From assembly GCA_030684935.1 (NCBI GenBank), contig JAUXXH010000001.1, forward strand, positions 124,001-188,000: 64,000 bases of DNA, in the 5' to 3' direction. Origin of the DNA: Pseudolabrys sp. Its GTDB lineage: Bacteria; Pseudomonadota; Alphaproteobacteria; Rhizobiales; Xanthobacteraceae. Positions 1 through 64,000 of the stretch are shown one piece after another (the stretch's first letter is position 1; each line of letters begins with the position of its first letter). A program made the translations under genes and the position numbers. Under the pieces are notes generated by a model. That model had not been told where the DNA came from. It saw only the letters and a list, made by a program, of their open reading frames with translations, and made no database searches.

Positions 1-15
1 CGGAATGGCGACCCA

Positions 16-801
16 ATGACCGCCTTGCTTGCCCTGCTATCGATCGCCTCCGGCAGCCTGGTCGGCTTCACGCTCGGCCTGGTTGGCGGCGGCGGCTCGA
101 TTTTGGCGGTGCCTTTGCTGGTCTACGTGGTCGGCGTGTCGTCGCCGCATGTCGCGATCGGCACCAGCGCGATAGCGGTCGCCGCCAGCGCCGCGTTTAA
201 TCTCGCCGGTCATGCGCGCGCCAACACCGTGAAATGGCCGTGCGCGATGGTCTTCGCCCTTGCCGGTATCGCCGGCGCAGCCGGCGGCGCGCAACTCGGC
301 AAGATGGTCGACGGCGGCCGCCTGTTGACGCTGTTCGGCATCCTGATGGTGGTGGTCGGTCTGGCGATGCTGCGGCCGCGCAAGTCCGGCGGCAATCCGG
401 ATATCAAACTCACACGCGACAACGCGGCGACGCTGCTGCCGCTGCTGATCGGCACCGGTCTGCTGGTCGGCGCGCTGTCGGGTTTCTTCGGCATCGGCGG
501 CGGCTTCCTGATCGTGCCGGGCCTGATCGGCGCCACCGCCATGCCGCTGATCAATGCGATCGGTTCGTCACTAGTCTCGGTGACGGCCTTCGGGCTCACG
601 ACGGCGACAAGCTACGCCTGGTCCGGCCTGATCGACTGGCCGATTGCAGGATTGTTCATCCTCGGCGGCGCGCTCGGCGGCCTGCTCGGCACGCGGCTGG
701 CGAAGCACCTCTCCGGCCGCAAGCACGCGCTGAACCTGACCTTCGCCGCCATCGTCATCGTCGTGGGGATTTATGTGGTCGTTCGGTCAATGCTCGGCTG
801 A
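16..801 (+). CDS. TauE/SafE (TSUP) family membrane transporter
   Basis: Integral membrane protein of 261 residues, the usual length for TSUP (sulfite exporter TauE/SafE) permeases, which move sulfite, sulfonates or other small anions across the inner membrane. It shows the inverted two-half layout of the family: a glycine-rich GGGGSILAVP motif near residue 25 and a matching GIGGGFLIVP motif near residue 160, each followed by hydrophobic helices. The substrate cannot be read from the sequence. The gene ends one base before the stop codon of the convergent flavin reductase gene, so the two 3' ends abut. The promoter lies outside the window. Family assignment is firm; function is open. Confidence 0.9.
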   Translation: MTALLALLSIASGSLVGFTLGLVGGGGSILAVPLLVYVVGVSSPHVAIGTSAIAVAASAAFNLAGHARANTVKWPCAMVFALAGIAGAAGGAQLGKMVDGGRLLTLFGILMVVVGLAMLRPRKSGGNPDIKLTRDNAATLLPLLIGTGLLVGALSGFFGIGGGFLIVPGLIGATAMPLINAIGSSLVSVTAFGLTTATSYAWSGLIDWPIAGLFILGGALGGLLGTRLAKHLSGRKHALNLTFAAIVIVVGIYVVVRSMLG

Positions 802-1332
802 TCACCAGAACTCGATCAGCGGATATGGCGACTTTTGCTGCGGGTATTGCAGCGTGGCATACTTTCCGGCGTGGTAGACCAGCGGCGCCAGCCCCTCGTC
901 CCGCATGCCGACAATGTGGCCGATGAACAACGTATGGTCGCCGCAGTCGTAGACCATCTCGATTTTCGAGGCGATGGCGGCACTGACCCCGGCCAGCACG
1001 GGCACACCGCTCATGTGCTCGAAAACGACGCCGGGATCGGTGGTGCCCTGGGCAGCGAAATGCAGACTGATGGGTTCCTGGCCTTGCGCCAGCATGCTGA
1101 CGCCGAAATGACCGGCGGCGGTTAGCGTCTCGTGCATGCGCGCCTTCTTGGCGACCGAGATAATGCACAGCGGCGGCGACAACGAGCCGGACATGAAGGC
1201 GTTGGCGGTCATCCCGCGCACGCCGCCTTCCGCCTGCGCGGTGATCACCGTGACGCCGGTGGTGAACTGGCCCATGACGCGGCGGAACAGCTTGGGGTCG
1301 ACCGGCGCGAGCGGGGTATCATGTGCGGTCAT
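802..1332 (-). CDS. Flavin reductase-like (DIM6/NTAB) domain protein
   Basis: A 176-residue FMN-binding split-barrel protein of the HpaC/flavin reductase family. Such proteins use NAD(P)H to reduce free FMN or FAD, usually for a partner two-component monooxygenase. Supporting features are the N-terminal FRRVMGQFTTGVTVIT segment, the FMN-loop MTANAFMSGSLSPP and the C-terminal HTLFIGHIVG signature. No monooxygenase partner lies beside it, so the acceptor is unknown. It is convergent with the TSUP gene with no spacer. The ATG at 1332 is the only good start. Confidence 0.88.
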   Translation of the reverse strand: MTAHDTPLAPVDPKLFRRVMGQFTTGVTVITAQAEGGVRGMTANAFMSGSLSPPLCIISVAKKARMHETLTAAGHFGVSMLAQGQEPISLHFAAQGTTDPGVVFEHMSGVPVLAGVSAAIASKIEMVYDCGDHTLFIGHIVGMRDEGLAPLVYHAGKYATLQYPQQKSPYPLIEFW

Positions 1333-1579
1333 TCAATCATCCATTGTCTTGCGCGAATTGCGTGCTCGGCCGAGCCACACGATGAATTTCCGCACGTGCT
1401 AGCGCCAAACGCGGTGCCGAGGCAATCCCGCCCGCAGATCTCGCGCAAAAACGGACGTTACGCTGGGGTTCCATCCGGTTCAACAGACGGTGCCGATAGC
1501 CGCCGGTCTAACGTTAGGCTATCGTCCGCGGCCCGCTGCCGGCCCGGCTGCTTGCAACCGGGACTTAAGGGAGTTTCCG

Positions 1580-1978
1580 ATGTCGCGCGAACTGATGTGG
1601 CTGACGCTGACCGTCATCCTGACCGGCCTGATGTGGGTGCCTTACATCGTCGACCGCATCGCGGTCCGCGGCCTGATGGGCGCCATGGCCAACCCCTCGC
1701 GCGACGACAAGCCGCATTCGCCCTGGGCGCAACGCCTGCTGTTCGCGCACGAGAATGCAGTCCAGAACCTGGTGATCTTCGCCCCGCTGGTGCTGATCCT
1801 CGACGTCATGGGTCGCTCGACCCAGAGCACGATGATCGCCTGCGCGGTCTATTTCTGGGCGCGGCTGGCGCATGCCATCGTCTACACGCTCGGCATTCCG
1901 GTACTGCGCACGCTGGCCTTTGCGGTCGGCTTCCTGGCGCAGGCGGTGCTGGTGCTGGCAATATTCGGCAAGCTGTAG
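1580..1978 (+). CDS. MAPEG family membrane protein
   Basis: Small 132-residue membrane protein of the MAPEG family (eicosanoid and glutathione metabolism superfamily). It has four hydrophobic segments, a first helix starting LMWLTLTVILTGLMW, and the RLLFAHENAVQNLVIFAPLVL segment that carries the family ExxxNxxE-like region. Bacterial members are mostly uncharacterised and may bind glutathione. I chose the ATG at 1580 over an upstream in-frame ATG at 1490, because AAGGGAG sits 6-9 nt upstream and the extra 30 residues look like non-coding translation. It converges on the alpha/beta hydrolase gene with 6 nt between stops. Confidence 0.85.
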   Translation: MSRELMWLTLTVILTGLMWVPYIVDRIAVRGLMGAMANPSRDDKPHSPWAQRLLFAHENAVQNLVIFAPLVLILDVMGRSTQSTMIACAVYFWARLAHAIVYTLGIPVLRTLAFAVGFLAQAVLVLAIFGKL

Positions 1979-1984
1979 CCGCGG

Positions 1985-2839
1985 TCAGCGCAAGCCGCTG
2001 AGGAATCGCAGCAACGCCGGAACGAATATCTCGGGCTCGGTCGTCGAGGGAAAATGACCGCTGCCGGGACACAGCACCAGCTCCGGCTTTGACGCGAAGG
2101 CCGCGAGGAAGGGCTCTTCGGCGACGGCCGGAAAACGCTTGCTGGCGCCGCCGCGAAACACCAGCACCGGGCATGTCACGGCCCTGGCCTTGGCGAACAG
2201 GTCGAAGTCGCTGTCCGCCGAGGCGGTGAAGGCCCGCAGCCGGCGCAGCCGCGCGGCCGTATACGGAAAACGCCACGCGCCCGTTTTACCGTCGCGGATC
2301 ATGATATCCGCCACGAAGCGCCGCAGCGCCTCGTCCGGCCAGATGCCCTCTTCCGTGTCGCGAAAATGCTGCTCGGCTTGCGTCAGCGTCTCGAAGCTCT
2401 CGGGCGGCGGCGCGGCCGGCTTGGCCGGCGCCGGACCCGGAAGGCCGACCCGGACCACCGGATCGACCAGCACGACACCGGCGATCCGTCCGGCCGCCTG
2501 CCGCGCCACGTCCAGGGCAATCGAGCAGGCAAAGGAATGGCCCATGACCACAAACCGCTCCGGCAATCGGGCGGCCGCCAGCGCCATGGCGTCGGCGGCA
2601 AAGGCGGCACATGAATCCGCGCCCGGATCGTCGCTGAGGCCGAAGCCGCGCTGGTCCGGGCACAGCATCCGGATCGACCCGGCCGCCTCCGCCGGCGCGT
2701 TCCACATGCCGCTCTGAGTCAGCGAGCCATGCAGCGCCAGCACCGGGCGGTGACGATCATGTAAAGGGTGCCATTCTCGGCAGAACCGACTGAATCCATT
2801 GATGGATTGATGGCCCATCCGCCATTCGCCCGGGGTCAT
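1985..2839 (-). CDS. Alpha/beta hydrolase
   Basis: A 284-residue alpha/beta-hydrolase-fold enzyme. The oxyanion-hole region LALHGS is followed by the nucleophile elbow GHSFAC (Ser near residue 99) and a late GSGHFPSTTEP segment that carries the catalytic His. The substrate is not predictable. It starts 9 nt after the stop of aidB on the same strand, so it is probably cotranscribed with it. An alternative start at 2818 (MGHQS) would shorten it by seven residues. The region just before LALHG lacks the longer N-terminus of many family members, so the true start is not certain. Confidence 0.85.
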   Translation of the reverse strand: MTPGEWRMGHQSINGFSRFCREWHPLHDRHRPVLALHGSLTQSGMWNAPAEAAGSIRMLCPDQRGFGLSDDPGADSCAAFAADAMALAAARLPERFVVMGHSFACSIALDVARQAAGRIAGVVLVDPVVRVGLPGPAPAKPAAPPPESFETLTQAEQHFRDTEEGIWPDEALRRFVADIMIRDGKTGAWRFPYTAARLRRLRAFTASADSDFDLFAKARAVTCPVLVFRGGASKRFPAVAEEPFLAAFASKPELVLCPGSGHFPSTTEPEIFVPALLRFLSGLR

Positions 2840-2848
2840 AGAATGCCT

Positions 2849-4480
2849 TTACGATTGCAGCGCGGCGCGGTCCACGATGGCACGGGCGTCGATCCCTTTT
2901 GGCAGCAGTCCAAACACCGAACCACCCTCGCCGACCAGCCGCGACGCCGCGAAGGCCTCGGCAACGGCAGCCGGTGCATGCTTGAACAACAGCGCCGCCT
3001 GCAAGGCCAGCACCAGTTCGCGCACCAGCACGCGCGCCTGCGCGTCGTCGGCACGATCGGTAGCCACGAGGCGCTGCTGCAAGCGGCCGGCGAAGGCCGT
3101 CAGCCGGGCGTCGTCGCCCTCGGCCAGTTCCTGGCGCAGCACATCTCCAACATTCGGCATCCGGCCGATGGCGCGCAGTACGTCGAGGCACATCACATTG
3201 CCGGAGCCTTCCCAGATCGAATTGACTGGCGCCTCGCGATAAAGCCGCGACATCACGCCCTCTTCGATGTAGCCGGAGCCGCCCAGCACCTCCATCGCCT
3301 CGGCCGTGACCGACGGCGCCCGTTTGCAGATCCAGAATTTTGCCGCCGGCGTCAGCACGCGGCGAAACACCTGCGCCGCCTCGTCATTTTCGTCGTAGGC
3401 ACGCGCCAGCCGCAGGGTCAGCACCGTGGCCGCTTCCGACTCCAGCGCCATATCCGCCAGCACATTGGTCATCAGCGGCTGGTCGATCAGTTTTTTCTGA
3501 AAGGCGCGGCGGTGACCGGCGTGATGGACCGCCTGGACCACCGCCTGGCGCATCAGTCCGGCCGAGCCGATGCAGCAGTCGAGCCTCGTATAATTGCCCA
3601 TCTCGATGATGGTCGGAATGCCGCGGCCCTCCTCGCCGATCATCTGCGCAAAGGCGCCGTTGAATTCGACTTCGCTCGAGGCGTTCGACCTGTTGCCGAG
3701 CTTGTCCTTCAACCGGTTGATCTGCACGGCATTGCGGGTGCCGTCCGGCGCCCAGCGCGGCATCAGGAAGCAGCTCAGCCCTTTCGGCGCCTGCGCCAGC
3801 ACCAAAAAGGCATCGCACATCGGCGCCGACATGAACCATTTGTGGCCATGCAGGCGGAAGCTGCCGTCGCCCGCGGGTTCGGCGCGTGTGGTGTTGGTGC
3901 GCAGGTCCGAGCCGCCCTGGTTTTCGGTCATGCCCATGCCGATCAGCGCCGCGGTCTTGTCGGTCACGGGCTGGAAGCGGGGGTCGTAGTCGCGGCCGAA
4001 TATCTTCGGCAGCCATTCGGCGGCGATCGCCGGCGACTGCCGCAGCGTTGGCACCGCGCCATAGGTCATGGCGATCGGGCAATAGACGCCGCTCTCGATC
4101 TGGCCGAGCATGTAGGTGCCGGCCGCACGCGCCACATGCGCACCGGGCTTCGGTGCCGCCCAGGGGCTCGAATGCAGCCCGGCCTTGACCGCGATCCCCA
4201 GCAACTGGTGCCAGGCCGGATGAAATTCGACCTCATCGAGGCGATGGCCGTAGCGGTCGAAGGCGTGCAGCACCGGCGGTTGGCGGTTGGCGGCAAAACC
4301 GAGTTGCACCGTCTCCGGCGTGCCGAGAGTGGCGCCGAGGGCGCCCAGCTCGCCCGCCGCCCAGCCGGCGCCTTCGCGTTCGACGGCCGCCCGCAACACG
4401 GTATCGCTGGCGAACAGGTTATAGGGCTCGAGCGGCGGCGGCTGGTTCAAGACCTCGAACATGGCAAGCGTCTCCGGCAA
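2849..4480 (-). CDS. aidB: AidB-type acyl-CoA dehydrogenase (alkylation response)
   Basis: A 543-residue flavoprotein matching AidB, the adaptive-response acyl-CoA dehydrogenase homologue that binds DNA and is thought to protect promoters from alkylation or destroy alkylating agents. The N-terminus (VLNQPPPLEPYNLFASD) has the AidB-specific NQPxPL...NLYxSD pattern. The flavin motif GMGMTENQGGSD is at residues 181-192, followed by LKDKLGNRSNAS and, in the C-terminal half, EAMEVLGGSGYIEE. Together with the long C-terminal extension, these separate AidB from ordinary 380-residue acyl-CoA dehydrogenases. No ada, alkA or alkB gene lies nearby. The downstream alpha/beta hydrolase is probably in the same transcript. 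Confidence 0.92.
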   Translation of the reverse strand: MPETLAMFEVLNQPPPLEPYNLFASDTVLRAAVEREGAGWAAGELGALGATLGTPETVQLGFAANRQPPVLHAFDRYGHRLDEVEFHPAWHQLLGIAVKAGLHSSPWAAPKPGAHVARAAGTYMLGQIESGVYCPIAMTYGAVPTLRQSPAIAAEWLPKIFGRDYDPRFQPVTDKTAALIGMGMTENQGGSDLRTNTTRAEPAGDGSFRLHGHKWFMSAPMCDAFLVLAQAPKGLSCFLMPRWAPDGTRNAVQINRLKDKLGNRSNASSEVEFNGAFAQMIGEEGRGIPTIIEMGNYTRLDCCIGSAGLMRQAVVQAVHHAGHRRAFQKKLIDQPLMTNVLADMALESEAATVLTLRLARAYDENDEAAQVFRRVLTPAAKFWICKRAPSVTAEAMEVLGGSGYIEEGVMSRLYREAPVNSIWEGSGNVMCLDVLRAIGRMPNVGDVLRQELAEGDDARLTAFAGRLQQRLVATDRADDAQARVLVRELVLALQAALLFKHAPAAVAEAFAASRLVGEGGSVFGLLPKGIDARAIVDRAALQS

Positions 4481-4515
4481 GAGCGCTGACGAACGCCACC
4501 AGTGTACCCCGCGAA

Positions 4516-5574
4516 TCAGGGAAACAGCGCTACCTGATCGATGCCCATGGCCTCGGGATAGCCCAGCACCAGGTTCATGTTCTGGATCGCCTGGCCGGAG
4601 GCGCCTTTCACCAGGTTATCGAGCGCCGAAATGACGATGGCCCGGCCCGGCACGCGGTCGGCGGCAACGCCGATGAAAGTCATGTTGGAGCCGCGCACAT
4701 GGCGCGTTTGCGGCGTCTGGCCGAACGGCAAAACATGCACAAACGGCTCCTTCGCGTAGAACTTTAAAAGTATCGCATGAAGCTCCTCGGGGGTCCGGCC
4801 CCTTTTGCCCCGGACGTAGATGGTCGAGAGGATGCCCCGGTTCATCGGCACCAAATGCGGGGTGAAGGTCACAACCACATCCCGGCCGGCGGCGGCGGAG
4901 AATTCCTGGTCGAGTTCGGCCATGTGCCGGTGGCCGCCAACGCCGTAGGCGTTGAAGCCCTCCGACACCTCCGAGAACAGCATCGCCTCTTTGGCCGCCC
5001 GCCCCGCCCCGGTCATGCCGGACTTGGCGTCGATCACGATCTCATCGAGGTCGATCGCCTTAGCCCGTATCAGCGGGATCAGCGGCAGCTGGGCGCAGGT
5101 GGTGTAGCAACCGGGATTGGCCACCAACCGCGCCTGCTTGATGGCGCGCCGGTGGATTTCGGCCAGGCCGTAGACCGCCTCTTTCTGCAATTCCGGCGCG
5201 TGATGCTCGTGGCCGTACCATTTGGCATAGGCCGTGGTATCGGCCAGCCGGAAGTCGGCCGACAGGTCGACGATCTTGGTCGACGGCGCCTTACTCAGCA
5301 CCTCTACCAAGACCTTCTGCGTGGTGGCATGGGGCAGCGCGCAGAACACCAGATCGAGCTTCATCGACGCCCAGTCGAGCCCGTCGAGGGCGACCAGCGT
5401 CGGCAGCTCATAGGGCGAGAACTGCGGAAAGACATCGCGCATCGCCTTGCCGGCGCTGCGCTCGGCGGTCAGCAGGGCAATCTCGGCGCGCGGATGCCGC
5501 AACAACATCCGCACCAGTTCGGCGCCGGTGTAGCCGGAGGCGCCGAGCACGCCGATCTTCGCCTTGGTGGCCAT
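4516..5574 (-). CDS. argC: N-acetyl-gamma-glutamyl-phosphate reductase
   Basis: A 352-residue ArgC, which catalyses the NADPH-dependent reduction of N-acetyl-glutamyl-5-phosphate to the semialdehyde, the third step of arginine synthesis. The Rossmann motif GASGYTGAEL is at residues 11-20 and the catalytic cysteine is C156 in NPGCYTTC. The length fits the long (type 1) form. AAGGA lies 8-12 nt upstream of the ATG. No other arg gene is adjacent. The gene is preceded by an unusually long leader of about 195 nt with its own promoter, a possible Arg-rich leader peptide and alternative hairpins, annotated separately. Confidence 0.96.
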   Translation of the reverse strand: MATKAKIGVLGASGYTGAELVRMLLRHPRAEIALLTAERSAGKAMRDVFPQFSPYELPTLVALDGLDWASMKLDLVFCALPHATTQKVLVEVLSKAPSTKIVDLSADFRLADTTAYAKWYGHEHHAPELQKEAVYGLAEIHRRAIKQARLVANPGCYTTCAQLPLIPLIRAKAIDLDEIVIDAKSGMTGAGRAAKEAMLFSEVSEGFNAYGVGGHRHMAELDQEFSAAAGRDVVVTFTPHLVPMNRGILSTIYVRGKRGRTPEELHAILLKFYAKEPFVHVLPFGQTPQTRHVRGSNMTFIGVAADRVPGRAIVISALDNLVKGASGQAIQNMNLVLGYPEAMGIDQVALFP

Positions 5575-5769
5575 TGTCTTATTCCTTCAGGTCGCCGCCG
5601 GTCCGCCGGCGGGCATAGCATGCCTCCCTTGCGGGAGGGTTCGGTCCGGATCGGGCAAGAGCTGGGATCGAGAGTGCCGCGGCCAAATCCGGCGGCACGG
5701 GCAAACGCTAACGGCGCGCCCGTGCCGGAGCGGCACGGCGGCGATACGCGGGTGCGGTCGAAATGGTCA
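5575..5769 (-). promoter_or_regulatory. Structured argC leader with alternative hairpins
   Basis: Read on the minus strand, this leader holds four segments that can pair in competing ways. Segment 1 (5732-5738, CCGTGCC) pairs with segment 2 (5720-5726), 7 bp. Segment 2 (5718-5726, GGCACGGGC) pairs with segment 3 (5694-5702), 9 bp perfect. Segment 3 (5692-5698, GTGCCGC) pairs with segment 4 (5674-5680), 7 bp. Further down a 6-bp stem (CCTCCC/GGGAGG, 5623-5638) closes on a GCAA tetraloop, and a GC-rich stem lies near 5596-5615, just before the argC ribosome site. The order 1:2, 2:3, 3:4 is that of amino-acid attenuators, but no U-tract follows segment 4. Pairings were read by eye, not folded. 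Confidence 0.5.
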
Positions 5770-5770
5770 T
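5708..5770 (-). CDS. Putative Arg-rich leader peptide upstream of argC
   Basis: A 20-codon ORF, ATG to TAG, encoding MTISTAPAYRRRAAPARARR. Six residues are Arg, including a run of three (codons 10-12) and RARR just before the stop. The ATG falls about 7 nt after the -10 box of the predicted argC promoter, so the message would be leaderless, which alphaproteobacteria tolerate. The three-Arg run lies just upstream of hairpin segment 1, and the stop lies just past segment 2. This is where a stalled or finished ribosome would change the pairing. Caution: random frames in this GC-rich DNA are often Arg-rich, so chance is a real alternative. Confidence 0.4.
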   Translation of the reverse strand: MTISTAPAYRRRAAPARARR

Positions 5771-5776
5771 AGCCGC

Positions 5777-5805
5777 GATATAGGCCCGGGCCCGATCCGG
5801 GTCAA
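5777..5805 (-). promoter_or_regulatory. Predicted sigma70-type promoter of argC
   Basis: On the minus strand, TTGACC (5805-5800, five of six consensus bases) is followed by exactly 17 nt and then TATATC (5782-5777, four of six). The predicted start of transcription is near 5770, giving a leader of about 195 nt before the argC ATG at 5574. The spacer contains the palindrome GGCCCGGGCC. It is one of the best consensus promoters in the window. It has not been tested. Confidence 0.55.
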
Positions 5806-5821
5806 GAATACCCCATAAACA

Positions 5822-5846
5822 GAAGGCCGCCAACGCGGCGGCCTTC
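5822..5846 (-). terminator. Hairpin terminator downstream of metallo-hydrolase gene
   Basis: Perfect 10-bp inverted repeat (GAAGGCCGCC / GGCGGCCTTC) with a 5-nt loop, 25 nt after the stop of the metallo-hydrolase gene on the minus strand. The following bases TGTTTA give only a weak U-tract. It separates that gene from the argC promoter just downstream, which it would insulate. Confidence 0.6.
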
Positions 5847-5870
5847 CTCGATGCGTGACGACGCGGTCGG

Positions 5871-6860
5871 TCAGATGCTGGGATTCCAGGCGACCGGGAC
5901 CGGACGGTAGCCGTTGCCGTCCTTCTCGATATAAGCGATCGCCGGGAACGGATAGTGGAAGCCCGACATCAACTGGCGGTCGGCCGCCAGCCGGTCATAG
6001 ACCTTGCGGCGGGTAGCCTCGGCCATCGCGGCATCCATATCGAACATCACGTGCCAGCCCGGATTGCGGGCAAACAGCGCCGGCGCGTTGGTGACATCCG
6101 CCTGCCAGAACAGGCTCTGGCCGCCGGACGCAATGTTGAACGACATATGGCCCGGCGTGTGGCCGTGCGTGGCGACCGAGGTAATGCCCGGCACCAGTTC
6201 CTTGTCGGCCTGATACTGCGTCACCTTGTTGCCGAGCGCGCTGAACACGCGCCGCGCGTTCTTGAAGGCGGCCTGTGCGGCTTCGGGTGCTTTGCCCATG
6301 GTGGCGTCGTCCATCCAGAACGCCCATTCCGGCGCCGGCACCATCACTTCCGCATTTGTGAACAGTGGTTTGCCGTCCGCCGAGAGCAAGCCGTTGATGT
6401 GGTCGCCATGGAAATGCGAAATGATGACGGTGTCGATCGCGCTGGCTTGAATACCGGAAGCGGCCAAGTTGTCCTGGAACTGGCCAACCGCACCTTTGGT
6501 CTGCGCGAGAGCACCGGGGCCGGAGCCGGTGTCGATCAGCACCAGTTTCGAGCCGGTGTTGACGACCGTCGGATTGAACGGGATCACCATTTCATCCGGC
6601 TTCATGAAGGCGGCGCGCAGCGCGGCATTGACCTCGTCCTTCTTCGCGTTGCGGACGAAATTGTCAGGCAGCGGGAAGACGCGGGCGCCGTCGGTCACCA
6701 CGGTCAATTCCAGGGTACCGAGCTTGGTGCGGTAGAAGCCTGCGTTCTGCTTGCCGGTCGGCGGCGCCGAGGCCAGCGCGGGTCCCGTCAGGCCGAGCGG
6801 ACTGACGGCGGTGACCGCAGCTGCTCCGGCGAGCAGATTGCGGCGTGAAAGTTCGATCAT
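5871..6860 (-). CDS. Tat-exported MBL-fold metallo-hydrolase
   Basis: A 329-residue metallo-beta-lactamase-fold hydrolase. Counting from the ATG at 6860 (GGAGAC 5 nt upstream), residues 1-30 form a twin-arginine signal: SRRNLLAG with R6 and R7, then a mild hydrophobic stretch ending near ALASA. The metal-binding motif HFHGDH is at residues 149-154 and a second histidine lies in HTPGHMSF. The enzyme is probably folded with its metals in the cytoplasm and exported to the periplasm. The substrate is unknown; lactonase-like or quorum-quenching activity is possible for this subfamily but unproven. A longer reading frame from 6974 exists but would bury the signal peptide. Confidence 0.87.
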   Translation of the reverse strand: MIELSRRNLLAGAAAVTAVSPLGLTGPALASAPPTGKQNAGFYRTKLGTLELTVVTDGARVFPLPDNFVRNAKKDEVNAALRAAFMKPDEMVIPFNPTVVNTGSKLVLIDTGSGPGALAQTKGAVGQFQDNLAASGIQASAIDTVIISHFHGDHINGLLSADGKPLFTNAEVMVPAPEWAFWMDDATMGKAPEAAQAAFKNARRVFSALGNKVTQYQADKELVPGITSVATHGHTPGHMSFNIASGGQSLFWQADVTNAPALFARNPGWHVMFDMDAAMAEATRRKVYDRLAADRQLMSGFHYPFPAIAYIEKDGNGYRPVPVAWNPSI

Positions 6861-7118
6861 GGATGTCTCCCTGTTGGTCGTTCTGGCAATGATGGAAGTC
6901 GTCGTCGGCGGCAAATGCCACGCCCTGCTTCTGACCGATCGCAGCCAGCCCGATGGCCGGGCCAGTCTACGCAAGCCTAGAACCCCGGACCACGGCTCCT
7001 ATTCCGAGGCATTACGCCGCAGAACAGGATCATTCTGACATTTTGAGGGAAAACGCCTGCAACGCCATACAAATTTGCGCGACCGCCGCACCGGATGCCT
7101 TTCGCGATGCAGCGCCGG

Positions 7119-7661
7119 TCAACGCCGGAGCCAGTCCACGACCTCGAAGATGCCGCCGCCCAGCGCCAGCAGCACCGCCGCCCAGACAAAGGCCGACGAA
7201 AAATTGGCGAACTGGAAACGCCAGAACGGCATTTCGAATATGCCGGCGATCAAGGGCACCGAGGCCCGCAATGGACCGGAGAAGCGGCCAATGAAAATGC
7301 CGGGCACGCCCCACTTCTTGATAAAGGCTTCGCCGAGCGGCAGCAGGTTCGGATGGCGCGACAGCGGCCACATCTTGGCCACCGGCGGCCCGATCTTCTG
7401 CCCGATCCAGTAGGACACCCAGTCGCCCAACGCCGCGCCCAGTGAAGCCGCCAGCCAGATCGGCCAGAAACTGACTCCGCTGGTGCCGATCAGTCCACCG
7501 ATGGCCACCAGCACACCCCACGCCGGAATCAGCAGCGAGACGAAGGCCAGCGATTCCGCGAACGCCAGCGCGAACACGATCGGCGGCGCCCAGACCGCAT
7601 TGTCGCGCACAAAGGCAACGACCTGATCGAAGCTGGCACTCAAATCCATTGGGCGTCGCAA
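7119..7661 (-). CDS. DedA family membrane protein
   Basis: A 180-residue inner-membrane protein of the DedA (SNARE-associated/VTT) family, implicated in recycling of undecaprenyl phosphate or phospholipid scrambling and in envelope homeostasis. The sequence carries the DedA hallmarks: an acidic residue in the first hydrophobic segment (ALAFAESLAFVSLLIPAW), the ALGDWVSYWIGQKIG segment, and the conserved IGRFSGPLRASVPLIAG motif before the last helices. The start could be 7661 or, four codons later, 7649. The 258 bp between it and the metallo-hydrolase start show no gene. Confidence 0.88.
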   Translation of the reverse strand: MRRPMDLSASFDQVVAFVRDNAVWAPPIVFALAFAESLAFVSLLIPAWGVLVAIGGLIGTSGVSFWPIWLAASLGAALGDWVSYWIGQKIGPPVAKMWPLSRHPNLLPLGEAFIKKWGVPGIFIGRFSGPLRASVPLIAGIFEMPFWRFQFANFSSAFVWAAVLLALGGGIFEVVDWLRR

Positions 7662-7718
7662 CCGGCTGTAGGTCTGCGGGAGTTGCTGTCTAGCGCGGCG
7701 GCAAAGTCGACGCCAGCG

Positions 7719-8825
7719 CTAGACCGGCAGGGTCGGATCGTCGCTGGGGAACAGGTGGCTGATCGCAACCAGACCCATAATCAAAAGTGGCACCGCCAGG
7801 AACGCGCCGATCGGGCCCCATAGCCAGGCCCAGAACACCAGCGCCAGAAACACTGTCAGCGGGTTCAGCGTCAGCCGGCGGCCGATGACACCCGGCGTGA
7901 TGAAATGCCCTTCGAGCGTCGAGAAGGCGAGATAAAGCAGCGGCGCGAACATCGCCTGAACGATGGTGGGAAACGTCACAACGCCGACCAGAAACAGCGC
8001 CGCCTGCATGATGAAGGCGCCGATATAGGGAATGAAGTTGAGCAGAAAGCCGAGCACCGCCCAGGCCACCGGATCGGGCAGCCCGACCGCCCAAGCGATC
8101 AGGCCGGCGCCGGCGCCAACGCCGACATTGATGATACCCACCGTGCTCAGATAGGCGGTCAGGTTGGATTCGATATCGTTCATGATCTTGAGCGTGCGCA
8201 ACCGCGCTTCGCGGTCATCGAAAAACACCACCAGCACGCGGCGGATTTCCGAACGCCCGAGCAACATGAAGAACAATGTGCCGAAAAAGATGAACAGCGA
8301 TCCGATCGCCGGCGTGACGATCGTCACCGCCGGTTGCACCACGGTCATGATGTCGAAACCGAGACCGCCTTTGCTGTCGGACGGCAGCAAGGCATTGCGC
8401 ATGTCCTGCAGGGCCGCCAGCGGCCGATCGAGCAAGCGCATCTTCTCCTGGATGATGCGGCCGATATCAGGCGCTTTGCCAACCCAGTCGACCACTGGCG
8501 CCGCCAGCAGCACAATCACGCCGTAGAACACGGCAATCACCAGCAGAAACAGCGCGATTGCCGAAACCAGCGACGGCACCCCCATACGATCGGCGCGCGT
8601 CGACAAGGGGCCGAGCATCATGGTCACGACAAAGGCGGAGGCGACCGGCAACAGCACGGGGCGCGCCAAGCTCAAGGCGGCAATCAGCAAGATAACGAAA
8701 ATGCCCACGGTGGCCGACTGGGACGCGGTCTTCCAGACCTGTGCAACCTCCGCGACCGGCTCCGGGTCGCGGATCGTCAGCGGTGGCTTGCGCCGCGACA
8801 CATTGGCAGGAGGCTTTTGATTCAT
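7719..8825 (-). CDS. AI-2E family transporter
   Basis: A 368-residue membrane protein of the AI-2E transporter family (PerM/YdiK/TqsA type). It has seven or eight hydrophobic segments and the family segment LNFIPYIGAFI in the middle, followed by LYLAFSTLEGHFITPGVIGRRLTLNPL near the C-terminus. Members are putative exporters or ion/proton antiporters; the name does not show that autoinducer-2 is the substrate. It starts with ATG at 8825. An imperfect palindrome ATTTC-N7-GAAAT lies 8-24 nt upstream and could be an operator. It is divergent from TRAP operon 1. Confidence 0.88.
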   Translation of the reverse strand: MNQKPPANVSRRKPPLTIRDPEPVAEVAQVWKTASQSATVGIFVILLIAALSLARPVLLPVASAFVVTMMLGPLSTRADRMGVPSLVSAIALFLLVIAVFYGVIVLLAAPVVDWVGKAPDIGRIIQEKMRLLDRPLAALQDMRNALLPSDSKGGLGFDIMTVVQPAVTIVTPAIGSLFIFFGTLFFMLLGRSEIRRVLVVFFDDREARLRTLKIMNDIESNLTAYLSTVGIINVGVGAGAGLIAWAVGLPDPVAWAVLGFLLNFIPYIGAFIMQAALFLVGVVTFPTIVQAMFAPLLYLAFSTLEGHFITPGVIGRRLTLNPLTVFLALVFWAWLWGPIGAFLAVPLLIMGLVAISHLFPSDDPTLPV

Positions 8826-9020
8826 TGTGTAAATTTCATACTACGAAATGGCAGGCCGTATATAACGGGCAAGTCGCCAATAAGTTGCCAGATTTTCCGC
8901 CCGCCAGCCTGCACTGGCGCTTTTTTCGGCGTGCGTTGGACGGCGACCGGATCGCTGCGACAGCGGAGGCATTGACAGAGGGCGCCGAAGCAAAGGATGG
9001 TCGCACGATCAAGAATAAAA

Positions 9021-9035
9021 TGCCCCCCAGGGGCA
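9021..9035 (+). promoter_or_regulatory. Hairpin just upstream of dctP ribosome site (TRAP operon 1)
   Basis: TGCCCC / GGGGCA forms a 6-bp stem with a 3-nt loop that ends 15 nt before the dctP ATG and directly before its GGGGAAAC ribosome site. It may stabilise the message 5' end or tune initiation. A consensus -35 element TTGACA is seen at 8972-8977, but I see no matching -10 at the right distance. Confidence 0.35.
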
Positions 9036-9050
9036 AACCGGGGAAACATC

Positions 9051-10124
9051 ATGACACTCAAGACGATGCTAAGAGTACTTGCGCTCACCACCGTCATCGC
9101 GGTGACGACGACGGCTGCGAGCGCCCAGGAAAACATTCGCCTGCGGATCGCCTCCGGCCATCCGACGGTCAATACCTACGTCAACCTGATGCAGAACTTC
9201 TTCGTGCCGGAGGTGACCAAACGGGTTGCCGAGAGGACCAAGCACAAAGTCGAGTTCGTCGAAGGCTACGGCGGCGCCATGGTAAAGGTCGCCGACACGC
9301 TGGAAGGCGTGCAGTCGGGCATCATCGACATCGGCGCCTATTGCTTCTGCTTCGAGCCGTCCAACCTGCCGCTGCATGCGTTCCAGGTCATGCTGCCGTT
9401 CGGCACCATGGACCCGGTTGTCAGCCTGAAGGTGGCGCGCGCCGTGTACGACAAGGTGCCGTACATGTCGAAGGTGTTCGAGGACAAGTTCCGGCAGAAG
9501 CTGCTCGCGCTGATCGCCGACAATGGCTACAATCTCGGCACGACGATGGAATGGAACAACATCGCCGATCTCAAGGGCGTGAAGCTCGCGGGCGCCGGGC
9601 TTAACCTCAAGTGGCTTGAATTCGTTGGCGCAGTGCCGGTGCAAGGCTCGCTGGTCGAGGCCTATACCGGCATGCAGACGGGCGTCTACAACGGCTGGAT
9701 CATGTTCCCGTCGGCCTGGGTCAACTTCAAGCTCTACGAGCAGGGCAAGTACTACACCGAGATCGGCTTTGGTGCGATCACGTGGCACGGCCTGACCATC
9801 AACTCCAACCGCTGGGCCAAGCTGCCGAAGGATGTCCAGGCGATCATCCAGGAAGTGGCCCTGGAATACGAGGCCAAGACCGGCACGGTGAACGCCGAGA
9901 ACTATCCGAAGCAGATCGCCGAACTGAAGGAAAAGGGCACCATCGTCCGTACCCTGCCGGAACAGGTCCGCCTCGACTGGGCCAACTCGCTTGCCAAGTG
10001 GCCGGCCGAGAAGGCCCAGGAGCTCGACAAGGCAGGCCTGCCCGGTACGCAGGTGCTGGAAATCGCGCTCAAGGCCGCCGAGGAAAACGGCCACAAGTGG
10101 CCGGTCCGGTACAACCTCAAGTAA
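9051..10124 (+). CDS. dctP: TRAP transporter substrate-binding protein (operon 1)
   Basis: A 357-residue periplasmic DctP-type binding protein. A Sec signal peptide (MTLKTMLRVLAL... ending near ASAQE, residue 24) is followed by the family fold with the segment FVEGYGGAMVKVADTLEGVQSG and the later WNNIADLKGVKLAGAGLN region. It captures an organic anion for the membrane pair encoded downstream. The exact ligand is not readable. The ATG at 9051 with GGGGAAAC upstream is preferred to an earlier in-frame start at 8997 that would destroy the signal peptide. It is the first gene of a dctP-dctQ-dctM operon. Confidence 0.9.
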   Translation: MTLKTMLRVLALTTVIAVTTTAASAQENIRLRIASGHPTVNTYVNLMQNFFVPEVTKRVAERTKHKVEFVEGYGGAMVKVADTLEGVQSGIIDIGAYCFCFEPSNLPLHAFQVMLPFGTMDPVVSLKVARAVYDKVPYMSKVFEDKFRQKLLALIADNGYNLGTTMEWNNIADLKGVKLAGAGLNLKWLEFVGAVPVQGSLVEAYTGMQTGVYNGWIMFPSAWVNFKLYEQGKYYTEIGFGAITWHGLTINSNRWAKLPKDVQAIIQEVALEYEAKTGTVNAENYPKQIAELKEKGTIVRTLPEQVRLDWANSLAKWPAEKAQELDKAGLPGTQVLEIALKAAEENGHKWPVRYNLK

Positions 10125-10137
10125 AGCTGATATGATT

Positions 10138-10173
10138 GCGGGCGGCCGTGTAAAACGGCTGCCCGCTGCTTTT
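10138..10173 (+). promoter_or_regulatory. Intercistronic hairpin between dctP and dctQ
   Basis: A 12-bp stem (10138-10149 with 10155-10166, one G-U pair) with a 5-nt GTAAA loop, followed by TGCTTTTCC. It sits 13 nt after the dctP stop and 30 nt before dctQ. A hairpin with a short U-run here would act as a partial terminator or a 3' stabiliser, giving more binding protein than membrane subunits. This is common for ABC and TRAP operons. TRAP operon 2 has a hairpin in the same place. Confidence 0.6.
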
Positions 10174-10196
10174 CCTCCGGCTGCCGAACGGATCTC

Positions 10197-10724
10197 ATGC
10201 TCGAGATATTGAACGCCCGACTTGCCCGCGTGCTGCTCGCGGCCGCGGCGGTACTGATATTCTTTCTCGGATTTCTCGTCTGCGCCGACGTGTTTGGGCG
10301 CGCCATCTTCAGCGCTCCGGTGAAAGGCACACCGGAAATCGTGTCGATGTCGATCGTCATCATCTGCTTCCTGCTGGCCGGGTACGCCGTGCAGAGCAAC
10401 AGCATGATCCATACCGATGTTTTCTCCGGCATTTTCGGCGTTCGCGGGCTGGCGAGCGCCAGACTTCTGTCGGCCATACTCGGGATGATGTTTTTCGGAC
10501 TGGTGGTCTGGGGCAGCTATGAGCCGACCATGCACGCCATTTCCAGCGGCGAGTTCGAGGGCGAAGGCGCCCTCCGCGTGCCGGTGTGGCCGGCCCGCAT
10601 CGTCGTGCTGGCCGGCTCCTTTCTGGTGGTGGCAAGCTACGCCCTGCATGCGGTGCGCGCGATATCGGAAATAATCAGCGGCCAGGTCGAGACCACGACG
10701 CCCCCGGCGTCCACGCACCGTTAG
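10197..10724 (+). CDS. dctQ: TRAP transporter small permease (operon 1)
   Basis: A 175-residue DctQ-type subunit with four hydrophobic segments (first: VLLAAAAVLIFFLGFLVCADVFG) and the conserved polar VCADVFGRAIFSAPVKGTPEI region between helices 1 and 2 that is typical of this family. It associates with the DctM subunit in the inner membrane. It ends 11 nt before the dctM start, so the two are translated from one message. Confidence 0.88.
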   Translation: MLEILNARLARVLLAAAAVLIFFLGFLVCADVFGRAIFSAPVKGTPEIVSMSIVIICFLLAGYAVQSNSMIHTDVFSGIFGVRGLASARLLSAILGMMFFGLVVWGSYEPTMHAISSGEFEGEGALRVPVWPARIVVLAGSFLVVASYALHAVRAISEIISGQVETTTPPASTHR

Positions 10725-10735
10725 AGAACAGCGAC

Positions 10736-12100
10736 ATGCTCGACCATTTCGATATGATCGCCATCGTGGTCGTCGTGCTCGGCCTCGTCTTCGCCGGCGT
10801 GCATATCGCCATCGCGCTCGGCATTACCGCCGCGCTCGGCATCTATCTGATGACCGGCGATATCGAGACGGTTCGGACCTTCATCGCCAACACCGCCTAT
10901 GAGGCGCTGCGCGACTACGTGTTCGCGGTGATCCCGCTGTTCATCCTGATGGGCGACTTCCTGGCCAAATGCGGCGCGGCGCGCGATCTGTACACGCTCG
11001 CCAATCGTGCCAGCAAATGGCTGCCTGGCCGGCTTGCCGCCGCCACCATTGTCGCCAACGCGCTGTTCGGTTTTGTCACCGGCGTCAGTATCGCCGCCGC
11101 CGCCGCCTTCTCGCGCATCGCCTATCCGGAAATGCGACGCTACGGCTACCGCCGCGACTTTGCGCTCGGCTCGGTCGCGGGCAGCGCCTGCCTCGGCATG
11201 CTGATACCGCCCTCGGTACTGATGATTGTGTGGTGCGTGCTCACCGAAATCTCGATCGGCGCGCTGTTTCTGGCCGGCGTGATTCCAGGACTGCTCGCGG
11301 CCGGCGGCATGATTCTTTACGTCGTGGTCGCCGCCAAGATGTTCCCCGAACTGGTCGGCGAAACGCACGCGTCGCGCCGCGGCAGCGCGCTGGGCGCCGA
11401 CGTCACGGTCCCGCGGCATCCGGCGCCGATCGAGCCCACCGATGCTGAAATCCGCGCCATGCTGATCAGCACTCTTCTGGTGATCGCCCTCATCGTCGGC
11501 ACGCTGGGATCGATCTGGCTTGGTCTCTGCACGCCGACCGAAGGCGCCGGCATCGGCGCGGTCGGCGCCCTTATTCTGGCGGTGATCAAAGGCATCAAGC
11601 CCCGCGAAGTCTGGCAGGTGGTGCTTGATGTCGGCCGCACCTCCGGGCCGCTGCTGCTGCTCTTGTTCTGCGCGCAGCTTTACTCGCGTGTGCTGTCGAT
11701 GACCGGCTTCACCGAAGCGGCCAAGAGCTTCCTGCTGGCGACCGGTGCCGGCACCTGGGGCATTCTCGCGATGATGATCGCGATCTGGGTGGTGCTCGGT
11801 TGCCTGATCGATTCGATCTCGATCATCCTGCTGACGGTGCCGATCTTTGCGCCGATCGCGGCCGCCCTCGGCTTCGATCCCCTCGCCTTCGCCATCATGG
11901 GCATCCTGGCGATTGAAACCGGACTGTTGACCCCGCCCTTCGGCATCCTGGTATTCACGGTCAAGGCGGCTGTGCCGGACCCTGACGTGCAACTGTGGGA
12001 AATTTTCCGCGGCGCGCTGCCCTATATCGTCGTGCTGCTCTCGGTCGTCGTGGCGCTGGCGGTGTTCCCGCAGCTTGCCACGTTCCTGCCGAGCCTTTAG
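10736..12100 (+). CDS. dctM: TRAP transporter large permease (operon 1)
   Basis: A 454-residue DctM-type ion-coupled permease, about twelve membrane segments, the usual length for the family. It shows the conserved IPLFILMGDFLAKCG and IAYPEMRRYGYRRDFALGSVAGSACLGMLIPPSV segments and the C-terminal GLLTPPFGILVFTVK motif. Together with DctP and DctQ it forms a sodium-driven secondary uptake system. I took the ATG at 10736, 11 nt after dctQ, over an in-frame start at 10586 inside dctQ. The extension from 10586 is a shadow of dctQ. Confidence 0.92.
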   Translation: MLDHFDMIAIVVVVLGLVFAGVHIAIALGITAALGIYLMTGDIETVRTFIANTAYEALRDYVFAVIPLFILMGDFLAKCGAARDLYTLANRASKWLPGRLAAATIVANALFGFVTGVSIAAAAAFSRIAYPEMRRYGYRRDFALGSVAGSACLGMLIPPSVLMIVWCVLTEISIGALFLAGVIPGLLAAGGMILYVVVAAKMFPELVGETHASRRGSALGADVTVPRHPAPIEPTDAEIRAMLISTLLVIALIVGTLGSIWLGLCTPTEGAGIGAVGALILAVIKGIKPREVWQVVLDVGRTSGPLLLLLFCAQLYSRVLSMTGFTEAAKSFLLATGAGTWGILAMMIAIWVVLGCLIDSISIILLTVPIFAPIAAALGFDPLAFAIMGILAIETGLLTPPFGILVFTVKAAVPDPDVQLWEIFRGALPYIVVLLSVVVALAVFPQLATFLPSL

Positions 12101-12206
12101 ACGAGCCTTCCCCGGACACTGTGGCGATCGCCGCCGCTGCTCTGCCATCGTGGCATAGTGGCTGCGAGCGATTCGCTCCGCAGGTTCCATTCGTCGACAG
12201 GTTTCC

Positions 12207-14294
12207 ATGGCAAAGTCCGCGACCAAGAAAAAAGCCCTTCCGCAGCCCGATCTTTTCGAGGCGCCGGCGCCGCGCGCCGTCAAGGCCGACACCCGCAGCG
12301 CGCCGAAGCCGGCAGCGCCGCGCGCCAAGCCCGCGCGGGGCTCGAGCGCGGAAGCCGGCTACACCGCCAAGGACATCGAGGTTCTCGAGGGCCTCGAGCC
12401 GGTGCGCCGCCGCCCGGGCATGTATATCGGCGGCACCGACGAGAAGGCTTTGCACCACCTGTTCGCCGAGGTGATCGACAATTCGATGGACGAGGCGCTG
12501 GCCGGTCACGCCGACTGGATCGAGGTCGAGCTGGAAGCCGACGGCTTCATCAGCATCACCGACAACGGCCGCGGTATCCCCGTCGACCCGCACCCGAAGT
12601 TCAAGAACAAGTCGGCCCTCGAAGTCATCATGTGCACGCTGCACGCCGGCGGCAAATTCGACTCCAAGGTCTATGAGACCTCCGGCGGCCTGCACGGCGT
12701 CGGCGTCTCGGTCGCCAATGCGCTGTCGGAGCGCATGGAAGTCGAAGTCGCGCGCGAGCAGCAGCTCTACAAGATGGTGTTCGAACGCGGCAAGCCGAAG
12801 GGCAAGCTGGAGAAAGCCGGCCGCGTGCCGAACCGCCGCGGCACCAAGATCCGTTTCCGCCCCGACGCGCAGATCTTCGGCCCGAAGGCTGCCTTCAAGC
12901 CCGAGCGCGTGTTCAAGATGGCGCGCTCCAAGGCCTACCTTTATGCCGGCGTCGAGATCCGCTGGCACTGCGCGCCGGAACTGCTGCGCGGCGTCGATGA
13001 CGTGCCGGAGAAAGCGACCTTCCACTTCGCCCAGGGGCTGAAGGACTATCTCGGTGCCAACCTGACCGGCGCGACGCTGGTGCATCCCGATATTTTCACC
13101 GGCACCTCCGGCAAGACCGGCCGCCACGGCGCCGTCGAATGGGCGGTGGCCTGGACCGCCGACCAGGACGGCTTCCTGCAGTCCTACTGCAACACCATCC
13201 CGACGCCGGATGGCGGCACCCATGAATCCGGCCTGCGCACGGCGCTGCTGCGCGGCCTCAAGGACCACGCCGCCCGCGTCGGCCAGGAGAAGCGCGCCAG
13301 CATCGTCACCAGCGAGGACGTCATGGTCGGCGTCGGCTGCATGCTGTCGGTGTTCGTGCGCGAGCCGGAATTCCAGGGCCAGACCAAGGACCGCCTCGCC
13401 ACCGCGGCCGCGCAGAAGATCGTCGAGCAGGCCATCAAGGACCCCTGCGATCACTGGCTGTCGGGCAATCCGATGCAGGCCAACAAGCTGCTGGACTTCG
13501 TCATCGAGCGCGCCGAGGACCGGCTGCGCCGGCGCCAGGAAAAGGACATCGCCCGCAAGTCGGCGGTGCGCAAGCTGCGCCTGCCGGGCAAGCTGGCCGA
13601 CTGCTCAAGCTCGGCCTCCGAAGGCTCCGAGATATTCATCGTCGAGGGCGACTCGGCCGGCGGCAGCGCCAAGCAGGCGCGCGACCGCCGCAACCAGGCG
13701 ATCCTGCCGTTGCGCGGCAAGATCCTCAACGTCGCCTCGGCCGGCAAGGACAAACTGGCGCAGAACGCGCAACTCTCCGACCTGATCCAGGCGCTCGGCT
13801 GCGGCACCGGCTCAAGCTTCGACACCAAGGACCTGCGTTACGAGAAGGTCATCATCATGACCGACGCCGACGTCGACGGCGCGCACATCGCCTCGCTGCT
13901 GATCACCTTCTTCTACCGGCAGATGAAAGGCCTGATCGACGCCGGCCGGCTCTATCTGGCGGTGCCGCCGCTGTTCCGGCTCCAGCACGGCGGCAAGATC
14001 GTTTATGCGCGCAACGACGCGCACAAGGCGGAACTGCTGAAGAGCCAGTTCAACGCCAATGCCAAGGTCGAGGTCTCCCGCTTCAAGGGTCTCGGCGAGA
14101 TGATGGCGGCGCAGCTGAAGGAAACCACCATGGACCCGTCCAAGCGCACGCTGCTGCGGGTGGTGCTGGTGGAAGCCGACGCCAAGGCAACGTCCGGAGC
14201 GGTCGAGCGGCTGATGGGCACCAAGGCCGAGGCGCGCTTCGATTTCATCCAGGAGCGGGCCGAATTCGCCGCCGAGGAATTGCTGGACGTGTGA
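12207..14294 (+). CDS. parE: DNA topoisomerase IV subunit B
   Basis: A 695-residue type IIA topoisomerase ATPase subunit. After a basic, Pro/Ala-rich N-terminal tail (residues 1-50, usual in alphaproteobacteria) comes the GHKL ATPase with [26 protein letters not shown] (Mg-ATP Asn), DNGRGIPVD and the G-loop [14 protein letters not shown]. The TOPRIM domain has [15 protein letters not shown] and DADVDGAHI. The C-terminal [19 protein letters not shown] ends the family. With ParC, encoded elsewhere, it decatenates daughter chromosomes. The substrate-binding residues and length indicate ParE rather than GyrB, which is about 810 residues in this group. Confidence 0.94.
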
Positions 14295-14330
14295 GCGGGC
14301 GCCCTCGCTCCGCGAGAGCGGCAGAATGCC

Positions 14331-14792
14331 CTACTCGCACTTCCGCAGCACCGGCGTCCTGCGCCCGCTGGCGACGACGACGCCGTCCTTCACCCGCACC
14401 GCGGCGCCGTCGGGCTGGTTGAACACGGTCCGGCGCGTGCCACGGCCGACCTGGAAAGCCAGCGTCTGCAGTTGAGAGGCGTCGGTTCCGGGCTGGAAAA
14501 TCGCGGTGACTTGCAGGCGGTCGTCGCCCATGCGTTCCGCCGACAGGATCCGGTAGCGGTTGGCCGAGAACGCCGGTCCATGGTCGTGGACCTCCTCCAC
14601 CTCGCCCGGCTCCGGGCTCGCGATCCGCACATGCGGATTGGCCGACGTGGGCGGCCGGCCGCAATCCAGCGCCCAGTGGCCGAACAGGCCCATCTCGGTG
14701 AACACTGTCTCCATCGGAACCGGGCCGGCAGCAGCGGGCAAATTCGGCATCAGGGCAATGGCTGAGATCGCCATCAACGCCGCAATTCGCAT
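14331..14792 (-). CDS. Secreted hypothetical protein
   Basis: A 153-residue protein with a clear Sec signal peptide ([23 protein letters not shown], cut near residue 22) and a mature part of about 130 residues containing two cysteines, one near residue 44 and one next to the C-terminus, that could form a disulfide in the periplasm. I do not recognise a family. It is convergent with parE and 97 bp upstream of the pobA stop. Composition matches its neighbours. Confidence 0.7.
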
Positions 14793-14889
14793 GACCTCGC
14801 TACTCCACTCGACTCAAGAACTGGGTCCAAGCATAGCAGCGTGCAGCGCAGCGGCAATCAATTGTGCGGGATAGGGAGTTGTACGTGCC

Positions 14890-16059
14890 CTAGTCGATCG
14901 GCAGGCCGGAATAATTTTCCGCCAGCGTCGTCGCCGCCGCACCCGAAGTGGTGAGGTATTCGAGTTCCGCAATCTGGCGGCGGCGGTCGAACGCATTCTC
15001 GTTCGGGAAATGATGCAGCAGCGACGTCATCCACCAGGAGAAACGCTGGCCCTTCCAGATGCGCGGCAGCACCGCCTGCGAATAGCCGTCGAGCTTCGCG
15101 GTATTTCCCGTCTTGTAGTAGTCGGCCACCGCGCGTGACAGCATGCGCACGTCGGCGAAGGCGAGGTTCATGCCCTTGGCGCCGGTCGGCGGCACGATGT
15201 GGGCGCTGTCGCCGGCGAGATACAAGCGGCCATGCTGCATGGGCTCGGTGACGAAACTGCGCATCGGCGTCACGCCTTTCTGCAGAATCTTGCCTTCCTG
15301 CAATTTCCGGGCGCCGCCCAGCCGCAGGTGCAGTTCCTCCCAGATCCGGGCATCCGGCCACTTCTCGATGTCTTCGTCGGGCGCGCACTGGAAATAGAGC
15401 CGCGCCAGCACCGGCGAGCGCATGGTGTAAAGCGCGAAGCCGCGGTCGTGGTACGAATAGATCAACTCATCATCGGGCGGTGGCGACTCCGACAAAATGC
15501 CGAGCCAGCCGAACGGATATTCCCGGTCGTAGGTAGTGAGCACACCTTGCGGAAACGCCGGCCGGCAGACGCCGTGAAAGCCGTCGCAGCCGCCGATGAA
15601 ATCGCAGGCAATCTCCTGCTCCGCGTCGTTGTGCTTGAACCGGATCTTCGGCGCCTTGCCGTCGATGTCGTGGACGCTGGTGTCGGACACCTCGAACAGG
15701 ATCGGCGTGCCGTCGGCGAGTCGCCGCTCGATCAAGTCCTTGACGATCTCCTGCTGGCCGTAGATCGCGACGCTGCGTCCGACCAGTTCCTTGAAATTGA
15801 GATAATGCAGGCCGCCGGAAAAGTTCAGGTGGATGCCGCTGTGAAACATGGCTTCGCGCTGCATGCGCTCGCCGACGCCGGTGTCGTTCAGGAGATCGAT
15901 CACCCATTGCTCGATCAGCCCGGCGCGGATGCGGTTCTCGCAATACTCGCGGCTGCGGTTCTCTATGATGATCGACTCGATCCCTGCCAGATGCAGCAGG
16001 TGCGATAGCATCAGGCCTGCCGGCCCGCAGCCAACGATTCCGACTTGAGTCCGCAGCAT
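14890..16059 (-). CDS. pobA: 4-hydroxybenzoate 3-monooxygenase
   Basis: A 389-residue flavoprotein hydroxylase that converts 4-hydroxybenzoate to protocatechuate with FAD, NAD(P)H and O2. Visible motifs are the FAD Rossmann GCGPAG (residues 10-15), the DG motif CDGFHGVCR (158-166), and the GD motif LAGDSAHIVPPTGAKG (281-296). Tyr201 and Arg214 fall at the same positions as the substrate-binding Tyr201 and Arg214 of the Pseudomonas enzyme. The ATG at 16059 (GGAGA upstream) gives the family length. The reading frame runs far upstream, but that part overlaps the methyltransferase gene in another frame. No pobR regulator or protocatechuate pathway gene is adjacent. Confidence 0.94.
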   Translation of the reverse strand: MLRTQVGIVGCGPAGLMLSHLLHLAGIESIIIENRSREYCENRIRAGLIEQWVIDLLNDTGVGERMQREAMFHSGIHLNFSGGLHYLNFKELVGRSVAIYGQQEIVKDLIERRLADGTPILFEVSDTSVHDIDGKAPKIRFKHNDAEQEIACDFIGGCDGFHGVCRPAFPQGVLTTYDREYPFGWLGILSESPPPDDELIYSYHDRGFALYTMRSPVLARLYFQCAPDEDIEKWPDARIWEELHLRLGGARKLQEGKILQKGVTPMRSFVTEPMQHGRLYLAGDSAHIVPPTGAKGMNLAFADVRMLSRAVADYYKTGNTAKLDGYSQAVLPRIWKGQRFSWWMTSLLHHFPNENAFDRRRQIAELEYLTTSGAAATTLAENYSGLPID

Positions 16060-16121
16060 TTGTTTTCTCCCCGGGCCGCACGGTATACGCGAAGCGGCGC
16101 GGCGGGCAAATAGCGCCGTGG

Positions 16122-16613
16122 CTAGAGCGGCCAGCCGTATCGCGGTACACGGGCCAGGTATCGCCGGTACGGCTCGCCGAACTTGGCCGCCAGATAGCGT
16201 TCCTCGCGCCGCACCACGCCGACATGGATCACCGGCACGAACAGGATGGTCATGACCAGCATCCAGTCCGACGCCAGCAGGATCGACAATCCCGCCAGGA
16301 CGAGAGTCATGCCGACATACATCGGGTTGCGTAGCCAGCCATAAACGCCGATGGTGACGACCGCGGTCGACGGCTTCCACGGTTCGGCATGGGTGTGGTG
16401 CGCGCGAAACTGCATGACAGCGGCGATGGCCAGCGCCAGCCCGCCGCCAATCAGAACGACCCCCACGGTCAGGCGGAATCCGAACGGCAGCACCACCGCC
16501 ATCACGTAAGCGGGCAAGAGCCAGTCGAGCAGCAGGCCGATCGCGATTGCCGCCAGTGCAATCAAGGGCGGCGGCGCGATCACGCCGGCGTTGTCCCGGC
16601 TCACAGGCGTCAT
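16122..16613 (-). CDS. Isoprenylcysteine carboxyl methyltransferase-family membrane protein
   Basis: A 163-residue protein with four or five hydrophobic segments and the family core GVYGWLRNPMYVGMTLVLAG, followed by an EERYLAAKFGEPYRRYLARVPRY tail. Both are diagnostic of the ICMT/PEMT membrane methyltransferase fold that binds S-adenosylmethionine. Bacterial members act on unknown small molecules or lipids. The ATG at 16613 overlaps the TGA of the upstream hydrolase gene as ATGA, indicating translational coupling. An upstream in-frame start at 16625 is possible but less likely. Confidence 0.82.
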   Translation of the reverse strand: MTPVSRDNAGVIAPPPLIALAAIAIGLLLDWLLPAYVMAVVLPFGFRLTVGVVLIGGGLALAIAAVMQFRAHHTHAEPWKPSTAVVTIGVYGWLRNPMYVGMTLVLAGLSILLASDWMLVMTILFVPVIHVGVVRREERYLAAKFGEPYRRYLARVPRYGWPL

Positions 16614-17311
16614 GCGGCGAGCCAATCATTCAATGCCGCGTTCACCGCCTCCGGCTGCTCGATGGTCGACAGATGACCGCAGTCCGGCACCGTCACCAGG
16701 CGCGACCCCGCTATGCCGGCGGCGATTTCCCTCGACAGGTCGGGCGGCGTCAGTTCATCGCCCTCGCCGACCAGCACCAGCGTTGGACACGTGATCGTCG
16801 CCAGCAGCGGCCGCGAATCCGGCCGCGACATGATCGCCTTCTGCTGACGCACGAAGGCCTCGGTCCCGGTATCGGCCGCCATGTCGCGCACCACGCGCTT
16901 GAGCGCCGCGTCGCCGTGCCGGCTGCGGTGCAGAAACTTCGGCGTCAGCGTCTCGACCACATCCATCAGCTTACCGGCTTCCGCCATGGCGATGAACTTT
17001 TCACGTCCTGCCTTTTGTTCGGGCAGATCCGGCCGTGCCGAGGTGTCGAGCAGCGCCAGTTTCGCCACCCGGTCGGGCGCGAGCTTGAAGATATTCAGCG
17101 CGATGTAGCCGCCCATGGACAGCCCGGCGAGCGCAAAGCGCGGCGGCGCATCGGCGAGGATACGCGCGGCGATCGCTTCAACGGTGTCGTCGCGGCGGTG
17201 GTCGGCCACGGCGACCGGTCCGCGCGGCCAGAGCGCCACAATTTGCGGCAGATACAGGCGGGCGCTGCACAGCAGGCCGGGGACCAAAAGTAGCGGTAAA
17301 GATTGCGCCAT
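16610..17311 (-). CDS. Alpha/beta hydrolase
   Basis: A 233-residue alpha/beta hydrolase. It has the HG-like LLLVPGLLCSARLY segment, the nucleophile elbow LAGLSMGGY (Ser near residue 86), the acid in GEGDELTPPDLS and the catalytic His in VPDCGHLSTIEQPEAV. This layout is shared with 3-oxoadipate enol-lactonases and carboxylesterases. It is the first gene of a three-gene minus-strand run that ends in pobA, so a role in aromatic acid breakdown is possible but is only inference. Its stop overlaps the next start. Confidence 0.84.
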   Translation of the reverse strand: MAQSLPLLLVPGLLCSARLYLPQIVALWPRGPVAVADHRRDDTVEAIAARILADAPPRFALAGLSMGGYIALNIFKLAPDRVAKLALLDTSARPDLPEQKAGREKFIAMAEAGKLMDVVETLTPKFLHRSRHGDAALKRVVRDMAADTGTEAFVRQQKAIMSRPDSRPLLATITCPTLVLVGEGDELTPPDLSREIAAGIAGSRLVTVPDCGHLSTIEQPEAVNAALNDWLAA

Positions 17312-17370
17312 GATGACACTCCCACGACGAAAAGGTTAAGAATTAAAGGACTTATTGCACTGCCGCAGCA

Positions 17371-17398
17371 TTGACTTTGGCCCTTTCCGCCCTATGTT
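17371..17398 (+). promoter_or_regulatory. Predicted promoter of DEAD-box helicase gene
   Basis: TTGACT (17371-17376, five of six consensus bases), a 16-nt spacer, then TATGTT (17393-17398, four of six). It would give a leader of about 95 nt before the helicase ATG at 17502. Long leaders are common for cold-induced RNA helicase genes. Confidence 0.45.
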
Positions 17399-17501
17399 CC
17401 AAGGGACCGGTCTGAACTTGGATTCGACCGTCCCCCGCGCATTGAAACATGAATTGCCCGAACCGGCGCGGGCCCCGGACGGGCACCGTTTTAGAGGTTT
17501 T

Positions 17502-18995
17502 ATGTCCTTTTCCCATCTCGGCCTATCCGACAAGGTTGTCAGCGCCGTCGAAGCGTCGGGCTACAAGACGCCCACTCCCATTCAAGAACAAGCCATTCCC
17601 CACGTCCTCGCGCGCCGCGATGTTCTCGGCATCGCCCAGACCGGCACCGGCAAGACCGCCGCCTTTGTGCTGCCCATGCTGACCATGCTGGAAAAAGGCC
17701 GCGCCCGCGCCCGCATGCCGCGCACCCTCATCCTCGAGCCGACGCGCGAACTCGCCGCGCAGGTCGTCGAGGCTTTCGAAAAATACGGCGCCAATCACAA
17801 GCTCAACGTCGCCCTGATCATCGGCGGCGTTTCGTTCGGCGACCAGGACGTCAAGCTGACGCGCGGCGTCGATGTGCTGATCGCCACCCCGGGCCGCCTG
17901 CTCGACCACTCCGAACGCGGACGCCTGCTGCTGTCCGGTGTCGAACTGCTGATCATCGACGAAGCCGACCGCATGCTCGACATGGGCTTCATCCCCGACA
18001 TCGAACGCATCGGCAAGCTGGTACCGTTCACGCGCCAGACCCTGTTCTTCACCGCCACGATGCCGTCGGAAATCCAGCGCATCGCCGATAACTTCCTCCA
18101 TAATCCGGTGCGCGTCGAAGTATCGAAGCCGGCCACGGCCGCGACCACGATCACACAAGGTCAGGTCGCCACCGGACGCGACGCGGCCGACAAGCGCGAC
18201 ACGCTGCGGCGCCTGCTGCGCTCCGCCGACAATTTCAAGAACGCCATCATCTTCTGCAATCGCAAGCGCGAAGTCGCGCTTCTGCACAAATCGCTGGTCA
18301 GCCACGGCTTCAATGCGGTGGCGCTGCACGGCGATCTCGATCAGTCGGCGCGCACCGCCGCGCTTGAGGCCTTCCGCAAGGGCGACGCCAAGCTCCTGAT
18401 CGCCTCCGACGTCGCCGCGCGCGGCCTCGATATCCCGGCGGTCAGCCACGTCTTCAATTTCGACGTGCCGCATCATCCCGACGATTACGTGCACCGCATC
18501 GGCCGCACCGGCCGCGCTGGTTTGACCGGGACGGCCATCACGCTGGTGGCGCCGATCGACGTCAAGTCGGTGGGTGCGATCGAGAAGCTGATGGGCATGC
18601 CGATCCCGTGGATGGGCGAGCCCGCCGCGGCCGCTGGCGCGGTGACCGAGGAAAGCCCGCGCGGCGAGCGCAAGCCCGGCGAACGGCCGCCGCGCAAGGA
18701 TCAGCACGCCGAACGGGCGCCGCGCGAGCGTGGTCCCCGGCGCGAACGATCACCCCGCAATGAACGGCCGCCGCAGGGCGAAAGGGCTCCGCAGGGCGAT
18801 CGTCCGGCGCAAGGCGAACGGCCGCCGCAGAGCGAGCGGCCGGCACAGCCGCGTCAGGAGCAGCCGCGGGCCGCGAAGCCCGCGCCGCGTCCTGAAGCAA
18901 GACCGCCCGTCCGTCCCCGGCAAGAGCCGATGGATGACGCCGACGGCAGCCATCTGCCCGCCTTTCTGCTGCGGCCTGTAACCATCAAAGCGTGA
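17502..18995 (+). CDS. DEAD-box ATP-dependent RNA helicase (RhlE-like)
   Basis: A 497-residue RNA helicase. Motifs in order: Q motif (YKTPTPIQEQAIP), motif I AQTGTGKTAAF, PTRELAAQV, DEAD (box II), FTAT in place of SAT (box III), and HRIGRTGRAG (box VI). The two RecA domains end near residue 370. The tail of about 115 residues is low-complexity, rich in Arg, Glu, Pro and Gly, with imperfect GERPPQ-like repeats, and probably binds RNA or partners such as RNase E. The ATG at 17502 begins the conserved MSFSHLGLSDKV start; a longer frame from 17355 has no family support. RhlE or another DEAD paralogue cannot be separated by eye. Confidence 0.9.
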   Translation: MSFSHLGLSDKVVSAVEASGYKTPTPIQEQAIPHVLARRDVLGIAQTGTGKTAAFVLPMLTMLEKGRARARMPRTLILEPTRELAAQVVEAFEKYGANHKLNVALIIGGVSFGDQDVKLTRGVDVLIATPGRLLDHSERGRLLLSGVELLIIDEADRMLDMGFIPDIERIGKLVPFTRQTLFFTATMPSEIQRIADNFLHNPVRVEVSKPATAATTITQGQVATGRDAADKRDTLRRLLRSADNFKNAIIFCNRKREVALLHKSLVSHGFNAVALHGDLDQSARTAALEAFRKGDAKLLIASDVAARGLDIPAVSHVFNFDVPHHPDDYVHRIGRTGRAGLTGTAITLVAPIDVKSVGAIEKLMGMPIPWMGEPAAAAGAVTEESPRGERKPGERPPRKDQHAERAPRERGPRRERSPRNERPPQGERAPQGDRPAQGERPPQSERPAQPRQEQPRAAKPAPRPEARPPVRPRQEPMDDADGSHLPAFLLRPVTIKA

Positions 18996-19179
18996 GAATC
19001 CCGGCCTATTACAGTCCTCGGGTTGTGTTTCTCCGGCAAAGTCGCAGCCGCAGTCTGTAAATTTACCGTCAGTTCATTTCCGTCCCCTAACCTGCCGGCG
19101 TTGGCGCAGCGGGGGCTGGCGGGGTCAGTTGCGTCGAGTTCTCCAGCTTTTTTAGACGGTGCTGATTGGAGCTTTCGCG

Positions 19180-20250
19180 ATGACGGGTCATGCCGACGAG
19201 CACGAACGCACCATGGCGTTCGCTGAGATTGCTCTCGGCCAGATAAAGGCGCTGGGCCAGGCGGCAACGCCGCGCAATTACGAAATCTGGTATGCCTATG
19301 CGACCGGCTACCATCCCTCGCTCAATCAAACCATCAACGAGACCCTGCAGCGTAGCGGCGCGTTGGCTGAGGCCGACCTCGAGAAAATTCACCGGACCTA
19401 TCTCTCCCCGGCCCGGCTGACCGAGCGGATCGATTCCGTCGGCAGCCACGTCAAGGGCGAGATCGAGCAGGTCATGGCGATGATCGACGCCGCCGCCGGC
19501 TCCGCCAGCAGCTACACCGAAAGCCTGGCCGGCATGTCGGAGAAACTGGTCCAGTCGAAGGACCGCGACGGGTTGCGCGCCATCGTCGAAAGTCTGGTGC
19601 AGACGACCAAGGAGATGGAAGTCTCCAACAAGGCGCTCGAGGAGCGGCTGAGCGCGTCCAAGCAGGAAATCAACGCCCTGCAAGAAGACCTGGAAACGGT
19701 CCGCACCGAAAGCCTGACCGATCCGCTGACCCAACTAGCCAACCGCAAGTTCTTCGACACCACGCTGGAGCAGGCCATTGCCGAAGCCCGCGCCAACAAC
19801 GAACCGTTGTCGCTGATGCTGACCGACATCGACCATTTCAAGAACTTCAATGACAGCTTCGGCCACCTCACCGGGGACCAGGTGCTGCGTCTGGTGGCGC
19901 TGTCGCTGAAGCAGAACGTCAAGGGCCAGGACACCGCCGCGCGCTATGGCGGCGAGGAGTTCGCCGTCATCCTGCCGAACACGGTCTTGCGCTCGGCGAT
20001 TACCGTCGCCGACCATGTCCGCCGCGCCGTGATGACCAAGGAACTGATGAAGCGCTCGACCGGCGAACATCTGGGCCGGGTGACGATTTCGATCGGCGTC
20101 GCCACGCTGCACAAGTCGGACACCGTGCAGTCGCTCATCGAGCGTACCGACAACTGCCTCTACGCCGCCAAGCGGCACGGCCGCAACCGGGTGATGTGCG
20201 AAACCGATCCGGAAATCTCGGCCTCGCCTGCCGCCCAGCAGGTCGCCTGA
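19180..20250 (+). CDS. GGDEF-domain diguanylate cyclase
   Basis: A 356-residue diguanylate cyclase that makes c-di-GMP from two GTP. Residues 1-140 form an alpha-helical N-terminal region typical of alphaproteobacterial cyclases with no transmembrane segment. A coiled coil follows (about 140-175), then the GGDEF domain with LTDPLTQLANRKFFD and the active site GGEEF at 257-261. The inhibitory I-site position reads K248-G-Q-D251 rather than RxxD, so product feedback is probably weak. GGAG lies 8 nt before the ATG at 19180; a GTG at 19159 is a poorer start. Confidence 0.9.
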   Translation: MTGHADEHERTMAFAEIALGQIKALGQAATPRNYEIWYAYATGYHPSLNQTINETLQRSGALAEADLEKIHRTYLSPARLTERIDSVGSHVKGEIEQVMAMIDAAAGSASSYTESLAGMSEKLVQSKDRDGLRAIVESLVQTTKEMEVSNKALEERLSASKQEINALQEDLETVRTESLTDPLTQLANRKFFDTTLEQAIAEARANNEPLSLMLTDIDHFKNFNDSFGHLTGDQVLRLVALSLKQNVKGQDTAARYGGEEFAVILPNTVLRSAITVADHVRRAVMTKELMKRSTGEHLGRVTISIGVATLHKSDTVQSLIERTDNCLYAAKRHGRNRVMCETDPEISASPAAQQVA

Positions 20251-20260
20251 CCGGCCGCCG

Positions 20261-21499
20261 CTACAGGTCCACCGCCATCGACAGATATCCGACCAGCGCG
20301 CGCCCGCTGCTGCCGCTGAAAATACCGACGATGCCGTTCGGCTCAAGCCTGTTGTCGACCGTGCCCAGTTCGACGCCCAACTTCACCTTGTCCCGGGGCT
20401 TCCAGTACAGATTGACGCCGGTACGGAATGTCTGCGCTTGGGGCTTGGCCAATAGAAGATCGGCGCGCAGCGTCAGATAACTGGCAAAGATGTTGGACTC
20501 GAACTGCTCCGACCAGACATGGCGGAACGATCCGACCGCGCTCCAGCCCGTGGTCGGCCCCCGGCTGCGCACCGTGTGCTGGTAGGTCGTGAGGTCGTTG
20601 CTGATGCCGAGATAGGACGACGCGTCGACGGCATAGGTCGCCTGAAACCTGATTTCATCGGATTCGCCGGTGAACGGCGTCGGCACGGCCAGGCCGATGC
20701 TGGCGGCCCAGCCGGTGCGCACCGTCGCGGTGTCGGGAAACAGCGGCAGCAGCGGCGAGGCCGAAAAATCAGCCCGGCGCGCCAGCCCCGACAGGTGAAA
20801 GCGCAGCGCCTCGGAGTCGTAGCGCCAGCGCAGCGTATAGACGGGATCGGAAAAATCGAAGTTCTTCAGTCCGGTCACAGCCTCGGGCGTGGTCGGCAGA
20901 TTGGATTCCAACCCGGCCGCGATCGTGTTGGCGTCGTCGAAGGCGTATTCATAGACGATGGTGTTGGCGGAACGGCCCGGCGCCGTGGCGGTGGACAGAA
21001 ACTCGCTTTCCCAGAAGCTCATCAGCGTGCCGGTGTAGCCGACGGTCAGGCCGCCCAGCCCGACGCTCCAGCCCGACACGCTGAAGGTGCCGTTCGGGCT
21101 GCCGTCGCCGGTCGCCTTCGACCAGCTTGCCGACACCGTCGTCTTGAATTCGCCGAGCGTCGTGTCGCGCGACGTTTCCAGCCCCAAATAGGCGGACACG
21201 GTGTTCGAACTGCTGCCGTCCGAGAGGGTGCCATTGCGGTTGACGATCACCGGAAGGCCGGACGTCGACTTCCTGGCGTGCTGGTAGGTGTACGAAACGC
21301 CGGCAGTCAGTTCGGCGCAGGCGCCGGCGAGATCGAAACGGACGCCCTTCTCGTTCCTGTTCGGGTCGTCGGCATCGTAGGGCCAGGTTTTGGCCGCACG
21401 GTCCTGGTCCAGGAGGCAGACTGCCGGCGGCTCGGCCGCGAAAGCGCTCGCGCCCGCCGCCCACAGCCCCGTCGCCACGAAAACGCCCCGCCACGCCAT
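20261..21499 (-). CDS. Porin-like outer-membrane beta-barrel protein
   Basis: A 412-residue protein with a signal peptide (MAWRGVFVATGLWAAGASAFAA, preceded by GGGGG at the ribosome site) and a mature part rich in alternating aromatic and polar residues, such as LTAGVSYTYQHAR, SGWSVGLGGLTVGYTGT and YTLRWRYDSEALRFHLSG. It resembles the rhizobial porin family, with two cysteines at the N-terminus of the mature protein. The last residues are VDL rather than the usual terminal aromatic. It is probably a general or substrate-selective porin. An upstream in-frame start at 21634 would hide the signal. Confidence 0.75.
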   Translation of the reverse strand: MAWRGVFVATGLWAAGASAFAAEPPAVCLLDQDRAAKTWPYDADDPNRNEKGVRFDLAGACAELTAGVSYTYQHARKSTSGLPVIVNRNGTLSDGSSSNTVSAYLGLETSRDTTLGEFKTTVSASWSKATGDGSPNGTFSVSGWSVGLGGLTVGYTGTLMSFWESEFLSTATAPGRSANTIVYEYAFDDANTIAAGLESNLPTTPEAVTGLKNFDFSDPVYTLRWRYDSEALRFHLSGLARRADFSASPLLPLFPDTATVRTGWAASIGLAVPTPFTGESDEIRFQATYAVDASSYLGISNDLTTYQHTVRSRGPTTGWSAVGSFRHVWSEQFESNIFASYLTLRADLLLAKPQAQTFRTGVNLYWKPRDKVKLGVELGTVDNRLEPNGIVGIFSGSSGRALVGYLSMAVDL

Positions 21500-21576
21500 G
21501 CCATCCCCCGCCCAATTCGGACGAAAACACAGCACGGTGTCAAGACACCACCGTCGACGGGCGGTGGAAAGCGGGT

Positions 21577-21909
21577 TTAGCGGCGTTTCTTTCTGGCCGC
21601 CGCGACCGCGGTCCCGAACGCCATTCGCGCCCATTGCGCCAGTTCATCGGGGTCATCGTAGAGACGGTCCGGCAGGCGCCAGTGTGACGTCACCGTACGG
21701 CGGCCGGTCTTGGTCGCGTAACTGAACGGCTCGCACCCCTCGCCGGCAAAGCGCGGCGACGTCTCGGTATCGGCTTTGAGATAGATCACGCCGCCGGACA
21801 CCAGTCCGAACATCACGCCGTCGGCGAACAGACCGGCGGCGCCGAACATGCGGCGGACCTCAATCGGGCCGAAGACGGAAAACAGTTCGGTGAGATGATC
21901 CTTGTCCAC
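21577..21909 (-). CDS. TfoX/Sxy N-terminal domain protein
   Basis: A 110-residue single-domain protein matching the TfoX N-terminal domain: FGPIEVRRMFGAAGLFADGVMFGLV, followed by IYLKADTETSPRF and the aromatic PFSYATK segment. The domain is named from the competence regulator Sxy/TfoX, but stand-alone alphaproteobacterial copies have no proven link to DNA uptake. It starts 19 nt after the stop of sufA on the same strand and may be the last gene of the suf transcript. Confidence 0.85.
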   Translation of the reverse strand: MDKDHLTELFSVFGPIEVRRMFGAAGLFADGVMFGLVSGGVIYLKADTETSPRFAGEGCEPFSYATKTGRRTVTSHWRLPDRLYDDPDELAQWARMAFGTAVAAARKKRR

Positions 21910-21927
21910 GGGCCTGCCCGCGCCGGA

Positions 21928-22329
21928 TCAGTGGCTGCCGGCGGACTCGTCCTTGGATGCGTCCAATGCCGGTGTGATCTGCACCGATTCGCCGCAACCG
22001 CAGGCCGAAGTCTGGTTCGGGTTCTTGAACACGAACTGCGCCGACAGCTTCTCGGTCTTGTAGTCCATCTCGGTGCCGAGCAGAAACAGCACAGCTTTCG
22101 GGTCAACCAGGATCTTGACGCCCTTGTCCTCGACGATCTCGTCCGTCGGCTTCACCGCGTCGGCATACTCCATGGTGTATTCCATGCCGGCGCAGCCGCC
22201 ATTCTTGACGCCGACGCGGACGCCGGCGACCGGCTTGTCGGCCCGCGCCATGACGTCCTTGATGCGCAGCGCGGCGGCATCGGTCAGCCGCATCACCTGG
22301 GGCCGGGGTCGGGGTTGGGCAGTCGCCAT
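21928..22329 (-). CDS. sufA: A-type iron-sulfur carrier protein
   Basis: A 133-residue A-type carrier (SufA/IscA/ErpA family) that accepts Fe-S clusters from the SufBCD scaffold and passes them to apo-proteins. The three conserved cysteines are visible: one in KNGGCAGMEY and two in ACGCGES. I chose the ATG at 22329, with GAGG 7 nt upstream; a second ATG two codons earlier (22335) has GAGG too close. It follows sufT by 53 nt and closes the suf operon. Confidence 0.93.
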   Translation of the reverse strand: MATAQPRPRPQVMRLTDAAALRIKDVMARADKPVAGVRVGVKNGGCAGMEYTMEYADAVKPTDEIVEDKGVKILVDPKAVLFLLGTEMDYKTEKLSAQFVFKNPNQTSACGCGESVQITPALDASKDESAGSH

Positions 22330-22382
22330 GGTCATCCTCGTTCGTAGAAGCCTTATCTAGTGCCGAAACGCGATAATTGAAG

Positions 22383-22781
22383 TCACCACATATTGAGCAC
22401 GAGTCGGGCCTCGTCGGACATCCGGCTCGGATCCCACGGCGGATCCCACACCACATCCACCTTGGCGTCCTTGACGCCCGGCACACTGGCGACCGCGTTC
22501 TCGATCATGATCGGCAGTTCCTGCGCGGAGGGGCAGTTCGGCGAGGTCAGCGACATGTCGATCTTGACCCCCCGGTCGTCGCCGATGTCGATCTTGTAGA
22601 TCAGGCCCAGTTCATAGACGTCGGCCGGGATTTCCGGGTCGAACACGGTCTTGATGCCGGCGATGATGTCGTCGGTCAGACGGTTCAGTTCGTCCTGCGG
22701 GATCGCCGACACGCCGCTGGCGGCGGCCGTCACGGGCGCCTTCTCGGCCACAGCATCGGTCATGGGGGTCTCGTCGTTCAT
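22383..22781 (-). CDS. sufT: SUF system Fe-S assembly protein SufT (MIP18/DUF59)
   Basis: A 132-residue protein whose C-terminal 100 residues form a MIP18/DUF59 domain: VFDPEIPADVYELGLIY and SLTSPNCPSAQELP with the conserved reactive cysteine. The N-terminal 30 residues are Ala/Thr-rich and variable. SufT proteins assist maturation of Fe-S enzymes under high demand. The start codon overlaps the sufS stop as ATGA, so translation is coupled. It is the gene often called sufX in this operon type. Confidence 0.9.
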   Translation of the reverse strand: MNDETPMTDAVAEKAPVTAAASGVSAIPQDELNRLTDDIIAGIKTVFDPEIPADVYELGLIYKIDIGDDRGVKIDMSLTSPNCPSAQELPIMIENAVASVPGVKDAKVDVVWDPPWDPSRMSDEARLVLNMW

Positions 22782-24019
22782 GCGAAGAATTCCTGGGCCT
22801 TGACCAGCGAGGCGGCCAACACGTCGACCTCCTCCCGGGTATTATACATGGCAAATGAGGCACGGCACGTGGCGGTGACGCCGAACCGGGCCAGCAGCGG
22901 CATGGTGCAGTGGGTTCCGGCGCGCACTGCCACCCCCGACCGGTCGATGATGGTGGCGACATCGTGCGGATGGGCGCCCTTGATCTCGAACGAAACGATC
23001 GGACCCTTGTGCCGGGCCTTGCCGATGATGGTCAGGGAATTGATCGCCCCCAGCCGCTCATGGGCATATTTCAGCAGTTCGTTCTCGTGGGCACGGATGC
23101 GCGCCTTGCCGACCGAATTGACGTAGTCGATGGCGGCGCCGAGCCCGACCGCCTGCACGATCGCCGGCGTGCCGGCCTCGAACCGGTGCGGCGGCTCGCC
23201 ATAGGTGACGCGGTCCTCGAAGACCTCGCGGATCATCTCGCCGCCGCCATTGTAGGGCGGCATCGCTTCCAGCAGCTTGTGCTTGCCGTACAGCACGCCG
23301 ATTCCGGTCGGGCCATAGAGCTTGTGGCCGGTCATGACGTAGAAATCGCAGTCGAGGTCGCGCACGTCGACGTCGAGATGCACCGCGCCCTGCGCGCCGT
23401 CGACCAGTACCGGGATGCCGTGGTCGTGCGCCATTCTGATGACGTCCTTGACCGGCACCTCGGTGCCGAGCGCATTCGACATCTGCGTGATCGCCACCAT
23501 CTTGGTGCGGGGCCCGAGCAGCTTCTCGAATTCGTCGATCAGGAAATTGCCGTCCTCGTCGACCGGCGCCCACTTGATGACGGCGCCGAAATGTTCGCGC
23601 AGGAAATGCCACGGCACGATGTTGGAGTGGTGCTCCATGATCGACAGCACGATCTCGTCGCCAGGCCTGATGCGCGCGCGGCCGAAACTGGCCGCCACCA
23701 GATTGATCGCCTCGGTGGCGTTGCGGGTGAAGATGATTTCTTCGGTGCGCTCGGCATTGAGGAACGCCCGCACGGACTCGCGCGCGCCTTCATAGGCCTC
23801 GGTCGCCTCGTTGGCGAGATAATGCAGGCCGCGATGCACGTTGGCGTATTGCTCGGTATAGGCCCGGTGCATGCGCTCAAGAACCTGCGTCGGCTTCTGC
23901 GCCGAGGCGGCGTTGTCGAGATAAACGAGCGGCTTGCCATAGACCTGCATCGCCAGCGCCGGAAAGTCGGCCCGGATCTTGGCGATGTCGTAGCTGCCGT
24001 TGCTCACTGCGGGGTGCAT
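22778..24019 (-). CDS. sufS: SufS-type cysteine desulfurase
   Basis: A 413-residue pyridoxal-phosphate enzyme that takes sulfur from L-cysteine for Fe-S assembly. It shows the group II features: start YDIAKIRADFPALA, the PLP-binding lysine in TGHKLYGPTGIGVLYGK and the active cysteine C371 in RAGTHCTMPL. The ATG at 24019 (AGAGG upstream) gives the normal N-terminus; an in-frame codon at 24052 lies inside a palindromic repeat and is unlikely. No SufE is seen nearby. SufU-like or SufE partners must be elsewhere. Confidence 0.94.
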   Translation of the reverse strand: MHPAVSNGSYDIAKIRADFPALAMQVYGKPLVYLDNAASAQKPTQVLERMHRAYTEQYANVHRGLHYLANEATEAYEGARESVRAFLNAERTEEIIFTRNATEAINLVAASFGRARIRPGDEIVLSIMEHHSNIVPWHFLREHFGAVIKWAPVDEDGNFLIDEFEKLLGPRTKMVAITQMSNALGTEVPVKDVIRMAHDHGIPVLVDGAQGAVHLDVDVRDLDCDFYVMTGHKLYGPTGIGVLYGKHKLLEAMPPYNGGGEMIREVFEDRVTYGEPPHRFEAGTPAIVQAVGLGAAIDYVNSVGKARIRAHENELLKYAHERLGAINSLTIIGKARHKGPIVSFEIKGAHPHDVATIIDRSGVAVRAGTHCTMPLLARFGVTATCRASFAMYNTREEVDVLAASLVKAQEFFA

Positions 24020-24031
24020 CGTCAACCTCTT

Positions 24032-24078
24032 GTCCCGGACGCGATGCAGCATGCAACGCTGCGTCGCTGCGCCGGGAC
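24032..24078. repeat. Intergenic palindromic (REP/RPE-like) element
   Basis: A 47-bp imperfect palindrome between sufD and sufS: outer arms GTCCCGG (24032-24038) and CCGGGAC (24072-24078), with an inner GCAGC / GCTGC hairpin. The layout is that of the short palindromic elements dispersed in Bradyrhizobium-like genomes. Only one copy lies in this window, so repetition is not shown here. Inside the operon transcript it could be a processing or stability site. Confidence 0.5.
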
Positions 24079-24107
24079 CCTTCCAAACTCAGCACTCGTT
24101 AGCGTCG

Positions 24108-25421
24108 TCATGCGCGCCTGCCCAGCCAGGCGATGGCCTGGTTCATCACCGCCTCGCGGATGCCCTCATGGGCGATTTCCTCGACAGTTTCGCCGATGAA
24201 GGCCTGGATCAGCAGTGCCTCGGATTCCTTGTCCGATATGCCGCGCGACATCAGATAGAATTTCAGGCCGGGATCGAGCGCGCCGGCGGTGGCGCCATGG
24301 CCGCAGACCACGTCGTCGGCGAAAATCTCCAGCTCCGGCTTGTTGTAGGCCTCGGCGTCATCCGACAGCAGGAGCGCCCGCGTCATCATCTTGGAATCGG
24401 TCTTCTGGGCGTGCGGTTTGACCACGATCTTGCCCTGGAAAACGCTGCGGCTCTCGTCGTCGAGCACGGCCTTGAACTGCTCGCGGCTGTCGCAATGCGG
24501 CACCGCATGCTCGATCTGCAGCGTATTGTCGACATGCTCCTTGCCGCGCAGCAGGCTGACGCCGCGAATGCCGCCGTGGCTGCCCTCGCCGGCAAAGCGG
24601 ATGAAGCTCTGGTTGCGCACCAGCGACGCATCGCCGGTGCAGGCGAAAGTGTTGAAGGTGGCGCGGGCGCCGATCGAGACCATCAGGCTGGCGATGTGCA
24701 GGGCGCGGCCTTGGGTCAGCTTGAAGTGATCGACCGCGGTGTCATCGCCAGCCACCAGTTCGAGCGCCGCGTTGACCTGCGTCACGCCGCCCTCGTGGCT
24801 CTCGATGATGATCGCCTTGGCGCCTTTCTCGACAACGACCAGCGAGCGCATGAAGGCCGCGCTCGGCTTGTCGCTGCCGCCGGCAAACACCAGATGGATC
24901 GGCCGCTGCAGCGCCGTGCCGGCGGCGACATGGATCACGGCGCCGTCGCCCATCAGCGCGGTGTTGAGCGCCACCGCCACATCGGGAGTTGGAAAAGTCT
25001 TGCCGACATGCGCGGTCACCAAGGCATCGCCCCTGGCCAGGGCATCGGCCATGGAGCCGATGGTCAGACCGGCTTCCGGCGATAGATCGGACAACTCAGC
25101 GACGAAAGTGCCGTCGACAAAGACCAGCCGGCGGCCATCAACGCCCTTGAAAGCCGCGCCCGCATCCCTGGCCCGCGCTATGGCGGCGGCGTCCGGAACG
25201 CCCGCCAGCGGCACGGCGTCGCGCATCAGCGCCCGCAGATCGGTGTACTTCCACTCCTCGACCCGCCTATGCGGCAGGCCGCGCAGATCGAACTCCCGGA
25301 AGGCATCGTCGCGCAGCGCGGCGACCGCGCCCTTACCGGGCAGCGTGTCGCGCGCCGCCGCATAGGCTTGCGCAAGCCCCTGCTCGGCCGGTGTCTTGAT
25401 GGGGCGCACGTCGGCGTTCAT
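24108..25421 (-). CDS. sufD: Fe-S cluster assembly protein SufD
   Basis: A 437-residue subunit of the SufBC2D scaffold. The N-terminal helical part contains GLPHRRVEEWKYTDLRALM, a SufD marker. The C-terminal beta-helix core has the HGATAGALDPGLKFYLMSRGISDKEA-like segment with the conserved histidine, followed by EEALLIQAFIGE-like helices. The ATG at 25421 is 4 nt after the sufC stop; the in-frame codon at 25469 lies inside sufC. It ends 88 nt before sufS, with a palindromic element between them. Confidence 0.94.
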   Translation of the reverse strand: MNADVRPIKTPAEQGLAQAYAAARDTLPGKGAVAALRDDAFREFDLRGLPHRRVEEWKYTDLRALMRDAVPLAGVPDAAAIARARDAGAAFKGVDGRRLVFVDGTFVAELSDLSPEAGLTIGSMADALARGDALVTAHVGKTFPTPDVAVALNTALMGDGAVIHVAAGTALQRPIHLVFAGGSDKPSAAFMRSLVVVEKGAKAIIIESHEGGVTQVNAALELVAGDDTAVDHFKLTQGRALHIASLMVSIGARATFNTFACTGDASLVRNQSFIRFAGEGSHGGIRGVSLLRGKEHVDNTLQIEHAVPHCDSREQFKAVLDDESRSVFQGKIVVKPHAQKTDSKMMTRALLLSDDAEAYNKPELEIFADDVVCGHGATAGALDPGLKFYLMSRGISDKESEALLIQAFIGETVEEIAHEGIREAVMNQAIAWLGRRA

Positions 25422-25425
25422 GAGA

Positions 25426-26178
25426 TCACGCCGCCTCGTCGGTGAACTGGGCGTAGCCGCTCGCCTCAAGCTCGAGCGCGAGCTCCTTGCCGCCAGACTT
25501 GACGACGCGGCCCTTGGCCAGCACGTGCACCACGTCCGGCACGATGAATTCGAGCAGCCGTTGATAATGGGTGATGACGATCATCGAGCGATCCGGCGCG
25601 CGCAGCCGGTTGACGCCTTCGGCGACGATCTTGAGCGCGTCGATGTCGAGGCCGGAATCGGTCTCGTCGAGCACCGCCAGCACCGGCTCCAGGATGGCCA
25701 TCTGCAGAATCTCGTTGCGCTTCTTTTCGCCGCCGGAGAAGCCGACATTGACCGCGCGCCGCAAATGCTCCTGGCTGACGCCAAGCCTGGCCGAGGTCTC
25801 GCGCACCCGCTTGATGAAATCCGGCGTTGAGAATTCCGGCTCGCCGCGGGTCTTGCGCTGCGCGTTGAGCGCGGTGCGCAGGAACGTCATGGTGGCGACG
25901 CCCGGCACTTCGACCGGATACTGGAAGGCCAGGAACACGCCCTTGGCGGCGCGCTCGTCCGGCGCCATCTCGAGAATGCTCTCGCCGTTGAGCAGGATCT
26001 CGCCTTCGGTGACGTTGTAATTGTCCTTGCCGGCCAGAACATAGGCGAGCGTCGACTTGCCGGAACCGTTCGGCCCCATGATGGCGGCGACCTGCCCCTT
26101 TTCGACCGTCAGCGTCAGGCCGTTGAGGATCTTCTTGCCCTCGACTTCGACATGCAGATTCTTGACTTCAAGCAACAT
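25426..26178 (-). CDS. sufC: SUF ATPase SufC
   Basis: A 250-residue ABC-type ATPase that drives conformational change in the SufB-SufD scaffold. It has Walker A GPNGSGKSTL, the LSGGE-like signature FSGGEKKRNEI, Walker B LAVLDETDSGLDID and the switch His in ITHYQRLL. It is soluble, with no membrane part. Of two ATGs, the one at 26178 has AAGGA at 6-nt spacing, while that at 26184 directly abuts the ribosome site. It follows the small ORF by about 10 nt. Confidence 0.95.
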   Translation of the reverse strand: MLLEVKNLHVEVEGKKILNGLTLTVEKGQVAAIMGPNGSGKSTLAYVLAGKDNYNVTEGEILLNGESILEMAPDERAAKGVFLAFQYPVEVPGVATMTFLRTALNAQRKTRGEPEFSTPDFIKRVRETSARLGVSQEHLRRAVNVGFSGGEKKRNEILQMAILEPVLAVLDETDSGLDIDALKIVAEGVNRLRAPDRSMIVITHYQRLLEFIVPDVVHVLAKGRVVKSGGKELALELEASGYAQFTDEAA

Positions 26179-26187
26179 TGTCATTCC

Positions 26188-26490
26188 TTACGTCGCCAGC
26201 ACGGCAATTTCATCGATCAATTCGTCGAGCGAGCGCTCGGCGCCGCCACCGGAATCCACGAGATTGGTAGACGGCACGGCGACATTTTCCGAAATCCGGA
26301 AGCTGTCCGGACCGGCGCGGCGAACGATCAGGAAGCGCGAGCCGCCCTTGATGACGAGATCGTCGTTCTCGCGATACGCCTCGACATCGGGAAAATGCGC
26401 GGTGACGCAATCGACCAGTTCGCCCGCCGGCTTGGTGGCGCCGACACAGGCGGTGATATCGGCCTTGAACTTGTTTCGATCCACGCTCAT
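26188..26490 (-). CDS. Small conserved-position ORF between sufB and sufC
   Basis: A 100-residue soluble protein (starts [15 protein letters not shown]) of no family I recognise. Its ATG overlaps the sufB stop as ATGA and its stop lies 10 nt before the sufC start, so it is embedded in the suf operon and translationally coupled. It has a C..G-type N-terminus with cysteines near residues 15 and 29, a central [20 protein letters not shown] beta-rich stretch, and an acidic helical end ([12 protein letters not shown]). It may bind a cluster intermediate or tune the scaffold. The larger in-frame ORF starting at 26736 is a shadow of sufB. Confidence 0.75.
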
Positions 26491-27986
26491 CCGACGCTTC
26501 CTTCCAGACTGATGGAAATCAGCTTCTGCGCCTCGACCGCGAATTCCATCGGCAACTGCTGCAGCACGTCGCGGACAAAGCCGTTGACCACCAAAGCGGT
26601 CGCCTCCTCCGCCGACATGCCGCGCTGCCGGCAATAGAAAAGCATGTCCTCGGAAATCTTCGAGGTCGACGCCTCGTGCTCGAATACCGAGGACGAGTTC
26701 TTCGCCTCGATATAGGGCACGGTGTGCGCGCCGCACTGGTCGCCGATCAGCAGACTGTCGCAGTTGGTGAAATTGCGCGCGCCGGTCGCCTTGCGGTGCG
26801 CGGTAACGAGGCCGCGATAGGTGTTGTCGGATTTGCCGGCCGCGATGCCCTTGGAGATGATCCGGCTGGTGGTGTTCTTGCCGAGATGGATCATCTTGGT
26901 GCCGGAATCGACCTGCTGGCGGCCGTTCGAAATCGCGATCGAGTAGAACTCGCCCCGCGAGTTGTCGCCGCGCAGGATGCAGCTCGGGTATTTCCAGGTG
27001 ATGGCCGAACCGGTCTCGACCTGCGTCCAGGAGATCTTCGAGCGGGCGCCGCGGCAGTCGCCGCGCTTGGTGACGAAATTGAAGATGCCGCCTTTGCCGT
27101 CGGCGTCGCCCGGGTACCAGTTCTGCACCGTCGAGTATTTGATCTCGGCGTCGTCATGCGTCACCAGTTCGACCACGGCGGCGTGCAACTGGTTTTCGTC
27201 GCGCATCGGCGCGGTGCAGCCTTCGAGGTAACTGACATAGGCGCCCTTGTCGGCGATGATCAGCGTGCGCTCGAACTGGCCGGTATTGGCCTCGTTGATG
27301 CGGAAATAGGTCGACAGCTCCATCGGGCAGCGCACGCCCGGCGGCACATAGACAAACGAGCCGTCGGAGAACACCGCGGAATTCAACGTCGCGAAGAAGT
27401 TGTCGGTGACCGGCACCACGGAGCCGAGATATTTGCGGACCAGCTCGGGATGCTGCTGGATCGCCTCCGACATCGGCAGGAAGATCACGCCGGCGCGCTT
27501 GAGCTCTTCCTTGAAGGTGGTGGCGACAGAGACCGAGTCGAACACGGCATCGACGGCGACGCGGCGCTCGGCAAGCACGTTGCCGTCTTCATCGCGGCGC
27601 ACGACACCGGCCAGCATTTCCTGCTCGCGCAGCGGAATGCCCAGCTTCTTGTAGGTCTCGAGAATCTGCGGATCGACCTCGTCGAGCGACGACAGCTCCG
27701 GCTTCTTCTTCGGCGCCGAGTAATAATAGGCGTCCTGGTAATCGATCTTCGGATAGTCGACGCGCGCCCAGGTCGGCTCGCGCATGGTCAGCCAGCGCTT
27801 GAACGCCGCAAGACGCCACTCCAGCATCCACGCCGGCTCGTTCTTCTTGGCCGAGATGTAGCGAACGGTGTCTTCGGACAGGCCGATCGAGGCCTTTTCG
27901 GATTCGATATCGGTGACGAACCCGTATTTGTATTGGTCGACGTCGATCTGGCGGACCCGATCGACGGTCTCTTGTACGGCCGGCAT
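26487..27986 (-). CDS. sufB: Fe-S cluster scaffold protein SufB
   Basis: A 499-residue SufB, the scaffold subunit on which nascent clusters form. Motifs include the N-terminal [11 protein letters not shown] segment, [39 protein letters not shown]-type core (visible as [17 protein letters not shown]), [12 protein letters not shown], and [20 protein letters not shown] with the conserved glutamate near the C-terminus. The ATG at 27986 has a full GGAGG at 5 nt; the GTG at 28001 is not needed. It is the second gene of the operon, 94 nt after the first cysteine desulfurase. Confidence 0.95.
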
Positions 27987-28080
27987 TTTTCCTCCGCTCA
28001 CGGCTGCAAGGGCCGCGGGTTGGATTTGTCGGTTATGGTCGTGCGCTTATCGCGTGGCGAACATTCCTTTTGGCGCTGCC

Positions 28081-29241
28081 TCAGGCAGCATTGGCATGCT
28101 TCTTAAGTAGTGACGAAGTCACTGTCATCCAAGCATTTATCAGACTTTCCACCTGTTGTTCCGTGGTGCTCCAGCCGAGGCTGATACGGACAGCTCCGCG
28201 GGCAAGCGAAGGCTCGACGCCCATCGCCGCCAGCACGTGCGAGGCCTGCACCGTGCCGGACGAACAGGCAGCGCCCGATGATACCGCTATGCCGTTGAGA
28301 TCAAAAGCGATTATCGCTGTTTCGGCCTTCAGCCCCGGAAGGGTCAGAAGAGAGGTATTGGGCAACCGCGGCGCGCCCTGGCCGAAAATGACCGCCTGCG
28401 GCGTGAGGGCCAGAGTGTCGGCCTCAAAACGATCCCGCAGCGCCGCCATGCGCGCTGCATCCGTAATCCGGGCCGAATCTGCGGCGGCGCAGGCGGCGCC
28501 GAATCCGGCAACGGCGGCGATGTTCTCTGTGCCGGCGCGGGCGCCGCGTTCCTGGCCGCCGCCGCGGATCAGCGGCTCGGCAATATGGAGGTCGTCGCGG
28601 CGCACCAGCGCGCCGGCGCCCTGCGGGCCGCCCAGCTTGTGCGACGACAGGCTGATGAGGTCGGCACCGAGGTCGCTCAGGCTGCAATCGATCCGCCCGG
28701 CGCCCTGTACGGCATCGACATGCAGCAAACCGCCGGCGGCATGGACGATGGCGGCGATGTCGGCGATCGGCTGGATCACGCCGGTCTCGTTGTTGGCCAG
28801 CATCACCGACACCAGCGGCCGCTCGGACTGCTGCAAGCTGCGCTCCAGCGCGGCCAGATCGAGCAGGCCGTCACCGGTGACCGGCAATTCCTCGACCGTC
28901 CCGGCCGGGAACCGGCCTCCGCTGCGCACGGAAGGGTGCTCGATGGCGGACACGAACAGCCGGTCGCGCGGCGCCTTGCGGCCACCGGGTTCCAGCGCCG
29001 GCGTCAGCGCCAGCATGTTGGCTTCGGTGGCGCCCGACGTGAAGGTGACGTTCCGGGCGGCGCCGCCGACCAGTGCGGCGACCTGCGCGCGCGCCTTCTC
29101 GACCAGGCCCCGCGCCGCCCGCCCCTCGGCATGGACCGACGAGGCGTTCCCGGTCAGGTCCAGCGCCGCCAGCATCGCCGCCCGCGCCTCGGGGCGCAGC
29201 GGAGCGGTGGCGTTCCAGTCGAAATAAGCGCGCTCAGCCAT
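28081..29241 (-). CDS. NifS/IscS-like cysteine desulfurase (first gene of suf operon)
   Basis: A 386-residue PLP cysteine desulfurase of group I, unlike the SufS encoded later in the same operon. It starts RAYFDWNATAPLRPEARAAM, has the PLP lysine in SSHKLGGPQGAGALV, and the catalytic cysteine in SGAACSSGTVQASHVLAAMG on the flexible loop typical of IscS. This gene is often named sufS2 in this operon layout. Two desulfurases in one operon may serve different sulfur acceptors. An ICE-like iron-control site lies about 145 nt upstream. Confidence 0.9.
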   Translation of the reverse strand: MAERAYFDWNATAPLRPEARAAMLAALDLTGNASSVHAEGRAARGLVEKARAQVAALVGGAARNVTFTSGATEANMLALTPALEPGGRKAPRDRLFVSAIEHPSVRSGGRFPAGTVEELPVTGDGLLDLAALERSLQQSERPLVSVMLANNETGVIQPIADIAAIVHAAGGLLHVDAVQGAGRIDCSLSDLGADLISLSSHKLGGPQGAGALVRRDDLHIAEPLIRGGGQERGARAGTENIAAVAGFGAACAAADSARITDAARMAALRDRFEADTLALTPQAVIFGQGAPRLPNTSLLTLPGLKAETAIIAFDLNGIAVSSGAACSSGTVQASHVLAAMGVEPSLARGAVRISLGWSTTEQQVESLINAWMTVTSSLLKKHANAA

Positions 29242-29383
29242 TGAAATTGCTTCAGGTTCCGGCGGCGGCCTCGGCCCGGGACCCGCAAAAAGCTTGCTTT
29301 TTACCCGGGGGGTCGTGTTAGAAGCCGCATTCACCGGGCAGCTTATAGCTATTGTTGCTGCGGTGAACAGCGGAAATCATATA

Positions 29384-29400
29384 ATTAGAATAATTCCAAT
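29384..29400. promoter_or_regulatory. Iron-control element (Irr/ICE-like) upstream of suf operon
   Basis: ATTAGAATAATTCCAAT, close to the Irr iron-control element pattern TTTAGAA-N3-TTCTAAA (TTAGAA-N3-TTCCAA here, with one mismatch in the right arm and one in the outer base). It sits between the suf operon (minus strand, start codon 143 nt away) and an alpha/beta hydrolase gene (plus strand). Irr in Rhizobiales binds such sites and controls iron genes including suf in related species. No iscR or rirA gene is next to the operon. Confidence 0.55.
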
Positions 29401-29490
29401 CTGGTGCCTGGAGCGCCATGTTCCATAGGCGCGAAACAACGCGTTGCCGCGATCCGCTACCGCAGCACGCCCCGGTCTGAGGTCGACACC

Positions 29491-30150
29491 ATGCCTGAAG
29501 TCATTTTCACCGGTCCGGCTGGACGGATCGAGGGCCGTTATCATCCGGCGCGCCAGAAGAACGCCCCGATCGCGATTGTGCTGCACCCGCACCCGCAGTT
29601 CGGCGGCACAATGAACCACCCGATCATCTACCAGATGTACTATGCCTTCGTGAATCGCGGCTTCTCGGCCCTGCGGTTCAATTTCCGCGGCGTCGGCCGC
29701 TCCCAGGGCTCGTTCGATCACGGCACCGGTGAACTGTCGGATGCCGCCGCCGCCCTCGACTGGGCGCAGACCATCAATCCGGAGGCCAAGAGCTGCTGGA
29801 TCGCCGGCTTCTCGTTCGGCGCCTGGATTGGCATGCAGCTTTTGATGCGCCGGCCGGAAATCGAGGGCTTCATCTCGATCTGCCCGCCCGCCAATTTGTA
29901 CGACTTCTCGTTCCTGGCGCCCTGCCCGTCGTCCGGCCTGATCATCCATGGCGACAAGGATGCCGTGGTGCCGGCCAAGGACGTCAACACGCTGGTCGAA
30001 AAGCTGAAGACGCAAAAAGGCATCGTCATCGAGCAGAAGGTGGTGCCCGGCGCCAACCACTTCTTCGACGGCAAGGTCGAGCCGCTGATGACCTCGATCG
30101 CCGGCTATCTCGACAAGCGGCTCAAGACCGAGCGCAAGCCGGCGGCTTAA
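29491..30150 (+). CDS. Alpha/beta hydrolase (dienelactone hydrolase-like)
   Basis: A 219-residue alpha/beta hydrolase. The sequence shows LHPHPQFGGTMNHPIIYQM near residue 30, the FNFRGVGRSQGSFDHG oxyanion segment, the nucleophile elbow GFSFGAWIG (Ser near residue 110), the acid in HGDKDAVVP and the His in PGANHFFDGK. This matches the serine-dependent hydrolase subgroup often annotated COG2945. The substrate is unknown. The ATG at 29491 has TGAGG 9 nt upstream; the longer ORF from 29404 begins within the ICE region. It converges on the nuclease-like gene. Confidence 0.88.
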   Translation: MPEVIFTGPAGRIEGRYHPARQKNAPIAIVLHPHPQFGGTMNHPIIYQMYYAFVNRGFSALRFNFRGVGRSQGSFDHGTGELSDAAAALDWAQTINPEAKSCWIAGFSFGAWIGMQLLMRRPEIEGFISICPPANLYDFSFLAPCPSSGLIIHGDKDAVVPAKDVNTLVEKLKTQKGIVIEQKVVPGANHFFDGKVEPLMTSIAGYLDKRLKTERKPAA

Positions 30151-30204
30151 GGATTTTATCTCCTTTGGCGAAGACACCGTTGTCGGAGGAGACGATCCGG
30201 CACG

Positions 30205-32175
30205 CTAAGTTTTAATCGGTCGCCACTTCCCCGTAGTAACGCCCAGGCGATCAAGCAAGGCCACCTCCGTCCAAAAATCTCTTGAACCGGAAGTAATGCT
30301 TCTCAGTGGCTGAAATGCGTCGTACACCGACGACGATCTATCCAGAATGTAAAGCAACTGCCCGAAGTCCAGCCAAAACACATCATGTAGATACGAACTA
30401 AGATCAATTTCGTCACCACGCCGTGGCGCAATTTGACATATCAACGACCAGATATCTTCAACCACGCGATTGAATTTCTCAGTTGCGTTGCGTGACTCAA
30501 AGTTTCCTTGAACCGGAACGAGTCTTGAATTTACGATCGACTGCAACATACTACTTGAGTGAAACTTGTCGCTGACGGGCCCATACGATAGCGGCGAGAC
30601 TGCAATTTTTAATGGCCGTATATCCTCTACTCTTTCGTCTGCCTCAGTAAGCGGAGTCAGTCCGCACCTCAGATGGATTTCATGGCGCACAAGCTGTTTC
30701 AGAATGGTGAGGTAGCTGTTCGTGAAATCAGAGAAAAACGATATCATATTGCCTGATCGAGATTTCGCGGTCAGAGGCTTTGCTTTTGTCTCGAAGATGA
30801 CAAACCTATCGCCTTCGCGCGTGGCAACATCTATTTCGTAGCCACTCTTTTGAACTGAATATTTTGCGCGATGCACAACGTTAATTGCCTTTCCCTCACA
30901 GGCTTTTTCAATGACCCTTTCCATAAGTGCGCCTACGACGAAATCTGCCCGACTTCGCTCCAGTTTTCTAAGGAGTCTGAAGATGAATTCGCACGCGGCA
31001 GCAGCCGTCAGCGCACGCGGAAGGATGACCACCCGTCTTCCGCTTGCCTCAAAAAGAAGATACCTTTCATGATTTCGGCCATCGCCTCCAAGCGGGCCTA
31101 AATAACTGACGTTTACAGACCCGCGCGCTCCTGTTGAAAGCCGAAAAAGAGTCGGAAACTCACGCTCAGCTTGAAGCTGGCCGCACACGCTCAATCGGTC
31201 GTCCGCCGCCCGACCTAGAACAGTATCGATCTCCTTAAATATTTCACGGATATTCAAGCCGAGACCAAGCTCGTCAGTCGGCGATAAAAGATGGGTTATG
31301 GCGTTTTTGAGATGCCTGAGAACCTGCGGCGGAGTTTGCGGCAGAGAGAACAGCTCACGCCAAACCAGCGAGTCAACATGGGCACGATAATATTCAGTTG
31401 AAGGGATATTGAATTGTTCGATCTGCCCATAACGTTGGCAATCAAATGATGCCGCAAATTCAGTCGCAAGTGTAATCAAGGTTTTCCATGCCACGTCTGG
31501 CTTTCGGGCGCTTCCAGCCTTGTCGAAATGGCGAAGGCTAAGCGAAAATAGCCAGCCATACGGAACCGCAGGAGATGCAGCGCCGTAAATTCCAGGCACC
31601 CGATTGCCGAATAACCACATCCCGTCATGCAAAAGGTTATTCGACTTTAGCGCGCCGCACACCTGCATTGCAGCTTCGACCCCGCCAACAAGCGCGAGAA
31701 GTCGATCAATCTTCTGAGCAATTGCAACACGAGATTTTTCCGAAACCTCAGGACCATACGCCCCCACTTTGACATCGTATCCTTTCGATCTCAGACGCGC
31801 GCAAGAAAGGCCAACCTCTTGTTGCCGAGCAAACCATTGATTTTTTAACGATGCTGCATCGGCCGGCGCATTTTGCGAAAGCGCCCACGCTATAGCTTTC
31901 TCCCATACCTCTGCATTTTCGAGCAGCGCGCAACGAAAACCTCGGATTGATGCGGCAATTGCCTCGGCCGCAATTGCTGCTTCCGGTGGAGCATCGCCAA
32001 GAACCGCTGCAATTTGGAGGGAGCGAGAAAGCCGCCAGACTTCACTGGCGAAGAGTCCGTTTTCAGCAGGTAACACCTGGTCCGGCGGGGCACAAACGCT
32101 TGGATGCAGTTTCCCGCGAACAGCGGAAAAATGTTTCAAGAACGTGCTGAGGTCGCTGTCTCTCAACATCCTCAA
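30205..32175 (-). CDS. Hypothetical protein with PD-(D/E)XK nuclease signature
   Basis: A 656-residue protein of no family I recognise. Counting from TTG at 32175, it has a restriction-endonuclease-like core: helix GALMERVIEK (Glu419 or 423), then YEIDV with Asp449, then FVIFETKAK with Glu462 and Lys464, and a helix LTILKQLVRHE. This is the order of PD-(D/E)XK nucleases. The first 400 residues are helical, with no recognised helicase or ATPase motif. Base composition is much lower in GC than its neighbours (hand counts of two 60-nt lines inside: 29 and 25 G+C; anmK line: 45), which suggests transfer. An ATG two codons in (32169) is an equally good start. Function unknown; defence is inference. 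Confidence 0.65.
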   Translation of the reverse strand: MRMLRDSDLSTFLKHFSAVRGKLHPSVCAPPDQVLPAENGLFASEVWRLSRSLQIAAVLGDAPPEAAIAAEAIAASIRGFRCALLENAEVWEKAIAWALSQNAPADAASLKNQWFARQQEVGLSCARLRSKGYDVKVGAYGPEVSEKSRVAIAQKIDRLLALVGGVEAAMQVCGALKSNNLLHDGMWLFGNRVPGIYGAASPAVPYGWLFSLSLRHFDKAGSARKPDVAWKTLITLATEFAASFDCQRYGQIEQFNIPSTEYYRAHVDSLVWRELFSLPQTPPQVLRHLKNAITHLLSPTDELGLGLNIREIFKEIDTVLGRAADDRLSVCGQLQAEREFPTLFRLSTGARGSVNVSYLGPLGGDGRNHERYLLFEASGRRVVILPRALTAAAACEFIFRLLRKLERSRADFVVGALMERVIEKACEGKAINVVHRAKYSVQKSGYEIDVATREGDRFVIFETKAKPLTAKSRSGNMISFFSDFTNSYLTILKQLVRHEIHLRCGLTPLTEADERVEDIRPLKIAVSPLSYGPVSDKFHSSSMLQSIVNSRLVPVQGNFESRNATEKFNRVVEDIWSLICQIAPRRGDEIDLSSYLHDVFWLDFGQLLYILDRSSSVYDAFQPLRSITSGSRDFWTEVALLDRLGVTTGKWRPIKT

Positions 32176-32187
32176 AATTCACTTCAG

Positions 32188-32216
32188 TTTAAACGTCAAT
32201 GAATCTCAATACACAA
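32188..32216 (-). promoter_or_regulatory. Possible promoter of the nuclease-like gene
   Basis: In the AT-rich spacer after anmK, TTGTGT (32216-32211) is followed by 17 nt and TTTAAA (32193-32188) on the minus strand. Matches to consensus are three and four of six. It would give a very short leader. If real, the gene has its own promoter and is not only read from anmK. Confidence 0.3.
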
Positions 32217-32226
32217 ACATGGGTTT

Positions 32227-33327
32227 CTATAGCTTGGCGATAACCCCGCCGCGCATCGGCTGCGGGACGCCGGTTGTCTTCGGAAACGTCAGCGGCAGGT
32301 CGTTGAGCGTGCGCACCGCCAGATAGGCGAAGGCCTGCGCCTCGATCGCCTGCGACGACCAGCCGACCGCATCGGCGGTTTCGACCGTGGCCGGCGCCAG
32401 CCGCCCGGCCAGCATCCGCATCAAGGTGGGATTGCGCGCGCCGCCGCCGGCGACGATCCAGGAGCGCGGCGGCTCCGGCAGAAGCTTCACCACACGGGCC
32501 ACCGACGCCGCGGTCAGCGCCGACAGCGTCGCCGCGCCGTCGGACACGGTGAAATCCGGCAGTCCGATATTGGCGAAGGCAAAGGCGTTGCGGTCGAGCG
32601 ATTTGGGGCACGGCAGACCGAAGAACGGATGCGCCAGCACGCGCGCGACGAAAGCCTCGTCGACCTTGCCGCGCGCCGCCTCATCGCCGTCGCGGTCGAG
32701 GGGACGGCCGGTGCGCGCGCGCATGAAATCGTCAATCAGCGCATTGCCCGGCCCGGTGTCGCAGGCGACCGGATCGCCGCCGTTGACGAAGGTGATATTG
32801 GCGACGCCGCCAACATTCAGAACGGCAATCGGATGCGGCCGGTCGAGATCGCGCGCCAGCGCCTGGTGATAGACCGGCACCAGCGGCGCGCCCTGCCCGC
32901 CGGCAGCCACGTCGGCGGCGCGGAAGTCGTAAGCAACCGTCATGCCGAGCCGTTTGGCCAGCGCCGCGCCGTCGCCGATCTGCACCGTCAGGCGCGCCTC
33001 GGGGCGGTGGATCACGGTCTGGCCGTGGAAACCAGCAATGGCGATGCCGCCGCGGTCGATATTTTCGGTCTGGAGGAAGCTTTCGACCGCCTCGGCATGG
33101 GCGCGGGTGACGAAGGCTTCGGCCTCGGCCAGCACGCCCGGGCGCTGCCAGCGGTCGGCAAGGCCGGCGCCATCGGTCAGCGCCTGGCGCAGCAGGGCCC
33201 GCTCGTCGTCCGAATAGGCTCGGTAGCCGGTCGGCCCGAACGCGGCGATCCGCTCGCCATCGGTCTCGAGCAGCGCCACGTCGACGCCGTCGAGCGAGGT
33301 GCCGCTCATAAGTCCGATGGCGCGCAT
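32227..33327 (-). CDS. anmK: Anhydro-N-acetylmuramic acid kinase
   Basis: A 366-residue sugar kinase of the AnmK family that phosphorylates and opens 1,6-anhydro-MurNAc from peptidoglycan turnover, feeding it to the recycling pathway. It begins [21 protein letters not shown], with the GTSLDGVD phosphate motif, followed by [21 protein letters not shown] and [13 protein letters not shown]. The ATG at 33327 is fixed by the conserved start; there is no clear ribosome site. It lies 11 nt after dctM of TRAP operon 2, so it may share that transcript. Confidence 0.94.
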
Positions 33328-33338
33328 GGTTGGAATGA

Positions 33339-34619
33339 TTAAAAGACCGACTTTACCAGCATCGAGGGAAGCCAAAGCGCCAGAATCGGAAAGATCATCA
33401 CCAATATCAGAACCCAGCCGTCGGTAAACAGAAACGGCAAGGCGCCCTTGATTACTTCCGGCAATGGCACCCCGGTGGTTCCGGCCACTGCGAACAGGTT
33501 CAGCCCCACCGGCGGGATCACCACCCCCATTTCCATGGCCAGAACGGTGATAATCGCCAGCCACACCGGGTCAATGCCGAGGCTCATGGCGACCGGGAAG
33601 AATACCGGCACCGTCAGCACCACGATGGCGATGCCGCTCAGGAACATCGACAGGAACAGCAGGATCGGAAGCAGAACCAGCAGAAAGCCCATGGCGGAAA
33701 GATCGAGCGCGATCACCCATTGGGTCAGGTGCTGGGCCCAGCCCTTGTTGGCCAGCACGAACTGGAACACGCCGACCGCTCCCAGCAGGAAAAAGATCAC
33801 CGCGGTCAGGTTGAGCGACCGCAGCGTCACCATCAGCAGATCCCGCAGAAACTCGCCGCGCTTGACCAGCACGCCGTAAACCAGGGCGTAGCCGCAGGCG
33901 GCCGCGCCGGCCTCGGTTGGCGTGAAAATTCCGCCGTAGAGACCGCCCAGCAGAATGACCGGCATCAGCAGGGCCGGCCAGGCCTCCTTGGTGGCAGAAC
34001 CGATCAGACCGAGATCGAAGGTTCCCGACGGCAGCTTGAGATACCAGGCGAAGAAGATCAGCACGATCGCGTCGCTGACGGCCAGCAGCAGGCCGGGAAC
34101 GACGCCGGCAAAAAACAGATCGACGATCGACGTCTCGGTCAGGACCCCGAACAGAATGAGCAGGATGCTCGGCGGAATCAGAATGGCAATGCCGCCGCCC
34201 GAAGCGATGACGCCGGCGGCGAGCCAGCGCGGATAGCCGCGCTTGATCATCTCCGGATAGGCGATCACGCCCATCGCCGCCGCCATGGCGGTGCTCGATC
34301 CGGAAATGGCGCCAAAGATCACAGCCGCCACCAGCGTGGCGAAACCATAGCCGCCCGGCACCCAGCCGATCAGCGCATCGGAAAAGCGAAACAGCTTGGC
34401 GATCAGCCCGGTCCGCTCCATCAGGAAACCGGCGAAGATGAAGAACGGTATCGCCATCAGCGTGTATTTGCTGAGGAAGTTGAAGAAGGAGCGAAACACC
34501 GTCCCTTCCGACATCATCGGATCGGTGAAAATGAAAATCAGCGATGCACCGGCAAGCGCAATGCCGATCGGCAGCGCCAAAGCCAGAAAGATCATCAGCG
34601 AACTTACGAGCAGAACCAT
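33339..34619 (-). CDS. dctM: TRAP transporter large permease (operon 2)
   Basis: A 426-residue DctM-type permease, length and about twelve membrane segments as usual. The motifs [27 protein letters not shown] and [32 protein letters not shown] and the later [17 protein letters not shown] match the family. With the binding protein and small permease encoded upstream it imports an organic acid by a sodium gradient. The paralogue in operon 1 is clearly distinct in sequence. GAGGCGATGG precedes the start. Confidence 0.92.
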
Positions 34620-34762
34620 GTCACCATCGCCTCTTGTTGCCGGGTGCGCCGCGCCGAGGTGCGTGAAGATTTCATGTGCGATTGCAGGGCGCCGCGCGGA
34701 ATCGCGCGACGGTCATGGCGATCTGGTCGAGCGGTTGATGACACGCGGCTCGCCCTGATTTC

Positions 34763-35308
34763 CTAGAGCACCAGCTGGTCGTCTTCCGTCTCCCAGGGAA
34801 AGACGTCGCGGCCGAACCATCTCGCCACCTCGCGATAAAGCTGAAACAGGGCCGTGATGCCGACCATCCCCATGCCGACAAGCAACGCGTACTGGAACGG
34901 CCATAGGGGAAAGGCGAGACTCTCCGTCGTGGTGCCCAAGCGCAGCGTGCGCGCCGCCCCCGGCAGGCCCCAATAAATGAAGCAGGCGACGAAAACGACG
35001 ATGCAGAGCAGGGCAAACGCCCGGACGATCAAGGCCGCCTTGAGCCTGCCGCCCGTCTTCAACCCGTCCGGCAATGCGGTGACCGCCAGATGCGCCCGCT
35101 TCGCCTGCGACGCGCCAAAGTACAGAAACGTGGCGCTGACCACGAAATAGGTCACCGCGTCCTGACCCCATTGGAATGTGTGGCCGAAAACATACCGGCC
35201 GACCACTTGGGACACAGCGAACACGGTCGCCGCCAGCATCACAAGCGCGGCCAAGGTGCCGATGATGTGCTCCTGCAAATACAGCCAGCTTTTATAGATT
35301 ATCGCCAT
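34763..35308 (-). CDS. dctQ: TRAP transporter small permease (operon 2)
   Basis: A 181-residue DctQ subunit with four hydrophobic segments (first: IIGTLAALVMLAATVFAVSQVVGRYVFG) and the family's HTFQWGQDAVTYFVV segment between helices 1 and 2. The ATG at 35308 has GGGGGAATGC upstream; the reading frame to 35740 is an extension into dctP. It lies 112 nt after dctP and 143 nt before dctM. Those two spacers are wider than in operon 1. Confidence 0.87.
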   Translation of the reverse strand: MAIIYKSWLYLQEHIIGTLAALVMLAATVFAVSQVVGRYVFGHTFQWGQDAVTYFVVSATFLYFGASQAKRAHLAVTALPDGLKTGGRLKAALIVRAFALLCIVVFVACFIYWGLPGAARTLRLGTTTESLAFPLWPFQYALLVGMGMVGITALFQLYREVARWFGRDVFPWETEDDQLVL

Positions 35309-35343
35309 GCATTCCCCCCAGGCCCCACCGCCGACGACCTGAA

Positions 35344-35390
35344 CCGGCGCGATCCGGGAAGCGACCTTGGGTCGCTCCCATCCGCGCCGG
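35344..35390 (-). promoter_or_regulatory. Intercistronic hairpin between dctP and dctQ (operon 2)
   Basis: A long imperfect hairpin: outer arms CCGGCGCGGAT / ATCGCGCCGG (one bulge) and inner arms GGGAGCGACC / GGTCGCTTCCC (one bulge) with a 3-nt loop. It occupies the dctP-dctQ gap just as a hairpin does in operon 1, with no strong U-tract. It probably sets higher levels of the binding protein by RNA stability. Confidence 0.5.
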
Positions 35391-35420
35391 CCAAGCCGAA
35401 CCGATTGCTCGCCGCCAGCC

Positions 35421-36563
35421 CTACTTCTTCTGCGGGAAGTATTGAGCCATCTGGGCGCAGTCGGTCTTTTCCACTTCCGATGTACCCATCGGATGGGCGA
35501 CCGAGGCCGCACGCGCTTCCTTGGCGAAGCGGTCGGCCCATTGATGGGCATCGGCCGGGGAATTGGCCTTGACCCATTTGGTGGTGGCATCGCCCAGCGC
35601 CTTGGCGAAGGCTTCCTGTTCGCTGGCGTTGAGGACGTAGATGCCGGGCTTGGACGGATCGCTGGTGCCGAACTGATCGAGCACGCGCTTGTCGTTGCAC
35701 CAGTTGATCTTGTGCTGGAACGGCAGCACTTCCTCGACAATCAGCTTTTCGATCGCCGCCTGGGTGGTCTTGTTCAGCTTGCTCCACCACTTCTGGCTCG
35801 CGCCGATCCAGTAATAATCGCCGACGATGCCGTTGATGCCGGCGACAGTGAAATACGGCGCCTGGTTGCGCACCGAATTCCAGCCGCCGAGGCTGGTGAG
35901 AAGCCCGTCCAGCACGCCGGTCTGCAAGGCCGGCGGCACGTCGCCGAAGGTCATGGTCACGGGCGACGCGCCCCAGGCGCTGAGCGCGGCGTTTTCGGCC
36001 GGGCCCATGCTGCGGATCTTGCGCGCCTTGAGATCGTCAGGCTTCTGCAACCGGTGCTTGGCGCCGGCGCCCATGTACATGCTCATGTGGGCGGTGCCGA
36101 AAACCTTGACGTTGTGCAACTTCTCGAACCGCTCCTTCAGCATGCCGACGGTCTCGAAGGTATCGAACTTTTCCATCGCCGCCGGCGTCGTCAGCAGCAT
36201 CGGGCCGGCCACCACGTTCATCCACTTGTCGCTGGCCGCGGTCTTGCCGAACTGGCCCCAGGTCATTTCGAGGTTGCCCTCGCCCATGGCTTCGAGCGCC
36301 TCGGGCACGGTATAGAGCGCCCCGGCGTGATAGATGCGCATCTCGCTGCCGGGAATGACTTCCGCCAATCGCTTCTGGAAATAGGTCTGCGAGATCGCCG
36401 CCGGGTGCGGCACCGGCGGGTGGTCGGCGACCAGGCGGATGGTGACGGGCTGCAGTTTTTCCTGAGCGGATACGTCCGCCGGACTTGCCACGACAATTGC
36501 AACTGCGGCGGCAAGCGCAAAACAACTCACACCGCTGATCGCCGGAGATAAAGATAGTTTCAT
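35421..36563 (-). CDS. dctP: TRAP transporter substrate-binding protein (operon 2)
   Basis: A 380-residue periplasmic DctP-type protein. The signal peptide (MKLSLSPAISGVSCFALAAA... ending near VSAQE, residue 34) is followed by IRLVADHPPVPHPAAISQTYFQ and the YTVPEALEAMGEGNLEMTWGQFG ligand-region segment. The sequence differs from operon 1 DctP, so the substrates probably differ. GGGAGG lies 5-6 nt before the ATG. It heads the operon dctP-dctQ-dctM, with anmK immediately downstream. Confidence 0.9.
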   Translation of the reverse strand: MKLSLSPAISGVSCFALAAAVAIVVASPADVSAQEKLQPVTIRLVADHPPVPHPAAISQTYFQKRLAEVIPGSEMRIYHAGALYTVPEALEAMGEGNLEMTWGQFGKTAASDKWMNVVAGPMLLTTPAAMEKFDTFETVGMLKERFEKLHNVKVFGTAHMSMYMGAGAKHRLQKPDDLKARKIRSMGPAENAALSAWGASPVTMTFGDVPPALQTGVLDGLLTSLGGWNSVRNQAPYFTVAGINGIVGDYYWIGASQKWWSKLNKTTQAAIEKLIVEEVLPFQHKINWCNDKRVLDQFGTSDPSKPGIYVLNASEQEAFAKALGDATTKWVKANSPADAHQWADRFAKEARAASVAHPMGTSEVEKTDCAQMAQYFPQKK

Positions 36564-36884
36564 TGTATCCTCCCAGGATGTTTCTTAGTTCCCAATTTGT
36601 TGTGCTTTTTGTACGAATATTATACCATGTGCCGTTCGGGAGTCCCGCATGCGCTGTTTTGGCGCGCCGCGCGTTCAAGGAGCGCGGTGGTTTTCGCATG
36701 CTCGAAAAGTGGTCGCCGACGCTCGGATACGATTGAGTGAGTGGAGTTTGCGGGCGAATCCCCCCGCTTTGCCTTTGCCCGCACGGCCCGCTTCCCCCCC
36801 GGACCGGGATGGGGTTAGAACGGCCCCGCCCGCCGCGTCCGCCCGGGATTCGTCCGCCGCGTCGTCGGCCCGCCAGAGTTGAGC
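36564..36884. other. Divergent intergenic region, TRAP operon 2 / tyrS
   Basis: About 320 bp with no credible gene. The half nearest dctP is AT-rich and holds the extended -10 element annotated separately. The half nearest tyrS is GC-rich, with C- and G-runs (around 36790-36850), and shows no clear promoter to my eye. No tRNA, repeat or small ORF with a good ribosome site is seen. Confidence 0.6.
36619..36627 (-). promoter_or_regulatory. Extended -10 promoter of TRAP operon 2
   Basis: On the minus strand TGGTATAAT: a perfect -10 hexamer (36624-36619) preceded by the TGN extension. No good -35 is seen 16-18 nt upstream, as expected for an extended -10 promoter. The leader to the dctP ATG at 36563 would be about 50 nt. 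The surrounding AT-rich GTACGAATATTATACC could also hold an operator. Confidence 0.45.
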
Positions 36885-38141
36885 ATGACCGCCTACACAT
36901 CCGATTTCCTGAATATCCTCGCCGAGCGTGGCTTCATCCATCAGGTGTCGGAACCCGATGCCCTGGACGCCCGCGCCAAGGACGGCACGCTCACCGCCTA
37001 TATCGGCTACGACTGCACCGCGCCGTCGCTGCACATCGGCCACTTGCTGCCGACCATGATGCTGTACTGGCTGCAGCAGACCGGCCACCGGCCGATCGCG
37101 CTGATGGGCGGCGGCACCACCCGCGTCGGCGATCCGTCCGGCAAGGACGAGACCCGCCGCGTGCTGAGCGAAGAAGCCATCAACGAGAACCTGCGCAGCA
37201 TCCGCAAGACCTTCTCGAAGTTTCTCAAGTTCGAGGGCGACGGTGGCAATGCCATCATGGCCAACAATGCCGACTGGCTGAATACGCTCAACTACATCGA
37301 TTTCCTGCGCGACGTCGGCCGCCACTTCTCGGTCAACCGCATGCTGTCGTTCGATTCGGTGAAGCTGCGGCTGGAGCGTCAGCACGAACTGTCGTTCCTG
37401 GAATTCAACTACATGATCCTCCAGGCCTATGACTTCGTCGAGTTGAACAAGCGCTACGGCTGCGCGCTGCAGATGGGCGGCTCCGACCAGTGGGGCAACA
37501 TCGTCAACGGCATCGATCTCGGCCGCCGCATGAACAATGCGCATCTGTTCGCGCTGACGGCGCCGCTGATCACCACGGCGTCGGGCGCCAAGATGGGAAA
37601 GACCGCCGCCGGCGCGGTCTGGCTCAACGCGGATCTGGTGAGCCCCTATGATTACTGGCAGTTCTGGCGCAACACCGAAGACGGCGATGTCGGCCGGTTC
37701 CTCAAATTGTTCACGGTGATGCCGCTCGACGAGATCGCGCGGCTGTCGGCGCTTCAGGGTGCCGAAATCAACGAGGCCAAGAAAGTACTGGCGACCGAGG
37801 CGACCGCTCTGATGCACGGCCGCGACGCCGCCGCCGAGGCCGGCGACACCTCGCGCAAGACTTTCGAGGAGGGTTCTTTCGCCGGGGCTTTGCCGACGGT
37901 CGAGATCGCCCGCGCCGAACTCGAGGCCGGCATCGGCGTGCTGACCGCATTCGCGGACAAGACCGCACTGGCGTCATCGAACGGCGACGCGCGCCGCCAG
38001 ATCAAGGCCGGCGGGCTGAAGGTCAACGACGCTACCGTCGGCGACGACAAGATGATGCTGACGGCGAAGGATCTGACGGCGGACGGCGTGATCAAGCTGT
38101 CGCTCGGCCGCAAGAAGCACGTGCTGCTGAAGCCGGTGTGA
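36885..38141 (+). CDS. tyrS: Tyrosyl-tRNA synthetase
   Basis: A 418-residue class Ic aminoacyl-tRNA synthetase that charges tRNA-Tyr. The HIGH motif HIGH is at residues 50-53, and the KMSKS position reads KMGKT (from residue 236), as in many Tyr[18 protein letters not shown] is the tyrosine-binding region. The C-terminal S4-like domain ([16 protein letters not shown]...) ends in [11 protein letters not shown]. Length is normal. ATG at 36885; an upstream TTG at 36879 is not needed. Convergent with the AsmA-like gene. Confidence 0.95.
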
Positions 38142-38174
38142 TAACGGCTTGAATACAGCGAGGCCCTACCCGCC

Positions 38175-41100
38175 TCACCGCGTCGGAATGAAATTGCGGT
38201 CGAAGGTGCCGGGCGACGGAATGAACTTGCGCAACAGGCCGGGCGCGATCGCGGTCACGGGATTGACCGAAATGCGCGGCGCATTGGGCGGGCCGACCGC
38301 CTCATAGGTGATGCCGAGCAGGCCCTCGTTGCTGCCGCCGCCGAGGAACAGGCCGAGGATCGGAATCTGCCCGAACATGTTGTTGAGGCCGTAGAACGGC
38401 ACGAAAGTGCCGCGCAGATGCACGTCGTCGCGGACATAGTCGATATTGCCCTCGATGGTGGCGCCGACCAGCGGCCCGCGCACCACGCCATCGCGCACCG
38501 CCATCCGGCCCGCGATCCGGGTGAAATCGGCACGGAATTCGGTAAATTCCACGACGCCCTGCCCGGCGCCCGGCGCGCCGGACACCACGCGGTCGAGCGC
38601 CGGCTCGCCGCGCACCGAGAAATTGCGCAGGAACAGCGTGCCGATCTGCGGCGCCGGATCCTGCGATGGCGGGTCCATAGCGACCCAGATCTGGCCGCCG
38701 AACATCCGCGGATACATGTCCGTGAAGCGGAGCAGCGATCCGGCGTCGTCGGTCTCGAAATAGACCACCGGCTTGTTGTCGCGGGCGCGTACCCGCATGT
38801 CGCCGTTCAGCGCCGTGCCGCGGCCGATCTTGGAGGCCAGGCTGAAGCTGCGGATGCGGCCATTGCGGCGCGACAGTTTGAGGTCGAGTCCGCGCAGCGT
38901 CTCGCCGCCGTGCCCGGCCACGGTGCCGATCCGGACATCGAGTTCGAGATCGGTCGAGGCCGCCTGCTTCTGCTTTGCCTTGTCGGCCCCGCCGCCGGCG
39001 AGCGAAGCCTTGATGAAATTGCGGCCGTCATAGACGTCGCCGCGCATTGTCACCCGCAAAGCGCCATCGCTTGTGCGATCGGCCTTGACCGAGCCCTTGT
39101 CGCCGTCCGACAGACTGAACACCGGAAAATTCGCCGCGGCAATCTCGTTGTCGGCATCGAACTCGACCGACCCCTTCACCGAAACGCCGCCGCCCTCGAC
39201 GTTCATGTCGTCGAAGCGCATCGATTTTCCGGACTTGATCATCGTGTAGGTGGCGCGCGCCGCCCGCCCGGCCGGCTTCACCCATCCCGGCAGCAGATTG
39301 TCGATCTTGACCGGCGTCAGATCCGCATCGACGTTCATGCGGTCGTCTTTGTTGCCGGCGCCGACGATGCCATTGACCTTGATCGGGATCGTGCCGGTGA
39401 CGGCAGTACCGAAGTCCAGGCCAAGCCGCTTGCGCGCCGCTTCGTCGATCGAGGCGGTCAGCCGCAATTCGGCATTGGCAGCGTTCTTCTGCTTATGCAG
39501 GTCGATGCTGGCCGGCATGCCGTTCAGCTTGACGTCGCCCTTGACCTGATAGCCGCCACCGCCAGCGATGACGCGCAGCGACGACGCCTCGACCTTCTGC
39601 CCGAGCAGCATGTTATCGGCGGCGAAATTGGTCAGGTCGGCGGTGATGCCATAGGTCACGGAATCGTCCGGAGCCGTCTTGCCGAGCAGCATGTTCACCG
39701 TGGTCTGGGCGGCGATGGTGCCGCGGGTCGCATCGGGATCGAGCGCCAGCGCGACGGTACCGCGCAGCGCATCGGATGCGAGCAGCGTGGCCGCCGCCGG
39801 CATGGTGCCGTCGATGCGGAACGTGGCGGTCGCCGGCGTCGGCGTGAGATGGGTGTCGGCAATGGAAAACACGCCGCTGGCGATGCTGAGCTTGCGCCCC
39901 GGCGCCACTTCGACGGTGCCGCGGCCCAGATTGATCGCCGCGGTCCGTCCGGTCACGCGCACCGTGAGGTCGGCGTCGCGGATAGCCGGTAGCCGTTCGA
40001 CCGGCTGCAAGGTGGTGCCGCTGGTCTCGATATCGACCGACAGACCGTCGTCGGCCATTGGCGGGCCGTTGTCGCTGTATTGCGGCAGCGGCGCGTTGCC
40101 GGCGATCACGACGCGCTCGACCATGCCGTCGCTCATGTTGGCTTCGACCCAGGAGCGCACGCCGCTGGCGACAAAGACCGGCCAGGCCCGCTTCAGCACC
40201 GACATCGGCATGCGCGTCGCGGCGACGCCGAAGGCCAGATTGGGCTCTGTGCCGGAATAATCCAGACTGCCGCTGACGGCGATGCCGAGATTATACCGGG
40301 GCCGTGTATCGACGCGATTGAAGTCGGCCTGGTCGAGGCTGACGCGTTTTTTCTCGAGGTCGATGCGCGCCGCCAGCGCCACCCGGTTGAAGGCGAAGCT
40401 TTCGGCCCCGCCGGAGGCCAGGATGATCGGATCGATGACCGGATCGCCGCGCACCATACTAAGTCGCCATTCGCCGCCCTGATCGGCCGGCGCGTCCACC
40501 GTCGCCTGCAACGTGAACTGGTTGCCGGCCGACTTGATCTGAAACGGCATCACCAGACTGCGGCGGCGGGAGTCCCAGTTGAAGCGAATGTCGGCCCCGT
40601 CGATCGGGATGCTCGCGCTCTCGTTGCTTCGGTTGATCACGGCACCCGTTTCGGCGATCAGGTGGCCGTGTACGACTTGCGGCGTGCCATCCGGCAGAAT
40701 TTCCGCACGCACCGTCGCCGACAGCGGCAGATCGACGTCGAGGGCGCCATCGTCGAGCCGCAGCGCCAGCAGAATATCGCGGGTGGCGAGCTTGCGAGCC
40801 TCGATGCCGATGGCCCGGATGCCACCGGAAAGCGGACGCATCGCCGCGCTCAGTTGCCACAGCCGCTCGGGATTGTCCGACTCGATGCGGAAGATCACGC
40901 CGCCGGTCGTCGGCCGCGTCAGCGTCACGTTGATCCGGTCGAAGGTCCAGCGTTTGCCGTTACGCTGGTCGTCAACGGTCAGGCTGCCGTTCTTGAGGCC
41001 AAGCTCCTGCAACTCATGGCCATCGAGGCCGCTGGCGCCAACGCCATCCAGCCAGGTCAGCACACCGGCGACATTGTCCAGCCCTTCGCGCAATTTGGTC

Positions 41101-41714
41101 TGCGGCGTGACTGGATCGACGGATTCGAGCGGACGCGTTGGCGCAATCGGTGTTGCGGTGGCGATCGGCCGTTTGTCGGCACCGGCGAAGACCGTCACCT
41201 GGCCGTCGCTTTCGATCCTGACCGACATCTCGGCGCCGACCAGATTGAGGCTCTGCGCCCGCATGCGACCGCCGAGCAGGCCGAGCACAGAGATGCCGAC
41301 CTCGGCCTTTGGCGCGCTCGCCACCACAGTGCCGTCGGGATCGCGCACGACGATGTCGCGCATCCGCAACGACGTTCGGCCGTTGTCGTCGCGCTCGAGT
41401 TGCGTACCGCCGACCACCACCGTGTGGGTGCCGCCGAAATTCTCCTCGATCGCCGACTTCAGCCACGGCGTCGCCATGTCCAGATCGATCGGCCCGCTCG
41501 ACAGCCGCCACCACAGACCGGCGGCGGCGATGCTCGCCAGAACAACCGAGAACCCGGTCGCCCAGATCAGGCGCCGGATCAACGGGCGGCGCAAGAAGTC
41601 GAACACACCCCGGCGCAAAGCCGGATGGCGGCGGCCGCGACGGTGCGGACCCGCGTCCGCGTCGTGCGGATGATGGGCCGGATGCTTGCTGTGGGTGCGG
41701 TGCTTGCCCGTCAT
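38175..41714 (-). CDS. AsmA-like / DUF3971 large envelope protein
   Basis: A 1179-residue protein of the AsmA-like superfamily (DUF3971 and AsmA-like C-terminal). Residues 1-50 are basic and His-rich and cytoplasmic, followed by one membrane segment (LIRRLIWATGFSVVLASIAAAGLWW, about 46-70), and then over 1000 residues of beta-rich repeats facing the periplasm. Such proteins (YhdP, TamB kin) form hydrophobic grooves that carry phospholipids to the outer membrane. The C-terminus (GLFLGGGSNEGLLGITYEAVGPPNAP) is a family signature. It has no operon partner and is convergent with tyrS. Confidence 0.85.
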   Translation of the reverse strand: MTGKHRTHSKHPAHHPHDADAGPHRRGRRHPALRRGVFDFLRRPLIRRLIWATGFSVVLASIAAAGLWWRLSSGPIDLDMATPWLKSAIEENFGGTHTVVVGGTQLERDDNGRTSLRMRDIVVRDPDGTVVASAPKAEVGISVLGLLGGRMRAQSLNLVGAEMSVRIESDGQVTVFAGADKRPIATATPIAPTRPLESVDPVTPQTKLREGLDNVAGVLTWLDGVGASGLDGHELQELGLKNGSLTVDDQRNGKRWTFDRINVTLTRPTTGGVIFRIESDNPERLWQLSAAMRPLSGGIRAIGIEARKLATRDILLALRLDDGALDVDLPLSATVRAEILPDGTPQVVHGHLIAETGAVINRSNESASIPIDGADIRFNWDSRRRSLVMPFQIKSAGNQFTLQATVDAPADQGGEWRLSMVRGDPVIDPIILASGGAESFAFNRVALAARIDLEKKRVSLDQADFNRVDTRPRYNLGIAVSGSLDYSGTEPNLAFGVAATRMPMSVLKRAWPVFVASGVRSWVEANMSDGMVERVVIAGNAPLPQYSDNGPPMADDGLSVDIETSGTTLQPVERLPAIRDADLTVRVTGRTAAINLGRGTVEVAPGRKLSIASGVFSIADTHLTPTPATATFRIDGTMPAAATLLASDALRGTVALALDPDATRGTIAAQTTVNMLLGKTAPDDSVTYGITADLTNFAADNMLLGQKVEASSLRVIAGGGGYQVKGDVKLNGMPASIDLHKQKNAANAELRLTASIDEAARKRLGLDFGTAVTGTIPIKVNGIVGAGNKDDRMNVDADLTPVKIDNLLPGWVKPAGRAARATYTMIKSGKSMRFDDMNVEGGGVSVKGSVEFDADNEIAAANFPVFSLSDGDKGSVKADRTSDGALRVTMRGDVYDGRNFIKASLAGGGADKAKQKQAASTDLELDVRIGTVAGHGGETLRGLDLKLSRRNGRIRSFSLASKIGRGTALNGDMRVRARDNKPVVYFETDDAGSLLRFTDMYPRMFGGQIWVAMDPPSQDPAPQIGTLFLRNFSVRGEPALDRVVSGAPGAGQGVVEFTEFRADFTRIAGRMAVRDGVVRGPLVGATIEGNIDYVRDDVHLRGTFVPFYGLNNMFGQIPILGLFLGGGSNEGLLGITYEAVGPPNAPRISVNPVTAIAPGLLRKFIPSPGTFDRNFIPTR

Positions 41715-41876
41715 CCCGCGTGGGCGCCTCTCATTCGGCGCCCGAAGCGCCCCCGGCCCAGGGCAGACGCGTCACCCGGCACGACCCCTGAATCGGTTCT
41801 GTGGAACCCGTTGCGTCCCCTGGACACAAGTGGCATTGCCGACATTGACCGGTCGAAAACGACGAAAGGAAGGCAT

Positions 41877-42359
41877 ATGGCCCAGACCTTGGCGCAGAAC
41901 CTCGAAGCGGGCGTGAAAGCGCCGGCGTTCAGCCTGGGCCGTGACGGCGGCACGACCGTGTCGTTGAAAGACTTCAAGGGCCGCAAGCTTGTCCTCTATT
42001 TCTACCCGAAGGCCGACACGCCGGGCTGCACCACAGAAGCTATCGCCTTTTCCAGGCTTCAGGCCGACTTTGCCAAGGCAGGAGCCGACATTCTCGGCAT
42101 CTCGGCCGATTCGGTCGCTGCACAGGACAAATTCAAGGCCAAGCACAACCTCACCGTGGCCCTCGGCTCCGACGAGTCGAAGGCGATGCTGGAAGCCTAT
42201 GGTGCTTGGGGCGAGAAATCGATGTATGGGCGCAAATTCATGGGCGTCATCCGCAAGACATTTCTCATCGGCCCCGACGGCCGGGTCGCCAAGGTGTGGC
42301 CCAAGGTCAAGGTAGCGGGCCACGCCGAGGCCGTGCTGGAAGCCGTGAGGGCCCTGTAA
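41877..42359 (+). CDS. Bcp/PrxQ-type peroxiredoxin
   Basis: A 160-residue thiol peroxidase of the Bcp/PrxQ family that reduces peroxides using thioredoxin or another thiol. The peroxidatic cysteine is C51 in YPKADTPGCTTEA. The resolving cysteine that E. coli Bcp has five residues later is replaced by Ile, and no other Cys exists, so it must work as a 1-Cys enzyme. AAGGAAGG precedes the ATG. The longer ORF beginning at 40080 is a shadow of the AsmA-like gene. It is divergent from that gene. Confidence 0.93.
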   Translation: MAQTLAQNLEAGVKAPAFSLGRDGGTTVSLKDFKGRKLVLYFYPKADTPGCTTEAIAFSRLQADFAKAGADILGISADSVAAQDKFKAKHNLTVALGSDESKAMLEAYGAWGEKSMYGRKFMGVIRKTFLIGPDGRVAKVWPKVKVAGHAEAVLEAVRAL

Positions 42360-42488
42360 TCATCTGGAGTTCCAGCGGAATCCCACATTGCCGCGGCGCG
42401 GGATTACTAAAATTTTAACCTAATGCGACTGTTATCGGAGGGCTGGCGCCGGCTTTTTAACCCTCGGCCGACCGGCCGGGATCCGTCT

Positions 42489-43820
42489 ATGTCGCTTTCG
42501 CACCATGCCAGAACCGAGCAGACGCCGCGCTATCCGCAGCCTCGCCTGCAGTCGGCTGCCGACATGTCGCGGCACGTCCAGCGCGCCCAGAATTCCTCCG
42601 GCGACTACACGCTGGGGCATGGCGGACGTCAGGTTCGCATCGGTCCGGTCGCCTTCTGGATCGTCGTCGGTACGCTGGTGGTGATGGGCGTCTGGTCAAT
42701 CGCCACGGGCAGTTATTTTGCCTTCCGCGAGGACGTGCTCACGCGCCTGATCGGCCGCCAGGCCGAAATGCAATTTGCCTATGAGGACCGCATCGCCGAG
42801 TTACGCGGCCAGGTCGACCGAATCACCAGCCGGCAATTGCTCGACCAGGAACAGTTCGAAAAGAAACTCAACGTCCTGCTGCAACGGCAGGCGCAGCTGG
42901 AAGCCCGCACCGCGGCGCTGGCGGGCGACAGCATCACCACCGGTTCGATCCGGCCGAGCCGGGCGCCGGTGGCCGAAACGCCGGCCACGCGGACGCCCAG
43001 GGCTTCGCCGATCAGCGACAAGGTCATTTTCATCGCCCCGCCCGACCGCGAGGCACGGCTTGAATCACGCGACCTGCAAGTCGCCGCCCGCACCGCCGAT
43101 CGTGGCACTGGCGCCGGGCTCGATGGCATTCTGGCGCGCGTCTCGGCCGCGCTCGACAAGGTCGAGACCAAGCAGACTGCTACCCTCACCGATATGGAAG
43201 TGCAGGTCGACACCAAAGCGCGGCATATCCGCGGTGTGCTCGCCGAACTCGGCGTCGACATCGGCAAGGTCGCACCGGCCGGTGTCGGCGGTCCCTTCGT
43301 CCCGGTCAAGGCGCCGTCATCGGGCGCCAGCGCGTTCGAGCGGCAGCTCTACCGGATCCACTTCGGCCGCGCGCAGATCGGCCGTTATGCGCAGACGCTG
43401 GTCACCGTGCCGGTGCGCCGGCCGGTCAAGGGCGAACTCGACATGAGTTCCCCGTTCGGCATGCGCATGGACCCGTTTCTCGGCCGGCCGGCTCTGCACA
43501 GCGGTCTCGACATCCGCGGCGATACCGGCGAGCCGGTTCAGGCCACGGCGAATGGCCGGGTGACCACGGCCGGCCGCGAAGGCGGCTACGGCAATCTGGT
43601 CGAGATCAACCACGGCAACGGCATCACCACCCGCTACGCCCACCTGCATACGATCGGCGTCAAAGTCGGCCAGCAGGTGCGCATCGGCCAGGTGATCGGC
43701 ACGATCGGATCGACCGGACGCTCGACCGGCCCGCATCTGCATTACGAGACACGCATCAACGACGAGGCGGTCAATCCGCAGCGCTTCCTGCGCGCCGGCC
43801 TGCGGCTGGGGAACATTTGA
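42489..43820 (+). CDS. M23-family peptidase (LytM/NlpD-like), membrane-anchored
   Basis: A 443-residue protein. A short cytoplasmic N-terminus is followed by one transmembrane segment (VAFWIVVGTLVVMGVWSIA), a coiled coil (about residues 80-130), a Pro/Arg-rich linker and a C-terminal M23 domain with HSGLD (His337) and GPHLHYE (His416 and His418). These zinc ligands are present, so it is probably an active endopeptidase that cuts peptidoglycan crosslinks. The start is uncertain: ATG at 42489 has GGGAT upstream, and an earlier ATG at 42423 would add 22 residues. It lies 130 bp after the peroxiredoxin gene. Confidence 0.88.
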   Translation: MSLSHHARTEQTPRYPQPRLQSAADMSRHVQRAQNSSGDYTLGHGGRQVRIGPVAFWIVVGTLVVMGVWSIATGSYFAFREDVLTRLIGRQAEMQFAYEDRIAELRGQVDRITSRQLLDQEQFEKKLNVLLQRQAQLEARTAALAGDSITTGSIRPSRAPVAETPATRTPRASPISDKVIFIAPPDREARLESRDLQVAARTADRGTGAGLDGILARVSAALDKVETKQTATLTDMEVQVDTKARHIRGVLAELGVDIGKVAPAGVGGPFVPVKAPSSGASAFERQLYRIHFGRAQIGRYAQTLVTVPVRRPVKGELDMSSPFGMRMDPFLGRPALHSGLDIRGDTGEPVQATANGRVTTAGREGGYGNLVEINHGNGITTRYAHLHTIGVKVGQQVRIGQVIGTIGSTGRSTGPHLHYETRINDEAVNPQRFLRAGLRLGNI

Positions 43821-43900
43821 CGCAAGCGTCGCGGGTTGCCATCCAAACCTGCTTGTAACAAAAGTCTCCGGCACAGATCGCGATTCCGCCGGGAGACGCC

Positions 43901-46060
43901 ATGCAACTACGGCCACGCCATGCCTGGCTCGGCGCGGCCGGGTTCCGACTCGCGCTGCCGCTGTTCGATCGCTATTGCCGCGCGCGTCATATTCATCGCG
44001 CCGATAGCGCGTTTGGCCGCGCGCGCATTGCTTCCATCAAGGCCAAGATCGAGCGCGGCGAGACGGTGTATCTCGCCGGCCTGTCGGCCGCCGGCACCCA
44101 CAACACCGGCGTCGCGCTGATCGACGTCACGCGGGAGCGCGGACCGCGGCTGCTGTTCAACAATGAGGAAGAGCGCTTCGCCGCGGTGAAGCACACCAAC
44201 GCCTATCCGGAGCAATCGATCGCCGATCTGCAGACCGCCCTCGCCCGCCTCGGTCTTGACGCTGGCGACATCGACGGCTGGTTCAGCGCCTGGGACTATT
44301 CGGCGTTCGGCGCCACCATGATCCGCGCGCTGCTCGACGAAGTGCCGGCGAGCCTCGGCATGGCCTTCGGCCAGACCACACCGCTGTTCAACATGCGCGA
44401 CATCGACCGCGGTTCGCGCGTCTCGCGCCGCCTCACCCGGCAGCTTGGCGCCAAAGATCCGGTGCCGCTGATCGCCACGCCGCATCACGACAACCACGCC
44501 TGGTTTTCCTACGCCGCCTCGCCCTTCGCGCAGGACGGCAAGCCGACGACGGTGGCCGTGATCGACGGGCTCGGCGACCGCGGCGCCATCACGCTGTATC
44601 TGTGCGAAGGCGGCTGGATGCGGCAGCTTTATTGCAACGACAGCGTGTTTGACTCGCTCGGCGTTTTCTACGCGGTGCTGTCCTCGACGCAAGGCGGCTG
44701 GACCTGGCTGTCCAGCGAAGGCCGCTATATGGGCGCCACCGCCTATGGCGACGGCAACCGCGAGACCAATCGTTTCTACGCCGCGCTGAAGCCGATCATC
44801 CAGCTGTTGCCGGACGGCCGCATCGCACTCGACCGCGATCTCGCCAACTGGCCGCGCGACCTTGTCAAAAAGCCCTATACGCCGGCGCTCAAGCGCATCC
44901 TTGGCGAACCGATCGCGTTCAAGGACATGTGGAATCCGGATGCGGTGCTGCGCATCGAGGACATTACCCACGCGGAGGCCACACAGGAGCGGCTCGACAA
45001 GGCGGCGGCAACGCAGATGGTGTTCGAGGATGCGCTGATCCACATCGTCGCGCACCTCATCAAAGCGACCGGCAGCGAGCGGCTGGTGATGGCCGGCGGC
45101 GTCGGCTTGAATGCGCTTGCCAACATGCGGCTGCTCGAACACTTCGACGACGACTATTTCCGCCGCGCACTCAACCGCGATGGCCGGCTGCATCTGTGGG
45201 TGTCGCCGGTGCCGAACGATGCCGGCGTGCCGATCGGCGCCGCCTATATGGGCGCTTACCTCGCCGGTTACGGCGTCGGACCGCCGATCGAGCACGCGTT
45301 CTATTGCGGCCTGCCGCCGTCACAGGCCGACATCCTTGCCGCGCTCGCCGCCAACCCGGACGTTCAATCGGTCGAACTCATTGCGGCCAGCGGCGCCGAG
45401 GCGCGCGCATTGCTCGCCGACTTCATGGCCTTCATGACGGCACAGGATGCGATTTTCGCGCTCTACCAGGGCGCCGCCGAGACCGGGCCGCGCGCACTCG
45501 GCCACCGCTCGATCCTGGCCAACCCGTGCAATCCCGGCACCCGCGCCAATCTCAACGCCAAGGTAAAATTCCGCGAGGCGATCCGGCCGCTGGCGCCGAT
45601 GCTGACGCTGGAGGCGGCGCGGCAGTTTTTCGACCTGTCGGACGGCGCCAGCGCCGCCGATTACAATGCCTACAATTACATGGTGCTGACCGCGCAGGCG
45701 AAACCGGAGGCTCATGCGAAAATCCCGTCGGTGGTGCATGCCGACGGCACCGGCCGCATCCAGATCGTGCGCGAAGCCGCCGACCCGCTCACGCACGCCT
45801 ATCTGAAAGCCCTGGGCCGGCGCATCGGCGTCGAATGCGCCGTCAACACCTCGTTCAATGTCGCCGGCCCGATCGCGCAGACGCCGCAGCAGGCATTGAC
45901 GACACTCGGCCGCTCGAAAGGACTCGACGCGGTGCTGATGGTCTCGGAGGAAGGGCCGGTGTTCGCGGCGCTGCGCGCCGATGCAGCCGAGCACGGCGAC
46001 CGTTTTCGCACATTGCTGGCGGCCTGGCAGGCGGAAACCGGACAGCGGATTCGGGCCTAG
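43901..46060 (+). CDS. Carbamoyltransferase (NodU/TobZ family)
   Basis: A 719-residue O-carbamoyltransferase that transfers the carbamoyl group from carbamoyl phosphate to a hydroxyl of a sugar or natural product, through a carbamoyl-adenylate. The N-terminal Kae1-like domain has GTHNTGVAL (His67), NNEEERFAAVKH and the metal site PHHDNHA (His195, 196, 199). The C-terminal YrdC-like domain has GAAETGPRALGHRSILANP. GGGAGACGCC precedes the ATG. No glycosyltransferase, nod or polyketide gene is adjacent, so the acceptor is unknown. It is convergent with prfB, 4 nt between stops. Confidence 0.9.
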   Translation: MQLRPRHAWLGAAGFRLALPLFDRYCRARHIHRADSAFGRARIASIKAKIERGETVYLAGLSAAGTHNTGVALIDVTRERGPRLLFNNEEERFAAVKHTNAYPEQSIADLQTALARLGLDAGDIDGWFSAWDYSAFGATMIRALLDEVPASLGMAFGQTTPLFNMRDIDRGSRVSRRLTRQLGAKDPVPLIATPHHDNHAWFSYAASPFAQDGKPTTVAVIDGLGDRGAITLYLCEGGWMRQLYCNDSVFDSLGVFYAVLSSTQGGWTWLSSEGRYMGATAYGDGNRETNRFYAALKPIIQLLPDGRIALDRDLANWPRDLVKKPYTPALKRILGEPIAFKDMWNPDAVLRIEDITHAEATQERLDKAAATQMVFEDALIHIVAHLIKATGSERLVMAGGVGLNALANMRLLEHFDDDYFRRALNRDGRLHLWVSPVPNDAGVPIGAAYMGAYLAGYGVGPPIEHAFYCGLPPSQADILAALAANPDVQSVELIAASGAEARALLADFMAFMTAQDAIFALYQGAAETGPRALGHRSILANPCNPGTRANLNAKVKFREAIRPLAPMLTLEAARQFFDLSDGASAADYNAYNYMVLTAQAKPEAHAKIPSVVHADGTGRIQIVREAADPLTHAYLKALGRRIGVECAVNTSFNVAGPIAQTPQQALTTLGRSKGLDAVLMVSEEGPVFAALRADAAEHGDRFRTLLAAWQAETGQRIRA

Positions 46061-46064
46061 TTGC

Positions 46065-47196
46065 CTACTCGACGTCGTCGATCTGCTCCGGCCCGCCGCC
46101 GAACGCCTTCTGCGCCAGCGCCGCCTGCATGAACAGGTCGAGATCGCCATTGAGCACGCCGTCGGTGTCGGAGGTCGACACACCTGTGCGCAGGTCCTTC
46201 ACCATCTGGTACGGCTGCAGCACGTAAGAGCGGATCTGGTGGCCCCAGCCGATATCGGTCTTGTTGGCCTGATCGACCGCCGCCTGGTCCTCGCGTTTCT
46301 TGACCTCGGCCTCGAACAGCTTGGCGCGCAACATGTCCCAGGCCATGGCCCGGTTGCGGTGCTGCGAGCGGTCCTGCTGGCACTTCACCACCGTGTTGGT
46401 GGGGATATGCGTGAGCCGCACCGCCGACTCGGTCTTGTTGACGTGCTGGCCGCCGGCGCCGCCGGACCGCATCACGTCGGTGCGCACGTCGCTCTCGTTG
46501 ATGTCGATCTTGATGCGGTCGTCGACCACCGGGAACACCACGACGCTGGCAAACGAAGTATGCCGGCGCGCATTGGAATCGAACGGCGAAATGCGCACCA
46601 GACGGTGTACGCCGTTCTCGCTCTTGAGCCAGCCATAGGCGTTGTGGCCCTTGATCTGCACGGTCGCCGACTTGATGCCCGCGCCCTCGCCTTCGCTCTC
46701 TTCCAGCCAGTCGATCTTGTAGCCCTTGGACTCGGCCCAGCGCACATACATGCGCATCAGGATATTGGCCCAGTCCTGGCTCTCGGTGCCGCCGGCGCCG
46801 GCATGAACTTCGAGATAGCAGTCGTTGGCGTCGGCCTCGCCCGACAGCAAAGCTTCCATTTCCCGCCGCCGCACTTCGGCCTTGAGGTTCCGGAGTGCGG
46901 CTTCCGCGTCGGTGACGGTGGACGGGTCGCTCTCGGCCTCGCCCAGTTCGATCATCGTCAACTGGTCGTCGAGATCCTGCTCGACCCGGCCGATCGCCTT
47001 GAGCTGATCCTCCAGCGCATCGCGCTCGCGCATGGTGCGCTGGGCCCGCGACTGGTCGTTCCAGAAGCTGGGATCTTCGGCCGCCTTGTTCAGTTCGGCG
47101 AGGCGCTGGGTGGCTGTATCGACGTCAAAGATGCCTCCTCAGCAGCCCTACCGACTGCTTGATCTCATCGACGAGATTCTGAGTTTCCGCGCGCAT
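46065..47196 (-). CDS. prfB: Peptide chain release factor 2 (with programmed +1 frameshift)
   Basis: RF2 of 376 residues, terminating translation at UGA and UAA. The gene is in two frames: 47196-47128 (codons 1-23) and 47126-46065, joined by a +1 shift at CTT-TGA-C. Visible are the tRNA-mimicry SPF motif ([12 protein letters not shown]) and the GGQ motif ([12 protein letters not shown]) that triggers peptide release. The usual annotation that starts in the second frame (47033) would lose the first 54 residues. No good ribosome site precedes the ATG at 47196, only GAG. Confidence 0.92.
47124..47139 (-). promoter_or_regulatory. prfB programmed +1 frameshift site
   Basis: On the minus strand: internal ribosome-binding sequence AGGAGG (47139-47134), a three-base spacer CAT, then CTT TGA C (47130-47124). 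This is the E. coli-type RF2 site (AGGGGG TAT CTT TGA C): low RF2 makes the ribosome pause at UGA and slip +1 onto GAC. Autoregulation of RF2 follows directly. Confidence 0.92.
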
Positions 47197-47392
47197 CTCT
47201 CACATCCACTTCGCTTTATTGTTCCGCATTTAGCCCTCCGGAACTCCGACTGCAACCACTAATCTTGCGCCGTTGCGACGCCTCTGCGGGAGCACGACGG
47301 AACCTTGCAAAATTCGGAACAAGGATGAGCAGAAGGAATTGACCAGGCAGGAGCGAATGGCGCTCCGCCCAATCAACCACACGAGGAATGCC

Positions 47393-47896
47393 ATGGGACT
47401 GTTCACCAAGGACATCAAGACGCTCGACGACCTGTTCGTGCACACGCTGCGCGACATCTATTACGCCGAGAACCAGATCGTGAAGGCGCTGCCGGACATG
47501 ATCGACAAGGCCACCGACACGCGGCTGCGCCAGGGGTTCCAGTCGCATCTGGTCGAGACCAAGAACCACGTGAAGCGGCTTGAGCAGGTGTTCAAGCTTC
47601 ACGGTGTCGAAATCAGCGGCGTCAACTGCCCGGCGATCGACGGCATCATCGAGGAAGCCGAGGAAGTGGCCGGCGAGGTCGACGACAAGATGGTGCTGGA
47701 CGCCGCCTTGATCGCGGCGGCGCAGGCGGTCGAACACTACGAAACGACCCGCTACGGCACGCTGATCGCATGGGCCAAGCAGCTCGGCCGCACCGATTGC
47801 GCGGCTTTGCTGCAGCAGAACCTCGACGAGGAAAAGGCCGCGGACGCCAAGCTGACCGCCCTGGCGGAAGGCACCGTCAACGCCAAGGCGGCTTAA
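47393..47896 (+). CDS. DUF892 / YciE-type ferritin-like protein
   Basis: A 167-residue four-helix ferritin-like protein of the DUF892 (YciE/YciF) family: TLDDLFVHTLRDIYYAENQIVKALP, HLVETKNHVKRLEQVF, and AQAVEHYETTRYGTLIAWAKQLG with the Glu/His metal ligands. Members respond to osmotic and general stress; the biochemical role is not known. ATG at 47393 with GAGGAATGCC; an in-frame ATG at 47357 is weaker. It is inserted between mrcA and prfB on the opposite strand to both. Confidence 0.88.
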   Translation: MGLFTKDIKTLDDLFVHTLRDIYYAENQIVKALPDMIDKATDTRLRQGFQSHLVETKNHVKRLEQVFKLHGVEISGVNCPAIDGIIEEAEEVAGEVDDKMVLDAALIAAAQAVEHYETTRYGTLIAWAKQLGRTDCAALLQQNLDEEKAADAKLTALAEGTVNAKAA

Positions 47897-47937
47897 GACG
47901 CCGCTTGAAGCTAATGCCGAAGCAGACCTGAAACGTC

Positions 47938-47977
47938 AAAGGCCCCGGCGAACATGCTGGGGCCTTTTAATTTTTTG
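47938..47977. terminator. Bidirectional intrinsic terminator
   Basis: AAAGGCCCC / GGGGCCTTT stem (47938-47946 with 47959-47967), 12-nt loop, then TTTTAATTTTTT. It is strong on the plus strand (end of the DUF892 gene), and a short A-rich flank gives a weaker U-run on the minus strand for the convergent mrcA gene, whose stop is at 47993. Confidence 0.8.
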
Positions 47978-47992
47978 GTTTGAACGGCCTGG

Positions 47993-50455
47993 CTAGTACA
48001 GTCCGCCGGTTCCGGAGCGGACGGCGCGGCCGGCGTCGGGCGAGACCCCCTGGCCCCAAGGGCGGTTGCCGGCGTCCGGATCGTTGCCGTAGCCGACCAC
48101 CGAATAGTTGTCCGGCGGCGCGGTGCCCGGCTTGAAGGCTTCGAGGATGGCGCGCTCGGTGCCGGGGCCGGCGCGCATGCCGGTCTTGGCGTCGATGCGG
48201 ATCAGCTTGATGCCGGGCGGCACGCGGAACGGCGATGCGGGCTTGTCGGCCAGCGCCACTTTCAGGAAGTCCCGCACGATCGGCGCGGCCAGACCGCCGC
48301 CGGTGGCGCCGCGGCCGAGATGGCGCGGCTTGTCGTAGCCAATGTAGACGCCGACCACGAGGTCGGCGGTGTAACCGACGAACCAGGCGTCCTTCTCGTC
48401 ATTGGTGGTGCCGGTCTTGCCGGCGATCGGCTTGCCGACCTCGCGCAACACCGTGGCGGTGCCGCGCTGCACGACGCCTTCCATCATCGACGTGATCTGA
48501 TAGGCGGTCATCGGATCGATCACCTGCTGGCGGCGGTCGATCAGCGACGGCTCGGGCTGGTTTTCCCACTTCGGCGCCGAACAATTGATGCATTCGCGTT
48601 CGTCGTGGCGATAGACGGTGTGCCCGTAGCGGTCCTGGATGCGGTCCACCAGCGTCGGCTTGACCCGCCGGCCGCCATTATTGAACATCGAGTAGGCCGT
48701 CGCCATGCGCAGCAGCGTGGTTTCGCCGGCGCCGAGCGAGAACGACAGATACGGCGGCAGTTCGTCGTAGATGCCGAAGCGCTTGGCGTATTCGCCGATC
48801 AGCGGCATGCCGACATCCTGCGCCAGACGCACCGTCATCACGTTGCGCGAGCGTTCGATGCCGAAGCGGAGCGTCGACGGGCCGTAGAACTTGCCCTCGT
48901 AGTTTTGCGGGTTCCAGGACGCCTGCCCGGCGCCCTGGTCGATCTCCAGCGGCGCATCGAGCACCACCGTCGACGGCGTATAGCCGTTGTCGAGCGCGGC
49001 GGCGTAGACCAGCGGCTTGAACGATGAGCCGGGCTGGCGCAGCGCCTGGGTGGCGCGGTTGAACTGGCTCTGGTCGAACGAGAAGCCGCCGACCATCGCG
49101 AGCACGCGGCCGGTCAAGGGATCCTGCACCACCATGGCGCCGGATACTTCCGGCACCTGATGCAGGCGGTACTGGCCCTCGGCCTTGGCCGGCGCGACGT
49201 AGATCACGTCACCCGGATTGAGCACCTGATTGACTTTACCGACTGCCTTGCCGCTGACCCGCGCCCACTTCATGCCGTCGAGCGGCAGGATGCCGATGGC
49301 GCGGTCCTTGCTGAGAAAGCCGCCGGGCTCGCGGCCCGGCTGAATACCGATGCGCGCCGACTGATCGCCGGTCTCCAGCACCACCGCAAGCTGCCAAGGC
49401 GACACGTCGGACAGCGCCTTGACCTCGGCGATCTTGGTGCCCCAGTCGCCGGAAATGTCGATCTTGCTGACCGGCCCGCGCCAGCCTTGCGCCTCGTCGA
49501 ACTTGACCAGCGCATCGGTCAGGGACTGGCGGGCCATCACCTGCAGCCTGGTGTCGAGCGTGGTGCGCACCGACATGCCGCCTTCGTAGAGCTTCTTCTC
49601 GCCGTAGCGATCGTATAGTTCACGGCGCACTTCCTCGGCGAAATACTCAGCCGTGAACAACGATCCGGTCGACTGCCGCTGCGTCACGCCGAGCGGGCCG
49701 CGCTTGTACTGTTCGGCTTCGGCGGCCTTGATGAAGCCAACGTCGGCCATGCGGTCGAGCACCCAGTTGCGGCGCTCGAGCCCGCGCTCACGCTGGCGGA
49801 ACGGATGATAATTGTTCGGCGCCTTCGGCAGCGCCGCCAGGAAGGCGACTTCCGGGATGGTCAGTTCGTTCACGGACTTGTCGAAGTAGACCAGCGACGC
49901 GGCGGCAATGCCGTAGGCGCCGAGCCCGAGATAGATCTCGTTCAGGTAGAGCTCGAGGATCTTGTCCTTGCTGTAAGTGCGCTCCATCTTCAGCGCCAGC
50001 AGCGCTTCCTTGATCTTGCGCGCGAACGAAACTTCGTTCGTTAACAAGAAGTTCTTGGCAACTTGTTGCGTGATGGTTGAGGCGCCCTGCGGCCGCCGGT
50101 TCGAGCCGAGGTTCTCGAGGAAGTTGACGCCGGCGCGGGCAATGCCGGTGAAATCCAGCCCACCATGTTCGTAGAAATTCTTGTCCTCGGCGGCGAGGAA
50201 GGCATTGATCACCAGCTTCGGCACCGCCTGGATCGGGAGGTAGAGGCGCCGCTCGCGGGCATATTCGCCGACCAGCGACCCGTCGGCGGCGTGCACGCGG
50301 GTCATGACCGGGGGCTCATAGTCCTGCAACTGGGAATAGTCCGGCAGGTCCTTGGAATAATGCCACAGCATGCCGGCCGTGCCGGCCACCCCGACGACGA
50401 ACAGGATGGTGCCGGCCGCAAACAGAAAGCCCATAAAGCGCAGCAACATCTTCAT
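47993..50455 (-). CDS. mrcA: Penicillin-binding protein 1A
   Basis: A bifunctional peptidoglycan synthase of 820 residues. A single N-terminal membrane anchor (FMGFLFAAGTILFVVGVAGTAGML) is followed by the GT51 glycosyltransferase with AAEDKNFYEHGGLD and GASTITQQVAKNFLL, an OB-like insert, and the transpeptidase with active-site SxxK RQPGSSFKPLVYAAAL and KTG motif AGKTGTTNDEKDAWFVGYT. The ATG at 50455 is preferred to the TTG six bases upstream. In related genomes the order amiC-mrcA-prfB is typical; here a DUF892 gene splits it. It probably shares a transcript with amiC. Confidence 0.93.
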   Translation of the reverse strand: MKMLLRFMGFLFAAGTILFVVGVAGTAGMLWHYSKDLPDYSQLQDYEPPVMTRVHAADGSLVGEYARERRLYLPIQAVPKLVINAFLAAEDKNFYEHGGLDFTGIARAGVNFLENLGSNRRPQGASTITQQVAKNFLLTNEVSFARKIKEALLALKMERTYSKDKILELYLNEIYLGLGAYGIAAASLVYFDKSVNELTIPEVAFLAALPKAPNNYHPFRQRERGLERRNWVLDRMADVGFIKAAEAEQYKRGPLGVTQRQSTGSLFTAEYFAEEVRRELYDRYGEKKLYEGGMSVRTTLDTRLQVMARQSLTDALVKFDEAQGWRGPVSKIDISGDWGTKIAEVKALSDVSPWQLAVVLETGDQSARIGIQPGREPGGFLSKDRAIGILPLDGMKWARVSGKAVGKVNQVLNPGDVIYVAPAKAEGQYRLHQVPEVSGAMVVQDPLTGRVLAMVGGFSFDQSQFNRATQALRQPGSSFKPLVYAAALDNGYTPSTVVLDAPLEIDQGAGQASWNPQNYEGKFYGPSTLRFGIERSRNVMTVRLAQDVGMPLIGEYAKRFGIYDELPPYLSFSLGAGETTLLRMATAYSMFNNGGRRVKPTLVDRIQDRYGHTVYRHDERECINCSAPKWENQPEPSLIDRRQQVIDPMTAYQITSMMEGVVQRGTATVLREVGKPIAGKTGTTNDEKDAWFVGYTADLVVGVYIGYDKPRHLGRGATGGGLAAPIVRDFLKVALADKPASPFRVPPGIKLIRIDAKTGMRAGPGTERAILEAFKPGTAPPDNYSVVGYGNDPDAGNRPWGQGVSPDAGRAVRSGTGGLY

Positions 50456-50580
50456 TCGCAAAAGGTCCCGCCGCTGACCGGCGCACAGCCGGAATCGTCC
50501 TCGCCCCAGAATCCGGCAAGTGCCTTGGATCGCCCGGTTTTATGTTGAAACTGAGGCCATTGGGCTGTCGTCACCGGCAC

Positions 50581-51801
50581 TTATTTGCCCCCCGCCCCGG
50601 CCATGCGTGGCGCGAAATACTTGTCGATCGCCTGCGCCAGCGCGCCGGCGGTACGCGCCTGCCAGACTGTCGAGGTGAGCTGTTTGAGGTCTTCCTTGGT
50701 CGACATGAAGCCGAGTTCCACCAGCACCGAGGGCACGTCCGGCGCCGTCAGCACCTTGAAGCCGGCCGATTTCATCGGGTGCTTGTGCAGCTTGGCGGTG
50801 GCCTTGAGTTCGGACACCAGAAGCTTGGCAAATTGCGCCGAAAACGTCTTGGTTTCGCGCTGCGCCAGGTCGACCAGAATATTGGCAACATCGTCCGGCT
50901 CGGCGGTGAGATCGACGCCGGCGATCACGTCGGCCTTGTTTTCGGCTTCGGCCAGACGCGCCGCGGCAGCGTCGGTGGCATTGTCCGACAGCGTGTAGAC
51001 GGTGGCGCCTTCGGCCTGCCCTTCGCCGCGCGGGATGGAGTCGGCATGGATCGACACGAAAAGCGCCGCGCCCTGGGCGCGCGCAAAGCGAACGCGCTCC
51101 GACAGCGGCACGAAGGTGTCGTCGTCGCGCGTCAGCGCAACGCGGAATTTGCCGCTGCTCGTCATCTTGTCGCGGAGCGTCAGCGCAAACTGTAGCACCA
51201 CGTCTTTTTCCATTTCGCCGCCGGCGGCCTTGGCGCCGATGTCGATGCCGCCATGCCCGGGGTCGAGTACCACCAGCGGCCTTGTATCGCCCGGCGCTTT
51301 CGGCGCGGCGACAGCGGCCTTGCCGGAGGAAGCGCGCACGTTGCGGTTATCCAGCGCAATCGTGCGCAGGAAAGCGGTGCGATCCGTCGGACTGAGGTCA
51401 AGCACCAGCCGTGCCGGCTGGCCGTCGGCAGCGTCGACGGTGAAAACCCGGTCGACCTTTACCGGCCCCTTGGTGTCGAGCACGATGCGCGAGCCGCCCT
51501 GCATGATCAGGCCATAGCGGAAGGCCTTGACCAGCCCGCGGCCCTTCTCGCCGGAGTCGGGCGGCAGATGAAACGCCAGTTGCGGCAAGTCGATCACGAC
51601 GCGGTACGGATCGGCCAGCGTGAAGGCGGCCAGACCGATTTTATGGCTGAGATCGACGACAAAACGGGTCTGCTTGTCATCCCCGCCGACCCGCACGCCG
51701 GTCGCCTGCGGCAACGCCTCGGCGGGCGCAGCCGCCGCGCCCCCGGCGGGAACCAGGGCAGCGAACAGCGAGCAGACGATGGCGAGCGAGCGGAACGTCA
51801 C
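50581..51801 (-). CDS. amiC: N-acetylmuramoyl-L-alanine amidase
   Basis: A secreted zinc amidase that removes stem peptides from peptidoglycan during daughter-cell separation. An N-terminal signal (VTFRSLAIVCSLFAALVPAGGAAAA) is followed by an AMIN domain (about residues 40-140) and the Amidase_3 catalytic domain with zinc residues in DPGHGGIDIG, GEMEKD and SIHADS, and the catalytic Glu in LVELGFMS. The GTG at 51801 (AGGATTC upstream) gives 406 residues and places the signal at the start; the in-frame ATG at 51939 would add 46 residues. It lies upstream of mrcA on the same strand. Confidence 0.9.
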   Translation of the reverse strand: MTFRSLAIVCSLFAALVPAGGAAAAPAEALPQATGVRVGGDDKQTRFVVDLSHKIGLAAFTLADPYRVVIDLPQLAFHLPPDSGEKGRGLVKAFRYGLIMQGGSRIVLDTKGPVKVDRVFTVDAADGQPARLVLDLSPTDRTAFLRTIALDNRNVRASSGKAAVAAPKAPGDTRPLVVLDPGHGGIDIGAKAAGGEMEKDVVLQFALTLRDKMTSSGKFRVALTRDDDTFVPLSERVRFARAQGAALFVSIHADSIPRGEGQAEGATVYTLSDNATDAAAARLAEAENKADVIAGVDLTAEPDDVANILVDLAQRETKTFSAQFAKLLVSELKATAKLHKHPMKSAGFKVLTAPDVPSVLVELGFMSTKEDLKQLTSTVWQARTAGALAQAIDKYFAPRMAGAGGK

Positions 51802-52580
51802 GAATCCTGACCCTTTCGGCTCTTTTACTCCATTAGGGACCGCTTCGGTTAACGGAAGTTGAGCGAACGCTGCGCTTGAGCCGCCGGGTGTTGCCAACGT
51901 GCCGTGTTCCGTCAGGGTTGCCGCCCCGACTATACGCATGCGCCGGCCGTCCCGACGACAGTGCCGCCTGCCCGCACCTGAGAGAATCGCCTGTTTTACA
52001 GGCGCGCCTTTTGCGCACCTACCCAGACACCGCGATGGAACCGCACCTCAGGGGTCGCGAAACGCAGAGTTTCCTGCAGTTTGCCGGGGTGGCGAGGCTT
52101 CCCTTGCCATCAAGGGTTTAGCGCCGTATGTACGGTGTGCTCACGGTGAAACGAGTTCCGGTTGTGCCGCGTTCGGGCCCCCGGCCCGCCAGTCCAGTGT
52201 CGCCCCCTCGAGGAAGAGGGGTGAACCGGACGGCAGCCAAGCCGAAGCCCTTGTGAAGGACATCCGGAACCAGCGCGCGGCCCGTTTGGCCGCACGCATT
52301 GATCGCGAGCGACAGAAACCTCGGCGGCGCTTCTTCTGGCGCAGCCGCAGCGCTACGGGTCGCAATTTTATGCTGCCAAGCTCGCAGCAAAGGCAATTCG
52401 AGGTCCACCGCTTTCGCGAAGCTTTCGTGACGGCGCGTTTTCTGACGGGCCCCGCCGCGCCTTCGCGTGAAAACGCGCCCCTTTCCCTCCACACCCATCC
52501 GGCCACCACCCCACTGCGTCGTCTTGCGCCGTCAGAGTTGCGCGAGCGCGCGGGGTCGTCTGCCTTAGTGAGACTTTCCA
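51802..52580 (+). promoter_or_regulatory. rne leader region (about 0.8 kb without gene)
   Basis: No credible protein gene lies between amiC and rne. For rne, the best plus-strand promoter candidate is TTGCCA-N17-TATGTA (52104-52132), which gives a leader of about 440 nt. Within it, GGCGCGTTTT (52432-52441) pairs perfectly with AAAACGCGCC (52470-52479), 10 bp, with an inner CGCG-CCTT-CGCG hairpin. Long structured leaders are the known target of RNase E autoregulation. The first part of the region, up to about 52000, must also hold the amiC promoter. Confidence 0.55.
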
Positions 52581-55500
52581 ATGACCGACAAGATGCTGAT
52601 CGACGCGACCCACCCCGAGGAGACCCGGGTGGTCGTCCTGCGCGGCAACCGCGTCGAGGAATTCGACTTCGAAAGCGCCAACCGCAAACAGCTTCGCGGT
52701 AATATCTACCTCGCCAAGGTGACCCGGGTTGAGCCGTCGCTGCAGGCGGCCTTCATCGAGTACGGCGGCAACCGGCACGGCTTTCTCGCCTTTTCGGAAA
52801 TCCACCCCGACTATTATCAAATCCCGGTCGCCGACCGCGAAGCTTTGCTCGCCGAGGAAGCGCGCGCCCAGCGCGCCGCCGACGACGATGCCGACAACCG
52901 CTCGTCCGGACGCAGCGGCGGCGGCCGTGGCGGCCGCAGCCGTCATCGCCGCTCCGGCGCCGACCGGCCGCGCGACCGCAACGTGGTGCAGAGCGATCCG
53001 CTGCCGCAGGACGGCCAGCCTGCCCCGGAAATGCACGGCGAATCCGCCGAGGGACCGGCCGGCGATGCCGGCTTCGACCCGAACAGCCTGAACCAGCCCA
53101 ACGCCGAACAGATCGCCGAAAGCGCGGCCGCCTTGCCGACGTACGAGGCGCCAGCGCCCGATCATGCCGCCGAGGAAACCGCCGCAGCGCCCGCCGAGGC
53201 GCCGGTCGATGCGGGCCCGATACCGGAATATTCCGACAATCACGCCGAAACCGGCGACCATCTGCCGGCAGCGGCTGAAACCGCCGCATCCGAAGGCGCC
53301 GACGATCAAGGCGACGATCAACCAGGCGAAAACGGCGACGATCGTCATGACGATAATGGCGAACAGGACAATCAGCGCACCGACGGCGAACAGAATGCGG
53401 CGCCGGCCAACGGTGCGAACGGCGGCGACGCCAATGTCGAAGCCAATGGCGACGACGCCCACGAAGACGAACATGTCGAGTCGGTCGGTGGCGCCGATGC
53501 GCTGGAAGAAGCGCAGGAGCGCACCGCGCGTATCCGCCCGCGCCAGTACAAGATCCAGGAGGTCATCAAGCGCCGCCAGGTGATGCTGGTGCAGGTGGTC
53601 AAGGAAGAGCGCGGCAGCAAGGGCGCCGCACTGACGACCTATCTGTCGCTGGCCGGCCGCTACTCGGTGCTGATGCCCAACACCGCGCGCGGCGGCGGCA
53701 TTTCCCGCAAGATCACCTCCGGCGAAGACCGCAGCCGGCTCAAGGAAATTGCCCAGGATCTGGAAGTGCCGGAAGGCATGGGCGTGATCCTGCGCACCGC
53801 CGGCGCCAGCCGCACCAAACTCGAGGTCAAGCGCGACTTCGAATATCTGCTGCGTCTCTGGGAGACCGTGCGCGATCTGACGCTGAAGTCGATGGCGCCG
53901 AAGCTGGTCTACGAGGAAGGCTCGCTGACCAAGCGCTCGATCCGCGACCTCTACAACAAGGAAATCGACGAGATCATCGTCTCCGGCGAGGCGGGCTACA
54001 AGGAAGCGCGCGAGTTCATGCGCATGCTGATGCCGAGCCACGCCAAGAACGTGAAGCTGTACAAGGACTCGACGCCGCTGTTCACGCGCTACGGCATCGA
54101 GAGCCAGCTCGACGCCATGTTCTCGCCGACGGTCCAGTTGAAGTCCGGCGGCTACATCGTCATCAACCAGACCGAAGCGCTGGTGGCGATCGACGTGAAC
54201 TCCGGCCGCGCCACGCGCGAGCATCACATCGAGGACACCGCGCTCAAGACCAATTGCGAGGCGGCCGACGAGGTCGCCCGCCAGTTGCGGCTGCGCGATC
54301 TGGCAGGCCTCATCGTCATCGACTTCATCGACATGGACGAAGGCCGCAATAACCGCACCGTCGAGCGGCGCATGAAAGATGCGCTCAAGCACGACCGCGC
54401 CCGCATCCAGGTCGGCCGCATCTCGCATTTCGGTCTTTTGGAAATGTCGCGCCAGCGTATCCGCACCTCGGTGCTGGAGAGCTCGACCGAGAAGTGTCCG
54501 GTCTGCGGCGGCTCGGGTCACGTCCGTTCGGTGTCGTCGGTGTCGCTGCAATTGCTGCGCGCCATCGAGGAAATGCTGAACAAGGGCGCCACCCATAACG
54601 TGATCGTGCGCACCCGGTCGGAGGTCGCGCTGTATGTGCTCAATCACAAGCGCGGCCATCTGCGCGCACTGGAAGAGCGCTACCGCATCACCATCACCGT
54701 GGCCGCCGACGAAACCGTGAATGCGCAGACATCCTATGCCGTCGATCGCGGCGAGCAGGTGCACACGGCCGAAGCGGCCAAGGCGCTGGCGGCGACGGCG
54801 CAGCCGATGCTGATCTCGGAAGTCGAAAACGACGAAGACGTGCTGGACGCTGCCGCCGAGGCGGAAAGCGCGGCCGACGAGGCCGAGAACGGCGAAGCCG
54901 CCGCGGCGCCGGCTTACGACAATATCGAGACCGTCGAGGACGCGCCCGAAGAAGACGAAGAAGCCAGTGGCCGTTCGCGCGGCGATGGCGACAGCGAGCG
55001 CGACGGCACCCGCCGCCGCCGGCGTGGCCGCGGTCGCGGCCGGGGCCGCAACGGCGAACCGCGCGAGCCGCGCGAAGGCGCAGCCCCCCGCGAGACGGTG
55101 GCCGAGCATGCCGTCGCCCATGAAGATCACGACGATGGCGACGAGGCCGAAAGCGCCGATCAGCAGGCCCGCGACGGCGGTGCGACCGTCAACGGCGAGG
55201 CCGGCGACATTGGCGAGAACGGCGAACGCCGCCGCCGCCGCCGCGGCCGCCGCGGTGGCCGCCGCAATCGCCAGCGCAACGGCGACGCGCCGCTTCCCTC
55301 CGACAATGGCGCGCCCGAGCAAGCCTTGCAGGATGCCGTCGCCGACCTCGATGGGCCGCCGGCGTCCTATGATGCCGCGCCGGCACCGGCCTATGCGGTC
55401 GAACCCGAGGCCATCTCGGCCTATGAGCGCCCGGCGCCGCCGCTCCCCACCGTCCATGTCGCCGTGCCGACAGCAGACGCACCGGCGGCTGCCAGCGCCG

Positions 55501-55682
55501 AGCCGCCGCGCCGGCGCTCGACCATCCGCGAACCTGCGCCCATCGCCCTTGAAGGTGTCGCACCGCCACCCGCTGCAACCCTGCCGCCGCCGGCGCCGGT
55601 GATAGTCTCCACCGCGCCCGAGGAAGCCGCCGCCCCCAAGCGCGGCTGGTGGGGCAAACGGCTGCTGGGCGACAAGAGCTGA
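52581..55682 (+). CDS. rne: Ribonuclease E
   Basis: A 1033-residue RNase E, core of the RNA degradosome. The S1 domain begins RGNIYLAKVTRVEPSLQAAFIEYG (residue 39) but is interrupted by a disordered, Arg/Gly- then Asp/Glu-rich insert of about 210 residues (about 101-313) and resumes at RIRPRQYKIQEVIKR. The catalytic region has AIDVNSG and VIDFIDMDEGRNNR with the two metal Asp residues, and the zinc-link CPVCGGSG (C639, C642). The C-terminal half is low-complexity and Arg-rich, and ends KRGWWGKR (GWW at 1022-1024). The terminal GWW microdomain binds PNPase in Caulobacter. The ATG is at 52581. Confidence 0.95.
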   Translation: MTDKMLIDATHPEETRVVVLRGNRVEEFDFESANRKQLRGNIYLAKVTRVEPSLQAAFIEYGGNRHGFLAFSEIHPDYYQIPVADREALLAEEARAQRAADDDADNRSSGRSGGGRGGRSRHRRSGADRPRDRNVVQSDPLPQDGQPAPEMHGESAEGPAGDAGFDPNSLNQPNAEQIAESAAALPTYEAPAPDHAAEETAAAPAEAPVDAGPIPEYSDNHAETGDHLPAAAETAASEGADDQGDDQPGENGDDRHDDNGEQDNQRTDGEQNAAPANGANGGDANVEANGDDAHEDEHVESVGGADALEEAQERTARIRPRQYKIQEVIKRRQVMLVQVVKEERGSKGAALTTYLSLAGRYSVLMPNTARGGGISRKITSGEDRSRLKEIAQDLEVPEGMGVILRTAGASRTKLEVKRDFEYLLRLWETVRDLTLKSMAPKLVYEEGSLTKRSIRDLYNKEIDEIIVSGEAGYKEAREFMRMLMPSHAKNVKLYKDSTPLFTRYGIESQLDAMFSPTVQLKSGGYIVINQTEALVAIDVNSGRATREHHIEDTALKTNCEAADEVARQLRLRDLAGLIVIDFIDMDEGRNNRTVERRMKDALKHDRARIQVGRISHFGLLEMSRQRIRTSVLESSTEKCPVCGGSGHVRSVSSVSLQLLRAIEEMLNKGATHNVIVRTRSEVALYVLNHKRGHLRALEERYRITITVAADETVNAQTSYAVDRGEQVHTAEAAKALAATAQPMLISEVENDEDVLDAAAEAESAADEAENGEAAAAPAYDNIETVEDAPEEDEEASGRSRGDGDSERDGTRRRRRGRGRGRGRNGEPREPREGAAPRETVAEHAVAHEDHDDGDEAESADQQARDGGATVNGEAGDIGENGERRRRRRGRRGGRRNRQRNGDAPLPSDNGAPEQALQDAVADLDGPPASYDAAPAPAYAVEPEAISAYERPAPPLPTVHVAVPTADAPAAASAEPPRRRSTIREPAPIALEGVAPPPAATLPPPAPVIVSTAPEEAAAPKRGWWGKRLLGDKS

Positions 55683-55691
55683 CGCCAAATC

Positions 55692-55717
55692 CCGGAGCAT
55701 GGCAGCATGCTTCGGGA
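55692..55717 (+). terminator. Hairpin between rne and aldolase gene
   Basis: CCCGGAGCATG / CATGCTTCGGG, 11 bp with one G-U pair and a GCAG loop, 10 nt after the rne stop. It has no U-tract, so it is more likely a 3' stability element than an efficient terminator. It also covers an upstream in-frame ATG (55699) of the next gene, which supports the later start at 55738. Confidence 0.4.
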
Positions 55718-55737
55718 CACCAATAGCGGCCTTGCCC

Positions 55738-57798
55738 ATGAAATCCGCCTGGGTCGAACGCGACGCCAAGGATACGGTTGAACGCTACGCCAAAGCCGGC
55801 GTTGCCGCCGACCTGGCGTTGCGCGTCTACACCACCCGCCTGCTCGGCCGCGATCCGGCCCTGGTGCTGCACGGCGGCGGCAACACCTCCGTCAAGACCC
55901 GGATGGCCGATCTGCTCGGCGATGAGACCGACGTGCTCTGCGTCAAGGGCTCCGGCTGGGACATGGGCACGATCGAGCCTGCCGGCATGCCGGCGGTGCG
56001 CCTCGACGCGCTGCGCAAGCTGCGCACCCGCGAGGCCGTGCCCGACGACGAAATGGTGCGGGTGCAGCGGGCCAGCCTCATCGATCCGATGGCGCCCAAC
56101 CCGTCGGTCGAAACGCTGCTGCACGCCTTCGTGCCGCACAAATTCGTCGATCACACCCACGCTTCCGCCGTGCTTGGCCTGATCGACCAGCCGGACGGCC
56201 GGGCCCGCGCCGAAGATCTCTACGGCCAGCGCATGGGGATGGTGCGCTACATCCTGCCCGGCTTCGGGCTGGCCAAAGAGTCGGCCGCCGTGTTCGAAGC
56301 CGATCCCACGGTCGACGGACTGATCCTGGAGAAGCACGGCATCTTCACCTTCGGCGCCGACGCGCGCGAAGCCTATGAGCGCATGATCGAGATGGTGACG
56401 CTGGCCGAAGAACGGCTGAAGCAGAACCGCAAGTCGGTCTTCGTCAGCGCGCCGCTGCCGTCACGGTTGGCAGCGCTGGCCGACATCGCCCCGGTGCTGC
56501 GCGGCGCCTGCGCCCTGCCCGACGCCAAGACCGAAGGCGCCTTCGCGCGGCTGGTGCTGGATTTCCGCACGAGCGATGCGGTGCTGGCTTTCGTCAACGG
56601 CCGCGACCTCGGCCGCTACAGCCAGGCCGGCGTCATCACACCCGACCACACCATCCGCACCAAGAACTGGCCGCTGCTGGTGCCGGCGCCGGACGCCGGC
56701 AAGACGACAGAATTCCGCGCCGCCACGCAGCAGGCGGTGGCCTCGTTCATCGCCAACTACGAGCAATACTTCGCCCGCAACAATACCCGCGTCGGCGGCG
56801 GCCGCGTCATGCTGGATCCGGCGCCGCGCGTGGCGCTGGTGCCGGGGCTCGGCCTGTTCGGCATGGGCCGCAGCAAGAAGGAAGCCCGCGTCGTCGCCGA
56901 TCTCGCCGAAGCCGCCGTCGCCGCCATCACCGATGCCGAGGCCACCGGCACGTTCGAATCGATCAGCGAAGCCGAGATGTTCGACTGCGAATACTGGCCG
57001 CTCGAACAGGCCAAGCTCGGCAGCGCCAAACCGTTGCCGCTGGCCGGACAGATTGCCGTCGTCACCGGCGCGGGCGGCGCCATCGGCGCCGCGACTGCGT
57101 CAGCTTTCGCCAAGGCCGGGGCCGAAGTCGCCCTGCTCGACCGCGATTTCGACGCCGCACAGGCGAAAGCGGCGTCGATCGGCGGCGCCGCGCTGGCGGT
57201 CGAATGCGACGTCACCGACGCCGCTTCGGTGCGGACAGCATTCGCCAAGGTCGTGGAGCATTTCGGCGGCGTCGACATCCTGGTCTCGAACGCCGGCGCG
57301 GCCTGGCAGGGCAAGATCGGCGAGGTCGACGAGGCGGTGCTGCGCGAAAGCTTCGAACTCAATTTCTTTGCCCACCAGAAGGTCGCGCAGGCGGCGGTGA
57401 AGGTGATGCTGGCGCAAGGTTCCGGCGGCTGCCTGCTGTTCAACGTCTCGAAGCAGGCGGTCAACCCGGGCCCCGATTTCGGCCCCTACGGCCTGCCCAA
57501 GGCGGCCACGCTGTTTCTGGTGCGCCAATATGCGCTCGATTACGGCGCCGACGGTATTCGCGCCAATGCCGTGAATGCCGACCGCATCCGCTCCGGCCTG
57601 CTGACCGGTGATTTCATCCAGAAGCGTGCCAAGGCGCGCGGCCTGAGCGAAAAGGACTACATGAGCGGCAACCTGTTGCAGCGCGAGGTGACGGCGGAGG
57701 ACGTGGCGCAGGCCTTCCTCGCGCAGGCGCTGCCGCTCAAGACCACCGCCGACGTCACCACCGTCGACGGCGGCAACATCGCCGCCGCATTGCGCTAG
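55738..57798 (+). CDS. Bifunctional aldolase / short-chain dehydrogenase
   Basis: A 686-residue two-domain protein. Residues 1-390 are a class II (RhaD/FucA-type) aldolase with LHGGGNTSVK, HTHASAVLGL and EKHGIFTFG (zinc His residues). Residues about 430-686 are a short-chain dehydrogenase with TGAGGAIG (443-450), NVSKQA and YGLPK (Tyr584, Lys588). Fusions of this order act on deoxy-sugar phosphates or sugar alcohols, such as L-rhamnose pathways, by oxidation and retro-aldol cleavage. The substrate here is unknown. No rha regulator or transporter is adjacent. ATG at 55738; there is no strong ribosome site. Confidence 0.9.
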   Translation: MKSAWVERDAKDTVERYAKAGVAADLALRVYTTRLLGRDPALVLHGGGNTSVKTRMADLLGDETDVLCVKGSGWDMGTIEPAGMPAVRLDALRKLRTREAVPDDEMVRVQRASLIDPMAPNPSVETLLHAFVPHKFVDHTHASAVLGLIDQPDGRARAEDLYGQRMGMVRYILPGFGLAKESAAVFEADPTVDGLILEKHGIFTFGADAREAYERMIEMVTLAEERLKQNRKSVFVSAPLPSRLAALADIAPVLRGACALPDAKTEGAFARLVLDFRTSDAVLAFVNGRDLGRYSQAGVITPDHTIRTKNWPLLVPAPDAGKTTEFRAATQQAVASFIANYEQYFARNNTRVGGGRVMLDPAPRVALVPGLGLFGMGRSKKEARVVADLAEAAVAAITDAEATGTFESISEAEMFDCEYWPLEQAKLGSAKPLPLAGQIAVVTGAGGAIGAATASAFAKAGAEVALLDRDFDAAQAKAASIGGAALAVECDVTDAASVRTAFAKVVEHFGGVDILVSNAGAAWQGKIGEVDEAVLRESFELNFFAHQKVAQAAVKVMLAQGSGGCLLFNVSKQAVNPGPDFGPYGLPKAATLFLVRQYALDYGADGIRANAVNADRIRSGLLTGDFIQKRAKARGLSEKDYMSGNLLQREVTAEDVAQAFLAQALPLKTTADVTTVDGGNIAAALR

Positions 57799-57872
57799 AA
57801 ACGGCACAGTCGCGGGCCATGCCTTTGTGCTAATGTGATTCCACGCTGCGACCCGTCAAAGGAGCCACGCCG

Positions 57873-58127
57873 ATGCTGCCACGTTTGAGCCTGATCTGCC
57901 TGTTGCCTGTCCTGCTGGTGGCGACACCGGCTGCCGCGGCGACCAAAGAGCAGAAGATGGAAACCTGCAAATTCGGCGCCGACGACGCCCAGCTCACCGG
58001 TGCCAAGCATGCCGACTTCGTCAGGAAGTGCATGGCGAACGCCAATTACGAGCCGGCCGCGCGCCGCGACGCCATGAAAAAGCCGGCCGCCAAGCCGGCG
58101 GTGCCTGCCGCAGCGAAGCCGCAGTAA
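57873..58127 (+). CDS. PsiF-like small secreted protein
   Basis: An 84-residue protein with a signal peptide (MLPRLSLICLLPVLLVATPAAAA) and one PsiF repeat: QKMETCKFGADDAQLTGAKHADFVRKCM, with the two conserved cysteines and a Gly-x-Arg/Lys-like turn. The tail is Lys/Ala/Pro-rich. PsiF proteins are phosphate-starvation-inducible in E. coli; their function is unknown. AAAGGAG lies 8 nt upstream of the ATG. No Pho box is evident. Confidence 0.8.
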   Translation: MLPRLSLICLLPVLLVATPAAAATKEQKMETCKFGADDAQLTGAKHADFVRKCMANANYEPAARRDAMKKPAAKPAVPAAAKPQ

Positions 58128-58320
58128 TTCTCAGGTCGTCGCCCCGGCGCGGGGATGATAGGTTTTTCAGCCGCTTGCTTTGGCCTTGGCGCGATCACGA
58201 GCCGGCCGATGGCGAAAGTGGATTGCATTTGTCGCAGCGCGTACGCATGGCCTTAACCATCCGCGCCGAAGTTCCGCTGTGGCAACCCAATCATTTACGT
58301 CCCCGGCCCATCGTCGCCGG

Positions 58321-60510
58321 ATGACCACGAGCGACAGAGCCAAGCGCGTCTATCCGATGCCGCCGGACGAGGCGGAACGGCTGGCCGAGCTGTACCGGCT
58401 CGATCTCCTGGACGGGGAACCGGACGCGCAAATCGACCGCATCTGCGACCTCGCCCGCACACTGTTCAATGTTCCGATCGCCTATGTCAGCCTGGTCGAC
58501 CGCGACCGGCAGACTTTCCTGGCCCGGCGCGGCATCGATCTCTGCGCCGTTGACCGTGCTGACTCATTTTGCAGCATCACCATCCTTGGCAGGGAACCTG
58601 TGGTGGTGCCGGACGCCTGGATCGACACCCGATTCAACGGCGGCGTGCTGATGCACGGCGAAACGCAGGCCCGCTTCTACGCCGGCGTACCGCTGAGAGT
58701 CTCCGGACAAGCGATCGGTGCCCTGTGCATCGTCGACTCCGTGCCACGCGAATTGTCGACGGATGACGCCGTCCATCTGCGTGCGCTCGCCGATGTCGTG
58801 GCGAGCGAGATCGTCAGCCAGCACGCCGCGCGCGAGCTCCGCGCCAACAGGAAGCATCTGGCGCAAATCATCCGGATGGCCGGAATCGGCGGCGTCGAAT
58901 TTACCGGCGCGTCGGGAACATGGTCTGGCGACGCCGAGTTCTGCCGCATTTTCGGCCTTACGGGCCAATCCGTCGATCAAGGGACGGGCGGCAACGGCGC
59001 GGACATACCGCAGCCGCTGATCGACGCCTTGTTCTCGAGCGGCCTGCCTTGCGATACCGAGGTGCGCGGCACAAGGCCGGACGGCGAAACTTTCTGGGTT
59101 CGCGTGCTTGCCGAATACGAAACCACAAACGGTACCATCGATCGCGTCATCGGCGCGGTTCAGGACATCGGCGACCGCAAGCGCGCCGAAGCGCGGCTGC
59201 GCGAAGTCGCCTTTCGCGACGCCCTCACCGGCCTGCCCAATCGCGCCTCGTTCATCGACACGCTCAACTCCTGCATCGGCACCGCTGCGGCGGATTTTTC
59301 GCGTGTCGTGGTGATCAAGTTCAACATCGACTATTTCCGCGACGTCAACGACGCCTTCGGCTATCAGGTTGGCGACGCCCTGCTGAAAAGTGTAGCCAAG
59401 GCCCTGTCGAATGACTTCGGTGCCGCTGGCACCGTGACGCACATCGGCGGCGACGAATTCGCCGTGATCATGCATGGCGCGGCGGTTGACCAGGCGGAGC
59501 GGATTACCGGAAAGTTCGTCGAGCGGGCCAAGACTCTTTTCAGGCATGAGCACGTCACGCTGCCGCTGGTGATCAGCGCCGGCATCGCGATCTTCCCCGA
59601 CCACGCCGGCGATACCGATGCCATGATGCGCAACGCCAAGGTGGCCTTGTTTCAGGCCAAGGCCCGGCAGCGCGGCAGTGTCCTGGTATACGATCCGGGG
59701 ATTGCCAAGGCGGCCGAGGACAAGGCGGCACTGTTGCGCAACATCCGGCGCGGCATCGACAATCACGAATTCATCATGCACTACCAGCCGATCGTCGGCC
59801 TGCGCGAGAAAAAGGTGGCGGGCCTCGAAGCCCTGATGCGCTGGAACCACCCGGAGCGCGGGGTGCTGGCGCCGGCGCATTTCATGATCGCCTTCGACGA
59901 CCCCGCTCTGGCGATCAAGCTCGGCGACCTCGCACTCGATACGGCCATCGCGCAGATGCGCCAATGGCTCGACGCCGGCGTCGCCTTCGGCAATGTCGCG
60001 GTCAACCTGTCGACCGCGCAGTTCCGGCTGACCGACCTCGCCGCAATCATTCTCGGCAAGCTCGACCGCGCCGGCGTGTCGCCGCAGCGGCTGACGCTGG
60101 AGGTAACCGAGGGCGTCTATATGGACTGGGGCGCCGATGTGGTCGCAGCCACCGTGCGCACACTGCACGACGCCGGCGTCAGCATCGCGCTCGACGATTT
60201 CGGGACCGGCTATGCCTCGCTGTCGCATTTGCAGCGTTTTCCGATCGACAAATTGAAGATCGACAAGTCGTTCGTGCAGTCGCTGGAGAGCACCAGCATC
60301 GTCGATGCGGTGATCAATCTGGGGATCAGCCTCGGCATGCAGGTGGTGGCCGAGGGCGTGGAGAAGCCGGAGCAGCTCGCTCTGCTGCGCCTGAAAGGCT
60401 GCGACTTTGTTCAAGGCTACATCTATTCGAAGCCGATCGCACCCGCGCAGATCGCCGCCTTCATCGAAGACTTCGCCGCGACCGGAACCGCGATGAAAGA
60501 GGTGGTCTGA
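58321..60510 (+). CDS. GAF-PAS-GGDEF-EAL signalling protein
   Basis: A 729-residue c-di-GMP enzyme, no membrane segment. Residues about 25-170 are a GAF domain (LFNVPIAYVSLVDRDRQTFLARRG), about 180-290 a PAS-type sensor, about 310-470 a GGDEF domain with intact GGDEF at 376-380, and 480-729 an EAL phosphodiesterase with EALMRW (503-508), LEVTEGVY, DDFGTGYASL, KIDKSFV and VAEGVEK. Both catalytic halves look intact, so it may switch between synthesis and breakdown. No RxxD I-site. The start at 58321 has only a poor ribosome site. Ligand of the sensor part unknown. Confidence 0.9.
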   Translation: MTTSDRAKRVYPMPPDEAERLAELYRLDLLDGEPDAQIDRICDLARTLFNVPIAYVSLVDRDRQTFLARRGIDLCAVDRADSFCSITILGREPVVVPDAWIDTRFNGGVLMHGETQARFYAGVPLRVSGQAIGALCIVDSVPRELSTDDAVHLRALADVVASEIVSQHAARELRANRKHLAQIIRMAGIGGVEFTGASGTWSGDAEFCRIFGLTGQSVDQGTGGNGADIPQPLIDALFSSGLPCDTEVRGTRPDGETFWVRVLAEYETTNGTIDRVIGAVQDIGDRKRAEARLREVAFRDALTGLPNRASFIDTLNSCIGTAAADFSRVVVIKFNIDYFRDVNDAFGYQVGDALLKSVAKALSNDFGAAGTVTHIGGDEFAVIMHGAAVDQAERITGKFVERAKTLFRHEHVTLPLVISAGIAIFPDHAGDTDAMMRNAKVALFQAKARQRGSVLVYDPGIAKAAEDKAALLRNIRRGIDNHEFIMHYQPIVGLREKKVAGLEALMRWNHPERGVLAPAHFMIAFDDPALAIKLGDLALDTAIAQMRQWLDAGVAFGNVAVNLSTAQFRLTDLAAIILGKLDRAGVSPQRLTLEVTEGVYMDWGADVVAATVRTLHDAGVSIALDDFGTGYASLSHLQRFPIDKLKIDKSFVQSLESTSIVDAVINLGISLGMQVVAEGVEKPEQLALLRLKGCDFVQGYIYSKPIAPAQIAAFIEDFAATGTAMKEVV

Positions 60511-60518
60511 GGCCGCAC

Positions 60519-61532
60519 TCAGGCCGCCTTCGCCGCCGGCCGCTCCAGCGGGGTCACCTCGAACCGGCGCAGCGCGCCGCGCCGCAACGCCTCGATGACA
60601 ATGGCGCGGCCGATCCGTTCGCTGTTCAGCAGCCTTATCAGATCGTCGACGCCGGTGATCGCCTCCCCGTCAGCGCGCACAATGGTATCGAGGCTCATCA
60701 GCCCGGCCAGCGCGGCAGGCCCCGACGGCTCCAGCGCCGTGACCATGGCCCCCGACGCATTGTCGATCCCGGCATTGCGCGCCTGCCGGCGCGGCACCGC
60801 CGCCGTCTGGCCGGAGACGCCGATATAGCCGCGCCGCACGCGGCCGTGCTGGATCAGTTCGCTCAGCACGAACTGCGCGGTATTGGCGGCGACCGCAAAG
60901 CAGATGCCTTGCGCGCCCATGATGACGGCGGTGTTGATGCCAATCACCTCACCGCGCGACGACACCAGCGGCCCGCCGGAGTTGCCGGGGTTGAGCGCCG
61001 CGTCGGTCTGGATCACGTCCTCGATCAGGCGGCCGTTCTTCGCGCGCAGCGAGCGGCCGAGCGCCGAAATCACCCCGGCGGTGACGGTCGATTCAAAACC
61101 GAGCGGATTGCCGATGGCGACCACAAGTTGGCCGCGCCGCAGCGATTTGGAATCGCCCAGCCGGGCGGCCTGAAGGTCGCGCGCCGAATCGACGCGCAAC
61201 AGCGCGAGATCCGTGTCGGGATCGGCGCCGAGCTTGCGCGCTTCCATCACCCGCCCTTCGGCGTCCTGCAGGCGGATGTCCTTCGCCCCTTCCACCACAT
61301 GGCAATTGGTCAGCACCAGGCCGTCCGGCGAAATGACCACGCCGGAGCCGACGCCGCCGGGACCACCTTTGGCGCCCTTTATGGCGACGCGCAGCACCGC
61401 CGGGCCGACGGTGTCGGCGACGGATATGACCGCGTGTGAATAGGCGTCCAGAATATCGGTATCGGCTGCCGGCGGCGCGGATCGGCCGTCGGACTCCTCG
61501 TCATGGAACGACGATGCGACGATATCGAGCAT
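60519..61532 (-). CDS. HtrA/DegP-type serine protease without signal peptide
   Basis: A 337-residue trypsin-like (S1C) protease with one PDZ domain. The catalytic triad is His78 (TNCHVVEG), Asp108 (DTDLALL) and Ser185 (NPGNSGGPL). The PDZ domain fills the last 90 residues. The N-terminus (MLDIVASSFHDEESDGR) has no signal or membrane anchor, unlike DegP or DegS. The protease would then be cytoplasmic unless the start is wrong: an in-frame ORF extends upstream to 61703, but that extension lacks a clear signal as well. Convergent with the GGDEF-EAL gene, 8 nt apart. Confidence 0.87.
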   Translation of the reverse strand: MLDIVASSFHDEESDGRSAPPAADTDILDAYSHAVISVADTVGPAVLRVAIKGAKGGPGGVGSGVVISPDGLVLTNCHVVEGAKDIRLQDAEGRVMEARKLGADPDTDLALLRVDSARDLQAARLGDSKSLRRGQLVVAIGNPLGFESTVTAGVISALGRSLRAKNGRLIEDVIQTDAALNPGNSGGPLVSSRGEVIGINTAVIMGAQGICFAVAANTAQFVLSELIQHGRVRRGYIGVSGQTAAVPRRQARNAGIDNASGAMVTALEPSGPAALAGLMSLDTIVRADGEAITGVDDLIRLLNSERIGRAIVIEALRRGALRRFEVTPLERPAAKAA

Positions 61533-61681
61533 TGGCGGGGTCTGGGTTCTAGTGGTTACGTTCTGCGATATAGGGTCAGATTGACGGATAAAAAGGGAGG
61601 CTGGATGGAGGCGGAGGATGCCTTGACCGGCGCAGGCACCAACCGCGCGGCGCGCAACGCCGATCACGCGAGACGCGCCTG

Positions 61682-63166
61682 ATGTCGACAGCAGCAAAAC
61701 CATCCGCTTTCGCGGTCGCCGGGGCCATTGGCCTCGGCACGCTGGCGCTGGCGATCTGGGCTGTGATGGTGCTGACGCTGGCGGACCTGACCGGCAGCGA
61801 TCCGGCGGGCAATGCCATCGCCCAGGCCTATGCCACCATCGAACTGGTTGCGGTCTGGCTGCTTCTCGGGGCGCTGGCGGCGCTGGCGGCGACCAAGGGC
61901 ACCTTCGCGCGGCCAGCCGGTATCGCCGCGCTGGTGCTGATCCCCGTCTCGGGGCTCGCGGCGGTGCTGGCGCTGGGGCTGCTGAGCGAACCGAAGCTGG
62001 CGCCGTACCGATGGCCGATCATCATTCCGGCGCTGGTGCCGCCGCTGGTGATCGCTTTCTGCCTGTGGGTGCTGCTGCCACGGTGGCGCGCCGCCATTTC
62101 GGACCGCCGCGCCATCGCCATCGCCTGGGGCGGAGCGCTGGTCCTGAGCCTCGCCATTGTACCGATGGTGCTGCTGCGCGATCAGGCGGAAAAACGCCTC
62201 ATCGCACTGGAGGAAAAACAGGAGGCCGAATTCGCCAATTTGCCGACCGCCCCGGCGCTGTGGGACCTGACGCCGTTCCTGATCGCGCCCTCTGCGATTA
62301 AGAGGGCCGAGGCGCTGGAACGCGCGCGCCAGCTCGATCGGCGGCAGAGCGATGCCGAAGTGATGCTGGAGCGCGGCGATTTCCCCCTGCTCTACCTCGG
62401 TTCGCTCGATCTGACCCCGACGCCGTCCCTCTGCGACAAGGCGCGCGGCCTGCTGCGCCGGCGGCTCGAGCCGCTGGTGCTCAAGGAGGCCAATGCCAAG
62501 AACTACAAGGAGATCGTCGAGCCGGTGACCGGCGCGGTCGCGGCGATGGAATGGCTGGTCGGCTACGGCTGCGCGGCCGATGCCGAAGCGCAGGCCTGGG
62601 AGGCCGTGGCGAAAACCTATAGCGATCCCGGCTACGAGATTTATCGGCTGCGCGACCTGCGCGATCCGAACCGGCTTGGCCGCGTACTGCGTGAAGACCC
62701 GGCTCGCTTCTCCATGCTGACGCCGCAGGCGCATCTCAAGGCGTGGCTCAAATTCGCCGACGACAAGGCCCTGCGCGGCGAAGCCCTGGCCGGCGCCCGC
62801 AAAGGCGAGCGCCGCACCGCCGACGCGATCGAGATGCTCGGCAGCGAACAAGACGCATGGACCGTGATCCGCTATCTCCCGGCGCTCGATCTCGAACCGA
62901 CGCCCGCCTTGTGTCAGGCGGCAAGCGTCGAGTTGCGCAAACAGTTCGGCAAGATTTATCGGCCGGCCGCCGACGATCCGCGGCCCTATAGCGAACTGCT
63001 CGCACGGCTTGGCACCGGCGAGCAGTTCAAAGCCCTGATATGGCTGGCCTCGCATGGCTGCGAAAAAAATGCCCCGCTCGAGGAGGCCGACGCCCTGATC
63101 CGCAGCTATCAGAATTCGAGCGAGCGCGAAGCAATGCTGTCAAGCCTCGCACAAGCGCGGCGGTAG
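61682..63166 (+). CDS. Hypothetical membrane protein with internal repeat
   Basis: A 494-residue protein of unknown family. Residues 1-165 contain four hydrophobic segments (about 10-35, 50-70, 80-100, 112-133) and another at 147-165, so the soluble C-terminal two-thirds lie on one side of the membrane. That part holds a duplicated motif: LGSLDLTPTPSLC (239-251) with WLVGYGC (291-297), and LPALDLEPTPALC (399-411) with WLASHGC (454-460). The cysteine pairs are 46 and 49 residues apart. Paired cysteines suggest a periplasmic, disulfide-bonded domain. Divergent from the HtrA-type gene. Confidence 0.75.
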   Translation: MSTAAKPSAFAVAGAIGLGTLALAIWAVMVLTLADLTGSDPAGNAIAQAYATIELVAVWLLLGALAALAATKGTFARPAGIAALVLIPVSGLAAVLALGLLSEPKLAPYRWPIIIPALVPPLVIAFCLWVLLPRWRAAISDRRAIAIAWGGALVLSLAIVPMVLLRDQAEKRLIALEEKQEAEFANLPTAPALWDLTPFLIAPSAIKRAEALERARQLDRRQSDAEVMLERGDFPLLYLGSLDLTPTPSLCDKARGLLRRRLEPLVLKEANAKNYKEIVEPVTGAVAAMEWLVGYGCAADAEAQAWEAVAKTYSDPGYEIYRLRDLRDPNRLGRVLREDPARFSMLTPQAHLKAWLKFADDKALRGEALAGARKGERRTADAIEMLGSEQDAWTVIRYLPALDLEPTPALCQAASVELRKQFGKIYRPAADDPRPYSELLARLGTGEQFKALIWLASHGCEKNAPLEEADALIRSYQNSSEREAMLSSLAQARR

Positions 63167-63188
63167 TTGTAACCGCCGAGCTTCATTT

Positions 63189-63272
63189 CTACCGCCAGAA
63201 CAATGCCAGCAACAGAATGATCGGCAACGGCACGCCAACCATCCACAACGGTGCACCACGTCCGAATCCCAT
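63189..63272 (-). CDS. 27-residue hydrophobic small membrane protein
   Basis: A very short ORF (MGFGRGAPLWMVGVPLPIIL, then LLALFWR and a TAG stop), too short for normal gene callers. GGAGG lies 6 nt before the ATG, one of the best ribosome sites in the window. A basic N-terminus is followed by a single membrane helix and a C-terminal Arg, the plan of known small membrane proteins. It lies antisense in the gap between a hypothetical gene and the truncated membrane-protein gene. Function unknown. Confidence 0.6.
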   Translation of the reverse strand: MGFGRGAPLWMVGVPLPIILLLALFWR

Positions 63273-63369
63273 GTCAGCCTCCTTCGTTTTGATGGCGGGC
63301 TAATCCATTACGGCCCCAAATTGTTCCATCGCCGCTCGATCACGCGCGGTAACAAAATCCGGACATAAC

Positions 63370-63394
63370 GGAACTTTGGATTGGAGGCGGGGTT
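63370..63394 (+). promoter_or_regulatory. EcfG-type general stress promoter
   Basis: GGAAC (63370-63374), a 17-nt spacer, then GTT (63392-63394): the consensus of EcfG-dependent general stress promoters of alphaproteobacteria. Transcription would start near 63402, leaving about 40 nt before the ATG at 63442. No comparable match was seen upstream of the DUF892 gene. Confidence 0.5.
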
Positions 63395-63441
63395 AAGCCC
63401 ATGCGAGCGCAATCATTCCGCTTGCCGGAGGCGGAAGCACG

Positions 63442-64000
63442 ATGATCAACGACACGGGCAGACTGACGATCGACGATTCACGTTCGGCCGTGAGCTGGCA
63501 AGCCATTGCGGCCGGCGCCACCGCGTCGATCGCGCTGACCTTTGTCCTCTTGGCGTTCGGCATCGGCGTCGGCTTTTCGGTGGTATCGCCGTGGGCCGGT
63601 GAAGGAATATCGGCGACTGCATTCACGATCTCCGCCGGCATCTATCTGGTCGTCGTCGCCATGCTCGCATCGACCATTGGCGGCTACATCGCCGGCCGGC
63701 TGCGCACGCAATGGAACGGCGTCAACGAACACGAGCGTTACTTCCGCGACTCGGCGCACGGCTTTTTGGTGTGGGCCCTCGCCACCATCGTCAGCGCGGC
63801 GGTGCTTGGCGGCGCTCTCACCCACGTCATGGCCGGCGCCAGCGCCGGACTTGCCCCTGCCACCATGACGGCGTCGCAGGGCTCGCCCGCCGATCTGTAT
63901 ATCGACAATCTGCTGCGCACTGATCCGATGCCGGGGATCCCTGCGGAACGCACCAACCAGGCCACCACGCCGACCACGCAGGAGCAGCAGACCGCGCCGC
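63442..64000 (+). CDS. Hypothetical membrane protein (truncated by window end)
   Basis: The first 186 codons of a gene that runs past the right edge. It has three hydrophobic segments (about residues 20-45, 60-80 and 110-135), the second with a GGYIAGRLRTQW turn and followed by NEHERYFRDSAHG, and then a low-complexity, Thr/Gln/Pro-rich tail. GGAGGCGGAAGCACG precedes the ATG. An EcfG-like promoter lies 48-72 nt upstream, suggesting stress control. I do not recognise the family. Confidence 0.75.
   Translation, partial: MINDTGRLTIDDSRSAVSWQAIAAGATASIALTFVLLAFGIGVGFSVVSPWAGEGISATAFTISAGIYLVVVAMLASTIGGYIAGRLRTQWNGVNEHERYFRDSAHGFLVWALATIVSAAVLGGALTHVMAGASAGLAPATMTASQGSPADLYIDNLLRTDPMPGIPAERTNQATTPTTQEQQTAP

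Follow-up and report, generated by a model that had tools for sequence, protein, structure and literature searches.

Results

The argC locus and its leader

The window, by which we mean the whole stretch of 64,000 nucleotides of Pseudolabrys sp. DNA analysed here, has a G+C content of 65% and carries argC on its minus strand at 4516..5574. The product, N-acetyl-gamma-glutamyl-phosphate reductase, scored 420 bits with the NCBIfam equivalog model TIGR01850, whose cut-off is 233.6, and argC would be the gene controlled by the element described below. A promoter TTGACC-N17-TATATC upstream of argC, reported in a preliminary description of this DNA, was located where claimed, at 5805-5777 of the minus strand: the -35 box TTGACC lies at 5800..5805 and the -10 box TATATC, after a 17-nt spacer, at 5777..5782. 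The ATG of a short ORF, MTISTAPAYRRRAAPARARR, is found 6 nt downstream of the -10 box; because of this closeness, the leader transcript probably starts at or beside the A of the ATG, which would make the ORF leaderless. The ORF occupies 5708..5770 on the minus strand and ends with the stop codon TAG (5710-5708). Its description as 20 codons, six of them for Arg with three in a row, agrees with the sequence; the three consecutive Arg codons, CGC CGC CGT, are codons 10-12 (5735..5743, minus strand) and represent the putative control codons.

Four segments of the minus strand could form competing helices, and the three pairings 1:2, 2:3 and 3:4 proposed earlier proved complementary at the coordinates claimed. 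Segment 1, CCGTGCC (5732..5738), overlaps the Arg run and pairs with segment 2, GGCACGGGC (5718..5726), the predicted antiterminator arm, which is situated inside the leader ORF and can pair with either segment 1 or segment 3. Segment 3 extends over 5692..5702; it includes GCCCGTGCC at 5702-5694, while the 3:4 helix draws on GTGCCGC at 5698-5692. Its pairing with segment 2 would form an antiterminator, and its pairing with segment 4, GCGGCAC (5674..5680), a terminator hairpin of which segment 4 is the 3' arm. The stretch past this predicted hairpin, TCTCGATCCCAG (5662..5673, minus strand), is T-rich in the family and degenerate here, and the weak point conceded at the outset, that no U-tract follows 3:4, is true of the window copy. 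Between the end of the leader ORF and argC lie 133 nt, and between the end of the conserved pairing and argC 99 nt. A further short hairpin can be seen at window positions 5638-5623; the script scored for the window copy not this one but a longer hairpin nearer argC. On the other side of the promoter, a hairpin resembling an intrinsic terminator (5817..5846, minus strand; 10-bp stem GAAGGCCGCC/GGCGGCCTTC, then TGTTT) was read from the sequence behind the upstream gene for a metallo-beta-lactamase-fold protein, parting that gene from the argC promoter.

The window gave no gathering-level match to a described RNA family (Rfam library release 15). An Rfam scan of six leader loci with E values up to 1 returned only two weak matches, both in locus L239; they lie a long way from the leader, and their scores are far below the gathering scores. 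The combination of TTGAC, 18 bases and TA, followed by an ATG 6-10 bases past the -10 box and an ORF of 12-40 codons, occurs once on both strands of the whole window, at 5770. Of 20,000 random 300-nt window pieces, 4.5% contain an ATG-initiated ORF that spans 12-40 codons and encodes RRR and five or more Arg, and the caution that Arg-rich ORFs arise by chance was thus fair for the window alone; this doubt was removed by the conservation of the leader in relatives.

Conservation in the genus and the family

The preliminary description had pointed to relatives as the place to look for the short ORF and its pairing. Among 43 genomes of the genus, 41 had an argC match and 37 upstream regions were read, four partial argC genes being left out. 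All 37 keep an Arg-rich leader ORF with 4-8 Arg; under fixed scripted criteria, RRR with at least five Arg was found in 34 of the 37 and RRR behind the promoter pattern in 33. A covariance model built from 44 sequences (R1, E up to 0.01) matched 194 of 296 family genomes. Forty of these matches, from 24 genera, were inspected, and every one has a leader ORF encoding three or more Arg, with RRR in 38 and a TTGAC box ahead in 39. A broader model of 74 sequences (R2, E up to 0.001) matched 191 of the 296 genomes and 34 of 47 genera, counting five genomes with E above 1e-4 and one genus (g23) represented by such marginal matches alone. In the genome of the window itself, the model search gave one match at 8.8e-14; the next, at 0.07, falls inside a gene, and 11 further weak matches have E values of 0.10 to 0.73. 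Named carrier records include Pseudolabrys, Rhodopseudomonas, Afipia and Bradyrhizobium: among the 59 named loci L031-L089 (L090-L110 lie outside this set), 27 give a match with E below 1e-5, in every case ahead of argC.

Among 397 genomes of the order, 21 gave an R2 match. Of these, 17 belong to the same family; of the four outside it, L239 has a real Arg leader ahead of argC, and the other three matches look like chance. Inspection of 12 extra or marginal R2 matches showed that L204, L205 and L239 precede argC or an argC operon, while L119, L206, L207, L208, L237, L238, L240, L241 and L242 were rejected as chance, being in reading frames or having no leader. The L205 leader looks decayed, its three Arg codons being scattered.

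In the window genus, the leader lies immediately upstream of argC. In records of Rhodopseudomonas and Bradyrhizobium, the gene after the leader is not argC but one with an FMN_bind_2 domain (PF04299), and in one Bradyrhizobium the leader, the FMN_bind_2 gene, a TIGR01851-type argC and the TIGR01850 argC follow in order. The stretch between leader and argC holds an FMN_bind_2 protein in L037 (2324-2998), and an FMN_bind_2 protein together with a TIGR01851 argC in L061 (1218-2863). With other genes in between, the leader belongs to the transcription unit rather than to the start of argC, an arrangement that argues against regulation at the ribosome binding site of argC.

Leader features were compared in 89 family sequences, a set that contains at least two loci twice (L036/L175 and L039/L169), as do the 86 sequences derived from it; L176, L190 and L191 were excluded as the same genomes as L035, L054 and L038. 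TTGAC with a spacer of 17-18 nt is present in 86 of the 89 leaders, and the gap between the -10 box and the ATG is 6-9 nt in all 89, as measured with the best-scoring box within 3-12 nt of the ATG. The leader peptides have 16-29 residues, including 3-9 Arg. A run of at least three CGN codons is found in 85 leaders, at six different distances (24-39 nt) from the ATG and always in frame with it, a count that is independent only for the 45 model-found leaders, in which the ATG was set by the first position of the model, the ATG of the genus set and seven others having been picked partly by Arg content. The remaining four of the 89 have no such run. An in-frame Arg run behind a close promoter points to translation from a leaderless start.

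Pairing and compensatory change

As judged from the aligned sequences, the pairing of both mutually exclusive helices is clearly kept across the family, which bears out the expectation of the preliminary description on this point. In alignment A2 (74 sequences, free of the duplicate pairs L036/L175 and L039/L169), 93.8% of the cells are paired for 1:2, 87.4% for 2:3 and 94.0% for 3:4, against 23-63%, 37-60% and 29-67%, respectively, in controls with slid partners. Energies tell the same for the two competing helices: when partners were swapped between sequences, the mean duplex energy rose from -20.0 to -18.3 kcal/mol for 2:3 and from -15.2 to -14.3 kcal/mol for 3:4, the native value lying beyond all 20 swaps in both cases.

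Compensatory change, taken by itself, makes a moderate case. Cells with a change in both partners number 13 for 1:2, 25 for 2:3 and 20 for 3:4 in A2; 2, 0 and 0 of 500 shuffles, respectively, reach these counts, and slid versions give 0-3, 2-20 and 1-8 cells. The cell counts and the score that exceed the shuffles are, however, inflated by relatedness. Counted as pairs with change on both sides, the numbers are 1, 4 and 2, which 313, 162 and 268 of 500 shuffles reach, and so do slid versions (1-7 pairs for 2:3, 1-4 for 3:4). The number of pair types is reached by 34 of 500 shuffles for 2:3 and 194 of 500 for 3:4. In the genus-centred alignment A1 (44 rows, 43 distinct), there are 2, 7 and 3 double-change cells for 1:2, 2:3 and 3:4, numbers that 103, 0 and 39 of 500 shuffles attain; here, 2:3 alone clearly beats the shuffles, also on pairs (3 of 500), while one slide gives 9 cells against its 7. 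A single base of segment 3, column 132, pairs with its partners in both segment 2 and segment 4 in 43 of the 74 sequences (among them C-G-C in 22, G-C-G in 5 and T-A-T in 5), and it breaks the 2:3 pair in 24 of 74 and the 3:4 pair in 22 of 73.

The predicted terminator and ribosome-footprint folding

Three sequences without an exact 3:4 anchor (L003, L153 and L158) were excluded from the T-content and footprint sets, leaving 86. In these, the 12 bases after 3:4 contain on average 4.8 T, compared with 2.0 for 97 similar hairpins of the window, and at least five T among those 12 bases are found in 46 of the 86 compared with 4% of the similar window hairpins. At least four consecutive T within 14 nt of 3:4 are present in 18 of the 86 and absent from the window copy.

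To model the ribosome, all bases up to 12 from the start of the A-site codon were removed before folding. Helix 3:4 is predicted to form (P>0.5) in 84 of the 86 sequences when the ribosome sits at the stop codon and in 22 when it sits at the run's first Arg. The window copy has a predicted 3:4 probability of 0.90 in the former state versus 0.01 in the latter. The change exceeds 0.5 in 60 of the 86, with no such switch in the other 26, and in L023 and L173 the scored hairpin is absent in both ribosome states. Stalling suppresses 3:4 in 64 of 86 sequences, as opposed to 21% when the bases from footprint to stop were shuffled. Folding without a ribosome gave a 3:4 probability of 0.08 for the window and a family mean of 0.68; because 3:4 forms in this state in 63 of the 86 but not in the window, the default state without a ribosome may differ between species.

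Arginine leaders beyond the family, and argC loci without them

In f20, another family of the order, a TTGACA box precedes a 16-codon ORF with Arg codons (for example, MITAATSTRRRILIQR or MSPAFTRSRRSIFIQR) in all 12 genomes searched. All 12 also have a canonical terminator, a GC hairpin followed by a T run, between this leader and argC. In footprint folding of 11 of the 12 (L261 was left out), the predicted terminator probability was 0.91-0.99 with the ribosome at the stop in all 11 and fell to 0.5 or less on stalling in nine.

Within the family of the window, 105 genomes had no R2 match. Of 20 that were sampled, 16 had an argC match and 15 a readable upstream region, and no promoter-proximal Arg leader was found in the 320 nt upstream of argC in these 15. 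Two of them, L332 and L336, have an RRR ORF without the promoter. In L328, a hairpin resembling 3:4 stays upstream of argC, and the leader ORF is replaced by a long inverted repeat that resembles an insertion. A promoter-like motif, GTCTTTCG...GACATG.GAA.GGTGTA, precedes argC in loci that lack the Arg leader (L245, L331-L334 and L337, and also L048-L050); it is perhaps another means of argC control in genomes without an Arg leader.

Wider scans covered 350-450 nt upstream of argC, a span from which leaders placed before longer operons would escape. At the level of the order, argC was matched in 83 genomes and 81 loci were scanned (the window's own locus and one partial gene being excluded); the argC start was found in 67, one of them without upstream sequence. 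Two loci passed the promoter criterion, both from f20, and a third f20 locus was spotted by eye; a further candidate, L285, has a GTG start and lies near an rpsI-like gene. At the level of the class, 64 of 142 genomes had an argC match, and 26 of the 29 other loci scanned gave a start. No RRR-type ORF with an ATG start was found in these 26 loci; four such ORFs start with GTG or TTG (L355, L370, L364 and L375), and those of L355 and L370 fall in rpsI-like sequence. An rpsI-like gene lies just upstream of argC in at least 13 of the 26 readable class-level loci, which belong to other orders; because argC so often follows this gene elsewhere, the leader seems to be tied to argC loci that have a promoter of their own.

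Discussion

Enterobacteria control their arginine genes through ArgR. The claim of the preliminary description that the classical repressor is lacking here was upheld: Arg_repressor (PF01316) was found in none of 20 genomes, comprising 12 of the genus (among them the 89.6% complete genome of the window) and eight of other families in the order, a sample that does not extend to Bradyrhizobium and Rhodopseudomonas, while the search worked in control genomes, 9 of 14 of which matched. This absence raises the question of how arginine synthesis is regulated in the genus and the eight other families. No description of an arginine attenuator, or of an argC leader of this kind, was found in the open-licence literature, older subscription work being outside that search.

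The observations are very probably explained by a conserved transcription attenuator that is ribosome-mediated, has a leaderless ORF, is specific for arginine in sensing charged tRNA-Arg, and controls argC. We favour this reading, which is also that of the preliminary description, chiefly on three grounds: the leader is conserved, a second family has an Arg leader too, and the footprint model agrees. ORF and pairing are both conserved, and 34 of the 47 genera are matched by R2, one of them marginally. To judge from the promoter spacing, RNA polymerase would start at the ATG of the leader ORF, and a ribosome would load directly onto this leaderless start. When arginine is ample, the ribosome would pass the Arg run, reach the stop codon and cover segment 2, whereupon 3:4 would form and transcription would presumably end before argC. 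When arginine is scarce, the ribosome would stall at the Arg run and cover segment 1, leaving segment 2 free to pair with segment 3; 3:4 would then be blocked and argC transcribed in what would be its response to arginine. In Bradyrhizobium and Rhodopseudomonas, the unit controlled in this manner would be an operon that ends in argC.

It is possible, but considerably less probable, that the leader and the stalling at Arg codons are as described and that the 3:4 decision works in the genus through Rho or RNA stability rather than through intrinsic termination. The window copy has no U-run, and TTTT or a longer T run within 14 nt is limited to 18 of the 86 family sequences, as such a route would allow; against it speak the enrichment of T directly behind 3:4 across the family and the canonical terminator that f20 has in the same place. 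Translational control, in which a stalled or reinitiating leader ribosome alters access to the argC ribosome binding site, appears improbable. It could draw on a further weak hairpin that lies 60-73 nt before argC in 14 of the 37 genus members, but 10-47% of shuffles match this hairpin in 12 of the 14, the leader ORF and the pairing end 133 and 99 nt before argC in the window, and the gene after the leader is not even argC in the Bradyrhizobium and Rhodopseudomonas records. The sequence of that further hairpin differs between species. Both routes, Rho-dependent and translational, had been offered as alternatives in the preliminary description; the T-rich stretch of the family and the f20 terminator have made them less likely, and each keeps a share of the probability.

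Very little speaks for a conserved RNA that needs no translation, its Arg codons being a by-product of pairing sequence of the CGCCGCCGC type. Segment 1 does overlap the Arg run, and the DNA is 65% G+C; yet all 85 leaders with a CGN run have it in the frame of the promoter-proximal ATG, at six distances (the ATG being partly chosen by Arg content, and independently of it in 45), and f20 keeps its Arg run in other surroundings. That an Arg-rich ORF and hairpins came together by chance in GC-rich DNA has a negligible probability. Such ORFs with RRR do turn up in 4.5% of random 300-nt window pieces, but this origin is refuted by the whole-window scan, in which the arrangement of promoter, ATG and ORF is unique, and by conservation in relatives, from all 37 genus members read to the wider family.

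Besides attenuation in cis, the attenuated leaderless RNA (~100 nt) and the strongly basic RRRR peptide might also act in trans by analogy with rnTrpL and peTrpL of Sinorhizobium meliloti, a rather unlikely extension that, if true, would mean that arginine status is broadcast to other genes. Leaders of the Bradyrhizobium type from several genera share a MINAAT-like peptide beginning, which lies outside the pairing segments. Attenuation in cis alone does not demand such a recurring start, which could also reflect plain common descent.

The attenuator would provide a concrete candidate answer to the question of arginine regulation for a large part of one family, including the Bradyrhizobium and Rhodopseudomonas records. 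As far as the literature found shows, arginine would thereby join the amino acids that are sensed by ribosome-mediated attenuation of their own pathway. The family also offers many natural variants with which to study leaderless attenuation and the weak terminators of GC-rich genomes.

The classical his, trp, leu and ilv attenuators of enterobacteria share with the argC leader the control codons, the segments 1-4, a stop codon near segment 2 and a terminator, putative in the argC leader, before the first gene. Translation of their leaders begins at a Shine-Dalgarno start, whereas the leader described here is leaderless by prediction and its amino acid is arginine. Arg codons are also found in two leaders of other function. 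The rbfL leader of Staphylococcus aureus senses arginine shortage by pausing at Arg codons, but it has two rare Arg codons and controls translation of a biofilm regulator rather than a gene of arginine synthesis (PMC13009471). The speF leader of Salmonella likewise combines Arg codons with an arginine response of speF; unlike the argC leader, it governs ornithine decarboxylase, in polyamine synthesis, at several levels (PMC6386406). Among alphaproteobacteria, uORFC-8-2 before cysS of Rhodobacterales is a uORF with tandem control codons and attenuator features that was also found by comparison, its codons being for Cys and its gene cysS (PMC8632094). A close parallel is trpL of S. meliloti trpE(G) (rnTrpL/peTrpL), whose leader ORF is leaderless and starts at its ATG (refs PMC7298713, PMC10117765). 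The argC leader differs from it in having Arg codons and argC in place of Trp codons and trpE, in the weak U-run of the window genus and in being known from sequence alone; the two have in common an alphaproteobacterial host, codons for the amino acid of the pathway and, by prediction in the argC leader, a leaderless ORF and a terminator that competes with an antiterminator.
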